Assembly: GCA_029263455.1 (NCBI GenBank)
Contig: JAJCXM010000030.1
Coordinates: 1 to 54,858, forward strand
Reading direction: 5' to 3'
Origin: Holophagae bacterium
GTDB lineage: Bacteria > Acidobacteriota > Holophagae > Acanthopleuribacterales > Acanthopleuribacteraceae
DNA length: 54,858 nucleotides
The first letter of the stretch is position 1, and every line of letters begins with the position of its first letter. Made by a program: the position numbers and the translations under genes. The notes under the pieces are model-generated. The model did no database searches. It worked only from the letters and a program-made list of their open reading frames with translations, and had not been told where the DNA came from. Shown piece by piece: positions 1 to 54,858 of the stretch.

Positions 1-69
1 TGGGGACACGTCGCCGTTAAGGAAGTCTAGTACCCATTTTTGAGACGAGATTTTAGCAAGAGCGGCCAT
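1..69 (-). CDS. Possible partial CDS running off the left edge
   Basis: On the minus strand an ATG at 69-67 opens a frame without stops to the window edge, giving 23 residues that begin MAALAKISSQKWVLDF. A GGGAG purine stretch lies directly upstream, close to the ATG. The fragment is too short to assign to a family. It could equally be chance, since the neighbouring sequence contains transposase remnants. This is a weak call. Confidence 0.2.
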   Translation of the reverse strand, partial: MAALAKISSQKWVLDFLNGDVSP

Positions 70-145
70 TTCTCCCTGATTTATGAGTTCTTGGGACCCA
101 TGTTTTAACCATCACCAATAACCATATTTCTTTAAGGGGGAACTT

Positions 146-232
146 ATGGCACGACATTGTCGTTTGAAGTCGCACTTGGATGGTCAGGCTTACCATGTCA
201 TGCATCGCACGGTGCGCCCCGCCTTCGCTTAA
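146..232 (+). pseudogene. N-terminal remnant of a Y1/IS200-like (RAYT) transposase
   Basis: The ATG at 146 follows a strong AAGGGGG ribosome-binding site and encodes a 28-residue peptide beginning MARHCRLKSHLDGQAYHV, ending in TAA at 232. The pattern MARxxRxxxxGxxYHVxxR is the usual start of REP-associated tyrosine transposases, which bind and cut hairpin DNA. The rest of the enzyme (the HUH and Tyr motifs) is absent, because the frame runs into the first cassette-like gene. It differs from the complete RAYT at 52134-52703, so it comes from another element. Confidence 0.6.
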
Positions 233-258
233 GCTATGCGCTCGCTGTAAGGAGAGAT

Positions 259-915
259 ATGAAGATTCTTCTGCTAATACTTGTCGTTGTACTCATTATC
301 GTTATCCTGTTTGTCCTGAACGGCAGAAGGAGAGGCAGGCCATCCGCAGCCCAATCTCTCACCATGGAGCATAAGCTCGACATATTGGCTGATTGCGGAC
401 TCAGCCTTTCAGATGCATTCAAACCGGAAGACCTTCTGAAGTCATGGGGACGAGAGGAATATGAGAAGCCGGGATTCGACATCGTGCTCGTCGGCCTCGG
501 CATGACGGAGGAACAAGAGCCGTGGCGGAACCACTGCGTCAACCTGTGGCATTTCGACACTGAGTGTATTGAAGACGACGGGGACTATAAACAGATTGTT
601 GAACGCATGGTCGAGATGGCTCAAGGATCGCTCCCTATAGTGAACATCCAAGACCATGTCGACGTGGAGAAAGAAGAAGCGTGGTTCTCATTCACCTTTC
701 AAGGTAAAGAAGCCAGAGTGGACTGCAAAGTCGAGGACGACTGGGTCGACTCGACGAGCTTTATGACATTCGTTGAACTTCTCGAAAAATCAGATCCTGC
801 CAAGGTCTTTGTCTACTACGACCTTGGCGGGCAGGACTGCATCATTGGATGCATATCAAAAGATCAATTGAAGAAGCTGAACAGTCAGAGGATCAAGTTT
901 GTCCCATTGACATGA
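259..915 (+). CDS. Membrane-anchored protein of unknown function (cassette gene 1)
   Basis: The 218-residue product starts at ATG 259, chosen because AAGGAGAG sits just upstream and because translation from there begins with an ideal signal anchor (residues 2-20, almost all Leu/Ile/Val). A short basic linker (NGRRRGR) and an acidic soluble domain of about 190 residues follow. That domain has no motif I recognise. The topology implies an inner-membrane anchor with the bulk of the protein outside the cytoplasm. The stop is followed at once by an attC-like site, so this looks like the first gene of an integron-type cassette series. Function unknown. Confidence 0.75.
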   Translation: MKILLLILVVVLIIVILFVLNGRRRGRPSAAQSLTMEHKLDILADCGLSLSDAFKPEDLLKSWGREEYEKPGFDIVLVGLGMTEEQEPWRNHCVNLWHFDTECIEDDGDYKQIVERMVEMAQGSLPIVNIQDHVDVEKEEAWFSFTFQGKEARVDCKVEDDWVDSTSFMTFVELLEKSDPAKVFVYYDLGGQDCIIGCISKDQLKKLNSQRIKFVPLT

Positions 916-917
916 TC

Positions 918-978
918 AGCGAACAATTTGCTGCACGGGAGCGCAAAAAGCGCGCGCCCCGTGAGCAGGGCGTTGTGC
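918..978 (+). other. attC-like recombination site 1
   Basis: The site starts 3 bp after the preceding stop codon. It has an R''-like AGCGAAC end (918-924), an imperfect palindrome with CACGGG/CCCGTG-type arms and GCGC inner arms, and an R'-like GTTGTGC end (972-978). The next gene's ATG lies 4 bp beyond. The layout matches integron attC sites, though the consensus boxes are only partly matched. Confidence 0.5.
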
Positions 979-981
979 ATT

Positions 982-1356
982 ATGAACGAGAACTACGAAA
1001 AATTAATCCAGCCAAGCGAGTTCGCTGACGATGAACCGGTAGAATTCGCAGCGGTGGATAAGTGTTTGCTTCCAAGTCCGATTGAAGAGAAGAATTGGGT
1101 CCATATTTCAGAACGGCTTTGGGCTCGGCTACTCTCCAATGGAGCAAGTTACGGACTGCACTTTCATCAAGTCATTGAGCCGGTGATTGATACAGTCTTG
1201 AATTCGAAGCAATGTGAGGCGTTCGCTGAAGAACTCGAATTTCTAGCCGGTGTGGCAAATGATCCTGCTTTTCTAGGGGCTCTATCGGTCGTTCGCACAG
1301 AAGTGAGCAAGGTTGTAAATCGGCAAAACATACGCCTTGTAATAAGTCCACCGTAA
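982..1356 (+). CDS. Hypothetical soluble protein (cassette gene 2)
   Basis: This 124-residue acidic protein begins MNENYEKLIQPSEF. The ATG at 982 is preferred because upstream sequence in the same frame belongs to the attC-like hairpin. No obvious Shine-Dalgarno precedes it, as is common for cassette genes that rely on read-through or leader translation. There are no signal or membrane segments. The C-terminal half looks helical. I do not recognise the family; size and context resemble immunity or accessory proteins often carried by integron cassettes, but that is only an analogy. The stop is followed 10 bp later by the clearest attC-like site in the window. Confidence 0.7.
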   Translation: MNENYEKLIQPSEFADDEPVEFAAVDKCLLPSPIEEKNWVHISERLWARLLSNGASYGLHFHQVIEPVIDTVLNSKQCEAFAEELEFLAGVANDPAFLGALSVVRTEVSKVVNRQNIRLVISPP

Positions 1357-1366
1357 TGGGCAGCTT

Positions 1367-1433
1367 GCATAACAAGGCGCTGCTGCGGAAAATTTACTCG
1401 CTGGCGCTCCCAAATTTCCTGAGAGCGTTATGT
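1367..1433 (+). other. attC-like recombination site 2 (clearest copy)
   Basis: R''-like GCATAAC at 1367-1373 pairs with R'-like GTTATGT at 1427-1433. Between them lie AAGGCGCTG on the left and an inner stem formed by GGAAAATTT and AAATTTCC. The total is 67 bp, well within the size range of attC sites, and it falls exactly between two co-oriented genes. Established knowledge: AAC/GTT core triplets flanking an imperfect palindrome define attC. Confidence 0.65.
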
Positions 1434-1442
1434 GGAGAAACC

Positions 1443-1471
1443 TTGACGGAGCGTACGTAAAGACGTACATT
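1443..1471 (+). promoter_or_regulatory. Promoter and operator palindrome for the yefM-yoeB cassette
   Basis: A TTGACG -35 (1443-1448) is separated by exactly 17 bp from a TACATT -10 (1466-1471). A perfect inverted repeat GTACGT-AAAG-ACGTAC (1453-1468) overlaps the spacer and the -10. YefM-type antitoxins repress their own promoter through palindromes in this position, so this is a good candidate operator. The site lies 10 bp after the attC-like site, so the cassette brings its own promoter. Confidence 0.55.
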
Positions 1472-1488
1472 TGTGATTGAGGGTGAAT

Positions 1489-1731
1489 ATGACGACACTA
1501 TCCGCGACCGAAGCAAGAAAAAACCTATATCGCCTTATTGATGAGACGACACAACATCATGAACCGATTACGATTACCGGCAAGAGGGGCAACGCCGTTC
1601 TTGTTTCTGAAAGTGATTGGCGTGCGATCCAGGAAACCCTTTTTTTAGTCAGTATTCCTGGCATGCGTGATTCGATTCTTGAGGGCATGAACACGCCAAA
1701 CGAGGCGTGTTCGGAGACTCTTGACTGGTGA
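1489..1731 (+). CDS. yefM: Antitoxin of the Phd/YefM family
   Basis: The 80-residue product from ATG 1489 (GAGGGTGA just upstream) begins MTTLSATEARKNLYRLID and continues with an ITITGKRGNAVLVSESDW segment. Both are hallmarks of the Phd/YefM fold, whose N-terminal half binds operator DNA and whose C-terminal tail wraps the toxin. It neutralises the YoeB-type endoribonuclease encoded immediately downstream, with a GTGA start/stop overlap that implies translational coupling. The promoter just upstream contains a palindrome suited to autorepression. The pair sits between attC-like sites, as is frequent for toxin-antitoxin cassettes that stabilise integrons. Confidence 0.92.
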   Translation: MTTLSATEARKNLYRLIDETTQHHEPITITGKRGNAVLVSESDWRAIQETLFLVSIPGMRDSILEGMNTPNEACSETLDW

Positions 1732-1991
1732 CCTGGCAGGTCATCTTCACCAAACAGGCCCAAAAAGATGCCCGAAAACTCTCTTCTGCCGGGCTAAAAG
1801 ACAGGGCACTTGCCATCCTCGACCTTTTAAAAGAAAACCCGTTTCAGTCTCCTCCTCCTTTTGAAAAATTGGTTGGGGATTTGACTGGGGCTTATTCGCG
1901 AAGAATCAATATTCAACATCGGCTGGTTTATCAAGTGTCCAAGAAGGAAAAAATGGTTAAAGTGTTACGAATGTGGACACACTACGATTAG
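1728..1991 (+). CDS. yoeB: YoeB/Txe-family mRNA interferase toxin
   Basis: The 87-residue protein begins MTWQVIFTKQAQKDARKL and ends RVLRMWTHYD-like (KVLRMWTHYD), the characteristic tail of YoeB/Txe toxins. The body contains ENPFQSPPPFEKLVGDLTG followed by YSRRINIQHRLVYQV, the core of this RelE-fold family. The length matches the family (84-90 residues). Known homologues cleave mRNA at the ribosomal A site. The terminal His-Tyr pair and the Arg-rich strand, which supply catalysis and RNA binding, are retained, so it is likely active. The start is GTG, overlapping the antitoxin stop by four bases. Confidence 0.93.
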   Translation: MTWQVIFTKQAQKDARKLSSAGLKDRALAILDLLKENPFQSPPPFEKLVGDLTGAYSRRINIQHRLVYQVSKKEKMVKVLRMWTHYD

Positions 1992-1995
1992 AATC

Positions 1996-2080
1996 AGATA
2001 ACCACTCGCTGCCCCGATCGCAAGGCCTGCGGTCTTGCTCCGGGTGAGCTCAAATCGTTTGCTGACAAGGAACGTTAAAT
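1996..2080 (+). other. attC-like recombination site 3
   Basis: An AGATAAC end (1996-2002) begins 4 bp after the yoeB stop and a GTTAAAT end (2074-2080) overlaps the ATG of the next gene. Between them a perfect inner stem, GCAAGGCC paired around TGC with GGTCTTGC, is visible. The right-hand side carries about 25 extra bases not matched on the left, so the pairing is less complete than in site 2. Confidence 0.45.
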
Positions 2081-2697
2081 GTCGGTCGCAGCGTTCATTT
2101 CTCACATTGCGGATAGGTCACCCGCGTTCAAGTGCTACGCCTGTGGTGATCGCGAGGCGTCGCTCGCCCTTGTCGCACACCTCACGCATGACATCGGTGC
2201 TCCTGGATCATCGTCCGCGGTGGATGAGGTTCGAAACTGGCTGGGCTCGCACGCCGACGTTTTCGTCGATATATGCGAAACACAATGGGTGCATCTTATA
2301 CCAAGACACCAAGAGCGTCGCGGCTGGTGTCCGGCTATACCGGATTGAAGACTGGCAAATTCAAACAGACGAGATGAAATCCCAGTTTGAGGCGATGGGG
2401 TTCCCGTCAGATGAACTACCCGCCGCCATCCCCGATTCGCTGGCATTTGCGGAGATCCCGCACTCCGCCAACTATTTCACGGTTAAGACAACCGGGCCTG
2501 ATTTTGGCAAGATATTCTACGCCGATCACGATGATTTCAGCGACGATCCGTTCGCGAATTCATTCGGCGAATTTCTCGCACGCATAGTCGCTGATCCGGC
2601 ACAGTTCCTCTATGACGTTGGATGTTATACTCGATACTTGGACGGCAAATCATCGACACAATGGATACCAAGGCATTACTTCGCCGACGCCCGGTGA
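2079..2697 (+). pseudogene. SMI1/KNR4 (SUKH)-like protein, frameshifted (cassette gene 5)
   Basis: Reading starts at ATG 2079, directly at the end of an attC-like site: MSVAAFISHIADRSPAF, and stays sensible to about base 2265 (LGSHADVF). The continuation is in another frame: IYAKHNGCILYQDTKS, then LYRIEDWQ, FAEIPHSANYF and NSFGEFLARIV to the TGA at 2697. The joined product of roughly 205 residues matches the layout of SUKH-superfamily proteins (Y..hnG..ly / Lyri..w / faei..s.n.f / sF.efl), many of which are immunity proteins against secreted toxins. A single-base indel near 2265-2270 would restore the frame. It may be a real mutation or a sequencing or assembly error. Confidence 0.6.
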
Positions 2698-2871
2698 ACT
2701 TTGTCGTTTTGGCCATAGAGGATTCGGAAATTCGAATATGATCGTAACAGGAATATCGATTATCGGATCTATCTCGTCAATTGGCGGTGCTATACGGGCT
2801 TCGCTGTTACCGGACGTGCCTCCGCTTCGCTTCGGCAGGCCGCAGAGCTTCGGCGTTCGCCATAGGAATCG

Positions 2872-3445
2872 GTGAGAGTGATACCCGGGCCTCCGTCAAC
2901 GAAGTTTCTTTTGGCTTTTGTGGCATTAGCGGCCGCTGTATGTCTCCTGGGCTGCAGTGGTCGGAATGATACAAGCTCTGCACGTGTGTCGTTTGTTACC
3001 AAATATGCTCCGATCGAGTTCACTTTCCCGGCCGGCTGGTATGAAAATTCGGAAGAACACCCCTACGATTTGCAGTGCTTCTCGCCGTTTCATAGGATGA
3101 ATACTGGTGTTTTTGCGTTTAAGAAAGTCGATGTTGCCACTGACTCAACCCCAATCGACATTTTGTGGCAGCAGATAGATGATCTAAGATCAAAGCGAAA
3201 ACATTTTGAGGAATTTGAGACGATTCAGAAGCACGAGCACGGCGACAAAACAGTGACTTCGATTACATACCTCGGCGACAAAGGCGTGACGAAATTGCTA
3301 TAGGTTTTCGTTAATCGAGTTCAAGAAAGATGACAGCAAATTTGCCGTCGTTCTTCAAGAGGCGATACCCGGAGACTGGGATCAGAGCGAGTCCGTTTTG
3401 AACGAGATTACGAAATCTGCCAATTTATTGCTTGACGACAATTAG
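2872..3445 (+). pseudogene. Lipoprotein of unknown function, frameshifted (cassette gene 6)
   Basis: A GTG at 2872 starts a protein with a lipoprotein signal peptide: basic MRVIPGPPSTK, a hydrophobic stretch and the lipobox LLGC. A beta-rich domain follows (FTFPAGWYENSEEHPYDLQCF). The frame stops at 3301-3303, but a shifted frame picks up immediately (FSLIEFKKDDSKFAVVLQEA...NLLLDDN) and ends at 3445, next to an attC-like site. The continuity of protein-like sequence argues for a one-base indel near 3290-3300. The overall pattern resembles PsbP/DUF1795-like surface lipoproteins, without certainty. The 174 bases before it (2698-2871) hold GC-rich partial palindromes but no clear attC. Confidence 0.55.
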
Positions 3446-3478
3446 ACCGAACCAAGCGGTGAACCGCAGCCGTTATGT
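3446..3478 (+). other. Short attC-like site 4
   Basis: ACCGAAC (3446-3452) directly follows the stop codon and GTTATGT (3472-3478) closes the site. The middle is a perfect GCGG-TGAA-CCGC stem. At 33 bp it is shorter than typical attC sites, so it may be a deleted derivative, but its end matches site 2 exactly (GTTATGT). Confidence 0.4.
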
Positions 3479-3502
3479 GAAAAAGACACGAGGAAACTGT
3501 TG

Positions 3503-4090
3503 ATGCGAGAATCCAAAAAGCACTCATTTGTAGCATGGGTAGTAGACGCTTACGTTACAGAAATGATATTGAGTTACTTGGATCATGTTGCCGGTATCGG
3601 CTGGTATGAGACCCTGGCAATTCCAACGTTCATCCTCACAATTGTCTACCATGTTTTTTTGGCACAGCGGACGGTATTTCGATCTTTTGGTGAGCATATC
3701 GTTGGGGCTTTCGTCGAGAACGGCGAAAAAGTGCATCGAAATCCCTTTCAAATAAGCCGCGGATTATTATGGTTTTCCATGATAGTCAACTTCGCCGATA
3801 TTAAGAGGGGCAGTACCCCTTTGTTTATTCCACCTGATGCAATAGCGATATTTGTTGCTTATGGGATTCTGTTTGTGGTTGGTTATATCCTGCTCAACAA
3901 GGCGAACATTGTTGGATTGGTGATTGTGGTGAGCTTGATTTTGATCAAGATCTCAAGGTCTTTGGTATGGTTGTTTGACGGACTAGAAAAGAACAACAAT
4001 TTGGCCACCGTATTTTCTGGAGTATATTTTGCCGTGCTCGTTTTTTGCGTGGTCGTGCCAATTTGGTATTTTCGAAAACGATCGTTTTAG
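3503..4090 (+). CDS. Multi-span inner-membrane protein (cassette gene 7)
   Basis: The 195-residue product begins MRESKKHSFVAWVVDAYV. It has about five hydrophobic segments: around residues 34-54, 76-86, 104-121, 125-145 and 168-186. The terminus is a basic YFRKRSF. An RDD-like signature is faint (AWVVDAYV near the start, then RSFGEHIVGA), so it may be related to RDD-domain membrane proteins, but this is uncertain. It lies 24 bp after an attC-like site and points the same way as the other cassette genes. No attC-like site was found after it, so it may be the last cassette. Confidence 0.65.
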   Translation: MRESKKHSFVAWVVDAYVTEMILSYLDHVAGIGWYETLAIPTFILTIVYHVFLAQRTVFRSFGEHIVGAFVENGEKVHRNPFQISRGLLWFSMIVNFADIKRGSTPLFIPPDAIAIFVAYGILFVVGYILLNKANIVGLVIVVSLILIKISRSLVWLFDGLEKNNNLATVFSGVYFAVLVFCVVVPIWYFRKRSF

Positions 4091-4367
4091 AGATCGGACA
4101 AATAATCAGTTGGCTTGGCCCCGAGAGGCACACCGGGACCTGATTTCAAGCAGGTGGATTCCTTAGTCCACTTAAGAGTAGAGCTTAAATTGGGCGGGCT
4201 TCTATTTTTGTTTTAGATGCATAGCTTGAACGCATACGTACTTAGGGCGCCTCTAGGGGTATAGTTGGGAAGCTGGCTAAACATACCAAGTGCTTGATGC
4301 GGGCGGTTTTGCGATAGGCTTGTCTTAGCGAAAACGGCTGCGGGAATTCAAGAACAAAAGGAGCGTC
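4091..4367. other. Intergenic region between cassette-like genes and ureohydrolase
   Basis: No coding frame is convincing here. A small hairpin (GTGGA ... TCCAC, about 4151-4168) and a downstream T-rich stretch near 4201-4216 could end transcription of the cassette region. The last 10 bases hold the GGAG ribosome-binding site of the next gene. Confidence 0.3.
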
Positions 4368-5171
4368 ATGCAAAAAATTGGGCTTATGGGATTTTGCTCG
4401 GATAGTCAGTCATCGTTCATGCGGGGACCGGCGGCAGCCCCAAACGAGATTCGGGCCGCCTTGAATAGTGGATCCGCCAATAAATGTTCTGAATTGGGGG
4501 TGGACTTGTCTCAAGGCGAATGGTTTGTGGATCTTGGTGATGAGGAAATCGGAGATAGCGTGGCCGACTACCTCAGCATTGAAAACAAGGTTCAGGCCTG
4601 CTTAGAGCGAGGGTTTCGGCCGTTACTGCTGGGTGGAGATCATGCCGTCACCTATCCCATCATTCGTGCCATAGCAAAAGATCGCGGGCCGATTAACATT
4701 CTGCACTTTGACGCACATCCCGACTTGTACGATTCATTCGAAGGCAACCCTTACTCACATGCTTGTCCTTTTGCTCGCATCATGGAGGCTGGCTTATGCT
4801 CAAGACTAGTGCAAGTTGGCATCCGCACACTGAATGAGCATCAACGCAATCAGGCGGCGCGCTTTGACGTTGAAATCGTCGAGATGAAGGATTTTGAGCG
4901 GACTGGCTATGAACCCCGATTTGACGGTCCTCTCTACGTTTCGATTGACCTTGACGCCCTTGATCCAGCCTTTGCGCCTGGCGTATCTCACCACGAACCG
5001 GGCGGCCTGAGTGTAAGAGACATCATTACGGTTTTGCACAAATTGGAGGTCCCAATTATTGGTGCTGACGTGGTTGAGTTGAATCCTGTGCGTGATATTA
5101 ACGGCATGACAGCAATGGTGGCGGCAAAATTGGTCAAGGAACTCGCAGGACTCATGATCAAAGCGTCCTAA
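4368..5171 (+). CDS. Ureohydrolase of the arginase/agmatinase family
   Basis: This 267-residue protein carries all the dinuclear manganese motifs of the family: GGDHAVTYP (about residue 91), DAHPDLYD (about residue 115), and SIDLDALDPAFAPGVSHHEPGG (split here as SIDLDALDP and APGVSHHEPGG, about residues 194-214). GADVVELNP follows near the C terminus. Family members hydrolyse guanidino groups (agmatine, arginine, formimidoylglutamate and others), releasing urea or formamide. The length suits agmatinase or a formimidoylglutamase-like enzyme. The substrate cannot be read from motifs alone, and no polyamine or histidine-utilisation genes are adjacent. An AGGAG ribosome-binding site precedes ATG 4368. 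It is convergent with the next gene. Confidence 0.88.
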   Translation: MQKIGLMGFCSDSQSSFMRGPAAAPNEIRAALNSGSANKCSELGVDLSQGEWFVDLGDEEIGDSVADYLSIENKVQACLERGFRPLLLGGDHAVTYPIIRAIAKDRGPINILHFDAHPDLYDSFEGNPYSHACPFARIMEAGLCSRLVQVGIRTLNEHQRNQAARFDVEIVEMKDFERTGYEPRFDGPLYVSIDLDALDPAFAPGVSHHEPGGLSVRDIITVLHKLEVPIIGADVVELNPVRDINGMTAMVAAKLVKELAGLMIKAS

Positions 5172-5186
5172 CACGTTTGCCGATGG

Positions 5187-5897
5187 CTAATTTACCCTTG
5201 AAGACCCACAAATCAGGCGTTCGGCGAGCACGAATCCGATTGGTATGGCCACAAAAAACACATTTAGCGGTTCGCTTCCGCGACCAGCAATATCAATCTC
5301 ACCCAGTGCACTGGCGACCAAAGGCGCAAAGGTAGTAGGGATCCAAGCAATTAATAATGAAACCGCAAACCAGCGTGACAAACCATCACCTGTGAGCAGT
5401 AGCGTCAGTGTAGCGAGAGCGATAACAATACCTATCAAGCCATGCGCCATCAAGAATTGTTCAGGCGCTAGCAAAGACAGAATAACCGCCAATCCAATAA
5501 GGACCGTGATCGCAAAAGGGCCGTAAATGAATCCCATTAGTCGATGACTCACTGAACCGCTTTTGAAAACAACCGCGAGATGAAGTAAGCAGGTTTCTGC
5601 CAAGACGCCAGATAGCAACAGGTAAATGACAAGCGACGCTAAACGCGACCCAATAATGACGGGTCCACCCCAGTGCAGCGCTTGCAGTATCAAAAATATT
5701 GCTGCAATTTTGTGCGCGCTAAATCGTCCATAAAGCCAGAAGTAGACGCCTGCGGATAAGAAACAAAGGCCGACGAGATTAAGGACGACCGAAAACTTGA
5801 GATCTTCCGCCTGCCAAAGGCTGGTCGCTCGATACGCTCCGACAAAAATAGTCATGGACAGTATTGTCCAGCTTCGTTTTAGGTGATGTTCGGTCAT
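5187..5897 (-). CDS. Seven-span integral membrane protein, function unknown
   Basis: The start at 5897 (MTEHHLKRSWTILSMTIFV) is preferred over a GTG at 5942, because TTGAGGAC lies just upstream of it and because it begins immediately before the first membrane segment. The 236-residue product has about seven hydrophobic helices and little soluble sequence, so it sits in the inner membrane. Charged residues are sparse and no transporter signature is evident. It is transcribed divergently from the wHTH regulator at 6037, which may control it. Confidence 0.7.
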   Translation of the reverse strand: MTEHHLKRSWTILSMTIFVGAYRATSLWQAEDLKFSVVLNLVGLCFLSAGVYFWLYGRFSAHKIAAIFLILQALHWGGPVIIGSRLASLVIYLLLSGVLAETCLLHLAVVFKSGSVSHRLMGFIYGPFAITVLIGLAVILSLLAPEQFLMAHGLIGIVIALATLTLLLTGDGLSRWFAVSLLIAWIPTTFAPLVASALGEIDIAGRGSEPLNVFFVAIPIGFVLAERLICGSSRVN

Positions 5898-6036
5898 CGA
5901 TAACGTCCTCAAGTCGGATTGATGTGCTTGATCGCTGTGCACGCATACAATATGTTAGAGATAGCTTAGGCTAGTTGTCGCGCCTATGCTCTGACGTTAC
6001 TCTTATTTTTCGCTGATTTCGCTCAGGAGGTAGTCC

Positions 6037-6507
6037 ATGTTGCACGCCATATTGCCAAAAGCGGAGCCTAAGAACTTGGTGACATTTCATGATGTTGTCT
6101 TGGATCTTCAAAGCGGCGAACTAAGGCGCGGCCAAGAAATCATCGCCTTACGTCCACTTGCCACGCGTTGTTTGTTGCTCTTGGTAAAGCGTGCCGGTGT
6201 TTTGGTGACAACCGACGAGTTACGCAGGGGATTGTGGGGTGATCGTGTGGTTGAGTGGAATGCAGGTTTGCATCAAGCCATCCGACAAATTCGAATAGCG
6301 CTTAAGGATGACGACCACCAGATCATTGAAACTGTAACCAGGCAAGGATACCGTCTTCATGCGGAGGTCGAAGAATTTAGAGAAGTGACGAAATGCTCGC
6401 CGGCTAAAAATAGCAGGCTTCGCTATTCGCGTGCTTTTGTAGCCGGAATAGCTACACCCTTCATACTATTAGCGGCCTTTATCGCTTTATGCGGAACCCT
6501 GTATTGA
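6037..6507 (+). CDS. Winged-helix (Trans_reg_C/CadC-like) membrane-tethered regulator
   Basis: The 156-residue protein has an OmpR-type winged-helix domain (about residues 15-108): FHDVVLDLQSGELRRGQ, then LRPLATRCLLLLVKRAG, LRRGLWGD, and IIETVTRQGYRLHA. No receiver domain is present. A single hydrophobic helix closes the protein (about residues 134-154), giving a ToxR/CadC-like arrangement with almost no periplasmic sensor. Such proteins bind DNA while anchored in the membrane. A strong AGGAGG precedes ATG 6037. The divergent membrane protein gene is the natural candidate target. Confidence 0.8.
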   Translation: MLHAILPKAEPKNLVTFHDVVLDLQSGELRRGQEIIALRPLATRCLLLLVKRAGVLVTTDELRRGLWGDRVVEWNAGLHQAIRQIRIALKDDDHQIIETVTRQGYRLHAEVEEFREVTKCSPAKNSRLRYSRAFVAGIATPFILLAAFIALCGTLY

Positions 6508-6547
6508 GCTTAGGCACTCGTGAGCACATTCGAAGCGGGTCGCGATT

Positions 6548-6790
6548 GTGTTGAAGACCATTTCTATTCATTGTGCCACCTGCAGGACACGTTTACTCAA
6601 GTACCGGAAGGGCGGTCGTGGAGGGCTAGTGAAGTGCATGCAGGACCGAATTATTCGCGACGAAACGACAGAGTTTGGACATTGCCCTAACTGCGGGACA
6701 CAGTTTGCCCGTTCCCTGCAAATAGGTGCGCCTAGCGGATTAAAGATCATTCAGGGGAAGGTGTATACAAAGGGGATGCTTCGCAAATAG
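6548..6790 (+). CDS. Small zinc-ribbon protein
   Basis: The 80-residue protein contains two Cys pairs, CATC (about residues 9-12) and CPNC (about residues 45-48), which form a zinc-ribbon fold. Between them is the conserved stretch LLKYRKGGRGGLVKC, and a LKIIQGKVYTKG tail follows. This arrangement is familiar from a widespread family of small bacterial proteins of unknown function. The likely start is GTG 6548. The gene is single and convergent with the PstS-like gene. Confidence 0.75.
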   Translation: MLKTISIHCATCRTRLLKYRKGGRGGLVKCMQDRIIRDETTEFGHCPNCGTQFARSLQIGAPSGLKIIQGKVYTKGMLRK

Positions 6791-6800
6791 CGTTCCCAAT

Positions 6801-7217
6801 TCAGGGGTCGCTGACACGAATGATTTTAGCTCCCAATTTACTTGCCTCCAACGATAACCCTTTTGGAACAAAGCCGATATAGCCAGGATTGCGTGCAATG
6901 TAGATGAGGGCGTGGGCTTCGTTTTGTACGAGGAGGGGTGGTTTTTCGCCGGCCTGAACTTGCTGTTCGTACCAATAGGCCTTGGCGTCGAATCGCTTAC
7001 CCAGAATCGCTGCTTCAAATAATGCCTGCAATGATTCTTCTGATCGGTATTGGATTGGATAAATTGGATGTTTTCCAATGGTCGATATTTGCTTGAGGAA
7101 TATGTGGCGCAACTGTCGTTTTGTCAGAGATTGAGCTGGGAAATCCCGATGGGCAATGACAACAAAACCATCGTTTCCTTGCTGCCATAAAAAAAGGCAT
7201 AGAGCCAGCATCAACAT
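6801..7217 (-). CDS. Short PstS-like periplasmic phosphate-binding-fold protein
   Basis: The 138 residues begin with a hydrophobic signal (MLMLALCLFLW) and continue VVIAHRDFPAQSLTKRQLRHIFL, a pattern shared by PBP-like domains of PstS-type proteins. The C terminus has ALIYIARNPGYIGFVPKGL, the conserved end of that domain. Only one lobe's worth of sequence is present, about half of a full PstS, as in the short stand-alone PBP-like proteins of proteobacteria. It lies 49 bp downstream of the porin gene on the same strand and is probably co-transcribed with it. Confidence 0.7.
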   Translation of the reverse strand: MLMLALCLFLWQQGNDGFVVIAHRDFPAQSLTKRQLRHIFLKQISTIGKHPIYPIQYRSEESLQALFEAAILGKRFDAKAYWYEQQVQAGEKPPLLVQNEAHALIYIARNPGYIGFVPKGLSLEASKLGAKIIRVSDP

Positions 7218-7266
7218 GGGAATGGAGTTCCCGTTGCTGAGATGTCTATGTCATGCCAACAATGTA

Positions 7267-8250
7267 TTAAAAAATAAATCCCAACCACGCAGACCATTCA
7301 TGACGCCACGAATCGATGGATTGTTTATGTGAGCCGTATTCAATTCGAGCGCGCAACCAATCGGTAGGCCAATAGCCTGCCGTCAAGGTATGCGCATAGC
7401 TTCTAATTGGGAGTCCGGTTTCGACATTGTCCGTATCGTCGTAGCGGTAGTTCAGGAATATCTGCTGGTTAATTTGCCACTTTAGTTTTGCATAAGCGCC
7501 ACTTGCATCAGCGGCGCCTTGTCTCTTGACGTGGATTCGCTCGGCACGTAGTAAGAGTACGTTTTCACGCAACCGTACTTCGGCGTAGGTAAGCCATGTC
7601 TGACGTTGTCCGATGAGTGGGTCGCTGCTTTCATCAGAATTCATGTAGTCGTAATAGAAAGATCCAAATCTATATCTATCTTGAAACATGAAACTGACGT
7701 CGGCTCCAAAACTTGCTTGATTGTCCAGTTCGCGGTTGTCGGACTGGGCTACAAACGCTGAGTAGTCCCAATTACCGACGGCATTCATTGCGCCCCCCGA
7801 AGCTTCAATACCCAGCGCGTGCATGGGGATATATCGCCTTTCGGCCATCAGTGGTTTTCGATTAGCGTCGACCATAATATGCCAATGCTTTTCTTTCCAC
7901 AGACCAGAAGGTGTATTGAATTGACCCAACCTCCACTTGAGCGCATGCGAGTGTTTGAACTCGAGATATGCGCGTTGAAGTGACGTGGAGCCACCTAAGC
8001 CTTCAGTATTGATGGAAGCCATTTCAGTGAAGAGCCGGACCCGCTGAGAAATTCGCAAATCCGCAAAGAAAAAGACATGCGGCACGTAGCCATCCACATC
8101 CTCACCCTGTGCGTCGTCTACCCACAAATCAAACCATCCGCCCACATGAACTCGATCACCCAGCTGAAATCCCTTCAGGGGTGCTTCCTTGAGTTCCTGA
8201 GCGTGACTCAGACCCGAAGCTAAGAGTTGCAAAATCAACCAATAACGCAT
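7267..8250 (-). CDS. Outer-membrane beta-barrel porin-like protein
   Basis: The start at 8250 (MRYWLILQLLASGLSHAQ) gives a clean signal peptide with AGGA six bases upstream; upstream in-frame codons lack one. The 327-residue protein is made of alternating polar/aromatic strands (for example VGGWFDLWVDD and AYLEFKHSHALKWRLGQF) and ends in Phe (SAWLGFIF), the recognition signal for the outer-membrane assembly machinery. It is likely a 14-16-strand barrel. Together with the PstS-like protein downstream it may form a small solute or anion uptake unit, but the substrate cannot be deduced. Confidence 0.78.
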   Translation of the reverse strand: MRYWLILQLLASGLSHAQELKEAPLKGFQLGDRVHVGGWFDLWVDDAQGEDVDGYVPHVFFFADLRISQRVRLFTEMASINTEGLGGSTSLQRAYLEFKHSHALKWRLGQFNTPSGLWKEKHWHIMVDANRKPLMAERRYIPMHALGIEASGGAMNAVGNWDYSAFVAQSDNRELDNQASFGADVSFMFQDRYRFGSFYYDYMNSDESSDPLIGQRQTWLTYAEVRLRENVLLLRAERIHVKRQGAADASGAYAKLKWQINQQIFLNYRYDDTDNVETGLPIRSYAHTLTAGYWPTDWLRARIEYGSHKQSIDSWRHEWSAWLGFIF

Positions 8251-8348
8251 GATTATTCCTGTACGACATTCTGTGTGAATGCCGCAATACTTCACTTTAA
8301 CACTTCTTGTCATGATGTCAGCTTTGTTCGTGGATTGCCGATAAACGC

Positions 8349-8385
8349 GAACACCTGTTGCAAGCCAACCTCGCAACAGGTGTTC
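8349..8385 (-). terminator. Perfect 13-bp inverted repeat between spondin and porin genes
   Basis: GAACACCTGTTGC (8349-8361) is mirrored exactly at 8373-8385 with an 11-base loop. It lies directly after the spondin-domain gene. No T-run follows on either strand, so it is a weak intrinsic terminator or an mRNA-stabilising stem. Confidence 0.45.
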
Positions 8386-8402
8386 ATTAAGAGACAATTA
8401 AA

Positions 8403-9059
8403 TTAATTTGCCCGGGAAATCTCGATCAAGGCAACCGGTCCGTCCCAGGTATAGGCAGCGGCATCGACGTCACCGATACCATGTACGCCGCTAGAAATAT
8501 GGACATAACCTTCAGCGCCGCTTGTGTCTCGAACTCCGCCATTCCCACACGGAGGTCCGGGAATGGAAGCGCAATCCTCGGAATTTGTTTCCGAGCCTGC
8601 GTCATAAGCCAACGCCAGGAATTGCATCGAGTAGGGAACGCCTGCTTTAAGCGACAGGGTAGGCGCAACAGCACCACTTACACCAAAGAAGGCGTCGTTG
8701 GTGCTCACCAACATTCCAGCAACACTCACACGATTAAAGGAACCAGAGGTTGAGATCTGAATCGTTACCGATTGGCCCGGCATAACGGGTCCGTCAGCAG
8801 TCGAGACATCGCCAACACCTGAATCTGCGGCCAGTTCAGCGGCCATGACACTGTTGTCACCGTCTTCTGCCATGGTGTAAAGACCAACCGTCGGGCCTTG
8901 GCCTAAACGGAACATATAGGTGCTACCGTCATGGGCGGCTGCGATGGGAGGCGAGAATATTTGACTCTTTGTAATGTTTGTAATCGTCACATTCCAAGTC
9001 GTTTGTGCAAAAACACTTGATGCCAAGCTTAAGATCATACCGAGTAACAACTTCTTCAT
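8403..9059 (-). CDS. Secreted spondin_N-domain protein
   Basis: ATG 9059 is chosen for its AAGGAG at the right distance and for the signal peptide MKKLLLGMILSLASSVFA. The mature protein starts TTWNVTITNITKSQIFSPP and includes TYMFRLGQGP, AELAADSGVGD and TISTSG-like strands ending with an acidic AEGYVHISSGVHGIGD loop. These are characteristic of bacterial spondin_N proteins, secreted calcium-binding-type domains of unclear role. The gene is divergent from the response regulator at 9231, and a repeat-type site for that regulator lies between them, suggesting control by the two-component system. Confidence 0.8.
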   Translation of the reverse strand: MKKLLLGMILSLASSVFAQTTWNVTITNITKSQIFSPPIAAAHDGSTYMFRLGQGPTVGLYTMAEDGDNSVMAAELAADSGVGDVSTADGPVMPGQSVTIQISTSGSFNRVSVAGMLVSTNDAFFGVSGAVAPTLSLKAGVPYSMQFLALAYDAGSETNSEDCASIPGPPCGNGGVRDTSGAEGYVHISSGVHGIGDVDAAAYTWDGPVALIEISRAN

Positions 9060-9143
9060 TAGTGAACTCCTTTTGATTTGGCTCGTTTCGTTTGTCATTG
9101 GGAAACGTTGGCGCTAGTTTAGATAAACAGTCTCACCGCCAGC

Positions 9144-9168
9144 TTACCTGGGGGTTACCGTTTGGTAA
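9144..9168 (+). promoter_or_regulatory. Candidate response-regulator binding site
   Basis: Two direct TTACC repeats (9144-9148 and 9155-9159) are spaced 11 bp apart, and the second forms an inverted pair with GGTAA (9164-9168). OmpR-family regulators bind direct repeats about one helical turn apart. The site lies in the divergent region between the spondin gene and the regulator gene. Confidence 0.4.
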
Positions 9169-9230
9169 TCTTGCGTGCATATCTTGGCGAAACCGAGGTG
9201 GCTCGTGTATTTTCAATTTGGGAGGGTTCG

Positions 9231-9914
9231 TTGAAAATTCTTATTGTTGAAGATGATCTATCGATTGGCGAGTTCATCCAAAAAGGCTTTAAAGAGGCTG
9301 GATTTGCGGTGGAACATGCCATCAACGGAGCGGAGGGTTTGGCTTGGGCAATAAGCGACCAGTTTGACGCCGCTGTCGTTGATATTATGATGCCAGAACT
9401 GGATGGCATTTCATTGATAACAACATTGAGAAGTCGCGGCATTCAACTACCTATTCTTGTCCTCAGTGCCAAACAGCGCATTGAGGAAAGGGTACGTGGC
9501 TTGAATGCGGGCGCAGACGATTACCTCACGAAGCCATTTGCCTTTACTGAACTGTATGCTCGAGTAATGGCACTCGTTCGCCGTGCAAGGGGTACAGGTG
9601 AATCGACGCTCTTTCAAGTCGCCAATTTGAGGGTGGATCTACTTTCGCGTCAGGTATGGCGCGATAGCGAACAAATCGAATTGCAACCGAGAGAGTTCGA
9701 TCTCTTGGCTTACCTGGTGCGTAACCATGGTCGTGTTGTCTCAAAGACCATGATCATCGATAACGTTTGGCACTATAATTTCGACCCCAATACCAATATA
9801 GTCGAGGCCCGCGTCTCAAAACTGCGTGAAAAGATAGATCGAGACTTTGATCCCAAGTTAATTCAAACTGTTCGCGGTGCTGGATACGTGATTCGTGACC
9901 GAAGCAAAATTTAG
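9231..9914 (+). CDS. OmpR/PhoB-family response regulator
   Basis: TTG 9231 is the likely start because GGGAGGG precedes it and the protein then opens directly with the receiver core MKILIVEDDLSIGEF. The receiver (residues 1-115) has the phospho-acceptor Asp51 in VVDIMMPELDG, the switch Ser (VLSAK) and LTKPF. The winged-helix DNA-binding domain (about residues 130-225) contains LQPREFDLLAYL and VRGAGYVI. The pattern is that of CusR/QseB-like regulators. It overlaps the kinase gene by 20 bp, so the pair is translated together. Confidence 0.92.
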   Translation: MKILIVEDDLSIGEFIQKGFKEAGFAVEHAINGAEGLAWAISDQFDAAVVDIMMPELDGISLITTLRSRGIQLPILVLSAKQRIEERVRGLNAGADDYLTKPFAFTELYARVMALVRRARGTGESTLFQVANLRVDLLSRQVWRDSEQIELQPREFDLLAYLVRNHGRVVSKTMIIDNVWHYNFDPNTNIVEARVSKLREKIDRDFDPKLIQTVRGAGYVIRDRSKI

Positions 9915-11277
9915 ACAAAGCCTTTCATTTAGGCTGGTAGCTGGAACCCTGGCCGGTTTTGTAGTTGCGTCCATCATCAGCTTGTCAGCCCTGTTACTCG
10001 CGCTCGATCACTATCTGAGGCACCAGCGCGATGAACAGTTGAAAACCCAGGCTTTGGATCTTTCAACCCATATTGCTGGCTTTTGGCGTGATCAGGCTTG
10101 GTCGTCGCTCGAAAGCGAATTGCAACGATTTGCGTTGACCCGTGGAAGCGCCGAACAATTTGTTCAGTTATTTGACGAACAGGGCCAGTGGCTAATGAGC
10201 TCGGATGCCAATTATTGGACGCACCAACGCCAACAATCCATCAAGATAACGAGTCAATTGTTTGCATGGCATGATTTCGAAAATCAAGAGCATGCAAACG
10301 GCGTGCGCGTCCTAAACTTCAATAGCCCAGACGGTTTCATTCTTCAGCTAAATGAAGATCAAAGCGCACGCAAGGATCTCTTACGTTCGGGTCAGAAAAT
10401 GGCAACGGGCGCAGCGTTATTTGTTTTGCTAGTAGGTGGTGTTTTAGGGTTTTTCCTCAGTCGCGCCGCTCTGCGTGGTGTCTTCAAATTGGAAGCAGCC
10501 GCACAGCGTGTGCAGCAGGATATGAACCTGGCCGAACGGGTCACGCTACCAACGGGTAGCGCTGAAACCGATCGCGTGGCACATGTTCTGAATAGCATGC
10601 TCGACCGCATCAATGAATTAGTCGATTTCCAAAAAAACACCATGGACCACATCGCACACGACGTGCGTTCTCCGGTCACTAGGTTGCGAGCGATTGCCGA
10701 ACACGCCCTTGGTGATGAAGATCATGAGTGGGCGGGCAAGGTGATAGGCGAATGTGACTATATTTTGGGGTTGGTGAAGACGCTATTAGATATATCGGCG
10801 GCAGAAGCCGGCATTCCCAATTGGGAGTGGCGATGTGGTGATCCTGCGACGGCTGTTGAAGCTGCCTGTGACCTGTTTGAACCGCTTTTTGACAAGAAGA
10901 ATATCCGCCTTGAAAAGGATTTGACTTACGGAGCTTCAATCCGCATGGATGAGCACGTTTGGCAACGTGTCGTCGCCAATTTGATCGACAACGCGGTCAA
11001 ATTCAGTGACGAAGAGTCATGCGTACGCGTTTCTATTGTCCAGGAAGGGACAGATATTGTGTTCGCGGTAGTTGACGAGGGGCCCGGAATTGAGGCCGAC
11101 TATCTCGAGAAGGTTTTTCAACGGTTCCATCGTCAACAATCGGGACATACGACCCATGGAAGCGGACTTGGCTTGGCCTATTGCCGGGCGTCGGTGGAAG
11201 CGATGGCTGGTAGCATTCGCTGTGAGAGCACGTTCGGAGAAGGGGCAAAGTTCGTGGTCAAGGTACCGCTGGCCTAA
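9895..11277 (+). CDS. Membrane sensor histidine kinase, partner of the preceding regulator
   Basis: The 460-residue kinase has two membrane helices (about residues 15-38 and 168-190) enclosing a periplasmic sensor of about 130 residues. HAMP then dimerisation/phosphotransfer follow, with His255 in MDHIAHDVRSPVTRLR. The ATP-binding domain has N box NLIDNAVKFS, G1 DEGPGI, and G2 GSGLGLAYCR. It autophosphorylates and passes phosphate to Asp51 of the upstream regulator. The sensor domain is rich in Gln and Trp and has no recognisable ligand motif. The start is GTG 9895, inside the regulator's last codons. Confidence 0.9.
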   Translation: MTEAKFRQSLSFRLVAGTLAGFVVASIISLSALLLALDHYLRHQRDEQLKTQALDLSTHIAGFWRDQAWSSLESELQRFALTRGSAEQFVQLFDEQGQWLMSSDANYWTHQRQQSIKITSQLFAWHDFENQEHANGVRVLNFNSPDGFILQLNEDQSARKDLLRSGQKMATGAALFVLLVGGVLGFFLSRAALRGVFKLEAAAQRVQQDMNLAERVTLPTGSAETDRVAHVLNSMLDRINELVDFQKNTMDHIAHDVRSPVTRLRAIAEHALGDEDHEWAGKVIGECDYILGLVKTLLDISAAEAGIPNWEWRCGDPATAVEAACDLFEPLFDKKNIRLEKDLTYGASIRMDEHVWQRVVANLIDNAVKFSDEESCVRVSIVQEGTDIVFAVVDEGPGIEADYLEKVFQRFHRQQSGHTTHGSGLGLAYCRASVEAMAGSIRCESTFGEGAKFVVKVPLA

Positions 11278-11392
11278 GAGCTTATACGTTGCCAGATCTG
11301 ATTGCTTTTAAGTTTTGCTTTGCAGATAAAGGCCGTAAATTTTTGCCAGCTAATTTGCATGAAGTTGTTTATTTCAATGCACGTACCTAAGT

Positions 11393-11398
11393 TATACT
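11393..11398 (+). promoter_or_regulatory. -10 element (TATACT) ten bases before a start codon
   Basis: TATACT at 11393-11398 is close to the consensus -10. A transcript starting about 7 bases later would begin only a few bases before the ATG at 11408, and no Shine-Dalgarno is present. This suggests a leaderless or near-leaderless mRNA for the cytochrome operon. A good -35 is not evident. Confidence 0.35.
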
Positions 11399-11407
11399 AA
11401 GTGCACG

Positions 11408-13138
11408 ATGATCAGTAACCACTTGAAATTATTTTGTATTTTTATCCTACTGGCTTTCAGCTACAGCCTTGCTTTTGCTGGCGATGACGATGATCCGCAT
11501 CTGCCTTTATTTGATGCGTCGCAGTACCCGAGCGCGGCGGAATGTGGAACCTGTCATCCCGCCCATTATCGGGAGTGGTCTGTTTCTCCACACGCCTATG
11601 CGATGGTGAGTCCGGTTTTTAATGCCATGCATGAGACAATTCTCATCTTGACCAACGGCAGTAATGGTGATTTTTGTATTCGATGCCACACGCCAATCGG
11701 CATGCAAGTTGGCGAATCGGTTGCAGCCGCGGTTGAAGACCGATTACCCATTTCACGGGAAGGTATTACCTGTATTGCATGTCACCGCGTTGCTAGCCCA
11801 CTTGGAAAAATAAGTGGGCGTAGACCGATTAAGAGCGGGGATATATATGAGCCTGTTGTCGGTCCAAAAGGCGGCGAAGAGCTAGCTCGAGCCATCAAAA
11901 GTGGAGACTATCGCATTACCGACAAGGCGGGTGAAGTAGGACGGCCAGTACATAAAGACGTACACGCGTTTTTTGAACTAACACAGCCTGGATTTTGCGG
12001 CACCTGCCACGACGTTAATTTTGTTAATGGCTTTCGCTTAGAAGAGGCATTCAGCGAATTCAAAACATCGCCTTCAGCAAGACGCGGCGAGACGTGTGTC
12101 GATTGCCACATGAGCCCTACGCCAGGTCAGGTGAGTGAGTTTCCGCAGCAACCGGCGGCCGAAATTAATGGAAAAACAACGCAGCCTCGCAAACGCACAA
12201 ACCATATGTTCATCGGTCCAGATTATTCGATTGTTCACCCCGGTGTATTCCCGCATAACGGCAAGGCGCAGGCCATGGCTAGCATTAAGGAATGGCTCCT
12301 GTTCGACTGGCAATCAGGCTGGGGAACCGATAACTTCGAGGATGAGGACCACGAGGATAGCGAGTTTCCGGAGCGTTGGCAGTCGATTGACGATCGCTAT
12401 GATGCCAGAGAACTGATCGACGATAATCTAGGTCTGCTCCAAGAAGCACAAGATGCGCGCCTGAAAATTCTGCAGCACGGCTTCCAATTGAGTGACATCA
12501 AGTTACGCAAGGCCACACGCAGGAGCGGAATCAAATTCGACATCGATATCATTAATGGCACGGACGGGCATGGCGTTCCAACCGGCTTTGACGCGGAACG
12601 CTTGGTGTTTCTGCAAGTGAGTGTCAAGGATGAGAAAGGTCATGTTGTCTATCAATCAGGTGACCTTGATCCAAATGGCGATGTCAGGGACCTTCATTCC
12701 AGTTATGTAATCTCGGGCAAATTGCCACTGGATCGCGAACTGATGAGTTTACAGTCCAAGTTCGTGACTCGTATGATTCGAGGTGGTGATCGCGAGCAAG
12801 TTCTGGCGGTCAATCAGTCTCCATCGCCACTCCCTTTTGTTCGTCCAACGACGACGCCTAATATCTTGACCGGTGCCCCAAGAGGCGTTCGTAAACACAA
12901 GGCCAACATTGAGCCGCTCGGCAAACGCACGGCAAGCTATCACGCGAAGGACGCAGTCCTGCCGGGCCGTTACAGCGTTACCGTCAAACTGATCGCGGGC
13001 ATGGTGCCGGTTAACTTGTTACATGAGATCTCGAGTGTAGGTTTTGATTACGGCTTGAATGAGCAGGAAGTGGCGCGCCGAGTCATCGACGGACACCAGA
13101 TTTTGTGGCAACGCGAATTGGAGGTATCCGTACCTTGA
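11408..13138 (+). CDS. Exported five-haem c-type cytochrome
   Basis: A signal peptide (residues 1-24, ending LAFA) is followed by five CxxCH haem-attachment motifs: CGTCH (46), CIRCH (90), CIACH (122), CGTCH (197) and CVDCH (230). Thus the first 240 of 576 residues bind haem. The remainder, with NGTDGHGVPTGFDAERLVFL and related strands, resembles the beta-domain seen in cytochrome c-554-like family proteins. It would reside in the periplasm or outer surface and transfer electrons. The final codons overlap the start of a beta-barrel gene, suggesting the two proteins work as a unit. There is no Shine-Dalgarno at ATG 11408. Confidence 0.88.
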   Translation: MISNHLKLFCIFILLAFSYSLAFAGDDDDPHLPLFDASQYPSAAECGTCHPAHYREWSVSPHAYAMVSPVFNAMHETILILTNGSNGDFCIRCHTPIGMQVGESVAAAVEDRLPISREGITCIACHRVASPLGKISGRRPIKSGDIYEPVVGPKGGEELARAIKSGDYRITDKAGEVGRPVHKDVHAFFELTQPGFCGTCHDVNFVNGFRLEEAFSEFKTSPSARRGETCVDCHMSPTPGQVSEFPQQPAAEINGKTTQPRKRTNHMFIGPDYSIVHPGVFPHNGKAQAMASIKEWLLFDWQSGWGTDNFEDEDHEDSEFPERWQSIDDRYDARELIDDNLGLLQEAQDARLKILQHGFQLSDIKLRKATRRSGIKFDIDIINGTDGHGVPTGFDAERLVFLQVSVKDEKGHVVYQSGDLDPNGDVRDLHSSYVISGKLPLDRELMSLQSKFVTRMIRGGDREQVLAVNQSPSPLPFVRPTTTPNILTGAPRGVRKHKANIEPLGKRTASYHAKDAVLPGRYSVTVKLIAGMVPVNLLHEISSVGFDYGLNEQEVARRVIDGHQILWQRELEVSVP

Positions 13139-14442
13139 AGTACGTGTTTCTGTTTTTAATCTCTTGTATTGGCTTGGCCTGGGCCTCAGGTGATGGTGCA
13201 AAAGATGCCAGCCAAGTGGAGCGTCCAAAGCCGCTTATCGAGTGGGGCGGGGACTTTCTAGGGACTGGCGAGCTACCAGCGCTTTGGCTGTTACCGACCG
13301 GCGCCGTGTGGTCACCACAATTTGTGCTTTTTGGAACAGTGCGCACGTCATGGTCTGCCTTTTCGTTAGGCGAAGATGAGGTTCAAGAGGGCAATATACG
13401 TTTAGACCTCAATGCCAACTTACAGCTGAGTGGCACGGAACGGTTGGTCGTCGGCTTTCGACATTTTGATCAAGACGGTCGCTTCAGTCGCTATGTCGTT
13501 GAAGATCCAGCCGGCGAAACAGGCGGCCGCAGCGAATTTAATACCGACATACGAAGTCTCTTTTTTGAAGGCGACTTAGGGGAGATTTTCCCGGCACTCA
13601 ACAATAACGACCAAAAGGCATGGGACCTAGGTTTTGCGGTGGGACGATTACCGTTACAGTTTCAAGACGGCATGTTGCTTGACGACACCGTGGATGCGAT
13701 TGGTTTGACTCGCAATACGCTATTGCCGCGCGGCACATCCAACCTAAGGATGACGGCCATTTGGGCGTGGGACGGCGTCACCCGCAACGCAGCGCTAGAA
13801 GATGACGGCGGCATGTTTGGTATATTTAGTGCCGTTGATTTGAGACGTACCACTTTGGAACTAGATCTGGCTTATGTGGACGACGAAAACGAAAAAGGTT
13901 TTGCTTCCGCGCTGAGCGCGAAACAACGCCAAGGATACTTAAACACGACTTATCGATTGATGCTGACATCCAATGACCAAAGTGAAGACGGGCTACTTGT
14001 ATTTACGGGTTTTTCTTGGGCGCCTAAAGGGACTCACGATCATATGTATGTGAACGGATTTGGTGCCTTTGGTCAAGTTGCATCCGCTTCTCGATCTGGT
14101 GATACCGGCGGCGTTTTGACGCCAGTCGGCGTTTCCTTTTCCGGTACGGGATTAGGACGTTACCCGGCTGTAATTAGTGCAAGCGGTAACGATACGGCCG
14201 GCGGCGCTATTGGCTATCAACGATTTATGACCGCAGGCCGTCAGCAACTCTTATTCGAGTTAGCAGGTCGATTTGCCACCGATCACAAGTTGCGCAATGA
14301 AGCCCGAGAACAATGGGCGATGACTGCCAGATATCAGTCTGCGCTTGCGTCACGTTACGTGGTTCGGGTTGACGGTTTTTTGCGCAGACTTGATGGTCTT
14401 GTTGATGTAGGTGCACGCTGCGAGTTGCTCATCCAGTTGTGA
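13135..14442 (+). CDS. Outer-membrane beta-barrel protein coupled to the cytochrome
   Basis: TTG 13135 is the start: it follows GGAGG, begins the signal peptide MKYVFLFLISCIGLAWA, and overlaps the cytochrome stop codon by a TTGA. The mature protein of about 415 residues is composed of amphipathic strands (VLFGTVRTSWSAF, ANLQLSGTERLVVGF, YVVRVDGFLRRLDGL) and ends in a hydrophobic strand, typical of a barrel. It may act as the outer-membrane sleeve for the five-haem cytochrome, analogous in concept to porin-cytochrome conduits. No sequence feature proves this, and it could be a simple porin. Confidence 0.7.
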   Translation: MKYVFLFLISCIGLAWASGDGAKDASQVERPKPLIEWGGDFLGTGELPALWLLPTGAVWSPQFVLFGTVRTSWSAFSLGEDEVQEGNIRLDLNANLQLSGTERLVVGFRHFDQDGRFSRYVVEDPAGETGGRSEFNTDIRSLFFEGDLGEIFPALNNNDQKAWDLGFAVGRLPLQFQDGMLLDDTVDAIGLTRNTLLPRGTSNLRMTAIWAWDGVTRNAALEDDGGMFGIFSAVDLRRTTLELDLAYVDDENEKGFASALSAKQRQGYLNTTYRLMLTSNDQSEDGLLVFTGFSWAPKGTHDHMYVNGFGAFGQVASASRSGDTGGVLTPVGVSFSGTGLGRYPAVISASGNDTAGGAIGYQRFMTAGRQQLLFELAGRFATDHKLRNEAREQWAMTARYQSALASRYVVRVDGFLRRLDGLVDVGARCELLIQL

Positions 14443-14449
14443 TCGTCTT

Positions 14450-16549
14450 CTACGATCGACAAGGCAATTCTAACGTGAAAATGGCCCCCCCAGTAGGTCC
14501 ATCGCTTACTTTAATCGTGCCTTCGTGATCTTCAATAATGCGTTTAACGATAGCTAGTCCAAGCCCTGTACCTTTAGGTGATTTAGAGTAATAGGGGATG
14601 AATATTTGATCGCGCTCTCCACTTGGGATGCCTGGTCCCTGATCTTCCACGGACAAAATGACTTTAACGTCTTCCTGCGTCATTTTGAGCCAGATGGTTC
14701 CCGATTTCGGAGACGCTTGTGCGGCATTGTGAATCAGGTTGGTCACTACTTGTCGAATCTGGGCAGGATCACCGTAAAAAGATTTGTCTTGTTTGGGCAA
14801 ATCCGATTTGAAATGCAAATCTGGGTACATGGGAGCGTAAGACTCTGCGAGGTTCTCCATCATGGCTCGCAAATCAAAATGTTCATTGGTTGGCGAAGGT
14901 AAACGTGCGTAGGTGGAAAAGTCATTGACCAAGTTTTTGAGAATAGATATTTCGGCCATGATCGTTTCATGAGCTGACTGCACGGCTTCGGGCAGATCGT
15001 CGGCATTCTGCGCTGCCTTTCGTGCAATACGCTGCGTACTCAGTTGGATAGGCGTGAGTGGGTTTTTGATTTCGTGGGCTACGCGCCTAGCTACCTCACG
15101 CCAGGCTGCCAATTTCTGTGCGTTAATCAATGAGGTCAAGTCTTCAAGGACAACCATATGGCCAAAAACGTTTTGAGCTTCGCTTAAAGGAACAAAAGTG
15201 ATGTTGGCGCTAAAAAGGTCGCCGCTCGGGCCCGGAATCTCAAGTTGAACTGAGGATGTACCCGCATGTGTCAAATAGTGCTGCCAATAGGAAACCAGTC
15301 CTTGATGGCGCTCGCTGCAGAGAACATCGGTAATCGGTCTGTTTAGGCTTGAGGCCAGGTCCACACCCAGGAATTCAGCTGCGGCCGGGTTCAGGGTGCG
15401 AACATCACCTATGTCGTTGGTTGAGATGATTCCTGTATTCACTTCTCGCAGCAGAGTCTGCGTGTACTCCATTTGTGTGGACAGGCGATCGTTGACGAGT
15501 TTTAGGTCATCGGCTCGTGTTTTCAGTTCCTCTTGGTTCATCTTCAAGGTTTGGGTCATGCTGTTGAAGGCGTGGACCACATCGTCCATTTCGTCGCCGG
15601 TCTTTAGGTCGACAAAAGTCTCGAAATCGCCGTGACCAACCTGCTCTGCCGCTTCGGTCAACTTCCCAAAAGCGCCTAGGAACGTGCGCGCAAAACGCAG
15701 ACCCATCCAGATGCCTCCAAAGATAACTGAAAGCGTGATGATTAGTAAGGTTGACTGATAAAGGCCCGAAACGGTCTGCCGCTTTCGTTTCAGAAGGTCA
15801 AGGGCCGCATAACTCTCCGCAATGAAACTAAGTTTCTCGGTATAGCCAGTCTCCTTAGCGTAGATGAAATGAATCCTTGTTGAGTCAGCGGCATACGGGA
15901 ATCGCCAGATTGTTAGTCCGTCGTCAAAGGCATCCTCAACCGGATCGGATCCGGACAAGCCGGAAAGATCATCAACGCGGCCACGCCTGTTTTTGGGAAA
16001 GTTAGCGGCTAGAATGAATTCGGATGATCCGTCCTCAACGATTTCTACCCCTTGAATGCCTTGTTTATTCATGAACTCGAGCACTTCGTCGGGGCCCGCA
16101 AGCCACGCTTCACTGACAGCAGGACCAAAAGCAGTGTGAATTCGATGGAGATCCTGGATATAGGATTCACTTAAAGCCTGCGAGTTCTCAATCAGGGTTT
16201 CAATGTTGGCGTCGATGGAAAGGCCGCTCAGGATTTGTTCTGGTAACCGCGAAGCAAACAAAAACATCATGACGGCAGGGAACAGCGTTAACGGCAGTAA
16301 AGCCAGCACAAGCTTACTGCGCAACTTGAATCCTGGCTTTTTGGCTTTGCGCTCTAAATAGATGTGGACAAGGTTGCGCGTGAGCACAAAAAACAGAACC
16401 AGGATTAAGAGACCGTTGAGCACGGTCATGATGTTGAGTATCAAGCTGACTGCGACAGTTGCTTTGGCAACGGCAATCACTTGGAATACCAAGGCTAATG
16501 TCATGGCGAGCAGTAGCGTAAATAGAAAGCTCTGCCAGCGTCTGTTCAC
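14450..16549 (-). CDS. NtrY-like nitrogen/redox sensor histidine kinase
   Basis: The 699 residues comprise two N-terminal membrane helices (10-60) and a third near 80-100, a periplasmic segment, another helix (about 265-287), a HAMP (288-340), a PAS domain (about 360-470) and a kinase core with His492 (VARRVAHEIKNPLTPIQLS), NLIHNAAQAS, EDQGPGI and GTGLGLAIVK. This layout is that of NtrY. NtrY normally pairs with NtrX, but no response regulator lies beside it here, so its partner is elsewhere. It starts at GTG 16549 after AGGTAA and lies 19 bp downstream of mtaB on the same strand. Confidence 0.87.
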   Translation of the reverse strand: MNRRWQSFLFTLLLAMTLALVFQVIAVAKATVAVSLILNIMTVLNGLLILVLFFVLTRNLVHIYLERKAKKPGFKLRSKLVLALLPLTLFPAVMMFLFASRLPEQILSGLSIDANIETLIENSQALSESYIQDLHRIHTAFGPAVSEAWLAGPDEVLEFMNKQGIQGVEIVEDGSSEFILAANFPKNRRGRVDDLSGLSGSDPVEDAFDDGLTIWRFPYAADSTRIHFIYAKETGYTEKLSFIAESYAALDLLKRKRQTVSGLYQSTLLIITLSVIFGGIWMGLRFARTFLGAFGKLTEAAEQVGHGDFETFVDLKTGDEMDDVVHAFNSMTQTLKMNQEELKTRADDLKLVNDRLSTQMEYTQTLLREVNTGIISTNDIGDVRTLNPAAAEFLGVDLASSLNRPITDVLCSERHQGLVSYWQHYLTHAGTSSVQLEIPGPSGDLFSANITFVPLSEAQNVFGHMVVLEDLTSLINAQKLAAWREVARRVAHEIKNPLTPIQLSTQRIARKAAQNADDLPEAVQSAHETIMAEISILKNLVNDFSTYARLPSPTNEHFDLRAMMENLAESYAPMYPDLHFKSDLPKQDKSFYGDPAQIRQVVTNLIHNAAQASPKSGTIWLKMTQEDVKVILSVEDQGPGIPSGERDQIFIPYYSKSPKGTGLGLAIVKRIIEDHEGTIKVSDGPTGGAIFTLELPCRS

Positions 16550-16568
16550 TTGCGTTACCTAAACATCT

Positions 16569-17900
16569 TTACGGAGAAGCATTAACGGCCGTATTTAAGG
16601 CAACAGCATAACAATCATCAGCCTTTTGGCTGTGAATACAAACGTCGAAACGGCGGCCGATATAGGCCTTGTCCATGTCGATACCTAACTCTATGTAGTT
16701 ATCGGTCAAAACAGACATGGGATAGCCTTGATAGGGCTTTGGCAATAAGATTGCCCGTCTAATTTGTCCGGCATGACGTTCAGCGTGAAGCCGTTTGCGT
16801 TCATCTGAAAAGTCCCGTAACAGACGAGCACGATTCTTAATGATGCGACCGTTTATCTGCTCATCGTAGGCTGCTGCGGCGGTGCCTTTGCGATTTGAGT
16901 AGGGGAAAACGTGCAAATAATCCATGGGTATTCTTTGTAGGAATGCATAAGTTGACTCGAAGTCCTCATCGGTTTCGCCAGGAAAGCCAACAATCACGTC
17001 GGCGCCGATACAGATGTGGGGCATCGCTTCCTTTAGGCGTTGGATTCGGTCAGCGTATTGAGCGGTGTCGTATTGGCGCCGCATACGGCGCAACGTGCGA
17101 TCATCACCAGCTTGGAGTGGGATGTGTAAATGGGGCACGATGCGATCACTCTTGGCCATTAAGTCGATCATGTCGTCAGGAATCTCTGGTGAATCCAGCG
17201 AGGAGATTCGTACCCAGATGTCTGGCGCCGAACTTTCTATGGCTTCCAATAAATCTTGAATGTGTTTTCGCGGTCTGAAATCGCGTCCCCACGTGCCTAT
17301 ATGGATGCCAGTTAGCACCACTTCTTCGACACCCTTGTCCGCCAATATCTTGATCTGTTCTATGACATCACTGGCAGGGACTGATCGATTGTTGCCACGC
17401 ACAAAAGGAATGATGCAATAGGCGCAACGCAAATTGCAGCCATCTTGAACCTTGATGAAGGCTCGCGTTTTTGCTTCGAACTTCTGCAGTAAGCGAAATT
17501 CTGCTGGCCGTTTCTCCATAATATCGTGTTCTTCAATAGATGGGCTAGAAGCGCCTTCAAAGGCCTCGATAATGGGTTGAACATTGTACTTCTCGACGTT
17601 AGTGGTTACAAAGTCAACTTCATCCATGGCAGCTATGGTTTGGCCCGCTGCTTGGGCGTAACAACCAGTAACGACCATGAAACTGCGAGGATTTTGGCGG
17701 CGATACTTGCGGATCAGGTGACGAGATTCTGAGTCGCTATTGTTGGTGACTGTGCAAGTGTTAATAATGACTAAGTCGGCGTCTTTGGGATCACGAATCT
17801 GCTTAAAGCCATGCTCTTCAAAGCCTGAACTCATGACTTCAGAATCGTAGAAATTCAATTTACAGCCCATCGTATGAAAGGCAAATGTTGCTTTAGACAC
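16569..17900 (-). CDS. mtaB: tRNA (t6A37)-methylthiotransferase MtaB
   Basis: Radical-SAM enzyme that adds a methylthio group to N6-threonylcarbamoyladenosine at position 37 of ANN-decoding tRNAs. The start at GTG 17900 follows GGAGTTAGG and opens VSKATFAFHTMGCKLNFYDSE (split here after MGCKLN), so the upstream extension rich in Gly/Pro is not coding. The N-terminal cluster motif has Cys in MGCKLN, TCTVTN and GCYAQA. The radical-SAM motif is CNLRCAYC, followed by FVRGNNRS. A TRAM-like tail follows (LLPKPYQGYPMSVLTDNYIE). The 443-residue length fits MtaB (YqeV) rather than MiaB. It is likely cotranscribed with the NtrY-like kinase. Confidence 0.92.
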   Translation of the reverse strand: MSKATFAFHTMGCKLNFYDSEVMSSGFEEHGFKQIRDPKDADLVIINTCTVTNNSDSESRHLIRKYRRQNPRSFMVVTGCYAQAAGQTIAAMDEVDFVTTNVEKYNVQPIIEAFEGASSPSIEEHDIMEKRPAEFRLLQKFEAKTRAFIKVQDGCNLRCAYCIIPFVRGNNRSVPASDVIEQIKILADKGVEEVVLTGIHIGTWGRDFRPRKHIQDLLEAIESSAPDIWVRISSLDSPEIPDDMIDLMAKSDRIVPHLHIPLQAGDDRTLRRMRRQYDTAQYADRIQRLKEAMPHICIGADVIVGFPGETDEDFESTYAFLQRIPMDYLHVFPYSNRKGTAAAAYDEQINGRIIKNRARLLRDFSDERKRLHAERHAGQIRRAILLPKPYQGYPMSVLTDNYIELGIDMDKAYIGRRFDVCIHSQKADDCYAVALNTAVNASP

Positions 17901-18218
17901 CCTAACTCCAAACCATCGGCTAACCGGACCTCCGGCTGCCGGACCTGCGGCCGTAACCGGAAACCCCCTATTATACGGGATCAAAATGGATGGGGTAAGG
18001 TTCAAAGCTCACAAATTTCAGGCTGTCAGGGGATCGTAGCAGTCTTGTAGACAGAAGCGGCGCTTGTCTGTGAGTTGGACTGGCAGCCTATGGAATTCAA
18101 GAATGAGGTTCGTGGGTCATTGTCCGTCAAGCTTTCGTAATCTAACGTTTTCATAAGCTTGCATTGATGGTTGAGCCGAAATTGCTAAAGATAACGTAAC
18201 TCATGTAGTAGGTGAAAT
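17901..18218. promoter_or_regulatory. Divergent intergenic region upstream of mtaB and the ankyrin gene
   Basis: On the minus strand a TATAAT (17970-17975) with a poor -35 (TTACCC, 17 bp upstream) could drive mtaB. Its leader holds GC-rich near-repeats of CCGGTTA and GGTCCGG (about 17915-17962) that could fold. On the plus side AGGTG precedes ATG 18219. No gene or RNA was recognised in the rest. Confidence 0.4.
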
Positions 18219-19706
18219 ATGACTTTTTCCATGCCTATCCGTCGGCCTTGTCAACAGGATTGGGATAAGATGCAAGGTGAATGGGTGCGCTCGTGTGTTC
18301 ATTGCCAGAAGAATGTCCATGACTTGTCGCAACTAACGTATCGCGACCTTGAACGTATGATCCGAGAACAAGGCAGTTTATGTGTGCGTTATCGTAAGCC
18401 TTCGCGCATGGATGCCGCCGCGCCGGGCATGGAGGACGCTATTTTGAAAGCGCCATCAAAGTGGAGATGGTGGCGCCGGGGCGGCATAGCCACGATGGGC
18501 ATATGCTTGATGGCGTTGACAGTCGGTACGGGTACAAAGCAAGAAAGACTGTTTGGCATGTTCGTATCTGACGTAGGTATTTTGGCAAACTATACAAAAG
18601 CCGATGTCCGCTTTAAGGTCAGTGGTTTGCCAACCCAAAAGATTAACGTCGATCCGTTAGGTCGATTTGAAGTGATTGCACCATCAAAAGGTCGCTATCA
18701 ACTGGATGTTTCCCTTGAGCATTTTGAAACAAAACGCATTAAAGGAGAGATAGGCGTGGACCGTACGTTGGAGGTACCGCTCGATGGTGGGTACCACGGA
18801 TTGGGAGTGATGCGTATTATCCCACCGATGGAAGAATATGTACGCCGCCATAGTGAACGCAAGGATGATGATTGGGGCTCTCTCAAGATTGCTGGATCTG
18901 TATTGCCCGTTCATGTGGGTGTCGTTAAGCACGATTTGGACTTGATCCGTCGCCACTTGTCTTTTGGCTTTCCCGTTGACCTAAGCGGTCTATATGGCGA
19001 AACACCGCTCATGCGTGCTGTGAAGCATTTAGATACTGTTCAACTCCTACTTGAACATGGTGCCAACCCCAATCATGCAAGTAGTTTTGGAGTGCCCGTT
19101 TTGAGTTATGCAGTGCTCGAAGACAATCGTGAAGTGGTTTCACTTTTGCTAGACCGAGGTGCGGACCCCAATAAAAGAGACGATCAAGGCCGCACCCCAA
19201 CCTTGTTGGCGGCCATGTCGGGTCGAGCGGAGCTCTTGGAACTCATGCTTAAGACCGGCGGGGATCCCGATACGGTAGATGACCAAGGCCAGACATTGCT
19301 CCACTATGCGGCGATGTCTAACTCTAATGGTGCACGCAATATGTTGCGCTATGCCATTGAGTTGAGCTCTGATTTGGATGTGGTCGATGAGTGGGGCGAA
19401 ACACCTTTGATGAAAGCTGCTGTGTTGGGAAACGACGTCATAATTCTTCGAGAGGCGGGTGCAGGTTTAGATTACAGAAATATTTTTGGCCAGGACGCGT
19501 TGAGCCTTGCGGTCATTTCGAAAAATATGAGTGCTTACCAATTTTTGGAAGACGAAGGCATGGATTTAAATCGTACGGATACGCGTGGCCATACACCAAT
19601 TGATCATATCGTAGATATACGGAAGAGAGAGCATTGGCTAAGGAACTCAGATATACAGAAGAAGGAGCGTTGGCTAAGGAGCTCAGGAGAACCTCCTAAA
19701 CAGTGA
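18219..19706 (+). CDS. Membrane protein with N-terminal zinc-type module and ankyrin repeats
   Basis: The 495 residues begin with a Cys module: PCQQDWDKM, then CVHCQKNVHDLSQLT. This pattern is known from the N termini of many Bacteroidota and Acidobacteriota surface-signalling proteins. A single membrane helix follows (about residues 88-104), then a carboxypeptidase-regulatory-like beta segment (about 115-200), and about six ankyrin repeats (about 265-475) such as YGETPLMRAVKHLDTVQLLLEHGANPN and DDQGRTPTLLAAMSG. Ankyrins mediate protein binding. Orientation suggests the Cys module is cytoplasmic and the ankyrin domain periplasmic. The C-terminal tail repeats R-EHWLRNSD / K-ERWLRSSG. It is a single gene. 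Confidence 0.82.
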   Translation: MTFSMPIRRPCQQDWDKMQGEWVRSCVHCQKNVHDLSQLTYRDLERMIREQGSLCVRYRKPSRMDAAAPGMEDAILKAPSKWRWWRRGGIATMGICLMALTVGTGTKQERLFGMFVSDVGILANYTKADVRFKVSGLPTQKINVDPLGRFEVIAPSKGRYQLDVSLEHFETKRIKGEIGVDRTLEVPLDGGYHGLGVMRIIPPMEEYVRRHSERKDDDWGSLKIAGSVLPVHVGVVKHDLDLIRRHLSFGFPVDLSGLYGETPLMRAVKHLDTVQLLLEHGANPNHASSFGVPVLSYAVLEDNREVVSLLLDRGADPNKRDDQGRTPTLLAAMSGRAELLELMLKTGGDPDTVDDQGQTLLHYAAMSNSNGARNMLRYAIELSSDLDVVDEWGETPLMKAAVLGNDVIILREAGAGLDYRNIFGQDALSLAVISKNMSAYQFLEDEGMDLNRTDTRGHTPIDHIVDIRKREHWLRNSDIQKKERWLRSSGEPPKQ

Positions 19707-19908
19707 TGGTCTGGCAATAATTATGCAATTCATCGGTTTGTTGTGATTTGCGGACTTTACCGAGTAGTCGTGACATCCATGGACACACAGCCTTAGAACA
19801 TCGTTTCGATTCGAACAGGCGATGGTGGCACGACGTCTTTGAAGGTGTCCGTTGATCTGGCAATTTTTATTTTCTTCAAGCGGCGTCTGAACCCGCTATG
19901 ATTCGGCT

Positions 19909-20277
19909 ATGAGATTTGGGTACATAGCTCGGGGTCTTGCCATTGCTGCAGTCGTCTTTTCCTTTCTGATTTTCTCCCAATGGGGAGGGCGAGAGCCAAC
20001 CGAAGTATTAGAGTGGCAGGCAACCATTACCGATGTAAAGACGGTCAATCAAAACTACGGTGGTCGTTTTGGCGGCAGCACGAGACAAGAAACTTACCTT
20101 CATGTTCAGTTGGCAGACGACCGTGTCATCGTACGCAGGGTGCCCGACAATTGGCAGGCTCTCCACCCCGAAGCACCCATGCTCAAAAGTGGCTTGGAAG
20201 TGTTGGTGATTGAGGAAACCTACGCGTCGGGTGAGCCGAGTCTGATCCTTGACTTACGAAGCCTTTATGATCCCTGA
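19909..20277 (+). CDS. Small membrane-anchored protein, unknown function
   Basis: The 122-residue product has an N-terminal hydrophobic anchor (about residues 7-24) and a beta-rich domain (EVLEWQATITDVKTV ... ETYLHVQLADDRVIVRRV). The alternating pattern is like an OB- or SH3-type small barrel. No Shine-Dalgarno is obvious before ATG 19909. Function not recognised. Confidence 0.6.
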   Translation: MRFGYIARGLAIAAVVFSFLIFSQWGGREPTEVLEWQATITDVKTVNQNYGGRFGGSTRQETYLHVQLADDRVIVRRVPDNWQALHPEAPMLKSGLEVLVIEETYASGEPSLILDLRSLYDP

Positions 20278-20370
20278 AATTGGTGAGAGAAATCACTATC
20301 TGGGATCTTGATTAGCAAAGCTTGTCGGTGCATCCGTTTCTTTAACGAGTGTCCAGTTAAGGAGGTTGTG

Positions 20371-20550
20371 ATGATTGATCTTTTGAATTTGCACCCAAAT
20401 TCGCGTATTTTTGGACGAATTGTGATTGAAGCCGATCAGATTTACCTAGAAAAGGTTAGATTGATGAAAGAGGGTGACTCTGTCGATGAGCATGATGAGT
20501 CGGTCTCAGATCAGGGGCGACAAAATTCCACTATGGTTGACGATTGGTAA
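20371..20550 (+). CDS. Very small acidic protein, unknown
   Basis: Starting at ATG 20371, behind a strong TAAGGAGG, the 59-residue product begins MIDLLNLHPNSRIFGRIVIEAD and ends in a serine- and aspartate-rich tail. A longer start at 20308 lacks a ribosome-binding site. The gene lies 33 bp before the DTW gene and may be cotranscribed with it. Confidence 0.5.
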   Translation: MIDLLNLHPNSRIFGRIVIEADQIYLEKVRLMKEGDSVDEHDESVSDQGRQNSTMVDDW

Positions 20551-20583
20551 ACGCGCTTTGATCGATTGCGGTACGAGGTAAGC

Positions 20584-21267
20584 ATGGGCATACGAGCAAA
20601 AACGGGTTCTGGTCGCTGTAGCGTGTGTCGGCTGCACTTCCCGATATGCCTTTGTGCCACTCGACCTCAGTTACATTTCGACACGGAAATCGTACTTTTT
20701 ATGCACTATATCGAATCGTTTAAAACCAGCAATACAGGTATCTTACTGCAATCGTGCCTCACTCATAGTCAATTGAACCTATTTGGCGGCCAAGGCAATC
20801 AGTGCCTGGATTGGGACGCGCTCGAATTTGATGCACGTGATTGTGCCGTCCTGTTTCCAAGCCCAGAAGCACAGCCTTTGGCGGAAAGTTGGTTTCCAAA
20901 AAGGTTAATCGTGCCTGATGGGAATTGGCGTCAAGCATCCAAAATGGCAAAAAAACTGCAACGCCGATTCGGCATAAGAGCTGTCTCGATTCAGGCTAAC
21001 AAGCCGTCTAATTACAGGTTTCGAAAGGCGCCAAAAGAAGGCTGGATCTGCACTTACGAAGCGGCGGTGGCATCGTTAGAATGCCTTTACGGTAAGGAGG
21101 CGGTTGCGCCATTGGATGACTATTTCCTGCGGGTCATGGATCGCTTGGCTTGGATGAAGGGATGGCTGGACCGCGAAGCTGTGTATGGCGGGATTCCAGC
21201 AGGTTTGCAACGTCATCAGCTTGTAAAAAGTGAGGCTTCAACCGGCAGCCCTAAAATAATCACTTGA
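20584..21267 (+). CDS. tapT: DTW-domain tRNA aminocarboxypropyltransferase
   Basis: Members of this family transfer the 3-amino-3-carboxypropyl group of S-adenosylmethionine to uridine in tRNA (acp3U47). The 227-residue protein starts at ATG 20584 after GAGGTAAGC. It has an N-terminal Cys cluster (RCSVCRLHFPICLCA), the DTW-type motif as PDGNWRQA, and the C-terminal DYFLRVMDRLAWMKG. The usual D-T/G-W is here D-G-N-W, still keeping Asp and Trp. Length and Cys cluster fit the TapT (YfiP) branch, though assignment between DTW subfamilies is uncertain. Confidence 0.8.
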   Translation: MGIRAKTGSGRCSVCRLHFPICLCATRPQLHFDTEIVLFMHYIESFKTSNTGILLQSCLTHSQLNLFGGQGNQCLDWDALEFDARDCAVLFPSPEAQPLAESWFPKRLIVPDGNWRQASKMAKKLQRRFGIRAVSIQANKPSNYRFRKAPKEGWICTYEAAVASLECLYGKEAVAPLDDYFLRVMDRLAWMKGWLDREAVYGGIPAGLQRHQLVKSEASTGSPKIIT

Positions 21268-21540
21268 TTTTTTCGTCAAAAACCTTCAGTTTATGCGGAG
21301 AAGGCCTGCCAAGGCCAATACGAGCGGAGGAAAGTATATGAGAACCGTCACCACACTCCCCAATGAGAGTGTTTTTTTGCGCGCGGTCCCGCTCGGCTTA
21401 GGACGATAGTCTGAATTAGTTTCGTTCTGACAATCTGTATTTGGATAGTTTAACGCTGAGCGCTTAGGTCTGCGCACAACCCTCAACTGGAATTCCATAA
21501 TTGAGAATTCATGGGCTGTAATCAGATACGAGGTGGCGTT

Positions 21541-22956
21541 ATGTCGAGTGAAAAACTCGATTCATTTAGTTTAGGTAAAGTGTGGCGGTTAACAAAAGCG
21601 GCCATAGGTGGTGAAGAACAGGATTTCACCAAAGGCGATTTGCGTGTCGGTATGTTTGTGCTGGCGGTTCCCATGGTCTTGGAAATGGTCATGGAATCGG
21701 TCTTCGCTATCGTCGATATCTTCTATGTTGAGAAATTGGGCGCGCAAGCCGTAGCAACCGTTGGTCTCACCGAGTCTGTGCAGACGATTGTGTTTGCCGT
21801 TGGCATAGGTTTGGGCATGGGAACCACCGCCATGGTTTCAAGGCGCATTGGGGAAGGGGACGTGGTTGGCGCTCGCGTGGCCGCATTTCAGGCAATTGTC
21901 TTGGGTGTACTGGCGAGTATTCCATTCTTGGTGCTTGGTCAAGTTGCGCCTGACCTGGTCTTACGGTTAATGGGCGCCGAACCTGATGTGATTGCGGTGG
22001 GAGCCGACTATACAAAAGTATTGTTTACCGGCAACATTTTCCTAATTCAACTCTTCCTCATCAACGCTATCTTTCGTGGAGCCGGTGATCCAAGCCTGGC
22101 TATGCGTTCATTATGGTTCGCCAACGCCATCAACCTATTGTTAGACCCTTGCCTTATTTTTGGTTTGGGTCCGTTTCCCGAATTAGGGGTTGCCGGTGCG
22201 GCATACGCCACCAATATTGGTCGGGCTTGTGGTGTGATGTACCAGATCAGTCATTTGATACGCGGAAGTGGTCGCATCCATTTGTATCGCGCTAATCTGC
22301 GTATTAACTTGGGCGTCGCATGGCGGCTATTTAGGGTTTCCATTTGGGGCATTGTGCAGTTTCTGTTGGCAACCTCAAGTTGGGTCTTCCTTATGCGTAT
22401 TGTCGCCCAGTTTGGTTCGGAAGTTTTGGCAGGCTACACGATTGCCATACGTTTGGTGATGTTCACTTTCTTGCCAGCCTGGGGTTTCTCCAATTCGGCC
22501 GCCACATTGGTTGGTCAAAATTTGGGTGCCAAGCAGCCGGAGCGTGCAGAGCGAGCGGTTTGGCTAACGGCCCATACCAACGCAATCGGCATGACACTCA
22601 TGGGATTGTCCTTTATCCTAGTGCCTCATCTATTCATTGGGGTCTTCACACAGCAACCAGAAATAGCGGCTAACGCGGTTGAATGCTTGAAAATGCTAGC
22701 GTGGGGATACCCAATGTACGCCTATGGCATGGTACTTATTCAGTCGTTCAACGGCGCGGGCGATACCACCAGTCCAACGCTAATCAATCTCTTTTGCTAT
22801 TGGGTTGTTGAGATCCCCTTGGCTTGGTCATTGGCTTTGAGCCTCTCTATGGGCCCAGCTGGTGTCTATCTATCCATCGTAATCGCTGAATCTTTGATGA
22901 CCATCGTTGGCTTTTTCGTCTTTCGCCGCGGACGTTGGAAAGCCAAGATGGTCTAA
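21541..22956 (+). CDS. MATE-family multidrug/Na+ antiporter
   Basis: The 471-residue protein from ATG 21541 (GAGGTGG upstream) has about twelve membrane helices in two bundles. The first bundle has VLAVPMVLEMVMESVFAIVDIFYVEKLG and VGLTESVQTIVF, and the second has YGMVLIQSFNGAGDTTSPT, both typical of NorM/MATE exporters. It uses an ion gradient to expel cationic compounds. The acidic residue of the first helix set is present (Glu in LEMVMES). It is a stand-alone gene in the inner membrane. Confidence 0.9.
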   Translation: MSSEKLDSFSLGKVWRLTKAAIGGEEQDFTKGDLRVGMFVLAVPMVLEMVMESVFAIVDIFYVEKLGAQAVATVGLTESVQTIVFAVGIGLGMGTTAMVSRRIGEGDVVGARVAAFQAIVLGVLASIPFLVLGQVAPDLVLRLMGAEPDVIAVGADYTKVLFTGNIFLIQLFLINAIFRGAGDPSLAMRSLWFANAINLLLDPCLIFGLGPFPELGVAGAAYATNIGRACGVMYQISHLIRGSGRIHLYRANLRINLGVAWRLFRVSIWGIVQFLLATSSWVFLMRIVAQFGSEVLAGYTIAIRLVMFTFLPAWGFSNSAATLVGQNLGAKQPERAERAVWLTAHTNAIGMTLMGLSFILVPHLFIGVFTQQPEIAANAVECLKMLAWGYPMYAYGMVLIQSFNGAGDTTSPTLINLFCYWVVEIPLAWSLALSLSMGPAGVYLSIVIAESLMTIVGFFVFRRGRWKAKMV

Positions 22957-23011
22957 ATCCGGACTTTAAGGTGAAATCTGTTATGATCGGTATTCTTATT
23001 CAGGATCAACG

Positions 23012-25303
23012 ATGCCAAAGAGCAAGCTAATCAAAGACGTCAGCTCCATGGATCTCTTGGGAAGAATGCTGGGGCAGTACCATGTCATTCGCCATATCGG
23101 CAAAGGTGGCATGGGCGAGGTCTTTGAAGCTTTGGACACAACGCTAAAGCGGCGAGTGGCCATAAAAGTCATCAATCGCAAGCATCGGCTTGATGTTCTG
23201 GCAAAGAATAGGTTCCTGAAAGAAGCCAGGATCTTGTCGCAGATCGATCACGCCCATATTTGTCGCGTATTTGAGTTTATCGAGCGTGACGATGTCGATT
23301 GTCTGGTGGTCGAGTACGTGGACGGCGTACAGCTGGAAGATTTAATGGATACGGGCTTGGACATGGCGAAAAAGCTCAAAATTGCTCGTCAAATGCTAGA
23401 AGGTGTCCACGCTGCGCATCAAAAAGGCATTATCCATCGTGATCTAAAGCCTGGCAACACCATGGTGACGAAACAAGGGCGGGTCAAAATTCTCGATTTT
23501 GGCGTCGCGATGGTGGTGAGCGATCCTGACGAGACACATCGCCGTGAGTGGCCTTCTGGTTCTACGCAAATGACGTTTGAACTGAATCAAGCGCTAGAAA
23601 CGCACTTAAGCTCGATCGTGGGAACGCCGAAATTCATGAGTCCTGAACAGGCGCGTGGTGAAACGGCCAATGTGACCAGCGATATCTATTCGTTGGGGCT
23701 CATTCTCCAGTATCTGTTTACCGAAAAAGAACCCTACCCGGATGCAAGCTCATCGGTTGGGTTGTTATGGCGAGTTATGAACGCTGAAACGCTACCGATC
23801 GAAAATCTGGATCCCGAATTGACGGGCTTGATTCGCGACATGAAGAATTTACAAATGTCGGCACGACCCTCGGTTGGTCAGGTCCTGGACCGTCTGGATC
23901 GCTTCATGGATCGCCCCAAACGCCGAGCCAAACGAATAGCTGCATTCAGCGTCGGAATGTTGTTGGTCGCAGCGACGGTATTCTCTTCATTTGCCTACGT
24001 TAGGGCCAACAAAGCGCAACAAGAAGTGGTTTCTGCTTTGGATGAGGCTAAAGCCGTTAACCGCTTCCTGGCCGATATGCTAACCGCCGCCAGTCCTGAC
24101 AAAAAGGGACGCGATGTGAAAATGGTCGAATTACTCGATGATGCCTTGCAAAAAGCGGAAACGGCTTTTCAACGGCCAGAAGTATCGGCTGCCGTTCATG
24201 ACACATTAGGTACAACCTTTTTCCATATTGGTGAATTCGATAAAGCGGGTATTTGCTTTGAACGTGCCATGGATCTGCGCACACAAGCGTTTGGGGCAAC
24301 TCATACGTTGACATTGGATGCGAGCCATAATCTAGCCAACGTTAGGTTTGAACAAAGCCAATTTGAGAATGCTGAACGACTACAGCGTTTCGTTTGCGAG
24401 CAGCGTTCGTTAGGTGCAGGCAAACAACATGCAGATACGCTGGTAGCCATGAACTTGTACGCATTGATCTTGAACGCGCGAGGCAAACACGGTGAAGCCG
24501 AACGCATTTGGCGGGAAACAATACGCTACCAGCGCCAAAACCCAGACGTTCCACCCATTCAAAGATTGGTGACGCAAGAGAATTTGGCTCTGTGCCTGAT
24601 GTCGCAACATCGGCTTAATGACGCCGAGGTTATTCTTAGAGAATCTCTACGTGAGAAAACAAAACAGCTCGGTGAATCACATCCAAGGACGTTGGACGCA
24701 ATGAACAATTTAGCGGCAACCTTAATGCGGGTGGGTAAGACAAAAGAAGCGGTTAAGATCCAACGTGCCGTATTCAACAAAGAAATGCAGGTACTTGGCG
24801 AAAGACATCCAAACACCTTCAATTCGATGTCAAATTTGGGTGATGCACTCATGCGTGATGGCCAATTTGAAGAGGCCGAGAAACTCATTTTGAGAAGCTC
24901 AGCCTTAAACAAGGAGATCATGGGCGAAAACCATCCCTCATCACTATCATCGCCCTGCCGTATCGCTATGTTAGAGATGCGAAAGGGCATGTACAAAGAG
25001 GCCGCCGAACACAATCAGCAGGGCATCGATGCACTTGCTCCCGTCATCGGTGCTCATCATCCCACTGTTCTCAATCAACGACGTGTTCAGGCTAAGTTAA
25101 CAAACCTGATGGGGCATCCTGATGAGAGTATTGCCCAACTCAAGCGCTTGCTAACGGACTGCCGAGCACACCTAGAGCAAGCACACCCAACTTCAAAAGG
25201 GGTCGCACGGGATTTGACAGAACGTCTAAGGGAGCAAGGCCTCGATGAGGACGCGCAGGTTTTGGACAAGGAGTTCGGCCCTTTTTTTAGCGACTACGAT
25301 TGA
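23012..25303 (+). CDS. Ser/Thr protein kinase with C-terminal TPR array (first copy)
   Basis: The 763-residue protein has a PknB-type kinase (about residues 22-290) with GKGGMGEVFEA, the Lys in VAIKVI, HRDLKPGN, DFG and GTPKFMSPEQA. All catalytic residues are intact. A basic cytoplasmic linker (RPKRRAKR) precedes one membrane helix (about 308-328), so the TPR portion is outside the cytoplasm. About eight TPR-like 42-residue repeats follow, of the kinesin-light-chain type (LGESHPRTLDAMNNLAATLMRVGKTKEA). The architecture suggests a surface or periplasmic ligand controlling cytoplasmic phosphorylation. A related kinase lies at 42913-45378. Confidence 0.9.
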   Translation: MPKSKLIKDVSSMDLLGRMLGQYHVIRHIGKGGMGEVFEALDTTLKRRVAIKVINRKHRLDVLAKNRFLKEARILSQIDHAHICRVFEFIERDDVDCLVVEYVDGVQLEDLMDTGLDMAKKLKIARQMLEGVHAAHQKGIIHRDLKPGNTMVTKQGRVKILDFGVAMVVSDPDETHRREWPSGSTQMTFELNQALETHLSSIVGTPKFMSPEQARGETANVTSDIYSLGLILQYLFTEKEPYPDASSSVGLLWRVMNAETLPIENLDPELTGLIRDMKNLQMSARPSVGQVLDRLDRFMDRPKRRAKRIAAFSVGMLLVAATVFSSFAYVRANKAQQEVVSALDEAKAVNRFLADMLTAASPDKKGRDVKMVELLDDALQKAETAFQRPEVSAAVHDTLGTTFFHIGEFDKAGICFERAMDLRTQAFGATHTLTLDASHNLANVRFEQSQFENAERLQRFVCEQRSLGAGKQHADTLVAMNLYALILNARGKHGEAERIWRETIRYQRQNPDVPPIQRLVTQENLALCLMSQHRLNDAEVILRESLREKTKQLGESHPRTLDAMNNLAATLMRVGKTKEAVKIQRAVFNKEMQVLGERHPNTFNSMSNLGDALMRDGQFEEAEKLILRSSALNKEIMGENHPSSLSSPCRIAMLEMRKGMYKEAAEHNQQGIDALAPVIGAHHPTVLNQRRVQAKLTNLMGHPDESIAQLKRLLTDCRAHLEQAHPTSKGVARDLTERLREQGLDEDAQVLDKEFGPFFSDYD

Positions 25304-25334
25304 GCAATTGGCAGTTGAATTGGCGTCGAATGTC

Positions 25335-25356
25335 CCATAATCAATCGTGATTATGG
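25335..25356. terminator. Hairpin between convergent genes
   Basis: CCATAATCA (25335-25343) pairs exactly with TGATTATGG (25348-25356) across a 4-base loop, between the kinase stop and the stop of the convergent GDPD gene (the latter overlaps the right arm). No T-run follows, so termination strength is doubtful. Confidence 0.4.
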
Positions 25357-26220
25357 TCGAATAGACGGGACGGATTCGCAGTCGTTCATATGATGTAGAT
25401 TAACGCTCTGGTCTCGTCCTACCAGCATGGCTCTCACCGAGTCTTTGGCCAGCAAATCGCTCACTAATGTTTCGTCAACCGGTACGTGATACAGGAATAC
25501 GGGAATGCCAGCTAGACTGCGTTGCGTATTTGATCCGTAGATTGGCTTGTCGAGATCGCCGTATTTCATGGACATCACACTGTGTTCGCCAAAATAGAAC
25601 AGCATTTTGTAGCCCGCAAGGACAATGGCATTAATCCATGTGTCATCAGCCAACGGATGGGTGTCAAAGATGGTACGAAAGCCGGCTCGTCGGAAGTGAG
25701 CTAAGTTACTTGGATTCTCACCTTCCACATAGATATGGTTTTGCAGTCCATACGGATCACTAATCGCCTTCAGCCTGGAAACGGCTGCCTGTACCTGTTT
25801 CCGGTTCAAACGCCGAAGTTTCTTGAAATCTAACCAGTAATAGTGAACCTCATCGATTTGGGCAAACAATTCCTCGAGCGTAAGAATTTTGCCGTCTTTT
25901 AACACATAAGGCTCGTCGTGGGAGACGATGAAATCGCTTAGGTCACGGTCAAAATAGACGTCCACTTCCACGCCCACCGCTCCGAGATCAAAGGCCTTTT
26001 GAATACTAGCGACCGAATTTTGCTCGATCTCATTGCTGTAACTGCCGCGCGCCGACCATACTTTATGGCAATCATCGACGGCCGTGAAGCTAGCTTTAGC
26101 CAATTGACGATTGACATAAGCATTAAGTATCGCAAACGTCAGTATCATCATCAGCCCAAGAGCCGCGAGCACTCGGACAGAACGTCTTTTTGCCAACCGA
26201 TTGATTTTACCTGTGTTCAC
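25351..26220 (-). CDS. Membrane-anchored glycerophosphodiester phosphodiesterase-like protein
   Basis: The 289 residues start at GTG 26220. An N-terminal helix (about 17-34) anchors the protein, placing the catalytic domain in the periplasm. The domain has CHKVWSARGSYSNEIEQNS, GAVGVEVDVYFDRD and FIVSHDEPYVLKDG, matching the His, Glu/Asp and second His of the GDPD TIM barrel. The usual HRG..EN motif is modified (H-K-...-RG..N...E-QN), so activity may differ from standard GDPD. The start overlaps the LtaS-like gene by four bases (GTGA). Together they could make and trim glycerol-phosphate-bearing lipids or glycans. Confidence 0.75.
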   Translation of the reverse strand: MNTGKINRLAKRRSVRVLAALGLMMILTFAILNAYVNRQLAKASFTAVDDCHKVWSARGSYSNEIEQNSVASIQKAFDLGAVGVEVDVYFDRDLSDFIVSHDEPYVLKDGKILTLEELFAQIDEVHYYWLDFKKLRRLNRKQVQAAVSRLKAISDPYGLQNHIYVEGENPSNLAHFRRAGFRTIFDTHPLADDTWINAIVLAGYKMLFYFGEHSVMSMKYGDLDKPIYGSNTQRSLAGIPVFLYHVPVDETLVSDLLAKDSVRAMLVGRDQSVNLHHMNDCESVPSIRP

Positions 26221-28148
26221 TGCTTGATTGTCGTCTGAGCGAGTCGATGTAGCCTGTTCTCGTAAAGATAAGAAGAGGTATGGATAAAGGCTAATAGGTC
26301 GTTTTCAAGTTCTAAGTTCTGCGCGGTCGGGAAAAGTCCATCGACGGTGCGAGAAAACGTCTGAGGCAAGCCATCTGGCAGCACCATAGCAACCTGATCA
26401 GATGTCATCAACGCATAGGCGTCATGGTATTGCATAAACGCGATGTCGTTTTGGGCTGTAAAGACACTTCTGCCAAGAATGGGGTGATCAAGATGTAACC
26501 CAAGCAGATCAAGCGATGTAGCGATTGCATCTGGTTGTGAAGCCAAACGTTCATCACGCTGAGGGGCAAGTCCCTGCGCGATGATGAATCCCGGGATTTT
26601 GAATCGTTCAATAGGAACTAGATCACGTCCGGCAACTCGATAGTCGTGGTCAGCAATCACTAAAAAGACCGTGTCTTCGTAATAAGAAGACGATTTCGCC
26701 TGATCAAAGAAGCCGCCAAGGGCATAATCAGCATATTGAACGGTTCTCTGTGAGTCACTTAAATCATTGTCGGCGATCCTTCCTTCTGGAAATTCAAAGG
26801 GTGTGTGGAATGAAGTCGTGAACACCACAGAAACGAAAGGCTGATTACGCGTTTGCAAGGATTCAAAGTGTTGGTGTGCTTTCTTAAAGAGATCTTCATC
26901 GCACACGCCCCAGGTGCCGTGAAATATGGGATCTTCGAAATCGTTTTCATCAATGACGAGGTCAAAACCGTTGCCTTGGTACCAGTGACCCATATTGTCA
27001 AAGCGTTTTTCGCCTCCGTATATGAAACTAGACTCGTAACCAAGTGGCTTCAGCAGTTGGGCAATGGTGAAGAAACCATCTTGCGCTTTTCCCCTCTTGA
27101 CCACGCTCTCTCCGGGTACAGGTAAAAAGCCAGCTACGACGGCTTCCATGCCGCGAACGGAACGGATGCCGGTAGCGTAAAGATTCTGGAAGGCGTAGCT
27201 TTCTTTGCTCATTCGATCGATATTAGGGGTCAGTCCTTTTTCGCCTCCAAAAGACTCGACAAACTGACTACCTAGGCTCTCCATGAGGATGACCACGAGG
27301 TTTTTCTTTTTGGTGTGATTGAAATTGGATAACTCTGTTCGAAGAAAAGGTACATCGTCGCTGCATCCTGAGATGGTTAGTCTTGACTTTACTCGATTCA
27401 GAGCTGTTTCTGGGGTCATCACACCATAGACGTCGATGTCTGTGCTGTGTTTTGAGCGTGAATAGATCGTGAAACCCAAGGTGTAAATAGCATTCTTGGT
27501 TACTTCGTTTACGATATGAGAGTTCGAAAAAGCAATGTCAGAAAGGTTTGCCGGTCGATGACCAACGGATGAGCGGATGCCGACAAATTGCAGGACTAAT
27601 AGCACAAGGCATATGGCGATCCGCTGTAACCAAGATCTTGGCACTGTCAGGGTGAGAGTTTTAGTGAAACGAATGTAGAAATAGGGAATCAATGTCGATA
27701 GCAGCAAAATGACCAGCAGATTACCCCAATGATCCTTGATGAGCATGGAAGAAACTTCTTGTGGATAAGCCAAGTAGTTGATGAAGAGATCGTTGGGTCT
27801 GGAATCAAATTCTTCGAGAAATGGTATCGAGGAAATCTCCATAAAAATGGCGATCACAAAAAGGATCAATATATAGGCCTTGATGAATATGTCTTTCGCC
27901 TTTTGTAATTGATTTGGAATCAATAGAAGTGCGATTGTGGGGATGACGAAAAGCATGCAGGCTGCCATCAAGTCGTTCCTTAGTCCGTAAACAAAGGCGA
28001 GTCCGCTTGACGAGCCATACTCAGACATTCGGCTCCAATAACTAAAAAACAGACCTGCGCGAGCAAGGCTAAACACGGCAAGAATAGTGAGAAAACAAAT
28101 AGATAAATAGCGCAATCCGCTTATTTGTTTGGACCCTGATTTGGTCAT
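26217..28148 (-). CDS. LtaS/OpgB-like sulfatase-fold phosphoglycerol transferase
   Basis: The start at 28148 has GGAG upstream. Five N-terminal membrane helices (about residues 12-190) are followed by an extracytoplasmic sulfatase domain with VVILMESLGSQFVESFGG (metal-binding Glu290), ATGIRSVRGMEAV and VIADHDYR. Such enzymes transfer glycerol-phosphate from phosphatidylglycerol to glycans or polymers. Established members have Thr as nucleophile in the TGxRTVRG stretch; here the position is Ser330 (TGIRSVRG). Serine could still serve, but this is a deviation. It is translationally coupled to the GDPD-like gene. Confidence 0.85.
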   Translation of the reverse strand: MTKSGSKQISGLRYLSICFLTILAVFSLARAGLFFSYWSRMSEYGSSSGLAFVYGLRNDLMAACMLFVIPTIALLLIPNQLQKAKDIFIKAYILILFVIAIFMEISSIPFLEEFDSRPNDLFINYLAYPQEVSSMLIKDHWGNLLVILLLSTLIPYFYIRFTKTLTLTVPRSWLQRIAICLVLLVLQFVGIRSSVGHRPANLSDIAFSNSHIVNEVTKNAIYTLGFTIYSRSKHSTDIDVYGVMTPETALNRVKSRLTISGCSDDVPFLRTELSNFNHTKKKNLVVILMESLGSQFVESFGGEKGLTPNIDRMSKESYAFQNLYATGIRSVRGMEAVVAGFLPVPGESVVKRGKAQDGFFTIAQLLKPLGYESSFIYGGEKRFDNMGHWYQGNGFDLVIDENDFEDPIFHGTWGVCDEDLFKKAHQHFESLQTRNQPFVSVVFTTSFHTPFEFPEGRIADNDLSDSQRTVQYADYALGGFFDQAKSSSYYEDTVFLVIADHDYRVAGRDLVPIERFKIPGFIIAQGLAPQRDERLASQPDAIATSLDLLGLHLDHPILGRSVFTAQNDIAFMQYHDAYALMTSDQVAMVLPDGLPQTFSRTVDGLFPTAQNLELENDLLAFIHTSSYLYENRLHRLAQTTIKQ

Positions 28149-28472
28149 TCGATCTCCAGCAATGATGCGCATTAACCGAGCATCAGATTCATTCCTGCCT
28201 AGTAATACACCAGTAAAATGAAGATTAAATGAAGGGCGCTCTAGAAGTTAGACTCAATCCTGTTGCAACTTCGCCTTGCGCCACAAGACGTTAATCTTCG
28301 CATCAAACTCGGCATTGTATCACGTACCCTATTTCCAATATTCGCGTGTTCAAGTTAATCGAGCTGAATGGCATTGAACACACTATTCTTGGGTAAGGTG
28401 TTAACTTCACGCTGCCCACATTGGCGGACTATTAATGGCTTGCTTGTATACTTGTCTGAGGGATGTGATGTC
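28149..28472. other. Divergent intergenic region
   Basis: It separates the LtaS-like gene and the secreted-protein gene. A TATACT (28447-28452) lies 20 bases before the preferred GTG start and could be a -10, with GAGGGATG between them as ribosome-binding site. No RNA, repeat or further gene was recognised. Confidence 0.3.
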
Positions 28473-29783
28473 GTGACTTCGATTCTGATTTATCTGATCT
28501 TGGCTGGAAATTGCGATTGTCGAGACACGACGACCTATCGTCAAGCCATGTCTTTTTGTGCGGACTCTGGGTTGCAAACTAGGCTCTATTTCAATCAAGC
28601 CACCGAACTTGAAGCGCCATTCTATGTGCGTTTTGCGTTGCCTAGCGAAAACCGATTTTGTGAGTCACGGGTTGTACCTACTCAATCAGAATCCTGGATT
28701 TCCATGCCCACTGTGCTGGAAGGAAGTGGTCAGTTGAACGCGCCGCATGATGCGGTTCAGATTGTGCGTTGGCTTGAAGGTGAAAATGCGCTGTGGCTTA
28801 GGTTCAATCAAGTGCCCGACTCCTGGTCAGAAACAAATGGCGTCAGCGTTCCACTAAGTGACACGAACAGGATTTCCATATCCTTGGGGAACAGCGTGGA
28901 GTGGTATCAGACTCGACTGAACGAAAGCTTTGAGCTAGGCCGATCAAACTTACTGAATCCGGTTGATTCATCAGGACTACCTGCCGCTACTGACGTCAGA
29001 ATAGATAGTGAATCAATCGTGCTTGACGATCGACGTATCCGTCTTTCGGCAACCCTTTTCCCAGATGCACAAGATGTAGAGTCTGCCGTCGAACAAGCGG
29101 ACATTATTACTGGCCAAGAGTCGCTGGATAAACCATGCTTTTGCAGTTCAAACACTATATATGGGGGGTTTTCAAGCAAGATAGTGCCTTGGGTGACGGC
29201 CCGTTCGCCGTATCTAACCCAATTGACATTGTCCAATCCGAGTAATCACAGCCGTCAAATGTATTTGAGGTTGAGGCGAACGAACTTGGATGAACAATTA
29301 AGCCTCACGTTAAACGCCTATCAGTCGCTCAACTTGGACCTGGGAACTGCTTTCCCGGACTTAATGAATGGGTCTGGATGTTCCCTGCAGGTCCAGTCGG
29401 TTTCCAACCTGCCCTGGCTTTTAGTCGCTAAAACCCAGAATGAGAACCTCGGTTCGAGCGCCATCATGCAGGCACACGATCTTTATCAATCATGTGGCCA
29501 TCAAATATTTGTGCCGCCTGTTCAAGCAGGGACAGCGCTCGTGATCGTCGTGGTTGAGAATGGACCGATCGAGTTGATTCAAAAGTCAGCCACTGGAACG
29601 AGTGTCATTGAGCAGACGGACGCTCATGCCTTTGATCCACTCGTAATGTGGCCACCGCCAGAAGAGCAGGGGCTCTTCCTAAGTTCGAATCACAAGATCT
29701 GCGCCTCCATCTACGAATTCAACGAGGATGGCAGTTTTGCGGTCCTACCCCTAACCCTAGATGCCAGTCAAATTCCCGAGTAA
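28473..29783 (+). CDS. Secreted protein of unknown function
   Basis: Starting at GTG 28473, after GAGGGATG, the protein opens with a short hydrophobic segment (MTSILIYLILAGNC) that may be a signal peptide. A longer start at 28368 lacks such support. The rest, about 420 residues, is beta-rich with few charges and contains paired Cys (NCDC, CFC). A segment LTLSNPSNHSRQMYLRLRRT and a proline-rich VMWPPPEEQG tail suggest immunoglobulin-like folds. No enzymatic motif is visible. It is convergent with the end of the mercury operon. Confidence 0.6.
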   Translation: MTSILIYLILAGNCDCRDTTTYRQAMSFCADSGLQTRLYFNQATELEAPFYVRFALPSENRFCESRVVPTQSESWISMPTVLEGSGQLNAPHDAVQIVRWLEGENALWLRFNQVPDSWSETNGVSVPLSDTNRISISLGNSVEWYQTRLNESFELGRSNLLNPVDSSGLPAATDVRIDSESIVLDDRRIRLSATLFPDAQDVESAVEQADIITGQESLDKPCFCSSNTIYGGFSSKIVPWVTARSPYLTQLTLSNPSNHSRQMYLRLRRTNLDEQLSLTLNAYQSLNLDLGTAFPDLMNGSGCSLQVQSVSNLPWLLVAKTQNENLGSSAIMQAHDLYQSCGHQIFVPPVQAGTALVIVVVENGPIELIQKSATGTSVIEQTDAHAFDPLVMWPPPEEQGLFLSSNHKICASIYEFNEDGSFAVLPLTLDASQIPE

Positions 29784-29831
29784 GGGCTCCACCGCGATTG
29801 TTCCGTTGAATTATTCTATGCGAGCGCTACT

Positions 29832-30287
29832 TTAGATTCTTCGTTTACGCTCAAAATAGCGGCCAAATATTATTTCGGTACCACACCATAATAAGGTGCC
29901 GCCTTCGAGCGCAGCGAACCCAAGAGCCTCCCATCCAAAGCCTCCAAGCGTTATCCAGCCCTTTGCGAATGAAGCAGCAACCACGGCCACGACGATGAAA
30001 AACCAACCCGTGAAGTAACAATGGACGCGACTACATCGCCGTGCGTTTAAAAAACAGGCGCAGCCCATCCACCCGAAAGCTACAGGCCAGATGAATGGGA
30101 TAGCGCTTGGTATGCCATAACCCGTAATCAGAATAGCTGATATGGGAATACCCCAAGCCACTAGGAAACTTATGCTTCCAGTGACCCAGTCATTTTCGTC
30201 TTGAGATTTCACGTTCCGATTCTCGAATTGGGCCCATAGATTTTCATTCTTTCTTCTTCTGTTGACTCCCTGTCTCCACAATGGCAA
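29832..30287 (-). CDS. Small three-to-four-span membrane protein at the end of the mer operon
   Basis: The conserved part begins NENLWAQFENRN and has NDWVTGSISFLVAWGIPISAILITGYGIPSAIPFIWPVAFGWMGCACFLNARRCSRVHCYFTGWFF, best read in pieces: GYGIP, FIWPVAFGWMG, NARRCSRVHCYFTG. I recall this Cys/His-bearing pattern in uncharacterised membrane proteins next to mercury-resistance genes, but cannot verify it. The start is uncertain: 30287 (ATG) overlaps merP by 44 bases, and GTG 30212 would drop the conserved N terminus. The paired Cys and His in or near membrane segments (ACFLNARRC, VHC) would suit metal handling. Confidence 0.65.
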   Translation of the reverse strand: MPLWRQGVNRRRKNENLWAQFENRNVKSQDENDWVTGSISFLVAWGIPISAILITGYGIPSAIPFIWPVAFGWMGCACFLNARRCSRVHCYFTGWFFIVVAVVAASFAKGWITLGGFGWEALGFAALEGGTLLWCGTEIIFGRYFERKRRI

Positions 30288-30582
30288 TCGATTGGGTTTC
30301 AGGCAGCTTGGCTATCAAGAGATCCGACGGTTTAATCAGCTTAGGATCGTATTCGACTTCACCGATTCCTGATGCCAGATCGACCTTGGCATTGATGACG
30401 CCCGGAATTTCCAATAGGGCTTTCTGAGCACCAGTAACACAACCACCACAAGTCATGCCATCGATCTTTACGGAACACGAGGCTGGGGTTGTGTCGCTGG
30501 GTTCAGCGGTTTTCGACTCCTGTGCAAGAGCCACAAACCCTACACACGCGATGGCTGCGAATAAAAACATTTTCTTGAACAT
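30244..30582 (-). CDS. merP: Periplasmic mercury/heavy-metal-binding protein MerP-like
   Basis: ATG 30582 is preceded by AAGGAG at proper distance and opens a signal peptide (MFKKMFLFAAIACVGFVALA). The mature domain is a single HMA fold with GMTCGGC, where the two Cys capture Hg2+ or another soft metal, followed by ALLEIPGVINAKVDLASG. The C terminus is lysine-rich (QQKKKE). It would collect metal in the periplasm and hand it to the MerT part of the fusion encoded at 32049. The gene lies 31 bp downstream of merA. Confidence 0.88.
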   Translation of the reverse strand: MFKKMFLFAAIACVGFVALAQESKTAEPSDTTPASCSVKIDGMTCGGCVTGAQKALLEIPGVINAKVDLASGIGEVEYDPKLIKPSDLLIAKLPETQSIAIVETGSQQKKKE

Positions 30583-30612
30583 ATTGATCTCCTTTTTTTT
30601 CTGTGTCACCAC

Positions 30613-32037
30613 TTAGGTGGCACAGCAACTTAATTTGTCGACACTTTTGCCAAAGGCAATGGCGGCCAATTTCACGCTTTCACTCAAGGTGAGATACGGA
30701 TGAAACACCGATATTAAGTCCTTGACAGAGATGCCGTACTTGATGGCCAGGGTCAGCTCCATAAGTAACTCAGAGCCTTCTGGCGCCAGGATTCGTGCGC
30801 CGACAAGTTTGTCGTTCGCTCGGTCTCTGATGAGTCTGATGAATCCGCGCGTATCGCGTGCCGCAATCGCACGGGGAACATATGTCATGGCAAGTGTTGA
30901 CACATCAACATCAATCCCCAATTCCGTCGCCTGCTGTTCGTTGAGACCGACGCCTGCTACCTGAGGGTCCGTAAAAATGACCCAAGGAAGGCTCGAATAG
31001 TCCCGTTTCGTCTCCATTTCCGTCATGGCGTTAATCGCAGCAAGTTTCCCTTCATAGGCTGCTGTATACACAAACATATGCTCACCAAGCACATCCCCTG
31101 CGGCGTAGATACCTGGAGCCGATGTCTCCAACGTCTCGCTAACTTTTATGAACTCTTGTCGGTCAAGAGCGACACCCTGTTCCTCTAGCCCCATATCCCG
31201 CGTGTTGGGTCTTCGTCCTGTAGCTACAAGAATATGAGATGCACGGTATTGTGATGGTTCTCCCTGAATCGACGTATCAACGACAATTGAATGGCGATCG
31301 TATTTGACTTGTCTAATGGTCACATCCGTGACGATTTCGATGCCCTCTTGAGTGAGTAGCTGTGTCAACTCGTCGGTAAGAAAAGGACTTTCAGTGGGTA
31401 GAATTCGTGACGACCTCTGTAAAATCGTCACCCGCGTGCCTAGTCGAGCAAACATTTGTGCAGACTCAAGTGCAATAAATCTTCCACCAAGCACAATCAG
31501 CGATTCAGGTAACGACTCAAGTTCAAATAGAGATTCGTTGGTTAGAAAGTCTACTTCCGTCAGCCCAGGGATGTCAGGGATGAATTGTTGGGCACCGGTT
31601 GCCACAAGTAATTTGTCCGCGCGAATCTCTTCACCATTCACGGCAATTGTTCTTGGCCCAACAAGTTTGGCTCTGCCCTCGATTCGTCGGAAATCCGGTA
31701 GATCGGCAACTACGTCAAGGTACTTTGCTTGACGTAATTCCTCCACCATCTCTTGCTTTTGTTCCATTATTCTCTTGAAATCAATGACTTCGCTTTTTGA
31801 TTGAATGCCGTCAAAACCATGGTGGTTCGATCGATGGTTTACTTCGGCAGCGCGAATCAGCGTTTTCGATGGGACACATCCTACATTGACGCAGGTCCCA
31901 CCAATGGGAAGACCGTCGTTTATGAGGGTTACTCTGGCCCCATATTCAACCGCATTGATCGCGGCCGAAAAAGCGGCTGAGCCACCCCCGATAATGACGA
32001 AATGAGGCTTTTCATTTGATTTATCGCAGCAATCCAT
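30613..32037 (-). CDS. merA: Mercuric reductase
   Basis: NADPH-dependent flavoenzyme that reduces Hg2+ to volatile Hg0. The 474-residue protein has FAD-binding VIIGGGSAAFSAA (about 14-26), the redox disulfide GTCVNVGCVPSK (Cys49, Cys54), ATGRRPNT, GIYAAGDV, and the diagnostic C-terminal Cys pair (LSCCAT, Cys471-472) that receives mercury. The N-terminal HMA (NmerA) domain is absent, but a second Cys pair lies at residues 3-4 (MDCCDK). The NADPH region reads VLGGRFIALES, where most homologues have GGxxxxxE. It lies 11 bp after merT(P). Confidence 0.93.
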   Translation of the reverse strand: MDCCDKSNEKPHFVIIGGGSAAFSAAINAVEYGARVTLINDGLPIGGTCVNVGCVPSKTLIRAAEVNHRSNHHGFDGIQSKSEVIDFKRIMEQKQEMVEELRQAKYLDVVADLPDFRRIEGRAKLVGPRTIAVNGEEIRADKLLVATGAQQFIPDIPGLTEVDFLTNESLFELESLPESLIVLGGRFIALESAQMFARLGTRVTILQRSSRILPTESPFLTDELTQLLTQEGIEIVTDVTIRQVKYDRHSIVVDTSIQGEPSQYRASHILVATGRRPNTRDMGLEEQGVALDRQEFIKVSETLETSAPGIYAAGDVLGEHMFVYTAAYEGKLAAINAMTEMETKRDYSSLPWVIFTDPQVAGVGLNEQQATELGIDVDVSTLAMTYVPRAIAARDTRGFIRLIRDRANDKLVGARILAPEGSELLMELTLAIKYGISVKDLISVFHPYLTLSESVKLAAIAFGKSVDKLSCCAT

Positions 32038-32048
32038 ACGTCCTACCT

Positions 32049-32666
32049 CTATTCTTGTGCAGCCGTTGATAACACATTGTTGATTTGAAGCGTGTATTGG
32101 TCGTGGACCCTAGCCTTCAAGATTTCCTCCGGATCCACCTGATTGCGGTCATAGGTAACAGAAGCAAGGCCCGTCTCCCAACTTACGTTGGCACTGATGA
32201 CACCGGGCACGTCGAGCAACGCCTGTTGAACGCCGACAGAACACCCGGCACAAGTCATGCCATCAACGATCAGAGCCAATTCAGAATAACTAGCCACGCC
32301 TACCGACGGCTCGTGTTGGCTAGCTACTTTGGCACTTGCCACGTCCGACAAGAGTGGGACAACGCCATATTGGAGAGCAAGGTACGATGATATTCCGACT
32401 CCGAAAATCAATACGACGGTTTGTATGTCTCTCAGGCGATTGTGTGTCACACAACATTGGTTCCGTTTCCGTATGACATACCAAGAGGCTGCGGCCATGA
32501 TTATCAGCCCAATTCCGATGAAAACGGGCTTGTATCTGTCGAGCCCAAATAATGCTGATGCGCCACCGAACCCAACCAATATCGGTATAAGCGGCCCAAC
32601 ACAACAGAGTACCCCCAGAAAGCCGGCACCTAGGCCGAACTTAAGCGCTTGTTTTGTTTCGCTCAT
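32049..32666 (-). CDS. merT: MerT mercury transporter fused to a MerP (HMA) domain
   Basis: The 205 residues combine a three-helix MerT domain (about 1-105) with Cys21-Cys22 in the first helix (VLCCVGPL) and Cys71-Cys72 in the cytoplasmic loop (NQCCVTH), followed by an HMA domain with GMTCAGC (Cys139, Cys142; about 127-195). The fusion carries metal capture and transport in one chain, so mercury can pass from HMA thiols to the membrane pair and on to MerA. A second, separate MerP is encoded at 30244. It overlaps the regulator gene upstream by 26 bp, implying coupled translation. Confidence 0.92.
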   Translation of the reverse strand: MSETKQALKFGLGAGFLGVLCCVGPLIPILVGFGGASALFGLDRYKPVFIGIGLIIMAAASWYVIRKRNQCCVTHNRLRDIQTVVLIFGVGISSYLALQYGVVPLLSDVASAKVASQHEPSVGVASYSELALIVDGMTCAGCSVGVQQALLDVPGVISANVSWETGLASVTYDRNQVDPEEILKARVHDQYTLQINNVLSTAAQE

Positions 32667-33039
32667 AGGAAACCTCGTCTTCTGGAATCAGTTGGCTGAT
32701 GAATGTCTCGAATTCGGGTGAACACAAGGCATAGAACATGGTTTGTTTCTGGCGTTCCACCGACACCAGTCTCATATCTCGTAGCCGCCTCAAATGTTGA
32801 GAGACCGCAGAGCTGCTTACCATGAGGATGTTAGCTAGATCACAGACACACAGACGGTGGTGCCAATGCAGAAGTGCTACCAGCCGAAAACGTGTAGGGT
32901 CCTTAATTGCCTCAATCCACCTAACTGTCTGGTGCAATATCGTGTTCTGATGCAATTCGTTCCGTATTGACATCAGTTCCTGTGCGGATTTGATCGATGC
33001 TTCACAAGCACCATCTTTCGAAAGGTGTCTTTTCTTCAT
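32641..33039 (-). CDS. ArsR/SmtB-family metal-responsive repressor
   Basis: The 132-residue protein starts at ATG 33039 (AAGGAG seven bases before). It has the winged helix of this family, with the metal-binding alpha3 motif LCVCDLA (Cys64, Cys66) followed by SSSAVSQHLRRLRDMRLVSVER as recognition helix and wing. The N terminus has Cys12 and several His that could complete the site. Members release DNA when thiol-binding metals bind. The 13-bp palindrome upstream (33052-33079) is its likely operator, and the mer genes downstream are the likely regulon. Most mer operons use MerR instead. Confidence 0.9.
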   Translation of the reverse strand: MKKRHLSKDGACEASIKSAQELMSIRNELHQNTILHQTVRWIEAIKDPTRFRLVALLHWHHRLCVCDLANILMVSSSAVSQHLRRLRDMRLVSVERQKQTMFYALCSPEFETFISQLIPEDEVSYERNKTSA

Positions 33040-33051
33040 AGAACACTCCTT

Positions 33052-33079
33052 AAGTACATTAGTGAACACTAACGTACTT
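33052..33079 (-). promoter_or_regulatory. Operator palindrome of the ArsR-type repressor
   Basis: Arms AAGTACATTAGTG (33052-33064) and CACTAACGTACTT (33067-33079) are inverted copies with one mismatch and a 2-base centre. This 13-2-13 layout is typical for ArsR/SmtB dimers. It lies 12 bases upstream of the repressor start and overlaps its leader, so bound repressor would block the mer promoter. Confidence 0.65.
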
Positions 33080-33097
33080 GGGCATTATTCCATCGAT

Positions 33098-34054
33098 TTA
33101 TTTTTTATTGTGTAAATCATCGCACCATGATCCGCATTCATGGGGCAGCGACTCAATACCTACGTGCTCATATGAGCGTAAGACATGAAACCTATATAAG
33201 AACACCAATCCGATGATCAGTAGGAATTGAAACGTGAGGTTCACGACGGCATAGAATATTTTTCTTAGCGGACGAGGTTTGTAGTTGAGAAGTCGCTGTA
33301 CGCGTGATTCGAGACAACTTCCTGGCTGAAAGAAACGATGAGTTTTCATTACCCAAGCATGACTATTGCGCGTCACTAATTTAGCCGCTTTGACCAATGC
33401 CGACGCAAGTGCCAGCGGATCTTTCGTCGCTTCGACCGCGCATTCGTCACAACTAAGTTCATTGCCTGCATTAACCTGTCGAATGACAACCCATCTAATT
33501 AAGACTAAGGCATAAATTGATCCACATATTGTGATCAACGAATTCAAAGGGCTTAGCACAAACAGAAAAGCGAATAGTTGTATGATCATAATGGGCACAA
33601 GGCAATACCCGATTTCGATCAGCCAGGCTTTAAAGTTGTCACGACGGTTGATGTGTCCAAATTCATGTGCGACTAACGACGCCAACTCATGACGATCTAA
33701 CTCTTTAAGGAATGGTTCAGAAAAATAAAGAGTGGGCCGAAAACTGCCGACGACCATGGCCGCAAAACCCGACTTATCCAGAAGCCGGATCTTGAACTGA
33801 CGCACGTTCATGATGGCAGCAATCTCTTGAGCCGTTTTTAGCAGCAGTACATGGTCAGCTCCTAGTTTGTGTGAACGCAGGCGTAAAAGAGCGGTGCTTA
33901 AGAGGTGGCCACAAAAGCGCAACACCAAGAGTAGCATTAGAGCGATCGTGACTAGTTGTAATAAATCAACGACACTACAGTGAATGAGATCCCCTAAGAG
34001 GATCTTGTGATTGGCTGCGAGTATCCCTACGACGGAATCAGGTTGTGTCATCAC
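33098..34054 (-). CDS. M56 (BlaR1/MecR1-like) membrane protease without PBP sensor
   Basis: The 318 residues include four or five membrane helices, the zinc-protease motif HEFGH (130-134) and ELSCDECAVEA, which supplies the third ligand. In BlaR1/MecR1 this domain cleaves or triggers cleavage of the BlaI/MecI repressor. Those proteins then carry a large penicillin-binding sensor; here the chain ends shortly after the last helix with LPHECGSWCDDLHNKK (residues 303-318). This short exported tail with His, two Cys, Asp and His could bind a metal. It overlaps blaI by 17 bp. Confidence 0.85.
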   Translation of the reverse strand: MMTQPDSVVGILAANHKILLGDLIHCSVVDLLQLVTIALMLLLVLRFCGHLLSTALLRLRSHKLGADHVLLLKTAQEIAAIMNVRQFKIRLLDKSGFAAMVVGSFRPTLYFSEPFLKELDRHELASLVAHEFGHINRRDNFKAWLIEIGYCLVPIMIIQLFAFLFVLSPLNSLITICGSIYALVLIRWVVIRQVNAGNELSCDECAVEATKDPLALASALVKAAKLVTRNSHAWVMKTHRFFQPGSCLESRVQRLLNYKPRPLRKIFYAVVNLTFQFLLIIGLVFLYRFHVLRSYEHVGIESLPHECGSWCDDLHNKK

Positions 34055-34460
34055 GCTTACGTCGCTCCGTGATTAATCTTTCGAGTTCATCAAGACGACT
34101 CGGCTCCGTATTTACGGAGTGGACAAATTGGCTCATGACAGCCGGGCCGAAATCATCCAACAACCCTGAGAACAATCCGTCTAAAGTGTTCTTTATGAGG
34201 TCAGCCTTTGAACAATTCGCAGAAAAGCGATATCCCTGTCCATCCTTGACGCGATCGAGAAGTGATTTGTCTGCTAGCCTCATCATGACAGTTGAAACGG
34301 TCGTGTAGGCAATTTTTCTGGATTCACGAAGATACTCGTATGCATCGCGTGCAGTTGCCGTTTCGTGGTCCCACATGTACTTCATGATCTCATACTCGAG
34401 GTCACCTAGGATCTTTTTGAGGCCCCGCTCTTGCCACCGAATGTGTTTAAAAAGTTGCAT
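34038..34460 (-). CDS. BlaI/MecI-family transcriptional repressor
   Basis: The 140-residue protein has the BlaI winged helix: LGDLEYEIMKYMWDHETATARDAYEYL, YTTVSTVMMRLADKSLLDRV and YRFSANCSKADLIKNTLDGLFSG. It ends with a long dimerisation helix (ELERLITERRKRDD). Repression is relieved when the M56 partner, encoded directly downstream with an overlap, is activated. The palindrome at 35387-35403, upstream of the thioredoxin-like gene that leads this gene group, has the TACTA/TAGTA form of BlaI-type sites. Confidence 0.9.
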   Translation of the reverse strand: MQLFKHIRWQERGLKKILGDLEYEIMKYMWDHETATARDAYEYLRESRKIAYTTVSTVMMRLADKSLLDRVKDGQGYRFSANCSKADLIKNTLDGLFSGLLDDFGPAVMSQFVHSVNTEPSRLDELERLITERRKRDDTT

Positions 34461-34476
34461 TATTACTCCTGATCGA

Positions 34477-35355
34477 TCACTTCACTTGTGCCAATTGGGT
34501 CAATCCGTTCTGAATTTCTTCCTGTGTCTTAAAGCCGACAAATTGTCGTCGTATCTTTCCATTAGCATCCACGAGAAATATCGATGGGACGAGTGTTGCA
34601 CCAAATTCCTTTGCAAGTGCGTCATCAGCACGGGCGGCCAGTGGTAAGGTCAAATTCAGATGAGCTGTAGCCTTGACCAATTCGTCATTTGACTCGACGT
34701 TGACATAGATTGGTAAGAAGCGGATGTCTTTATTGTCCTTGCCCAACTGCTCGATAATAGGTAACGTCTTCCAGCTATGACCACAATGTGTTGCTAGAAA
34801 AACGAAGGCTGTCAACTTTCCATCAATGGCATGATTGTCGACCTTCGATCCATCGGTGGTTGTCAGACTAAATTCAGGCAGATCAGCGCCAGGGTCAATG
34901 ACTAACCCATCCCGTTTTTTCTCTTCTGTATATTTTTGCAGCTGGTCACCGGTTGCTGAAGCCAAATTCCCGTAAACGGAGCAAGCTCCATAGTCGGTGC
35001 ATCGATTAGCGGTGGCACAACTATTTAGGTCGAATTCTCGTCTCTTCAATTCTTCCAAGACCCCAGGACGCCAGTACTCAATCGGCCGGTCCATCATGTT
35101 CACGCCAGTAGATTTCGTGATAGCTTCAGGATCGACAGCAAAGGATTTGCTAGAAACGACATGATCGCAGATTGTTTGGATCACCTTGAGGTCCGATTTT
35201 GAATATTCCGCAGCAAGCGTGCAGGCTTCCGAACATGCGTGAGCGACTGTATTGGAACATGTGGACTGACAACTCGATGGTGTTTCTGGGATCCAGCCTG
35301 AAACCCACGCTGTTGACAATAACGCAAATACACTCAAACAACAAAGAATCTTCAT
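34477..35355 (-). CDS. Exported Cys-rich thioredoxin-like (redoxin/TlpA-type) protein with monothiol site
   Basis: The 292 residues start with a signal peptide (to about residue 20). A Cys-rich segment follows: Cys29, 33, 41, 45 (a CX3C-X7-CX3C array), then Cys113, 119, 125. A thioredoxin fold spans about 155-290 (PGADLPEFSLTTTDGS, FVFLATHCGHSWKTLPII, VPSIFLVDANGKIRRQFVG) with cis-Pro257. The active site reads CGHS (Cys191), with Ser in place of the second Cys of CxxC. It may thus act as a monothiol reductase/isomerase or metal carrier. It heads the blaI group. Confidence 0.78.
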   Translation of the reverse strand: MKILCCLSVFALLSTAWVSGWIPETPSSCQSTCSNTVAHACSEACTLAAEYSKSDLKVIQTICDHVVSSKSFAVDPEAITKSTGVNMMDRPIEYWRPGVLEELKRREFDLNSCATANRCTDYGACSVYGNLASATGDQLQKYTEEKKRDGLVIDPGADLPEFSLTTTDGSKVDNHAIDGKLTAFVFLATHCGHSWKTLPIIEQLGKDNKDIRFLPIYVNVESNDELVKATAHLNLTLPLAARADDALAKEFGATLVPSIFLVDANGKIRRQFVGFKTQEEIQNGLTQLAQVK

Positions 35356-35386
35356 AGGTTACCTTCCTTCCGATAAACATACATCG

Positions 35387-35403
35387 TACTACGAGACATA
35401 GTA
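35387..35403 (-). promoter_or_regulatory. BlaI-like operator upstream of the redoxin-blaI-M56 genes
   Basis: TACTACGAGACATAGTA is a 17-bp dyad with TACTA/TAGTA outer arms and a matching G/C pair inside. BlaI/MecI family operators have TAC...GTA dyads of this size. It lies 32 bases before the redoxin start codon, whose ribosome-binding site is the GGAAGGAAGG in between. Confidence 0.5.
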
Positions 35404-35419
35404 GCATAAGTTTCACAGC

Positions 35420-35734
35420 AATGCAGAATCGATGGCCCAATTGAATGACTCTATTCATAATCTTTGAGCCCAGACCCAACCTATGTTTATGTGGATCGAT
35501 TAATATCCAGTTAAGCCTCTTCTCGTCTCCCTCGGCGAGCAAGCCGAAAGCGCCGACGATCTGCCCATTAACTTCACAAACCTCGTAACCATCATCGCTA
35601 TGATCAAGAAATGCTGCATAGCCCGGACGTTCATTAGGCGCAAAGAAGTCCGGGCAGTTTGCATCGAAAATAGCCATGCAAGCCTGATAGTCGGCCGAAC
35701 GGTACGGTCGAAACAGGTTCTGCATCGTGTTCAC
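35420..35734 (-). pseudogene. C-terminally truncated GNAT acetyltransferase
   Basis: The frame opens at GTG 35734 (or ATG 35725), immediately after the RND pump stop. It is a good GNAT for about 100 residues: YRSADYQACMAIFDANCP, YEVCEVNGQIVGAFGLL, then LNWILIDPHKHRLGLGSKIMNRVIQLG, which includes the acetyl-CoA loop. After this, GNAT proteins of this type continue with an ASHKSxxFF-like strand. Here the frame instead runs on through the operator region and into the redoxin gene as nonsense-like sequence. The 3' part therefore appears lost, probably when the redoxin-blaI-mer block was joined here. Confidence 0.6.
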
Positions 35735-38700
35735 CTATGACTTATTTGCTGATCCGAACTTTAGATAAAGAGACGGCACAACGATTAAGTTAAGCAGAGT
35801 CGAACTCAGCAGTCCCCAGAGGATGACAATCGCCATGGGAGCCTCGATTTCACCTCCCGGTTGGCCTGCTTTTAGGGCTAGAGGGATAAGAGCGAGTCCA
35901 GCACTAAGCGCAGTCATGAGAATGGGGGCTAATCGCTCTAAAGCGCCCAACTGGACCGCCTCATAGATATTACTAATGCCTTCCATCTTAATTAGATGGT
36001 TGATATGGGTCACCATAAGGATTCCGTTGCGCGTTGCGATACCAAAAAGCGTAATAAAGCCAATGATAGAAGCCACAGAAATGATGCCGCCCGTGAAATA
36101 GACACCTACGACACCACCTATAAGGGCCAGCGGGAGATTGACCATGACCAGCAGAGCATCGCGGCTCGAATGAAAGGCCATGAATAGCAACAGGAAAATG
36201 CCGATAATGACGACCAATCCCAAGTACATGAGCTTTTGCGATGCGTCGGCAGCACTTTCGAACTGTCCGCCATATTCAACATGATAGCCATCAGGTATTG
36301 TCACTTCCTGGTTGACCTTATCTTGAATGTCCTCGACCACGCCTCGTAAATCGCGCTCGGATACATTGCACATAACCACGATTTTCCTTTGCACATTTTC
36401 GCGGCTGATCATGTTTGGACCCTGTCTTCGCTCAATGGAAGCCAATGCCGATAGAGGTACGTGCGCTCCACCGGGTGTTTTGACCGGTGTTGACTTAATC
36501 GTCTCAAAATCTTCGATAGATTGCGGAGAAAACTTGACCAGTAAATCAAAGGCCGCTTGTCCATCCAGCACGCGTGTCACCTTCTGACCCACAAACCCCG
36601 TCTCTATGGTTTCGGCAACCTCTTCGATGCTCAAACCATGGCGAGAGATATTGTCCCGATTGAAGACAATTGAAAGAAAGGGAATATCGGTCTGTTGTTC
36701 CACCGACAAATCGACAACCCCCGCGATATCTTCAATATGGCCTCGAATGGACTCTGCCAACTGCCTCAGCTTATAAAGATCAGCTCCAAAGACCTTAATC
36801 GCGATATTTGCACGAGTGCCCGATAACATATGGTCGATGCGATGCGATATCGGCTGACCGATGACAATATTCATGCCGGGTACGATGGCCAATTCTTCAC
36901 GAAGTTGATTCAAGAAATCGTCTTTACTGCGTTCTCCCATTTTCAGATTAACGTCTATTTCAGCGGCGTTGACGCCCTGCGCATGCTCATCCAGCTCGGC
37001 ACGGCCGGTTCGCCTTGCCGTCGAAACAACTTCGGGTTGTTGCAGGATGATTTTCTCGACCAGCGCGCCCATCTTATTTGATTCCTGAAGCGAAGTGCCA
37101 GGCAGGGTTACGGCGCTGATGGTTAAGGTTCCTTCGTTAAAATCAGGCAGGAATGATTGTCCCATGAAGCTCAAACCGCCCATGGCTACGATAAAGAGCA
37201 CAACCGAAAACGTACAGATGGTTTTCCAGTGCTTAATCGACGAAATCAGGAAAGGTTTGTATGCCTTTTTGAGCTTGGTGACCAGGAATACGTCTTGTTT
37301 GTCGGTAATCGCTTTTGACTGCGGTAGCAGTAAATAGCACAAGACAGGGGTCAAGGTTAGCGCTGTGACAAGCGACGCCGCCAACGAAACGACATACGCA
37401 AATCCCAAAGGGCTTAGCAAACGTCCTTCAACGCCGCTTAAGAAGAATAGAGGTAGGAACACCAGAACGATAATCAAGGTTGCAAAAACGATCGATGTCC
37501 GGATTTCTTTACTTGCTTCGAAAACGACCGACCAAAGGTCTTTTTGCTCGTTGATTGGAAGCAACGCGTTGACTCGCAGTCGCCTAACCACGTTTTCGAC
37601 ATCAATAATGGCATCATCGACAAGTGCGCCTATGGCGATGGCCATACCGCCCAGGGTCATGGTGTTTATGGTCGCGCCAAACGCCTTTAAAGCCAGGATG
37701 GCAACCACCAATGACATGGGAATAGCGATCACGGTTATGCCGGTTGCTCGCCAACTCGCGAGAAACAAGATGACAATCAACACGACAAGTAATGATCCAT
37801 CGCGCAATGCCTCATAAACATTGTGTATCGCCAATGAAATGAAATCGGCCTGCCTAAAGATGTGACGGTCTATTTTCATGCCAGCGGGCATGGATGCCTG
37901 GATGTCTTCGAGCACAAAGTCTAGTTTTTCGGTCAGTTTGATCGTATTCGCTTGCGGTTGCTTTTGGATGCCAATGATGACCGCATCTTTACCGTTGCTC
38001 GACCCGACCCCTCGTTTCAAGCTCGACCCGGTTTTCACTTGTGCGACATGTTTCACGAGAATTGGATTTCCGTTCCTCATCGTGATAACAGCCTTTTCAA
38101 TGTCTTGAAGCTCGCGAACGCGCCCAACGCCGTGGATCAGGTATTCTTGACCGCCTTCAAGATAAAATCCGGCAGACGTATTTTCGTTCGTTTTTCGAAC
38201 GGCACTGACTACATCGTCAATGGAAAGGTTGTAGCTGATAAGGCTTTGAGGGTTCACCAAAACCTGAAATTGCTTGGTATCTCCTCCAATAGGGATAACC
38301 TGCGAAACACCTGGTACGGCAAGCAGTCTTCGTCGAATATCCCAATCGGCGCGTGTTTTCAACTCTAGGCTGGTGTGTTTATCCGAAGTCAACGAAATGA
38401 ACATGATTTCGCCCATGATCGAAGAGATGGGCGCCATCACGGGCGGTTCAATTTCAGGGGGCAGTGAGCTTCGTGCCAGCTGCATCTTTTCAGAGACGAT
38501 TTGACGTGCCTGATAAATGTCAGTACCCCAGGAGAACTCAACCCAGACGACAGAAATGCCTACGCCTGTTGATGAGCGGACACGCCTGACACCAGAAGCC
38601 CCATTGAGAGCCGTTTCAATTGGGAAGGTAATCAGGGTTTCAACTTCCTCAGGCGCCATACCGTGTGCTTCGGTTAGAACCGTGACCGTCGGAGCGGTTA

Positions 38701-38824
38701 GATCTGGAAACACATCGACTGGCATCCGCGCCGCTTCGTAAACTCCCCAGACCAACAAAAGGATTGATGTGAAAATGACGATGACACGGTTGTTAAGTGA
38801 CCATTTGATGATGCCATCAATCAT
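35735..38824 (-). CDS. Heavy-metal efflux RND pump (CzcA/CusA family)
   Basis: The 1029-residue inner-membrane trimer subunit has twelve helices and two large periplasmic loops. Motifs: N-terminal VDVFPDLTAPTVTVLTEAHG (split here: VDVFPDLTAP, TVTVLTEAHG), VEFSWGTDIYQARQIV, ALVDDAIIDVENVVRRLR in helix 4, and a GIATRNGILMVTHINHL repeat in the second half. The helix-4 acid pair needed for proton coupling is present (DD). The metal spectrum cannot be fixed, because this subgroup differs from classical CzcA (DFGxxxDGAVxxxEN) and CusA. It forms a tripartite pump with the two genes upstream; its start overlaps the outer-membrane-channel gene by 8 bp. Confidence 0.92.
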   Translation of the reverse strand: MIDGIIKWSLNNRVIVIFTSILLLVWGVYEAARMPVDVFPDLTAPTVTVLTEAHGMAPEEVETLITFPIETALNGASGVRRVRSSTGVGISVVWVEFSWGTDIYQARQIVSEKMQLARSSLPPEIEPPVMAPISSIMGEIMFISLTSDKHTSLELKTRADWDIRRRLLAVPGVSQVIPIGGDTKQFQVLVNPQSLISYNLSIDDVVSAVRKTNENTSAGFYLEGGQEYLIHGVGRVRELQDIEKAVITMRNGNPILVKHVAQVKTGSSLKRGVGSSNGKDAVIIGIQKQPQANTIKLTEKLDFVLEDIQASMPAGMKIDRHIFRQADFISLAIHNVYEALRDGSLLVVLIVILFLASWRATGITVIAIPMSLVVAILALKAFGATINTMTLGGMAIAIGALVDDAIIDVENVVRRLRVNALLPINEQKDLWSVVFEASKEIRTSIVFATLIIVLVFLPLFFLSGVEGRLLSPLGFAYVVSLAASLVTALTLTPVLCYLLLPQSKAITDKQDVFLVTKLKKAYKPFLISSIKHWKTICTFSVVLFIVAMGGLSFMGQSFLPDFNEGTLTISAVTLPGTSLQESNKMGALVEKIILQQPEVVSTARRTGRAELDEHAQGVNAAEIDVNLKMGERSKDDFLNQLREELAIVPGMNIVIGQPISHRIDHMLSGTRANIAIKVFGADLYKLRQLAESIRGHIEDIAGVVDLSVEQQTDIPFLSIVFNRDNISRHGLSIEEVAETIETGFVGQKVTRVLDGQAAFDLLVKFSPQSIEDFETIKSTPVKTPGGAHVPLSALASIERRQGPNMISRENVQRKIVVMCNVSERDLRGVVEDIQDKVNQEVTIPDGYHVEYGGQFESAADASQKLMYLGLVVIIGIFLLLFMAFHSSRDALLVMVNLPLALIGGVVGVYFTGGIISVASIIGFITLFGIATRNGILMVTHINHLIKMEGISNIYEAVQLGALERLAPILMTALSAGLALIPLALKAGQPGGEIEAPMAIVILWGLLSSTLLNLIVVPSLYLKFGSANKS

Positions 38825-40022
38825 GGATCACCCCCATCAGCCTCTCCCACTCCAATGCCGCATTCCTGGCCCTATTTTCTCTATTAATGACTTCTGTCTG
38901 GGCCTGGAAATAGGACTCAAAAGTGTCGAGCAGAATATACAGACTTATCTCGCCCGCTTCATAGGCGAGCTGCGCCGTCTTAACCATGTCGTCCGCATCG
39001 CGGAGCATTTCCTGCCTCAGTGACTTAGCCGATGTAACACTCTGTGCTAATTCTTGGGACGCGCTTACTAGGCGGCTTTGCCTCTCTATTTTCAGCAGGT
39101 TCTTTTCGGAACGAGCCATTGCCGCTTGGCTTCGTGCCATACCTAAATCTGACTTTCGTCTATTAAATAGTGGAATAGAAAAAGACGCTGACAGGAAGAA
39201 ACCGCTGTCATTGCGGAGCCCGTCATCTGACTGTTTCATGCCCGCCGCAATGGTTGGGTTGGGGATGGCCCAGCGTTTGGCTGACTGCGCCAGTTGTTCA
39301 TAGGCCTTTATGTTTTCGTCCAAGCGCATGATTTCCGGATTCTTCTTTTCGAAATCGCCGGTTGGGCTTAGCTCGGGCAGCAGATTCCCTGAGAGTTTAG
39401 GGACAACGTCGCCATCCATGCCTACGAATGAGCTAAACAGCTGCCATTTTTTCGAGATTTCGATATCAATGGCGTCAAGCTCCGATTTTGTCTGGGATAG
39501 TTCAAGCTTGTTGCGCATGAGATCGAGTCCCGACGTGTCACCTGCCTGTTCGCGTAAAGCAATGATCTTGTTGATTTTCCCCAAATTGTTGACCCAGAGC
39601 TCAAGCACGACACGGCGTTCCTGTAACGTCATCAACTCGTAATAGTCATGTTTAATCTTGTGCGCTCGATCGATAAGCTGGCTCTTAGATGCCAGTATCT
39701 CAGCTGATGCGAAATGCTGTGCAGCTCGCGTTTCTAATCGTTTTTCGCCGGATAGTTCTATCTTTTGACTGAGAATTAAATAGCTTTCAGATGTGTCTAG
39801 TAGCTCACCGTCGACCTTTTCCCAAGATGTCATGATGGCTGGGTTTTCCCATTTCTTAACTGCTGAAATATGGTGTTGAGCGATCGCTTCATTACTTCTT
39901 AAGATCGTGAGCACGTCTTGGTTCGCCATGCCGATTTCAAGCACCTGGTCGATGGTGATTGGTTCAGAAACAGGCGTTGAAAATAGACAAATACTTGTGA
40001 AGAGAATCATAGTTGTCGTCAT
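38817..40022 (-). CDS. TolC/CzcC-type outer-membrane efflux channel
   Basis: The 401 residues begin with a signal peptide (MTTTMILFTSICLFSTPVS) and follow the double-repeat plan of outer-membrane efflux proteins: ITIDQVLEIGMANQDVL, long coiled helices (LETRAAQHFASAEILASKSQ), the mid-protein PNPTIAAGMKQSDDG and the FFLSASFSIPLFNRRKSD strand, then the second coil ending EWERLMGVIHD. It spans periplasm and outer membrane and docks the pump through the adaptor. It lies 10 bp after the adaptor gene and overlaps the pump gene. Confidence 0.88.
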   Translation of the reverse strand: MTTTMILFTSICLFSTPVSEPITIDQVLEIGMANQDVLTILRSNEAIAQHHISAVKKWENPAIMTSWEKVDGELLDTSESYLILSQKIELSGEKRLETRAAQHFASAEILASKSQLIDRAHKIKHDYYELMTLQERRVVLELWVNNLGKINKIIALREQAGDTSGLDLMRNKLELSQTKSELDAIDIEISKKWQLFSSFVGMDGDVVPKLSGNLLPELSPTGDFEKKNPEIMRLDENIKAYEQLAQSAKRWAIPNPTIAAGMKQSDDGLRNDSGFFLSASFSIPLFNRRKSDLGMARSQAAMARSEKNLLKIERQSRLVSASQELAQSVTSAKSLRQEMLRDADDMVKTAQLAYEAGEISLYILLDTFESYFQAQTEVINRENRARNAALEWERLMGVIHD

Positions 40023-40032
40023 TGTTTTCTCC

Positions 40033-41610
40033 TCAATGCGCGTGGCCGTGGGCCGGCAATGTAGTTGAAGTGGAAGCTAAACGAACTTGATAGGCACCCT
40101 TTGTAACGACACGTTCACCTACGGCGAGTCCATCGACGACACGAACAAAATCTTTATGCTGACCGCCGAGTTTGACGATTCTGCGTTCAAAGCTTTCTCC
40201 ACTTATGTGGACGTAGACAACCTTCACTCCGCTTTCAGTTAAGACGGCGGTTTTTTTAATTGCTACGCCACCTACTTGATCTTCGATGTACAAATGGACT
40301 TTGGCAAACATACCTACTCGCAGTTCGCGCTTCTCATTGTTTCTCAATGAATAGAGAATAGGCAGCGTCCTTGAGTCAGGATCAATGCGTCCGCCCACAC
40401 CTATGAGATCCTCCTTACTCACTTCAAATATCTGGTCCAGACCTTCAGGTCTTATCCATGCGCCGAATGGAGTGCTGGCCAGACCGACTTTATCTTCCGG
40501 AACCCGAACCTCCAGCATGAGGTTTTTAAGGTCCACCACATGTAGTAGCTCATCGCCTTCGCGCACACTCGCGCCGAGCACAAGATTTCCTTCAACTACC
40601 GTTCCTTCGATTGGCGAATACACATCAAAACTATTCTCTAGTACATCGGATCCGCCTTGACTCAAGGTTTCTTGGTATTGCTGGGAGCGCGATCTGGCTG
40701 TTGCGAGTTTTGCTTTAGCGGTGTTGTACTCGAGTTCAGCTTGTTGAAGTCGCGTTTCAGGAACCGCCCTTTTTGCGAATAGTGATTTCATTTTGTTGAA
40801 TTCCTTATCGGCGAAGGCGAAGTGGAGTTCGGCACTTTTGGACGCCAGAATGAGTGACGCCGGATCGTCGCTATTATTTAAGAGCGGAATGACTGAACAA
40901 ATGAGGTCATTGCTTGATACCTGTGATCCTACGGCTGGCGCCAATTTGCGAGAAAGGATGCGACCGGCAACGGGAGCGAGAATAACGGCTTCGCCACCAG
41001 GACGTGCGGTCACCTTGCCATGAACCTGAACCGCATCGCGGAATTCCAGATAGAGAGTAGCTTCCGTTTCAAATTCCATCTTCCATTGTTGTTCCTTCAA
41101 GAAAGAAACAAACGAATCGTTCTCGGTCTGGGGTGTCGGGAATTCGTGATGTGAGCCATAGACTTCAACGGGTATGTCCACCTTTGCCAAACGCTGCCCG
41201 TCAATAGGTACCTGAATTTCCATGTTCCACGTTCCCTTGGTCGGGAAAGAAACGCTTGGAATGTATATGCCATCGCGGTCAGGCGCTTCATGCTCGTAGA
41301 CAATGGTCATCTCATTGGGGTTCGTCAGGAATACGTCAATTTTGCCCGTCTTTTTTGGCAACCATCCGTCAATAAAGGTGACATGAATGATTAATCGAGT
41401 TGCTCGATCGACCTCAAATAGTTCGTGTTCCATAAAGATTTCGATTTCGTCATTCCAAATAGTGACCTGGTCCGTTGGATACTCATCATGATCGTGGGAA
41501 CCATGATCAGGTTCACTACCGTCATGGCTGTGTTCGTTCTTGTTTTGCGTGCAACTCGACAAAACGAGTAGGCAAGCCAAAAATATGCGTGCGAATACCA
41601 TAAGGCGCAC
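40033..41610 (-). CDS. Membrane-fusion adaptor lipoprotein of the metal pump (CzcB-like)
   Basis: The 525 residues start with a lipoprotein signal (lipobox LSSC, Cys near residue 20) and a His/Asp-rich stretch (HSHDGSEPDHGSHDHDEY) likely to bind metal. An extra N-terminal beta domain (about 50-160) precedes the adaptor proper: lipoyl halves (VTARPGGEAVILAPVAGRIL and DVYSPIEGTVVEGNLVLG), a coiled hairpin between them, a beta-barrel and a membrane-proximal domain ending GERVVTKGAYQVRL. It ends in HGHAH. It bridges the RND pump and the TolC-type channel. Confidence 0.9.
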   Translation of the reverse strand: MRLMVFARIFLACLLVLSSCTQNKNEHSHDGSEPDHGSHDHDEYPTDQVTIWNDEIEIFMEHELFEVDRATRLIIHVTFIDGWLPKKTGKIDVFLTNPNEMTIVYEHEAPDRDGIYIPSVSFPTKGTWNMEIQVPIDGQRLAKVDIPVEVYGSHHEFPTPQTENDSFVSFLKEQQWKMEFETEATLYLEFRDAVQVHGKVTARPGGEAVILAPVAGRILSRKLAPAVGSQVSSNDLICSVIPLLNNSDDPASLILASKSAELHFAFADKEFNKMKSLFAKRAVPETRLQQAELEYNTAKAKLATARSRSQQYQETLSQGGSDVLENSFDVYSPIEGTVVEGNLVLGASVREGDELLHVVDLKNLMLEVRVPEDKVGLASTPFGAWIRPEGLDQIFEVSKEDLIGVGGRIDPDSRTLPILYSLRNNEKRELRVGMFAKVHLYIEDQVGGVAIKKTAVLTESGVKVVYVHISGESFERRIVKLGGQHKDFVRVVDGLAVGERVVTKGAYQVRLASTSTTLPAHGHAH

Positions 41611-41648
41611 TCCTCCTTCATATTGTTCTTTTGGTTCTTAAACTGAAA

Positions 41649-42113
41649 TTAGACCAAAAGAGCTGGAGGTGCCCTCGGATTAGCTTTACCGGTTACAAAC
41701 CGGCGGTATGGACTTCGGTTAGTCCCGTAAACACTGCCATTCGATTCATGTAAAGAGATCGCTGGAGTAGGATCAGAGATAGTGACAAAAGCCACATGGA
41801 ATGAGCCTTTGTCTTGTTTCTTCGAGTTGTTCAGGTAATGGGTGGCATGTTCGTCAGAAGAATGATCGGAATGCTGATCTTGTTTGTGTGAAGAACTATC
41901 CGCGACGTGCTCATGGTCAGCATGATCGTGAACGTGATCTTCAACCGCAATTGGGTGCGCATGACCATCGATGTGATGTTCAGACCCTAGATGGAAAGGA
42001 ATAAATACGAAATTGAAGTACGCGACAAATGGAAGGGCGATCCACAGATAGGCCCCTTTTTTGTTACCGGCGTTATTCAAAGTCAATCCTCTGATTTCAA
42101 TCGATGCCTGCAT
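41649..42113 (-). CDS. His-rich membrane protein associated with the metal pump
   Basis: The 154-residue product has one hydrophobic segment (about residues 20-40, AYLWIALPFVAYFNFVFIPF) followed by a histidine- and aspartate-rich stretch (HHIDGHAHPIAVEDHVHDHADHEH, best read as alternating H/D/E). The C terminus ends NPRAPPALLV, a proline-rich ending I associate with DUF2946-like proteins near Czc pumps. It may buffer periplasmic metal. It lies between the Cys-rich protein and the adaptor genes. Confidence 0.6.
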   Translation of the reverse strand: MQASIEIRGLTLNNAGNKKGAYLWIALPFVAYFNFVFIPFHLGSEHHIDGHAHPIAVEDHVHDHADHEHVADSSSHKQDQHSDHSSDEHATHYLNNSKKQDKGSFHVAFVTISDPTPAISLHESNGSVYGTNRSPYRRFVTGKANPRAPPALLV

Positions 42114-42153
42114 GCTAGCACAGATAATTTTTCGTCTTTACAAAGAATGAACG

Positions 42154-42579
42154 CTAGTGTTTGTGTTCATGCGGGTGGTCGTCTGAGTGCTCGTGCCCAT
42201 GGTCGTCGGATACCTTTTCACTCTTAGCCACTTTGCAGCAAGCCACAGATCCCTTGTAAAGCTTGCACTTGCCACACTGCATGCGGCCTTCTTTTTTACA
42301 GCAAACTTCGCTTCCCTTAACTTCACCACACTTGCCACAGATCAGAACGTCTTGACCCTTTTCAATCTTGCAACAACCGGCCGACGCTTCAAAAAGTCCG
42401 CATTTCTCGCAGACCTCTCGCGATTCGGCTATGCAACAGACCTCGCTGCCTTTAATCTCGCCACATTTCCCGCATAAGTAGATAGCTGTTTCATTTTCGT
42501 TTGTATCTATTGCCGGTGAATCGGCGAGAATGCAAACCGGTACCGAAAGGATTAACAGGGTTACGAAAATTCGATTCAT
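42154..42579 (-). CDS. Exported Cys-repeat metal-binding protein (metallothionein-like)
   Basis: A signal peptide (to about residue 20) is followed by four tandem repeats of CxxC...CC: Cys36/39/48/49, 57/60/69/70, 81/84/93/94 and 102/105/114/115. Repeats 1 and 3 share GKCGEIKGSEVCC / GKCGEVKGSEVCC almost exactly. A His/Asp tail follows (DDHGHEHSDDHPHEHKH). The sixteen Cys in regular arrays suit soft-metal clusters, and the His tail suits Zn/Cu/Ni. It is the promoter-proximal gene of the pump operon, with AGAGGTGATCC upstream of ATG 42579. I do not know a named family. Confidence 0.75.
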   Translation of the reverse strand: MNRIFVTLLILSVPVCILADSPAIDTNENETAIYLCGKCGEIKGSEVCCIAESREVCEKCGLFEASAGCCKIEKGQDVLICGKCGEVKGSEVCCKKEGRMQCGKCKLYKGSVACCKVAKSEKVSDDHGHEHSDDHPHEHKH

Positions 42580-42912
42580 GGATCACCTCTTTTTGTTCAT
42601 CTCCAGGCCTTAACCCTGTCTTCTGTTGCCAGCTAGCCAAATTTGAGAGCTATTCGCTTCGTGATCTGGTTCGGCTGTAACGTAGGATTATGAGACGTAC
42701 GCGGGTTCAAAATCAAGCTCGCGATAATCAGCTCCATGTATTCAAAGCTATGATGGCCAACTCCGAAATCGTCAGGTCAGCTAACCCACCAGTTTTTGCC
42801 TCACAAATTTCTGGATGCCAACTCTGTGTTTAACTTTAGCCACGGTCGAACCTCTTTACCTAGAAACATTGGTCGAGATTTGTAATTCACGGGAATTTGA
42901 TTGCTGTCGGTT
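42580..42912. other. Intergenic region upstream of the metal-pump operon
   Basis: Apart from the ribosome-binding site of the Cys-repeat gene, I see no gene, RNA or repeat. It must hold the promoter of the operon running left. A TTGAAC followed by AT-rich sequence near 42685-42710 (minus strand) is a poor candidate because the spacing is off. Confidence 0.3.
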
Positions 42913-45378
42913 TTAAGGAGAAACGGGCTGTGAAACCGGAGCTCGTGCTTCGACGGCAGCGAGTCGTCGTTTCAGGTAGAGGTTACGCGGGGCGATCTCC
43001 AGTGCTTTCAAGTAATAATGTCGTGCTTTGTCGAAGTTGTCTTGTTCATCGTACAAATCGCCCAGATTGGCGTATGTCCAGAATGAATCGGGGAAGTAGG
43101 TGACTGACATCTCAAGAGTGGTGACGGCTTTCTCGGGCTTATTCTCACGCAAGAATTGATTGGCGATTCGAGATATGTCCTGTGCGGTCATTTCTTCGTT
43201 ATTGCCTTCGCGTAGTCGCGTTTCCACTAAGTACAGTGCTGATTCAGCACCGGCCTCCACAGCCTCTGCTAGTTCCATATCCGCGCCTGACTGACTTCTG
43301 ATTTGGAAGATTTCGTGGCTCACTTCTGCTGCTTCGGCCTCGCGACCCCGAGAGCGTAGTGCGCGTCGCAGGTCATGTAACCCGTATCGCGTATATGGAT
43401 GCAAAGGCCCCAAAACATTCCGTCTACCCTCAATAACTTTGCGAGATAGGGATTCAGCCTCTACGTCCTGCTGCAAATCCCATAAGATCTTGGAGAGATT
43501 ACTCATGGACATAAGCGTATCAGGGTGATCGTCGCCGAGCACATCACGCCTTATCTCCCAGCATTCCCTTTCCATCGCCTCGGCCTCTGCGCTGAGTTCA
43601 AGGTGTCGCCTATTAGCCGAAAACCGGCTCAAGGTCGTTAACGTATCTGGATGACGATCTCCCAGTACAGCTCGACGCCGCTCCAAAGCCTCTCTGAAAA
43701 GCGGCTCTGCGTCTTGATAGCGACCTAAGAAATCTAATGCCGCAGCTAAATAAAATAGGCTATTAAGGGTGTCAGGGTGGTCTTCTCCCAGAAGCGCTTT
43801 GCGCTTCTCAAACACTTTACGCCAAAGCAGTTCCGCGTCGATCATGAAACCTACATGGTAGAGAGTTAGAGCTAATTGATGCTGCGACTCAAGAGCATCG
43901 GGATGATCATCGCCATATATGCTTAGGCGGATTTCCGCCGCTTCCTCGAGCATCGTCATAGCTTCTTCACTGTCGCCTAACGCATCCAGTGTATTACCAA
44001 ATGTGTGGAGTATAGTGGCGCGAACCTCGGGATGATCGCTCAAGCCATTCAATGTCGGCTTGAATGCGTAGATTAAATCGGTGACCTTCACATCGATGCC
44101 GCGTTTCAAAGGGTCAGGAGAAGACATGAACTCTTGCAGTACAGAGATAATCTCTTTGGCCTTGTCGGCCTCGCTCTCGGCTTTTTCCAGGGCCAGAACG
44201 GCTTTGGCTTGCGCGCGTTTTGCTTGAATCAGTCCGAGCGTCGTGCCCAATAGTCCCAGGACTAATAAAACAATGAATGCGACGGTCACAATACGCCGCT
44301 TCCGTCGCCTGGGTAGCTCCAGAATCTCGACCAGGCTTTTGCTCGCTTCTTCTGAGCTGGGTCGAATGGCGGGGTCTAGGCTCTTCAGCCGATTGATGAG
44401 AGAGGTTAGGTCTGTGTCTAGTCCGGTCAAGGGCGCGGTTTCCGCTTTGCCGGCTTTGACAATGAGTTCGAACGAACTCAATCCCTCTTCGTATGGGTTG
44501 GATTCGGTGAACAACCACTGAAGCAATAGGCCAAAGGAATACATGTCACTGGCGGCCGTAACCGTTCTGCAATGAGCTTGTTCAGGGCTCATGAACATGG
44601 GCGTGCCCATAACTTGGCCGACAGTCGTAACGAAAGCGCTACTTGGTGACGAGAGCGTTGGATCGGAGTCTGTTTTTTGGCTTACCGGTTCACCCACGGG
44701 TCGCGCCAGCCCGAAGTCCAATATCTTAACGCCGCCACGGTCAGTGATCATCACGTTGCCTGGCTTGAGATCGCGGTGAACGATCAGTTTGCTGTGGGCG
44801 GTCTGCAAACCGTCACTGATCTGACGGGCAATTTCCAGCTTACGTGTTTTTGAGAGTCCTTTTTTTATGGCATCGGTCAGTGTAACGCCATGGATCCATT
44901 CCAATACCAGAAAGTCGGCTTCGGCTGCGGTCATATAGTCGTAAACACGACATATATTTGGGTGTTCCAGCTGGGAGAGTATTTTGGCCTCGCGGGCAAA
45001 ACGTGCGCGAATCTCGGCGTCCAATCGGTAACTGGCTCGAATAGCCTTTACCGCCACCCGCCGTTCCAAACGTTCGTCGAAAGCGACATAGACGTCGCCC
45101 ATCCCGCCGCTGCCCAACAGCTTTTCGAAAGTTAAATATCCGATACGTTGACCAAGCAACTGCTTAGATTGAGCTTTTGGTGGTTGCCGGCCAGCCGATC
45201 CCACCAGGGTTGCGTCAGGGTCTTCAGGGATTTCTTGCTCCAGGCGATCTAAGATGGCTTGTTGTAAGCCTTCATTGCCTTTGCATTGCGATTTGATGAA
45301 TTCGGCACGTGTTTCAGGCTCCAGCACAGAGGCCTGGCGGACAAGTTCATTAATGCGTTGGTTGAGCGGTCGATTCAA
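42913..45378 (-). CDS. Ser/Thr protein kinase with C-terminal TPR array (second copy)
   Basis: The 821-residue protein has an N-terminal helical segment (NELVRQASVLEPETRAEFIKSQC) typical of acidobacterial/planctomycete kinases, a PknB-type kinase (about 80-350: GSGGMGDVYVAF, VAVKAI, HRDLKPGN, DFG, GTPMFMSPEQA), one membrane helix (about 375-395), and about nine TPR-like repeats (LGEDHPDTLNSLFYLAAALDFLGRYQDA). All catalytic residues are present. The start at TTG 45378 has no good ribosome-binding site; an in-frame stop lies just upstream. Overall design matches the kinase at 23012, suggesting an expanded family. Confidence 0.9.
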   Translation of the reverse strand: MNRPLNQRINELVRQASVLEPETRAEFIKSQCKGNEGLQQAILDRLEQEIPEDPDATLVGSAGRQPPKAQSKQLLGQRIGYLTFEKLLGSGGMGDVYVAFDERLERRVAVKAIRASYRLDAEIRARFAREAKILSQLEHPNICRVYDYMTAAEADFLVLEWIHGVTLTDAIKKGLSKTRKLEIARQISDGLQTAHSKLIVHRDLKPGNVMITDRGGVKILDFGLARPVGEPVSQKTDSDPTLSSPSSAFVTTVGQVMGTPMFMSPEQAHCRTVTAASDMYSFGLLLQWLFTESNPYEEGLSSFELIVKAGKAETAPLTGLDTDLTSLINRLKSLDPAIRPSSEEASKSLVEILELPRRRKRRIVTVAFIVLLVLGLLGTTLGLIQAKRAQAKAVLALEKAESEADKAKEIISVLQEFMSSPDPLKRGIDVKVTDLIYAFKPTLNGLSDHPEVRATILHTFGNTLDALGDSEEAMTMLEEAAEIRLSIYGDDHPDALESQHQLALTLYHVGFMIDAELLWRKVFEKRKALLGEDHPDTLNSLFYLAAALDFLGRYQDAEPLFREALERRRAVLGDRHPDTLTTLSRFSANRRHLELSAEAEAMERECWEIRRDVLGDDHPDTLMSMSNLSKILWDLQQDVEAESLSRKVIEGRRNVLGPLHPYTRYGLHDLRRALRSRGREAEAAEVSHEIFQIRSQSGADMELAEAVEAGAESALYLVETRLREGNNEEMTAQDISRIANQFLRENKPEKAVTTLEMSVTYFPDSFWTYANLGDLYDEQDNFDKARHYYLKALEIAPRNLYLKRRLAAVEARAPVSQPVSP

Positions 45379-45541
45379 GGGTGAGTTGTTTCCATCATCA
45401 TTAAACGATTATCCCATCGTTTTCGAGAACGCGGAACCTCCTTGCGTGGGTTGAGAAAAACGATTTTGAACGATCGACTAGGTGTCGACTATTTGGGGCT
45501 CCCATCAGCAGTCGGCCAAATCCGCCTCATTCGTCCTTCAT

Positions 45542-46684
45542 TTACGGGCAAATGATGTCGCTAAGGTAAGCCCACATTTCGTTTTGAAAGATCATGGGCA
45601 CTAACGATTGGCCAGGATTATCGCCCATACGTACCACCACCAAATCCATGCTGGGAACGACGTTGATCAGCTGCCCGTTCTTGCCCATGGCCGCCACCAT
45701 GTCATCTGGCGCGTTTGGTGTGAGCGGGCCCGGAAAGGGGAACTGTAAGCCCGGAACCAAGTAACTTTCCTGGCCGTTGAGCCACCAAAGGTAACCATAG
45801 GACGGGTTAAGCGATTGTGAAGGCATCGTCATGGCTTCGACAAAAGCTGAGTCCTCGAGTATCGGCTGACCAGCCCAAATGCCTTGGTTCAGGATCAGAA
45901 GCCCAAAGCGAGCCATGTCCCTTGGCGTGCTGTAAAAGACGTGGTTAAAGTCGCTGTAGGCCCAAAAACCGAGCATGCCGATGGGGTCACGCAAGTTCTG
46001 GTTGAAGTAGGCATTGAAGCCTGCGCCTGTCGCGTTGACCAGCACGCCGTCCAAGAGCGTGTAAGGCCCATTGTGGTAGGCCCAGCGATCGCCAGGATCG
46101 GCTAGGAAGACTAAGCAGGCTGGATCGGTGCAATAAGGGTCGTCAACGCCGTCATCTAGTCCCGAGGTCATGGTGATTTGATGGCGGATGAGAATCTCCC
46201 CCTCGTCACTTTCGTTTAGGCTGGTCCAGCCGCTCCCGAGATAGAGTGAGGTGGGATCATCCAACGACAAGTAGCCTTGGTATTGGGCGATGCCCACCAG
46301 TGCGGCCGTCAGCGTTTTGCCTGCCGAAGCCCAATACCAGTAACTGTTGGCATCAAATGGCTGGCTGCTGAGGTTCAGTCCCCAGTATTGTTCGAGCACA
46401 ATGCGGCCGTGGTGCAATACCAGCAGGGCGCGTGTGTTTTGGGCGTCCATGTAATCGTAGAAGTCTGGGAGCGCGTCGGTATTCCAGCCTAGTTCGTCAG
46501 GAAGCATGGTTTCCCACTGCGGTCCGCCGACATCAGGGAAATAACCGTCGCTAACACAAGCAAACAAATCGATGAGGTTGGCGTCGTCAGGCCAGTCGGC
46601 GATACGAGGGCAACCAGCGCAAGGTGCGAAAAGCCATCCCCCGAGAGTCGCGCCTATTAAGATGATTGAGCGTAGATGAGCCAA
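45542..46684 (-). CDS. Secreted serine hydrolase of the beta-lactamase/esterase (class C) fold
   Basis: TTG 46684 follows GGAGG and opens the signal peptide LAHLRSIILIGATLGGWLFA. The 380-residue enzyme carries the class-C fold motifs: SAGK (SxxK, nucleophile Ser), YHN (YxN, general base) and a C-terminal MGKNGQ strand in place of KTG. Family members are esterases, carboxypeptidases or beta-lactamases; true resistance cannot be inferred. Four Cys in pairs (CPRIAD, FAC, CTDPAC) suggest disulfides in the periplasm. The longer frame to 46822 has no start signal. Confidence 0.8.
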   Translation of the reverse strand: MAHLRSIILIGATLGGWLFAPCAGCPRIADWPDDANLIDLFACVSDGYFPDVGGPQWETMLPDELGWNTDALPDFYDYMDAQNTRALLVLHHGRIVLEQYWGLNLSSQPFDANSYWYWASAGKTLTAALVGIAQYQGYLSLDDPTSLYLGSGWTSLNESDEGEILIRHQITMTSGLDDGVDDPYCTDPACLVFLADPGDRWAYHNGPYTLLDGVLVNATGAGFNAYFNQNLRDPIGMLGFWAYSDFNHVFYSTPRDMARFGLLILNQGIWAGQPILEDSAFVEAMTMPSQSLNPSYGYLWWLNGQESYLVPGLQFPFPGPLTPNAPDDMVAAMGKNGQLINVVPSMDLVVVRMGDNPGQSLVPMIFQNEMWAYLSDIICP

Positions 46685-46956
46685 TTTACCTCCGTTGTAA
46701 TGGAGACAAATCAAGGTTAAGAAGGGTTTAACGTTTGACCAACTCTCTTGGATGTTGGGTGTGGTTCTTAATGTATTTGGGGCAGTATTGACCAGATTCA
46801 CGGCAATGCCTGGATCTGTCACCGTACCTTGCTCCGCTGCTCCCGGTTTGAAAACTCTTTATGTGGTGTTTTCTGGTTCCCTCTATTTGGGGTAACGTTA
46901 AACTGTCGTAACAAGCTCATTATAAACAACTTAATTTGAACGAGTAAAAACCTCAG

Positions 46957-47703
46957 GCGGAGTGCGGTGTCGACAGGAGTCAGCGACTGAGGCAGCGCTT
47001 TCGCCGAAGAGGTGGCATGCGTCGAAGTAATCCCGTCTGTGAATCGAGCGCAGCGAGGTTCACAAGCGAAGGGGAAGGGAGGTGCGCGTGAATTTTCTAG
47101 TGCCTAAAGCGCCAAAGCGCGACAGGATATAGCCCCGACCGAGAGGTCGGGGTAAGGTCAAAAAAGAAACCTTGAGCCCCAAAGGGCGACTCATCCAGCC
47201 CCCGAAACCGATTTGAGATGACCCATGTGTGCCCAGTGGCACAGGCGTCCTGAGGCTGTCGCATAAGTCGCTTCAAGGCCCAAGAATGTGAGTTTGGCTT
47301 CTAGCCAGAGGTTATAAGCCGTTTGTATTCAGTTAAATACAGTAAATAAGTTGGTCGTTCTAACCGTTTCGCCGAATTATTAGGACTGATGAGACAGCCT
47401 CGTCCCGCCTGTGGTCTTAAGGTATTTAATATCAAATATTAACGTCAATTTTAGATTGCGGTTTTTCCAAACTTCCTGCCGCTCAGGGGGCTCTTTAGGT
47501 GTGTGGGATGTTACCCCGGCCTTACGACCGGGGCTATAATCTGCCGCCTCTTTGAGGCTCAAACCCTCGTGTTATTCGCCGATGAGGTTGAGTAATCCCG
47601 TCTGTGAATCGAGCGTAGCGAGGTTCGCAAGCGAAGAGGAATAGAGGTGCGTGTAACTTCGAGGTTACGTACCCGAGCAACTCCTCGGCATTGAATTCCG
47701 TGG
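46957..47703 (+). repeat. Composite long repeat, copy 1 (A element, B block, A core)
   Basis: It starts with the A left arm (GGCGGAGTGCGGTGTCGAC...), continues with the core (CTGTGAATCGAGCGCAGCGA), then a B block (about 47093-47580) with paired hairpins such as CCCCGACC/GGTCGGGG and CCCCGGCC/GACCGGGG, and ends in a second A core (47577-47640) and a degraded right half. Copies 2 and 3 follow at 48488-49617. The B block here contains the inserted element at 47250-47401. No coding frame is supported within it. Confidence 0.75.
47250..47401 (+). mobile_element. MITE-like insert, 152-bp copy
   Basis: It has inverted ends GAGGCTGTCGCAT and ATGAGACAGCCTC (one mismatch). Copy 2 of the B block lacks it and reads straight through, showing that it is an insertion. 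It splits a hairpin (CACAGGCG / CGCCTGTG) in the loop, and GTC(C) appears on both sides as a short target duplication. It has no coding capacity. A 181-bp copy at 49201-49381 contains 29 extra bases. Confidence 0.7.
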
Positions 47704-47761
47704 ACGTCGTTGATATATTTGGCCAGCTAATTGATCCTTGAGTTAGTGTTATGATGATTGC

Positions 47762-47959
47762 ATGAATTCTATGAAATTGACGATCGATGTTAGCCGCAGT
47801 TTTGAGGAGTCTGACCAACAGGACCTCGTCGCATACGCCGCAATGAAACCCATTGAGCGATTAGCTTTGGTCGAGAAATTACGTCAATCTTTCTTTGGTT
47901 ATTCATATGATAAGCCAGCCCGACTTCAGTACGTTCTTAGCGTTACTCGACCAACATAA
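47762..47959 (+). CDS. Small partner protein of nucleotidyltransferase (antitoxin-like)
   Basis: The 65-residue product begins MNSMKLTIDVSRSFEESD and has the segment MKPIERLALVEKLRQSFFGYSYDKPARLQYVL, typical of short proteins that precede nucleotidyltransferases of the DUF6036/AbiEii-like type. The two genes overlap by 53 bp or more, so they are translated together. The role is likely to control the partner. No Shine-Dalgarno is evident. It sits between repeat copies, like the other toxin-antitoxin-like pairs in this island. Confidence 0.65.
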   Translation: MNSMKLTIDVSRSFEESDQQDLVAYAAMKPIERLALVEKLRQSFFGYSYDKPARLQYVLSVTRPT

Positions 47960-48386
47960 GGTTCGCTACATGATCGTAGGTGGTCATGCGGTCGCTTACC
48001 ATGGATATCCCAGGTTCACTAAGGACCTTGATATTTTTTATTGTGATGAATCATCAAACATCCGCTTGCTGAACAAAGTATTGATTGCCTTCGGATTTAG
48101 AGCGAGTGATATCGCAGGCGATCTGTTTGATCAAGGGAATATCATCAAGATCGGTGTTGAACCTGTTCGCATAGACTTACTCAATCGTATTGATGGTGTG
48201 CGTTTTGATTCGGCGAGTGTCAACGCCGTCGAGGCCGACCTAGGCGCATTCACCGTAACAATGATTGGACTGGACGACCTCTTAGTCAACAAGTCATCAA
48301 CATCAAGATTGCAAGATAAACTCGATTACGAGAAATTATGCGCGATTAGGTCGCAGCTAAAAAACGACGACCAAAACCTGAAATAA
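47907..48386 (+). CDS. Nucleotidyltransferase-fold protein (MNT/AbiEii-like toxin family)
   Basis: The 159-residue product starts MISQPDFSTFLALLDQHKVRYMIVGGHAVAYHGYPRFTKDLDIFYC (split here: VGGHAVAYHG, RFTKDLDIFY), with the GG...D.D triad that binds metal and NTP. It continues with IGVEPVRIDLLNRIDG and LDDLLVNK. Such proteins transfer nucleotides to protein or tRNA targets, and several form toxin-antitoxin pairs with small partners. An alternative start at 47895 exists. Gene pair and location in a repeat-rich island agree with a mobile stress module. Confidence 0.8.
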   Translation: MISQPDFSTFLALLDQHKVRYMIVGGHAVAYHGYPRFTKDLDIFYCDESSNIRLLNKVLIAFGFRASDIAGDLFDQGNIIKIGVEPVRIDLLNRIDGVRFDSASVNAVEADLGAFTVTMIGLDDLLVNKSSTSRLQDKLDYEKLCAIRSQLKNDDQNLK

Positions 48387-48487
48387 ATAACGCAGTAGTT
48401 CATCGAGCGACTGAGGCATCCAAATGGCCCTGGCGGGGCCAAGCATCGCAGTCCGGGGCGGTGGCATGGGAGGTGAGAATCAGGTCT

Positions 48488-49024
48488 CCGACGGAGTGCG
48501 GTGTCGACAGGAGCCTTGCGACTGAGGCAGCGCTTTCGCCGAAGAGATAGAGTGAGTCGAAGGTTCCCGTCTGTGAATCGAGCGCAGCGAGGTTCGCAAG
48601 TGAAGGGAAACGGAGGTGCGAGTGAATTTTCTCATGCCTAAAGCGCCAAAGCGCGACAGGATATAGCCCCGACCGTCAGGTCGGGGTAAGGTCAAAAAAG
48701 AAACCTTGAGCCCCTAAGGGCGGCACATCCAGCCCCCGAAACCGAATCGAGAATTCCCAGGTGTGCCCAGTGGCACAGGCGTCCCGCCTGTGGTCTTAAG
48801 GTGTTTAATACAAAATATTAACGTGAATTTTTAGATTGCGGCTTTTTTTCAAACTTCCTGCCGCCTCAGGGGCTCATTAGGTGTGTGGGATGTAACCCCG
48901 GCTTTACGACCGGGGCTATGATCTGCCGCATCTTTGAGGCTCAAACCCTCGTGTTATTCGCCGAAGTGGTGGAGTGAGTCGAAGGTTCCCGTCTGTGAAT
49001 CGAGCGCAGCGAGGTTCGCAAGCC
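48488..49024 (+). repeat. Composite long repeat, copy 2 (B block without insert)
   Basis: A left arm and core (48488-48625) are followed by a B block (about 48615-48957) that lacks the MITE-like insert. It has an uninterrupted hairpin CACAGGCG-TCC-CGCCTGTG (48774-48792). An A core closes it (48958-49024), shared with copy 3. It is colinear with copy 1 apart from the insert. Confidence 0.75.
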
Positions 49025-49617
49025 ATAGGGCGCTGCACGTGTATTTTCTCATGCCTAAAGCGCCAAAGCGCGACAGGATATAGCCCCGACCGACAGGTCG
49101 GGGTAGGGTAAAAAAGGAAATCTTGAGCCCCAAAGGGCGACACATCCAGCCCCCGAAACCGATTTGAGATGACCCATGTGTGCCCAGTGGCACAGGCGTC
49201 CTGAGGCTGTCGCATAGGTCGCTTCAAGGCCCAAGAATGTGAGTTTGGCTTCCTTGGCGCGGCGTAACTAGTGCGGCCGGCTAGCCAGAGGTTATCAGCC
49301 GTTTGTATTCAGTTAAATACAGTAAATAAGTTGGTCGTTCTAACCGTTTCGCCGAATTATTAGGACTGATGAGACAGCCTCGTCCCGCCTGTTGTCTTAA
49401 GGTATTTAATATCAAATATTAACATCAATTTTAGATTGCGGTTTTTCCAAACTTCCTGCCGCCCAAGGGGCTCATTAGGTGTGTGGGATGTAACCCCGGC
49501 CTTATGACCGGGGCTATAATCTGCCGCCTCTTTGAGGCTCAAACCCTCGTGTTATTCGCCGAAGAGGTTGGGTAACCCCGCCTGTGAATCGAGCGCAGCG
49601 AGGTTCGCAAGCGCATG
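48958..49617 (+). repeat. Composite long repeat, copy 3
   Basis: From the shared A core it repeats the B block (about 49040-49556), with the 181-bp insert, and closes with a further A core (49557-49617). Relative to copy 1 only scattered substitutions and a 29-bp difference inside the insert are visible, so copies 1 and 3 are recent relatives. Nothing coding is supported within. Confidence 0.75.
49201..49381 (+). mobile_element. MITE-like insert, 181-bp copy
   Basis: It has the same ends as the copy at 47250-47401, and the same position in the B-block hairpin. It holds 29 extra bases (about 49251-49279) that copy 1 lacks, so this is the fuller version. It has no open frame and depends on a transposase not identified. 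Confidence 0.65.
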
Positions 49618-49728
49618 AGAAGCGAGCTGTGCGTCATGATGTCGCCTTCCGTGTCGGGTGAATTGATGACTTGTCGCGGAAGCCTAGACATCGATGATCA
49701 CGATGTGAAACCCGCGATAAGAGTAACC

Positions 49729-50022
49729 TTAAGCGCGGGACGCCCAATAGCCAGGTCGACGCGCGTGGTGAGCAATTGCGAATATGACGATGCCCTCGTT
49801 ATCAGGGCGATAAATGACAGAGAAGGGGAATCTATTGACGATGAGGCGCATTGTGTTTCTTGTGGCACGTGTACCGGCATTAGGGAAAGCCAAAGCTCTG
49901 ACTGCAGCTTCTTCTATTTCATGTGCAAATGCATAGCCAAGACCTGGCTCTTTTGTATTGTAATAGACCACTTCCTTAAGGAATTCACGTCGTGCAGGCG
50001 CGACGAATCTTACTTTCTTCAC
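49729..50022 (-). CDS. RelE/ParE-superfamily toxin
   Basis: The 97 residues begin MKKVRFVAPARREFLKEVVYYN and contain RLIVNRFPFSVIYRPDNEGIVIFAIAHHARRPGYWASR, the standard C-terminal pattern of ParE-like toxins that occur with addiction-module antitoxins of the family encoded directly upstream. Members inhibit gyrase or cleave mRNA; which applies here cannot be told. The start overlaps the antitoxin stop by four bases (ATGA). It lies on the minus strand between repeat copies. Confidence 0.9.
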   Translation of the reverse strand: MKKVRFVAPARREFLKEVVYYNTKEPGLGYAFAHEIEEAAVRALAFPNAGTRATRNTMRLIVNRFPFSVIYRPDNEGIVIFAIAHHARRPGYWASRA

Positions 50023-50246
50023 TTGTCGATTCGTCTTGCCTCTGCAAACACATCCTCGGCCGGGTATACATGAAGCTCGCCACGATCATGGGCAAGTACA
50101 CGTTCTTCTATTTCTTGAGACCAGGCGTCTTTGATCATTGCAAGTGGGTCACTCAACGATTCAAGCATGACTTCGACTAATTTTGCACGTTCTTCCGGTT
50201 CAAGACTTAATGCCTGTTCTTTTATTTGATTAAGGGAATCGGTCAC
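50019..50246 (-). CDS. Addiction-module antitoxin (TIGR02574-like)
   Basis: The start at GTG 50246 has GGAGG six bases upstream. The 75-residue helical protein (SLNQIKEQALSLEPEERAKLVEVMLESLSD ... WSQEIEERVLAHDRGELHVYPAEDVFAEARR) matches the widespread short antitoxin family, with its LxxEERxxL core and a tail binding the ParE-type toxin. It precedes the toxin with a 4-base overlap. A longer frame to 50303 has no start support. Confidence 0.9.
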   Translation of the reverse strand: MTDSLNQIKEQALSLEPEERAKLVEVMLESLSDPLAMIKDAWSQEIEERVLAHDRGELHVYPAEDVFAEARRIDK

Positions 50247-50451
50247 AAGAATCCTCCGTAGCTTGTAGTCTACACTTGATTTCTGTTTATGTGGACTGGT
50301 CATTGTACAAAGCTAGGCGGGCGATCTTTTGAGAGGATCTGGATCGGATCGGACATGATCTAATGTTACGGAACTATATATATTGGATATACCTCGGCCT
50401 TGAAACCAGGGCTATGATCTCCCACCTCTGCGAATGCGATCTTCTATTGTT

Positions 50452-50697
50452 CCGCCGGATATGGTGTCAACAGGAGCCTAAGCGACTGAGGCAGCGCTTT
50501 CGCCGAAGAGGTGGCGAGAGATGAAGGTTCCCGGTCTGTGAATCGAGCGCAGCGAGGTTCGCAGGCGATAAAATAGGGGAGTTGCGCGTGACTTCAAAGG
50601 TTACGGCCCGAGCACCTCACTGCGTTCGATGCCCGGGATCAGCTCTTCAGTGTGGCAAACACTTCGTCCAAAGCGGTACCTCAGTCGCTCGGAAATT
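50452..50697 (+). repeat. A-type palindromic element, copy between TA pairs
   Basis: It opens with a degraded left arm (GGATATGGTGTCAACAGGAG), has the core (CTGTGAATCGAGCGCAGCGA near 50535) and closes with the inverted right arm (AAAGCGGTACCTCAGTCGCTCGG, ending near 50692). The arms are inverted copies of each other across about 150 bases. It separates the ParE pair from the DUF4160/DUF2442 pair. Confidence 0.7.
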
Positions 50698-50967
50698 CAA
50701 ATGGCCCTGAAAGGGCCAAACATGACAGCCCAGGGCCTCGCCCTGGGTTAGGAATCCAAAGAAATCGTTAGCCCTGAAGGGGCGCGACAGTTATGAACTC
50801 TTCTGAAATGATAATCCCCCGATGACGATCAATCCCGTTTTGATTGAAGCCTGGAATTGTGGAACACCCTTTCGGGGCACAGAAAGACGGGCGTTTCGTT
50901 TCCCAAGGCAGTGCCCTGGCAGATGAGAATCCGTGTTTTGGTATACTGATTGGGCTGGATAAATTCA
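50698..50967. repeat. Short hairpin repeats before DUF4160
   Basis: It contains GGCCCT-GAAA-GGGCC (about 50702-50716), CCCAGGGC-CTC-GCCCTGGG (about 50731-50749) and AGCCCTGAAGGGGC. These small palindromes are abundant in hypervariable regions of several environmental phyla. A related one (GGCCCTGGCGGGGCC) is at about 48424-48438. No gene is supported. Confidence 0.5.
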
Positions 50968-51234
50968 ATGCCAACAATCTCAATGTTTTATGGAATTATT
51001 GTTCGGATGTATTACGCGCCGAAAGAGCATCCTCCACCACATTTTTACGTCTACTACGGCGAGCATAAGGCAACCGTCGATATCCACACTTGCGAAGTGA
51101 TTCAAGGAGATCTTCCAAGGAAACAGACTAAGCTTGTGCTGGCGTGGGCAGAACTTCATCAGGAAGAATTAGTAGCAGATTGGGAGCTGGTCATGAATGG
51201 CGAAGAACCGTTCAAAATCCAGCCGTTGCAGTGA
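50968..51234 (+). CDS. DUF4160 protein (toxin-antitoxin-like pair, first gene)
   Basis: The 88-residue product starts MPTISMFYGIIVRMYY and continues EHPPPHFYVYYGEHKATVDIHTCEVIQGDLPRKQTKLVLAWAELHQEELVADWELVMNGEEPFKI, a near-perfect DUF4160 pattern. DUF4160 genes usually precede DUF2442 genes and the pair is regarded as toxin-antitoxin-like. The biochemical activity is not established. The DUF2442 gene follows after 11 bp. The pair lies between A-type repeats. Confidence 0.9.
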   Translation: MPTISMFYGIIVRMYYAPKEHPPPHFYVYYGEHKATVDIHTCEVIQGDLPRKQTKLVLAWAELHQEELVADWELVMNGEEPFKIQPLQ

Positions 51235-51245
51235 GAGGTGAAACG

Positions 51246-51512
51246 GTGATTCCATCAGTAAAAAACGTCACACCAATGGCGGACTATTTGCTCTCGATTG
51301 ATTTTGACAACGGAGAGAGTGGGATTTTGGATATGAAACCCTATCTGGATTTTGGCGTTTTCCAGAAGCTCAGGGACCGCAATGCCTTCAATCGAGTTCG
51401 TGTCTCATTCGACACCATAGAGTGGGATTCAGGTGTCGATCTGGACCCTGAATTTGTTTACAACAAGAGTCAACGTTCAGTCGCGCGGATTACACCAGCT
51501 ACGCAGACTTGA
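51246..51512 (+). CDS. DUF2442 protein (partner of DUF4160)
   Basis: GTG 51246, with AGAGGTG upstream, starts a product of 88 residues: VIPSVKNVTPMADYLLSIDFDNGESGILDMKPYLDFGVFQKLRD, then FNRVRVSFDTIEWDSGVDLDPEFVYNKS. This is the usual DUF2442 structure, in which the small domain may bind DNA or the DUF4160 partner. The typical ending YDKS appears as YNKS, followed by a short extension. Both members of the pair appear intact. Confidence 0.88.
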   Translation: MIPSVKNVTPMADYLLSIDFDNGESGILDMKPYLDFGVFQKLRDRNAFNRVRVSFDTIEWDSGVDLDPEFVYNKSQRSVARITPATQT

Positions 51513-51545
51513 GAACTGGCTGTTACACGAAGTTGTCAATATCAC

Positions 51546-52130
51546 GACCGACAGCAAAGCCGATTCTGTTTTTCCGGCTTCCGACTTCCGGCTTCCGGCG
51601 GAGTGCGGTGTCGACAGGAGTCCGCGACTGAGGCACCGCTTTCGCTGAAGAGGTGGGGTGAGTCGAAGGCTCCCGGTCTGTGAATCGAGCGCAGCGAGGT
51701 TCGCAAGCGATAACGTAGGGGAGTTGCGCGTGACTTCAAGGTGACGTACCCGAGCACCTCACTGCGTTCGATGCCCGGTGCGAGTTCTTCAGTGTAGCGG
51801 GCACTTCGTCCAAAGCGGTACCTCAGTCGCTCGGGCTCCTGTCGATACCGCTTTCGCCGAAGAGATAGAGTGAGTCGAAGAGACCCGGTCTGTGAATCGA
51901 GCGCAGCGAGGTTCGCAAGCGATAAAGTAGGGGAGTCGCACGTGACTTCAAGGTGACGTACCCGAGCACCTCACTGCGTTCGATGCCCGGTAGCAGCTCT
52001 TCCGTGTGGCGAACACTTCGTCCAAAGCGGTACCTCAGTCGCTCGGGCTCCTGTCGATACCGCACTCCGCCGGAAGACGCTTCAACCTTGTTTAACTAGG
52101 CTGTTACGGAGCTATTGTTTGCCACTTCTA
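51546..52130 (+). repeat. Left flanking repeat of the RAYT unit (two fused A elements)
   Basis: A leader (GACAGCAAAGCC ... TTCCGGCTTCCGAC) is followed by an A element (left arm from 51598, right arm to about 51850). This is fused, at a shared CCGC, to a second A element that lacks its left arm and ends with a right arm at 52022-52072. A trailer (AAGACGCTTCAACC ... TTGCCACTTCT, 52073-52130) follows. The leader, element and trailer recur at 52726-53092. Confidence 0.75.
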
Positions 52131-52133
52131 ACT

Positions 52134-52703
52134 CTAGCTTTCAAATGGATTGACCGGTGTGTAATCGTCAGACACACGCAGTTCGCTTGTTTTGAAGCTC
52201 CGAACCGCCTCCTTGAATGATGCCTTCGCATGTGTATCAAACCATTTTGCGGAGCACCAAGGATACTGTCGGGCGTCATGGACGAGTCCGTGATGAACTG
52301 GATTATCCATGACATAGTTAAGGCGCGAAAAGTAACTGCGTTTGAACGAAAGCTGTTTGTCCCAATAGTTATGCCAAACTTTGCGACCTTTAACGCCATC
52401 CATCCGGTTAACAAATCGACTTGAATCGGTATGCAGACGTGTGATCCATTCGCGCAGCGATTTACCGCCACTTGACGGGCTATCGGCAATCAGATGGTAG
52501 TGATTAGAGAACAGCGACCATCCTTGTAACATCCAGCCATAAGAATCTCCTATCTCGAACATCTTGTCTTGAAGAAAATCAAGCGCATCGGGTTTCGTGA
52601 AAAAGTGGTTGTGTTGATAACAAGCCGCTGTAACGAAGTAGGTGCCTGCATCTTCGAAAGAGTGCCGAGGAGCGTGCGGCCAATAGTTGTTGCTGGGGTC
52701 CAT
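52134..52703 (-). CDS. REP-associated tyrosine transposase (RAYT, Y1 family)
   Basis: The 189-residue product begins MDPSNNYWPHAPRHSFEDAGTYFVTAACY, a typical opening. Catalytic parts: the HUH-type SNHYHLIADSP (about residue 68), KVWHNYWDKQL, and SYFSRLNYVMDNPVHHGLV with the Tyr nucleophile (in RLNY). These enzymes bind imperfect hairpins and move REP-type repeats. Flanks on both sides are palindromic A elements with identical leader and trailer, so they are its likely substrates. All motifs are intact. The start at ATG 52703 is favoured over TTG 52709. Confidence 0.9.
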   Translation of the reverse strand: MDPSNNYWPHAPRHSFEDAGTYFVTAACYQHNHFFTKPDALDFLQDKMFEIGDSYGWMLQGWSLFSNHYHLIADSPSSGGKSLREWITRLHTDSSRFVNRMDGVKGRKVWHNYWDKQLSFKRSYFSRLNYVMDNPVHHGLVHDARQYPWCSAKWFDTHAKASFKEAVRSFKTSELRVSDDYTPVNPFES

Positions 52704-52725
52704 GACCAAATCTTACGTGTGAAAA

Positions 52726-53092
52726 GACTGACAGCAAAGCCGTTTCTGTTTTTCCGGCTTCCGACTTCCGGCGGAGGTGCGGTGTCGACAGGAGTCCGCG
52801 ACTGAGGCACCGCTTTCGCTGAAGTGGTGGAGTGAGTCGAAGGTTCCCGGTCTGTGAATCGAGCGCAGCGAGGTTCGCAAGCGATAAAGTAGGGGAGTTG
52901 CGCGTGACTTCAAGGTGACGTACCCGAGCACCTCACTGCGTTCGATGCCCGGTATCAGCTCTTCAGTGGGGCTAACCCTTCATCCAAAGCGGTACCTCAG
53001 TCGCTCGGGCTCCTGTCGATACCGCACTCCGTCGGAAGACGCTTCAACCTTCGTTTAACTAGGCTGCTACGGACCTAATGCTTGCCACCTCT
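52726..53092 (+). repeat. Right flanking repeat of the RAYT unit (single A element)
   Basis: It repeats the leader (52726-52769), one complete A element with left arm (52770 on) and right arm (52984-53035), and the trailer (53034-53092). Apart from scattered substitutions it equals the left flanking repeat minus the fused extra element. The arrangement suggests a tandem duplication of the A unit around the transposase gene. Confidence 0.75.
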
Positions 53093-53382
53093 CGATTTCA
53101 AGAGGCGAACCGTTCGATTCATGCCGTTCATCCTAACGGGATCGTGCGATACGCAGACGTATCGAACAGGATCAAGGATCATTAAGTGGAGTTGGGCAAG
53201 TCAAACAGGCGAAAAATGGGCGGGCAAATCACAATCTTGTCGAACAGTGATCGTTAAACAGCCTCAGTTGAGCTATCGCCTCGACTACCGATCGACATAC
53301 TGGGCCACAGACCATGTTTCACGCGATACGTCCCCAAATATCTTATGATGGATGGACCTGACCCGCCCACCCCGAACTCCAC
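53093..53382. other. Non-coding stretch between RAYT unit and RHS locus
   Basis: No convincing gene is seen. Inverted 10-bp repeats AAGTGGAGTT (53184-53193) and AACTCCACTT (53375-53384) bracket about 180 bases. The right arm overlaps the stop of the DUF433 gene, so it may be a remnant of another element or a weak terminator. Confidence 0.35.
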
Positions 53383-53802
53383 TTATTTGAATTCATCCTT
53401 TTTGAGCAAAGCTTCAGCCAACTCCCAAATATTCTGAGGGCGGTCGAGGTCATACTCTTCTTTCGTTCCCAGAAATGCATACCCATCGATATTCTCGACT
53501 TCGTTAATACGTGAGAGGTCATTGTTTAAGAAAAGAGCAGGGGGCTCATCAGGAGTGGTATCCAAGGTACAGCCACAACAAAAAGTTGCTGGTTGGTCGT
53601 CAATGCATTTTTTTTTGCTGCAATAGTTCAAACATTCGACAATATCGTCAATTGCGAGATATGGGTGACAATGCAATAAATGAAAGACCGTCTCAAATCG
53701 GTACGTAAGCAAATTGGCGATATTTGCGCACGTCAATCGAGTTCCCTCAATTCTTGGGTTACCTGCACAGGTTCCCTCAGTGCAGACTATCTTTCTTGTC
53801 AA
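53383..53802 (-). CDS. DUF433 protein with Cys-rich extension; probable immunity to the RHS-PIN toxin
   Basis: Residues 4-63 match the DUF433 antitoxin fold (CTEGTCAGNPRIEGTRLTCANIANLL ... LHCHPYLAIDDIVECLNYC; the canonical core is GxPxIxGTRLxV and YPxLxxxDIxxxLxY). DUF433 proteins commonly partner with DUF5615 PIN-like toxins. Here the C-terminal 75 residues add a Cys cluster (CSKKKC, CCGC) and an acidic region. The gene follows the RHS gene by 17 bp, as immunity genes do, and the RHS protein ends in a DUF5615-like domain. It starts at TTG 53802, since an in-frame TGA lies just upstream and the DUF433 core needs the full N terminus. Confidence 0.8.
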   Translation of the reverse strand: MTRKIVCTEGTCAGNPRIEGTRLTCANIANLLTYRFETVFHLLHCHPYLAIDDIVECLNYCSKKKCIDDQPATFCCGCTLDTTPDEPPALFLNNDLSRINEVENIDGYAFLGTKEEYDLDRPQNIWELAEALLKKDEFK

Positions 53803-53819
53803 TTTTCATCCAACCTATT

Positions 53820-54858
53820 TTACAACTTTTTTATTAACTTTACCGTGATCCCCGACCTTGGAATTTGTTTCATTCTTGTCCATATTTGGGGATTCAATCT
53901 TGCAGCCTCTAGGCTGTTTAACGTGTTGATCAATGCAGCAAGCTTTTGTTCATGAGTTTCCAGAACGCCAGATACACGGATTACTTTGCTCATACCTTTG
54001 AAATGTTTGTGGTTTTGCGTTACGAAGATACCATTATTGCGTTCGATCATACTTCGAATGATTGGATCGTCTGTAGACAATGGAACTTTAACGACATCGT
54101 GTCCCTGTTCCCTAATATACTTGTTCATCCAAAAATTATTCTCATCAACATATACCTTTAGAGGAGGAGGAGCTTCAGTAAAGATTATATTATTTACGTC
54201 GGAACCTAAGAATAGGGCGTCCATAATTGGCAGCCCACCTAATCCTAATGATAATTCCGCTGACATCGAAAACCCAAATAATGCGGCCGATAACTTCGCC
54301 GAAACTAACATCGCTTCTGTCAAATCTTGAGGGCGATGTTCAAGGGTGTTAACAACCTGTTGCCCTTTGCTAGGACCAATATTGAGCGCAATTTCATGAT
54401 GAGCTATCTGGTTCTCGACTGCGTAGTAAACATAAACAGGAGCATAGGTCGTTAGGCTTAGTTCATGACGGAGTTGATACAATTCCATCAATTGCATTCT
54501 TGCGGTTTCTTCGTCGATTTGAGATGAGGTGCCTGTAGAGTCGAAATACTCCACAGGACTGTTCCCCACATACGAGTACGGATTCACAAACTCCCTAGCC
54601 GGATCGACCTCTAGGAATCTTCCGATTTCGGGCATGTAGAAGCGGGCGCCGTAGTACATCAGGCCCAGCGCTTCTTCGCGTTCCTGGCCCGTGTAGCCGT
54701 GGGGATCAGCCTCTCCACCGTTACCCGAGTTGATCAGGTCCCGCCAGGTGTTGCCATAGGCATCGTTGTCCATGGCGGCGGTTAGGACCGCACTCTCGTA
54801 GTTGGACTTGTCCAAGGCCAGCACCATCTTGGTGGAACCCAAGTGGTCCTTGACGTAT
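53820..54858 (-). CDS. RHS-family polymorphic toxin (C-terminal part) with DUF5615/PIN-like toxin tip
   Basis: The gene is cut by the right edge: only the C-terminal part is present. Numbered from the first Met seen (54842), residues 46-104 form the RHS core end (DPHGYTGQEREEALGLMYYGARFYMPEIGRFLEVDP, split as GYTGQEREEALGLMYYGARF and PEIGRFLEVDP, then NPYSYVGNSPVEYFDSTG). A linker with a hydrophobic, glycine-rich segment (about 178-205) follows. The tip (about 228-290) reads LKVYVDENNFWMNKYIREQGHDVVKV, then IFVTQNHKHF, matching DUF5615 (lkilvDEn...GHDVv..., ilvTxDxdF). The Asp residues of the last motif are His/Asn here. The tip is probably a nuclease. Confidence 0.8.
   Translation of the reverse strand, partial: YVKDHLGSTKMVLALDKSNYESAVLTAAMDNDAYGNTWRDLINSGNGGEADPHGYTGQEREEALGLMYYGARFYMPEIGRFLEVDPAREFVNPYSYVGNSPVEYFDSTGTSSQIDEETARMQLMELYQLRHELSLTTYAPVYVYYAVENQIAHHEIALNIGPSKGQQVVNTLEHRPQDLTEAMLVSAKLSAALFGFSMSAELSLGLGGLPIMDALFLGSDVNNIIFTEAPPPLKVYVDENNFWMNKYIREQGHDVVKVPLSTDDPIIRSMIERNNGIFVTQNHKHFKGMSKVIRVSGVLETHEQKLAALINTLNSLEAARLNPQIWTRMKQIPRSGITVKLIKKL

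What the first reader, a model, noticed from the sequence alone, without database searches (positions are those of the whole stretch)
53383..54858. RHS toxin whose tip is a DUF5615/PIN-like domain, with a DUF433 protein as its immunity
Seen: RHS core, then residues about 228-290 with VDEN...GHDVVKV...VTQNHKHF, and 17 bp downstream a DUF433 gene. Established: DUF5615 (PIN-like) and DUF433 are a known intracellular toxin-antitoxin couple. RHS proteins are delivered polymorphic toxins with a downstream immunity gene. Inference: the TA pair has been recruited into a delivered-toxin system, with DUF433 serving as immunity. The Cys-rich extension on DUF433 and the His/Asn changes in the last catalytic motif add novelty.
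Basis: partly seen in the sequence, partly recalled or inferred. Interest (0 to 1): 0.85.

Follow-up and report, generated by a model that had tools for sequence, protein, structure and literature searches.

The report
RHS tip borrowed from toxin-antitoxin pair
The end of a delivered-type bacterial toxin resembles a nuclease that cells normally keep inside as half of a toxin-antitoxin pair, and the gene right behind it encodes a relative of that nuclease's usual antidote, which suggests an internal poison-antidote pair was turned into a weapon with its immunity gene.

Summary
On the minus strand, 53820-54857 is the C-terminal 345 residues of an RHS protein (TIGR03696, 68.8 bits), cut by the contig end; 17 bp downstream is a 139-residue DUF433 protein (PF04255, 35.4 bits, cut-off 23.6).

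The last 113 residues fail Pfam's DUF5615 cut-off (12.5 against 23.8 bits) but are clearly related to one DUF5615 branch with T-x-N-[RK]-x-[HD]-F. By profile comparison the tip scores 36.7; the best of 600 shuffles 19.2, the best of 58 other RHS tips 18.1. That branch includes Synechocystis sll7033, whose antitoxin sll7034 is a DUF433 protein. The 'His/Asn changes' are thus inherited, not new.

Free DUF5615-DUF433 pairs put DUF433 upstream; here it is downstream, as immunity genes are. A second DUF433 copy without an RHS gene is under purifying selection (dN/dS about 0.22). The genome has only these two DUF433 genes, no other DUF5615, and a T6SS sheath gene.

Best reading: RHS toxin with a DUF5615-like nuclease tip and DUF433 immunity. 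It is a single case so far; no function is shown. A relative has another PIN-like RHS tip (DUF1308), so PIN-like tips are not unique to this locus.

The parts
53820..54857 (-). C-terminal 345 residues of an RHS protein, 5' end lost at the contig edge, TAA stop at 53820-53822
   Evidence: open frame; TIGR03696 68.8 bits; window is the whole contig C30
54531..54764 (-). RHS-associated core domain
   Evidence: TIGR03696, curated cut-off 32.5 bits passed
54162..54530 (-). linker between core and tip, about 123 residues, no family match
   Evidence: no Pfam match; G+C falls from about 0.6 in the core to 0.37-0.49
53823..54161 (-). C-terminal tip, 113 residues, DUF5615-like (PIN-like)
   Evidence: hhalign to the branch profile p=5e-6, score 36.7 against a shuffle maximum of 19.2 and a maximum of 18.1 among 58 other RHS tips; predicted b-a-b-a-b-b-a-b order at modest confidence
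53994..54161 (-). first half of the tip, which carries the detectable similarity: VDEN, GHDVV, DD, TQNHKHF
   Evidence: alignments
53803..53819 (-). 17-bp gap between the RHS stop and the DUF433 start; TTGGATGAAAA just before the start is shared with the second copy
53383..53802 (-). DUF433 protein, 139 residues, TTG start; presumed immunity gene
   Evidence: PF04255 35.4 bits over the 23.6 cut-off; second copy at G000:C34:62773-63189, dN 0.144, dS 0.66
53620..53790 (-). DUF433 domain
53386..53619 (-). C-terminal extension of the DUF433 protein with conserved cysteines (C66, C75, C76, C78; C57 and C61 lie at the end of the domain); no family match
   Evidence: not seen outside this genome

Best explanation
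A polymorphic RHS toxin whose C-terminal tip is a divergent DUF5615-type (PIN-like) nuclease, followed by its immunity gene, a DUF433 protein. Both parts descend from an intracellular type II toxin-antitoxin pair (PIN-COG2442). Inferred working: the RHS protein carries the tip out of the cell, possibly through the T6SS the genome encodes; in a neighbour the tip cleaves RNA and stops growth; the producer and its kin are protected because the DUF433 protein binds and blocks the tip, as DUF433 antitoxins do in VapBC10-type pairs. Shown here: RHS core, relation of the tip to DUF5615, DUF433 domain, gene order, purifying selection on the DUF433 gene, a T6SS sheath gene. Inferred: nuclease activity, delivery, binding and immunity.
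For: RHS core over cut-off. Tip related to the N-x-x-[HD]-F branch of DUF5615: score 36.7 against at most 19.2 in 600 shuffles and 18.1 in 58 other RHS tips. Its neighbour is DUF433, the antitoxin family of exactly that branch. Only two DUF433 genes in 6.25 Mb and no DUF5615 gene; among 5358 open frames the RHS gene ranks first for the branch profile and its direct neighbour ranks first for DUF433. DUF433 lies downstream, the immunity order, whereas it lies upstream in 17 of 30 free DUF5615 loci. dN/dS about 0.22 between the two copies. RHS tips of related genomes carry known polymorphic-toxin domains. Genome has a T6SS sheath gene. Precedent: VapC10 arrests E. coli growth and is neutralised by its DUF433 partner (PMC3834315); sll7033/sll7034 is among the five pSYSA pairs reported to behave so (PMC4963859).
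Against: Tip is under the Pfam threshold. No second RHS-DUF5615-DUF433 locus found. Second half of the tip has no sequence match, and fold searches gave only generic alpha/beta folds. RHS 5' end missing. The second DUF433 copy has no recognised toxin beside it.
Confidence: 0.68

Rival explanations
1. The tip is some other small alpha/beta toxin with its own mechanism; its likeness to DUF5615 is chance or very remote, and the DUF433 protein next to it is an immunity protein or regulator without TA ancestry shared with the tip.
For: Pfam thresholds not reached; single-sequence model looked thioredoxin-like, the better model generic Rossmann-like; full-protein HMMER E-values among real open frames are only 0.4-1.1.
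Against: Clear separation from shuffles and from other RHS tips; conserved D-E-N, G-H-D-V, D and T-x-N-x-x-F positions; its neighbour is the DUF5615 partner family although the genome has only two such genes.
Confidence: 0.17
2. Decaying or silent RHS fragment: an orphan tip cassette (or an RHS gene broken beyond the contig edge) that is no longer delivered, with the DUF433 gene kept for another reason, such as regulation or protection against relatives' toxins.
For: The gene runs off the contig; the genome also carries short RHS core frames (170-384 residues) elsewhere; a transposase-like gene and repeats lie next door.
Against: 345 residues open without a stop and an intact core; DUF433 copies under purifying selection.
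Confidence: 0.13
3. An ordinary intracellular DUF5615-DUF433 toxin-antitoxin pair that happens to be fused in frame to an RHS remnant, with DUF433 acting as a classical operon-regulating antitoxin.
For: Family pair is the same as in TA systems.
Against: Gene order is reversed, genes do not overlap, and the tip has no start of its own at the domain boundary: the RHS frame runs through.
Confidence: 0.04

Closest known systems
sll7033/sll7034 on Synechocystis plasmid pSYSA (PIN-COG2442 type II toxin-antitoxin pair; DUF5615 + DUF433)
   Same: Same branch of DUF5615 (T-x-N-R-K-x-F) and a DUF433 partner
   Different: Free-standing genes, antitoxin first and overlapping the toxin; DUF433 domain follows an N-terminal segment and there is no Cys-rich extension
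vapBC10 (ssr2962/slr1767) of Synechocystis PCC 6803
   Same: PIN toxin neutralised by a COG2442/DUF433 protein through a 1:1 complex (PMC3834315)
   Different: Intracellular, antitoxin first, no RHS; experimentally tested, which this locus is not
RHS polymorphic toxins with downstream immunity genes (Zhang et al. 2012)
   Same: RHS core, low-G+C variable tip, small gene directly downstream
   Different: Zhang et al. found no PIN domain among the tips (PMC3482391); N-terminal part not available here
RHS protein with DUF1308 tip and DUF6210 neighbour in related genome G399 (L132)
   Same: RHS tip of another family with weak PIN similarity, followed by a small gene
   Different: Different toxin family (DUF1308, E=8e-24) and different neighbour family (DUF6210, E=1e-28)

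Membership tests
DUF5615 (PF18480) | score over Pfam's curated cut-off of 23.8 bits | tested here: not met
   12.5 bits, E=0.14 with the first 64 residues; not listed for the whole protein
DUF5615 (PF18480) | significant profile-profile relation to undoubted members | tested here: met
   hhalign p=1.8e-5 to 32 members, 5e-6 to the N-x-x-[HD]-F branch; controls
DUF5615 (PF18480) | conserved positions D-E-N in strand 1, G-H-D-V in strand 2, D before helix 2, T-x-[DN]-x-x-F after strand 3 | tested here: met
   alignment A2, invariant Y5 E8 N9 R19 G22 H23 D24 V25 D40 T56 N58 F62
DUF5615 (PF18480) | PIN-like three-dimensional fold | tested here: inconclusive
   element order fits at pLDDT 66, but fold searches are unspecific and no solved DUF5615 was found by sequence
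DUF433 (PF04255) | score over the curated cut-off of 23.6 bits over the whole 56-position model | tested here: met
   35.4 bits, profile 1-56; second copy 39.9 bits
PIN-COG2442 type II toxin-antitoxin system | antitoxin gene directly upstream of, often overlapping, a free-standing toxin gene | tested here: not met
   here DUF433 is downstream and the toxin-like domain is the end of an RHS frame; upstream in 17 of 30 free loci of the phylum
PIN-COG2442 type II toxin-antitoxin system | toxicity relieved by the partner | not testable with these tools
   needs expression in a laboratory strain
RHS polymorphic toxin | RHS-associated core followed by a variable C-terminal domain | tested here: met
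   TIGR03696 68.8 bits, then a tip not shared with the other 58 RHS tips scanned
RHS polymorphic toxin | small gene immediately downstream in the immunity position | tested here: met
   DUF433 gene, 17 bp behind the stop
RHS polymorphic toxin | N-terminal trafficking or delivery domain | not testable with these tools
   contig ends inside the gene
RHS polymorphic toxin | downstream protein neutralises the tip | not testable with these tools
   needs experiment

The most novel reading that the evidence does not exclude
A whole intracellular PIN-COG2442 toxin-antitoxin pair was converted into a delivered toxin with its antitoxin as immunity protein, with the gene order reversed and the antitoxin enlarged by a Cys-rich extension that helps it block the tip: a metal-dependent nuclease and its antidote crossing together from TA systems to polymorphic toxins.
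Probability: 0.5. Interest if true: 0.75.

Novelty: new variant of a known kind. Interest (0 to 1): 0.58.

Why it matters
The main survey of polymorphic toxins (Zhang et al. 2012, PMC3482391) stated that PIN nucleases were not used in them and that no metal-dependent nuclease was shared with toxin-antitoxin systems. A DUF5615-like RHS tip followed by a DUF433 gene would be a counter-example in which the antidote family came along too. It would show that a TA antitoxin can become an immunity protein, and it can be tested with two small genes in a laboratory strain.

Tried and rejected
Further RHS-DUF5615-DUF433 cases were sought with the tip in 396 genomes of the phylum, in species genomes with exact-peptide seeds (close relatives only), in viral contigs, plasmids and phages, with the DUF433 protein, in 107 RHS loci of this genome and its relatives, and in the whole bacterial family with a mixed profile: none. 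The second species-genome scan chose only two seed peptides near the start of the DUF433 protein, so it says little about distant relatives. Seven DUF5615 matches with long open frames were read; none is an RHS fusion, and most of these frames look like read-through in G+C-rich DNA. Fold searches with both models listed no PIN domain, only generic alpha/beta folds, which does not exclude one. The sequence at the contig end was not found in the other RHS loci held at that point, so the RHS gene was not extended. PADLOC gave nothing. The idea that N-x-x-H-F is a new catalytic variant was rejected, because free DUF5615 proteins carry it. A larger alignment for structure prediction was not possible: viral contigs gave only two kinds of permitted relatives.

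Full report
What is there. The window is a complete 54,858-base contig (C30) of a 6.25-Mb genome assembly. Its right end is the 3' part of an RHS gene on the minus strand: 345 residues, open to the contig edge, with an RHS-associated core at residues 32-109 (TIGR03696, 68.8 bits). After a 17-bp gap comes a 139-residue gene with a TTG start, whose residues 5-61 are a DUF433 domain (PF04255, 35.4 bits against a cut-off of 23.6). G+C drops from about 0.6 in the core to 0.37-0.40 in the tip, as is common for exchanged RHS tips (established knowledge).

Is the tip really DUF5615-like? By Pfam alone, no: Mut7-C at E=0.03-0.04 and DUF5615 at E=0.14, both under threshold. I therefore collected DUF5615 genes from 149 genomes of the same phylum, built a profile from 32 sequences and compared the tip with it: 9.8 bits by HMMER (one of 20,000 composition shuffles higher) and hhalign p=1.8e-5. 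Three of the four closest members (L038, L049, L050) have T-x-N-[RK]-x-H-F where most members have T-x-D-x-D-F, as the tip does (T-Q-N-H-K-H-F); blastp to L049 gives E=1.3e-4 over 99 columns. The same branch occurs on cyanobacterial plasmids, annotated as 'DUF5615 family PIN-like protein' beside DUF433 genes, including Synechocystis sll7033/sll7034; these score E about 1e-22 against Pfam DUF5615. Against a profile of this branch the tip scores 36.7 by hhalign (p=5e-6). The best of 600 shuffled tips scores 19.2 and the best of 58 other real RHS tips 18.1. Against the general DUF5615 profile the tip again ranks first (31.5; shuffle maximum 21.0); second is an RHS tip from a related genome (L132, 26.2) that Pfam assigns to DUF1308, with a weak PIN match. 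The first 57 or so residues carry the similarity; the second half has no clear sequence match.

Structure. A single-sequence AlphaFold model was poor (pLDDT 55). With three relatives covering only the first half, the model improved to pLDDT 66 and pTM 0.58, with the order strand-helix-strand-helix-strand-strand-helix-strand; since the relatives were DUF5615 proteins this is not independent evidence. Fold searches listed only generic alpha/beta folds, and no solved DUF5615 was found by sequence. I count structure as inconclusive.

The neighbour. This genome has two DUF433 genes at the threshold used and no DUF5615 gene. One of the two lies 17 bp behind the one RHS tip with DUF5615 likeness. Among 5358 open frames from this genome and from relatives' RHS loci, the RHS gene ranks first for the branch profile and its direct neighbour ranks first for DUF433, although the full-protein E-value of the RHS gene in that test (0.43) is not significant alone. 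In 17 of 30 free DUF5615 loci of the phylum a DUF433 gene was recognised directly upstream of the toxin; it appeared downstream only where a second DUF5615 copy or fragment lay further upstream. Plasmid and viral relatives have the same antitoxin-first order. Here DUF433 is downstream, the order of an immunity gene. The second DUF433 copy (contig C34) is 71-73% identical over its full length, including all cysteines of the extension. Homology between the two loci begins 22 bp before the start codon and does not include the tip; dN is 0.144 and dS 0.66. No RHS gene or recognised toxin lies beside the C34 copy, which fits an orphan immunity gene but also another role. The extended form was not seen outside this genome in the searches made.

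How it probably works. PIN-COG2442 pairs were predicted as toxin-antitoxin systems by Makarova et al. 2009 (PMC2701414). VapC10 arrests E. coli growth and is neutralised by its DUF433 partner in a 1:1 complex (PMC3834315). sll7033/sll7034 carries the citation of the study in which five pSYSA pairs showed growth inhibition and attenuation (PMC4963859; the primary paper is not held). Carried over to the RHS protein this gives a delivered nuclease tip, growth arrest in the target, and protection of the producer by DUF433 binding. The genome carries a T6SS sheath gene, a possible route. Delivery, toxicity and neutralisation are not shown here.

Known or new. Zhang et al. [quoted passage not shown] A title and abstract search for later papers joining PIN domains with RHS or polymorphic toxins found no report of one, though the hits were not all read and the library is incomplete. 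DUF1308-tipped RHS proteins in related genomes (2 of 59 tips, best E 6e-28) suggest that PIN-like tips are not unique to this locus. What is particular here is that the antidote family of the toxin-antitoxin pair is present too. It is a single case in an incomplete gene, so I rate it a new variant of a known kind.

Noticed in passing
L132 (G399:C41:94000-96521), minus strand 1860-2522: RHS protein of a related genome whose tip is DUF1308 (E=8e-24, weak PIN match) with a DUF6210 gene directly downstream (E=1e-28): a second PIN-like RHS tip with a different presumed immunity family.
   Followed up: partly
window 49729-50303, minus strand: ParE-type toxin (30.5 bits) with an 'addiction module component' antitoxin (42.7 bits) directly upstream: an ordinary toxin-antitoxin pair close to the RHS locus.
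   Followed up: partly
window 50950-51512, plus strand: Overlapping DUF4160 and DUF2442 genes, 84.5 and 55.3 bits.
   Followed up: no
window 52134-52709, minus strand; repeats at 50673, 51624, 51815, 52027, 52798, 52989: IS200-like (Y1) transposase-type gene flanked by copies of a short sequence, GCGGTACCTCAGTCGC, six in the last 4.2 kb against none expected; a similar stretch lies downstream of the C34 DUF433 copy. Looks like a REP-associated transposase with its repeats.
   Followed up: partly
L054:5464-5799 (contig C34): Open frame of about 100 codons that overlaps the start of the second DUF433 gene; no Pfam match.
   Followed up: no
genomes G397, G399, G400: Genomes of 10-12 Mb in the same family hold 46-50 RHS cores each, with tips from many toxin families such as HINT, Tox-REase, HNH and deaminases.
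   Followed up: partly
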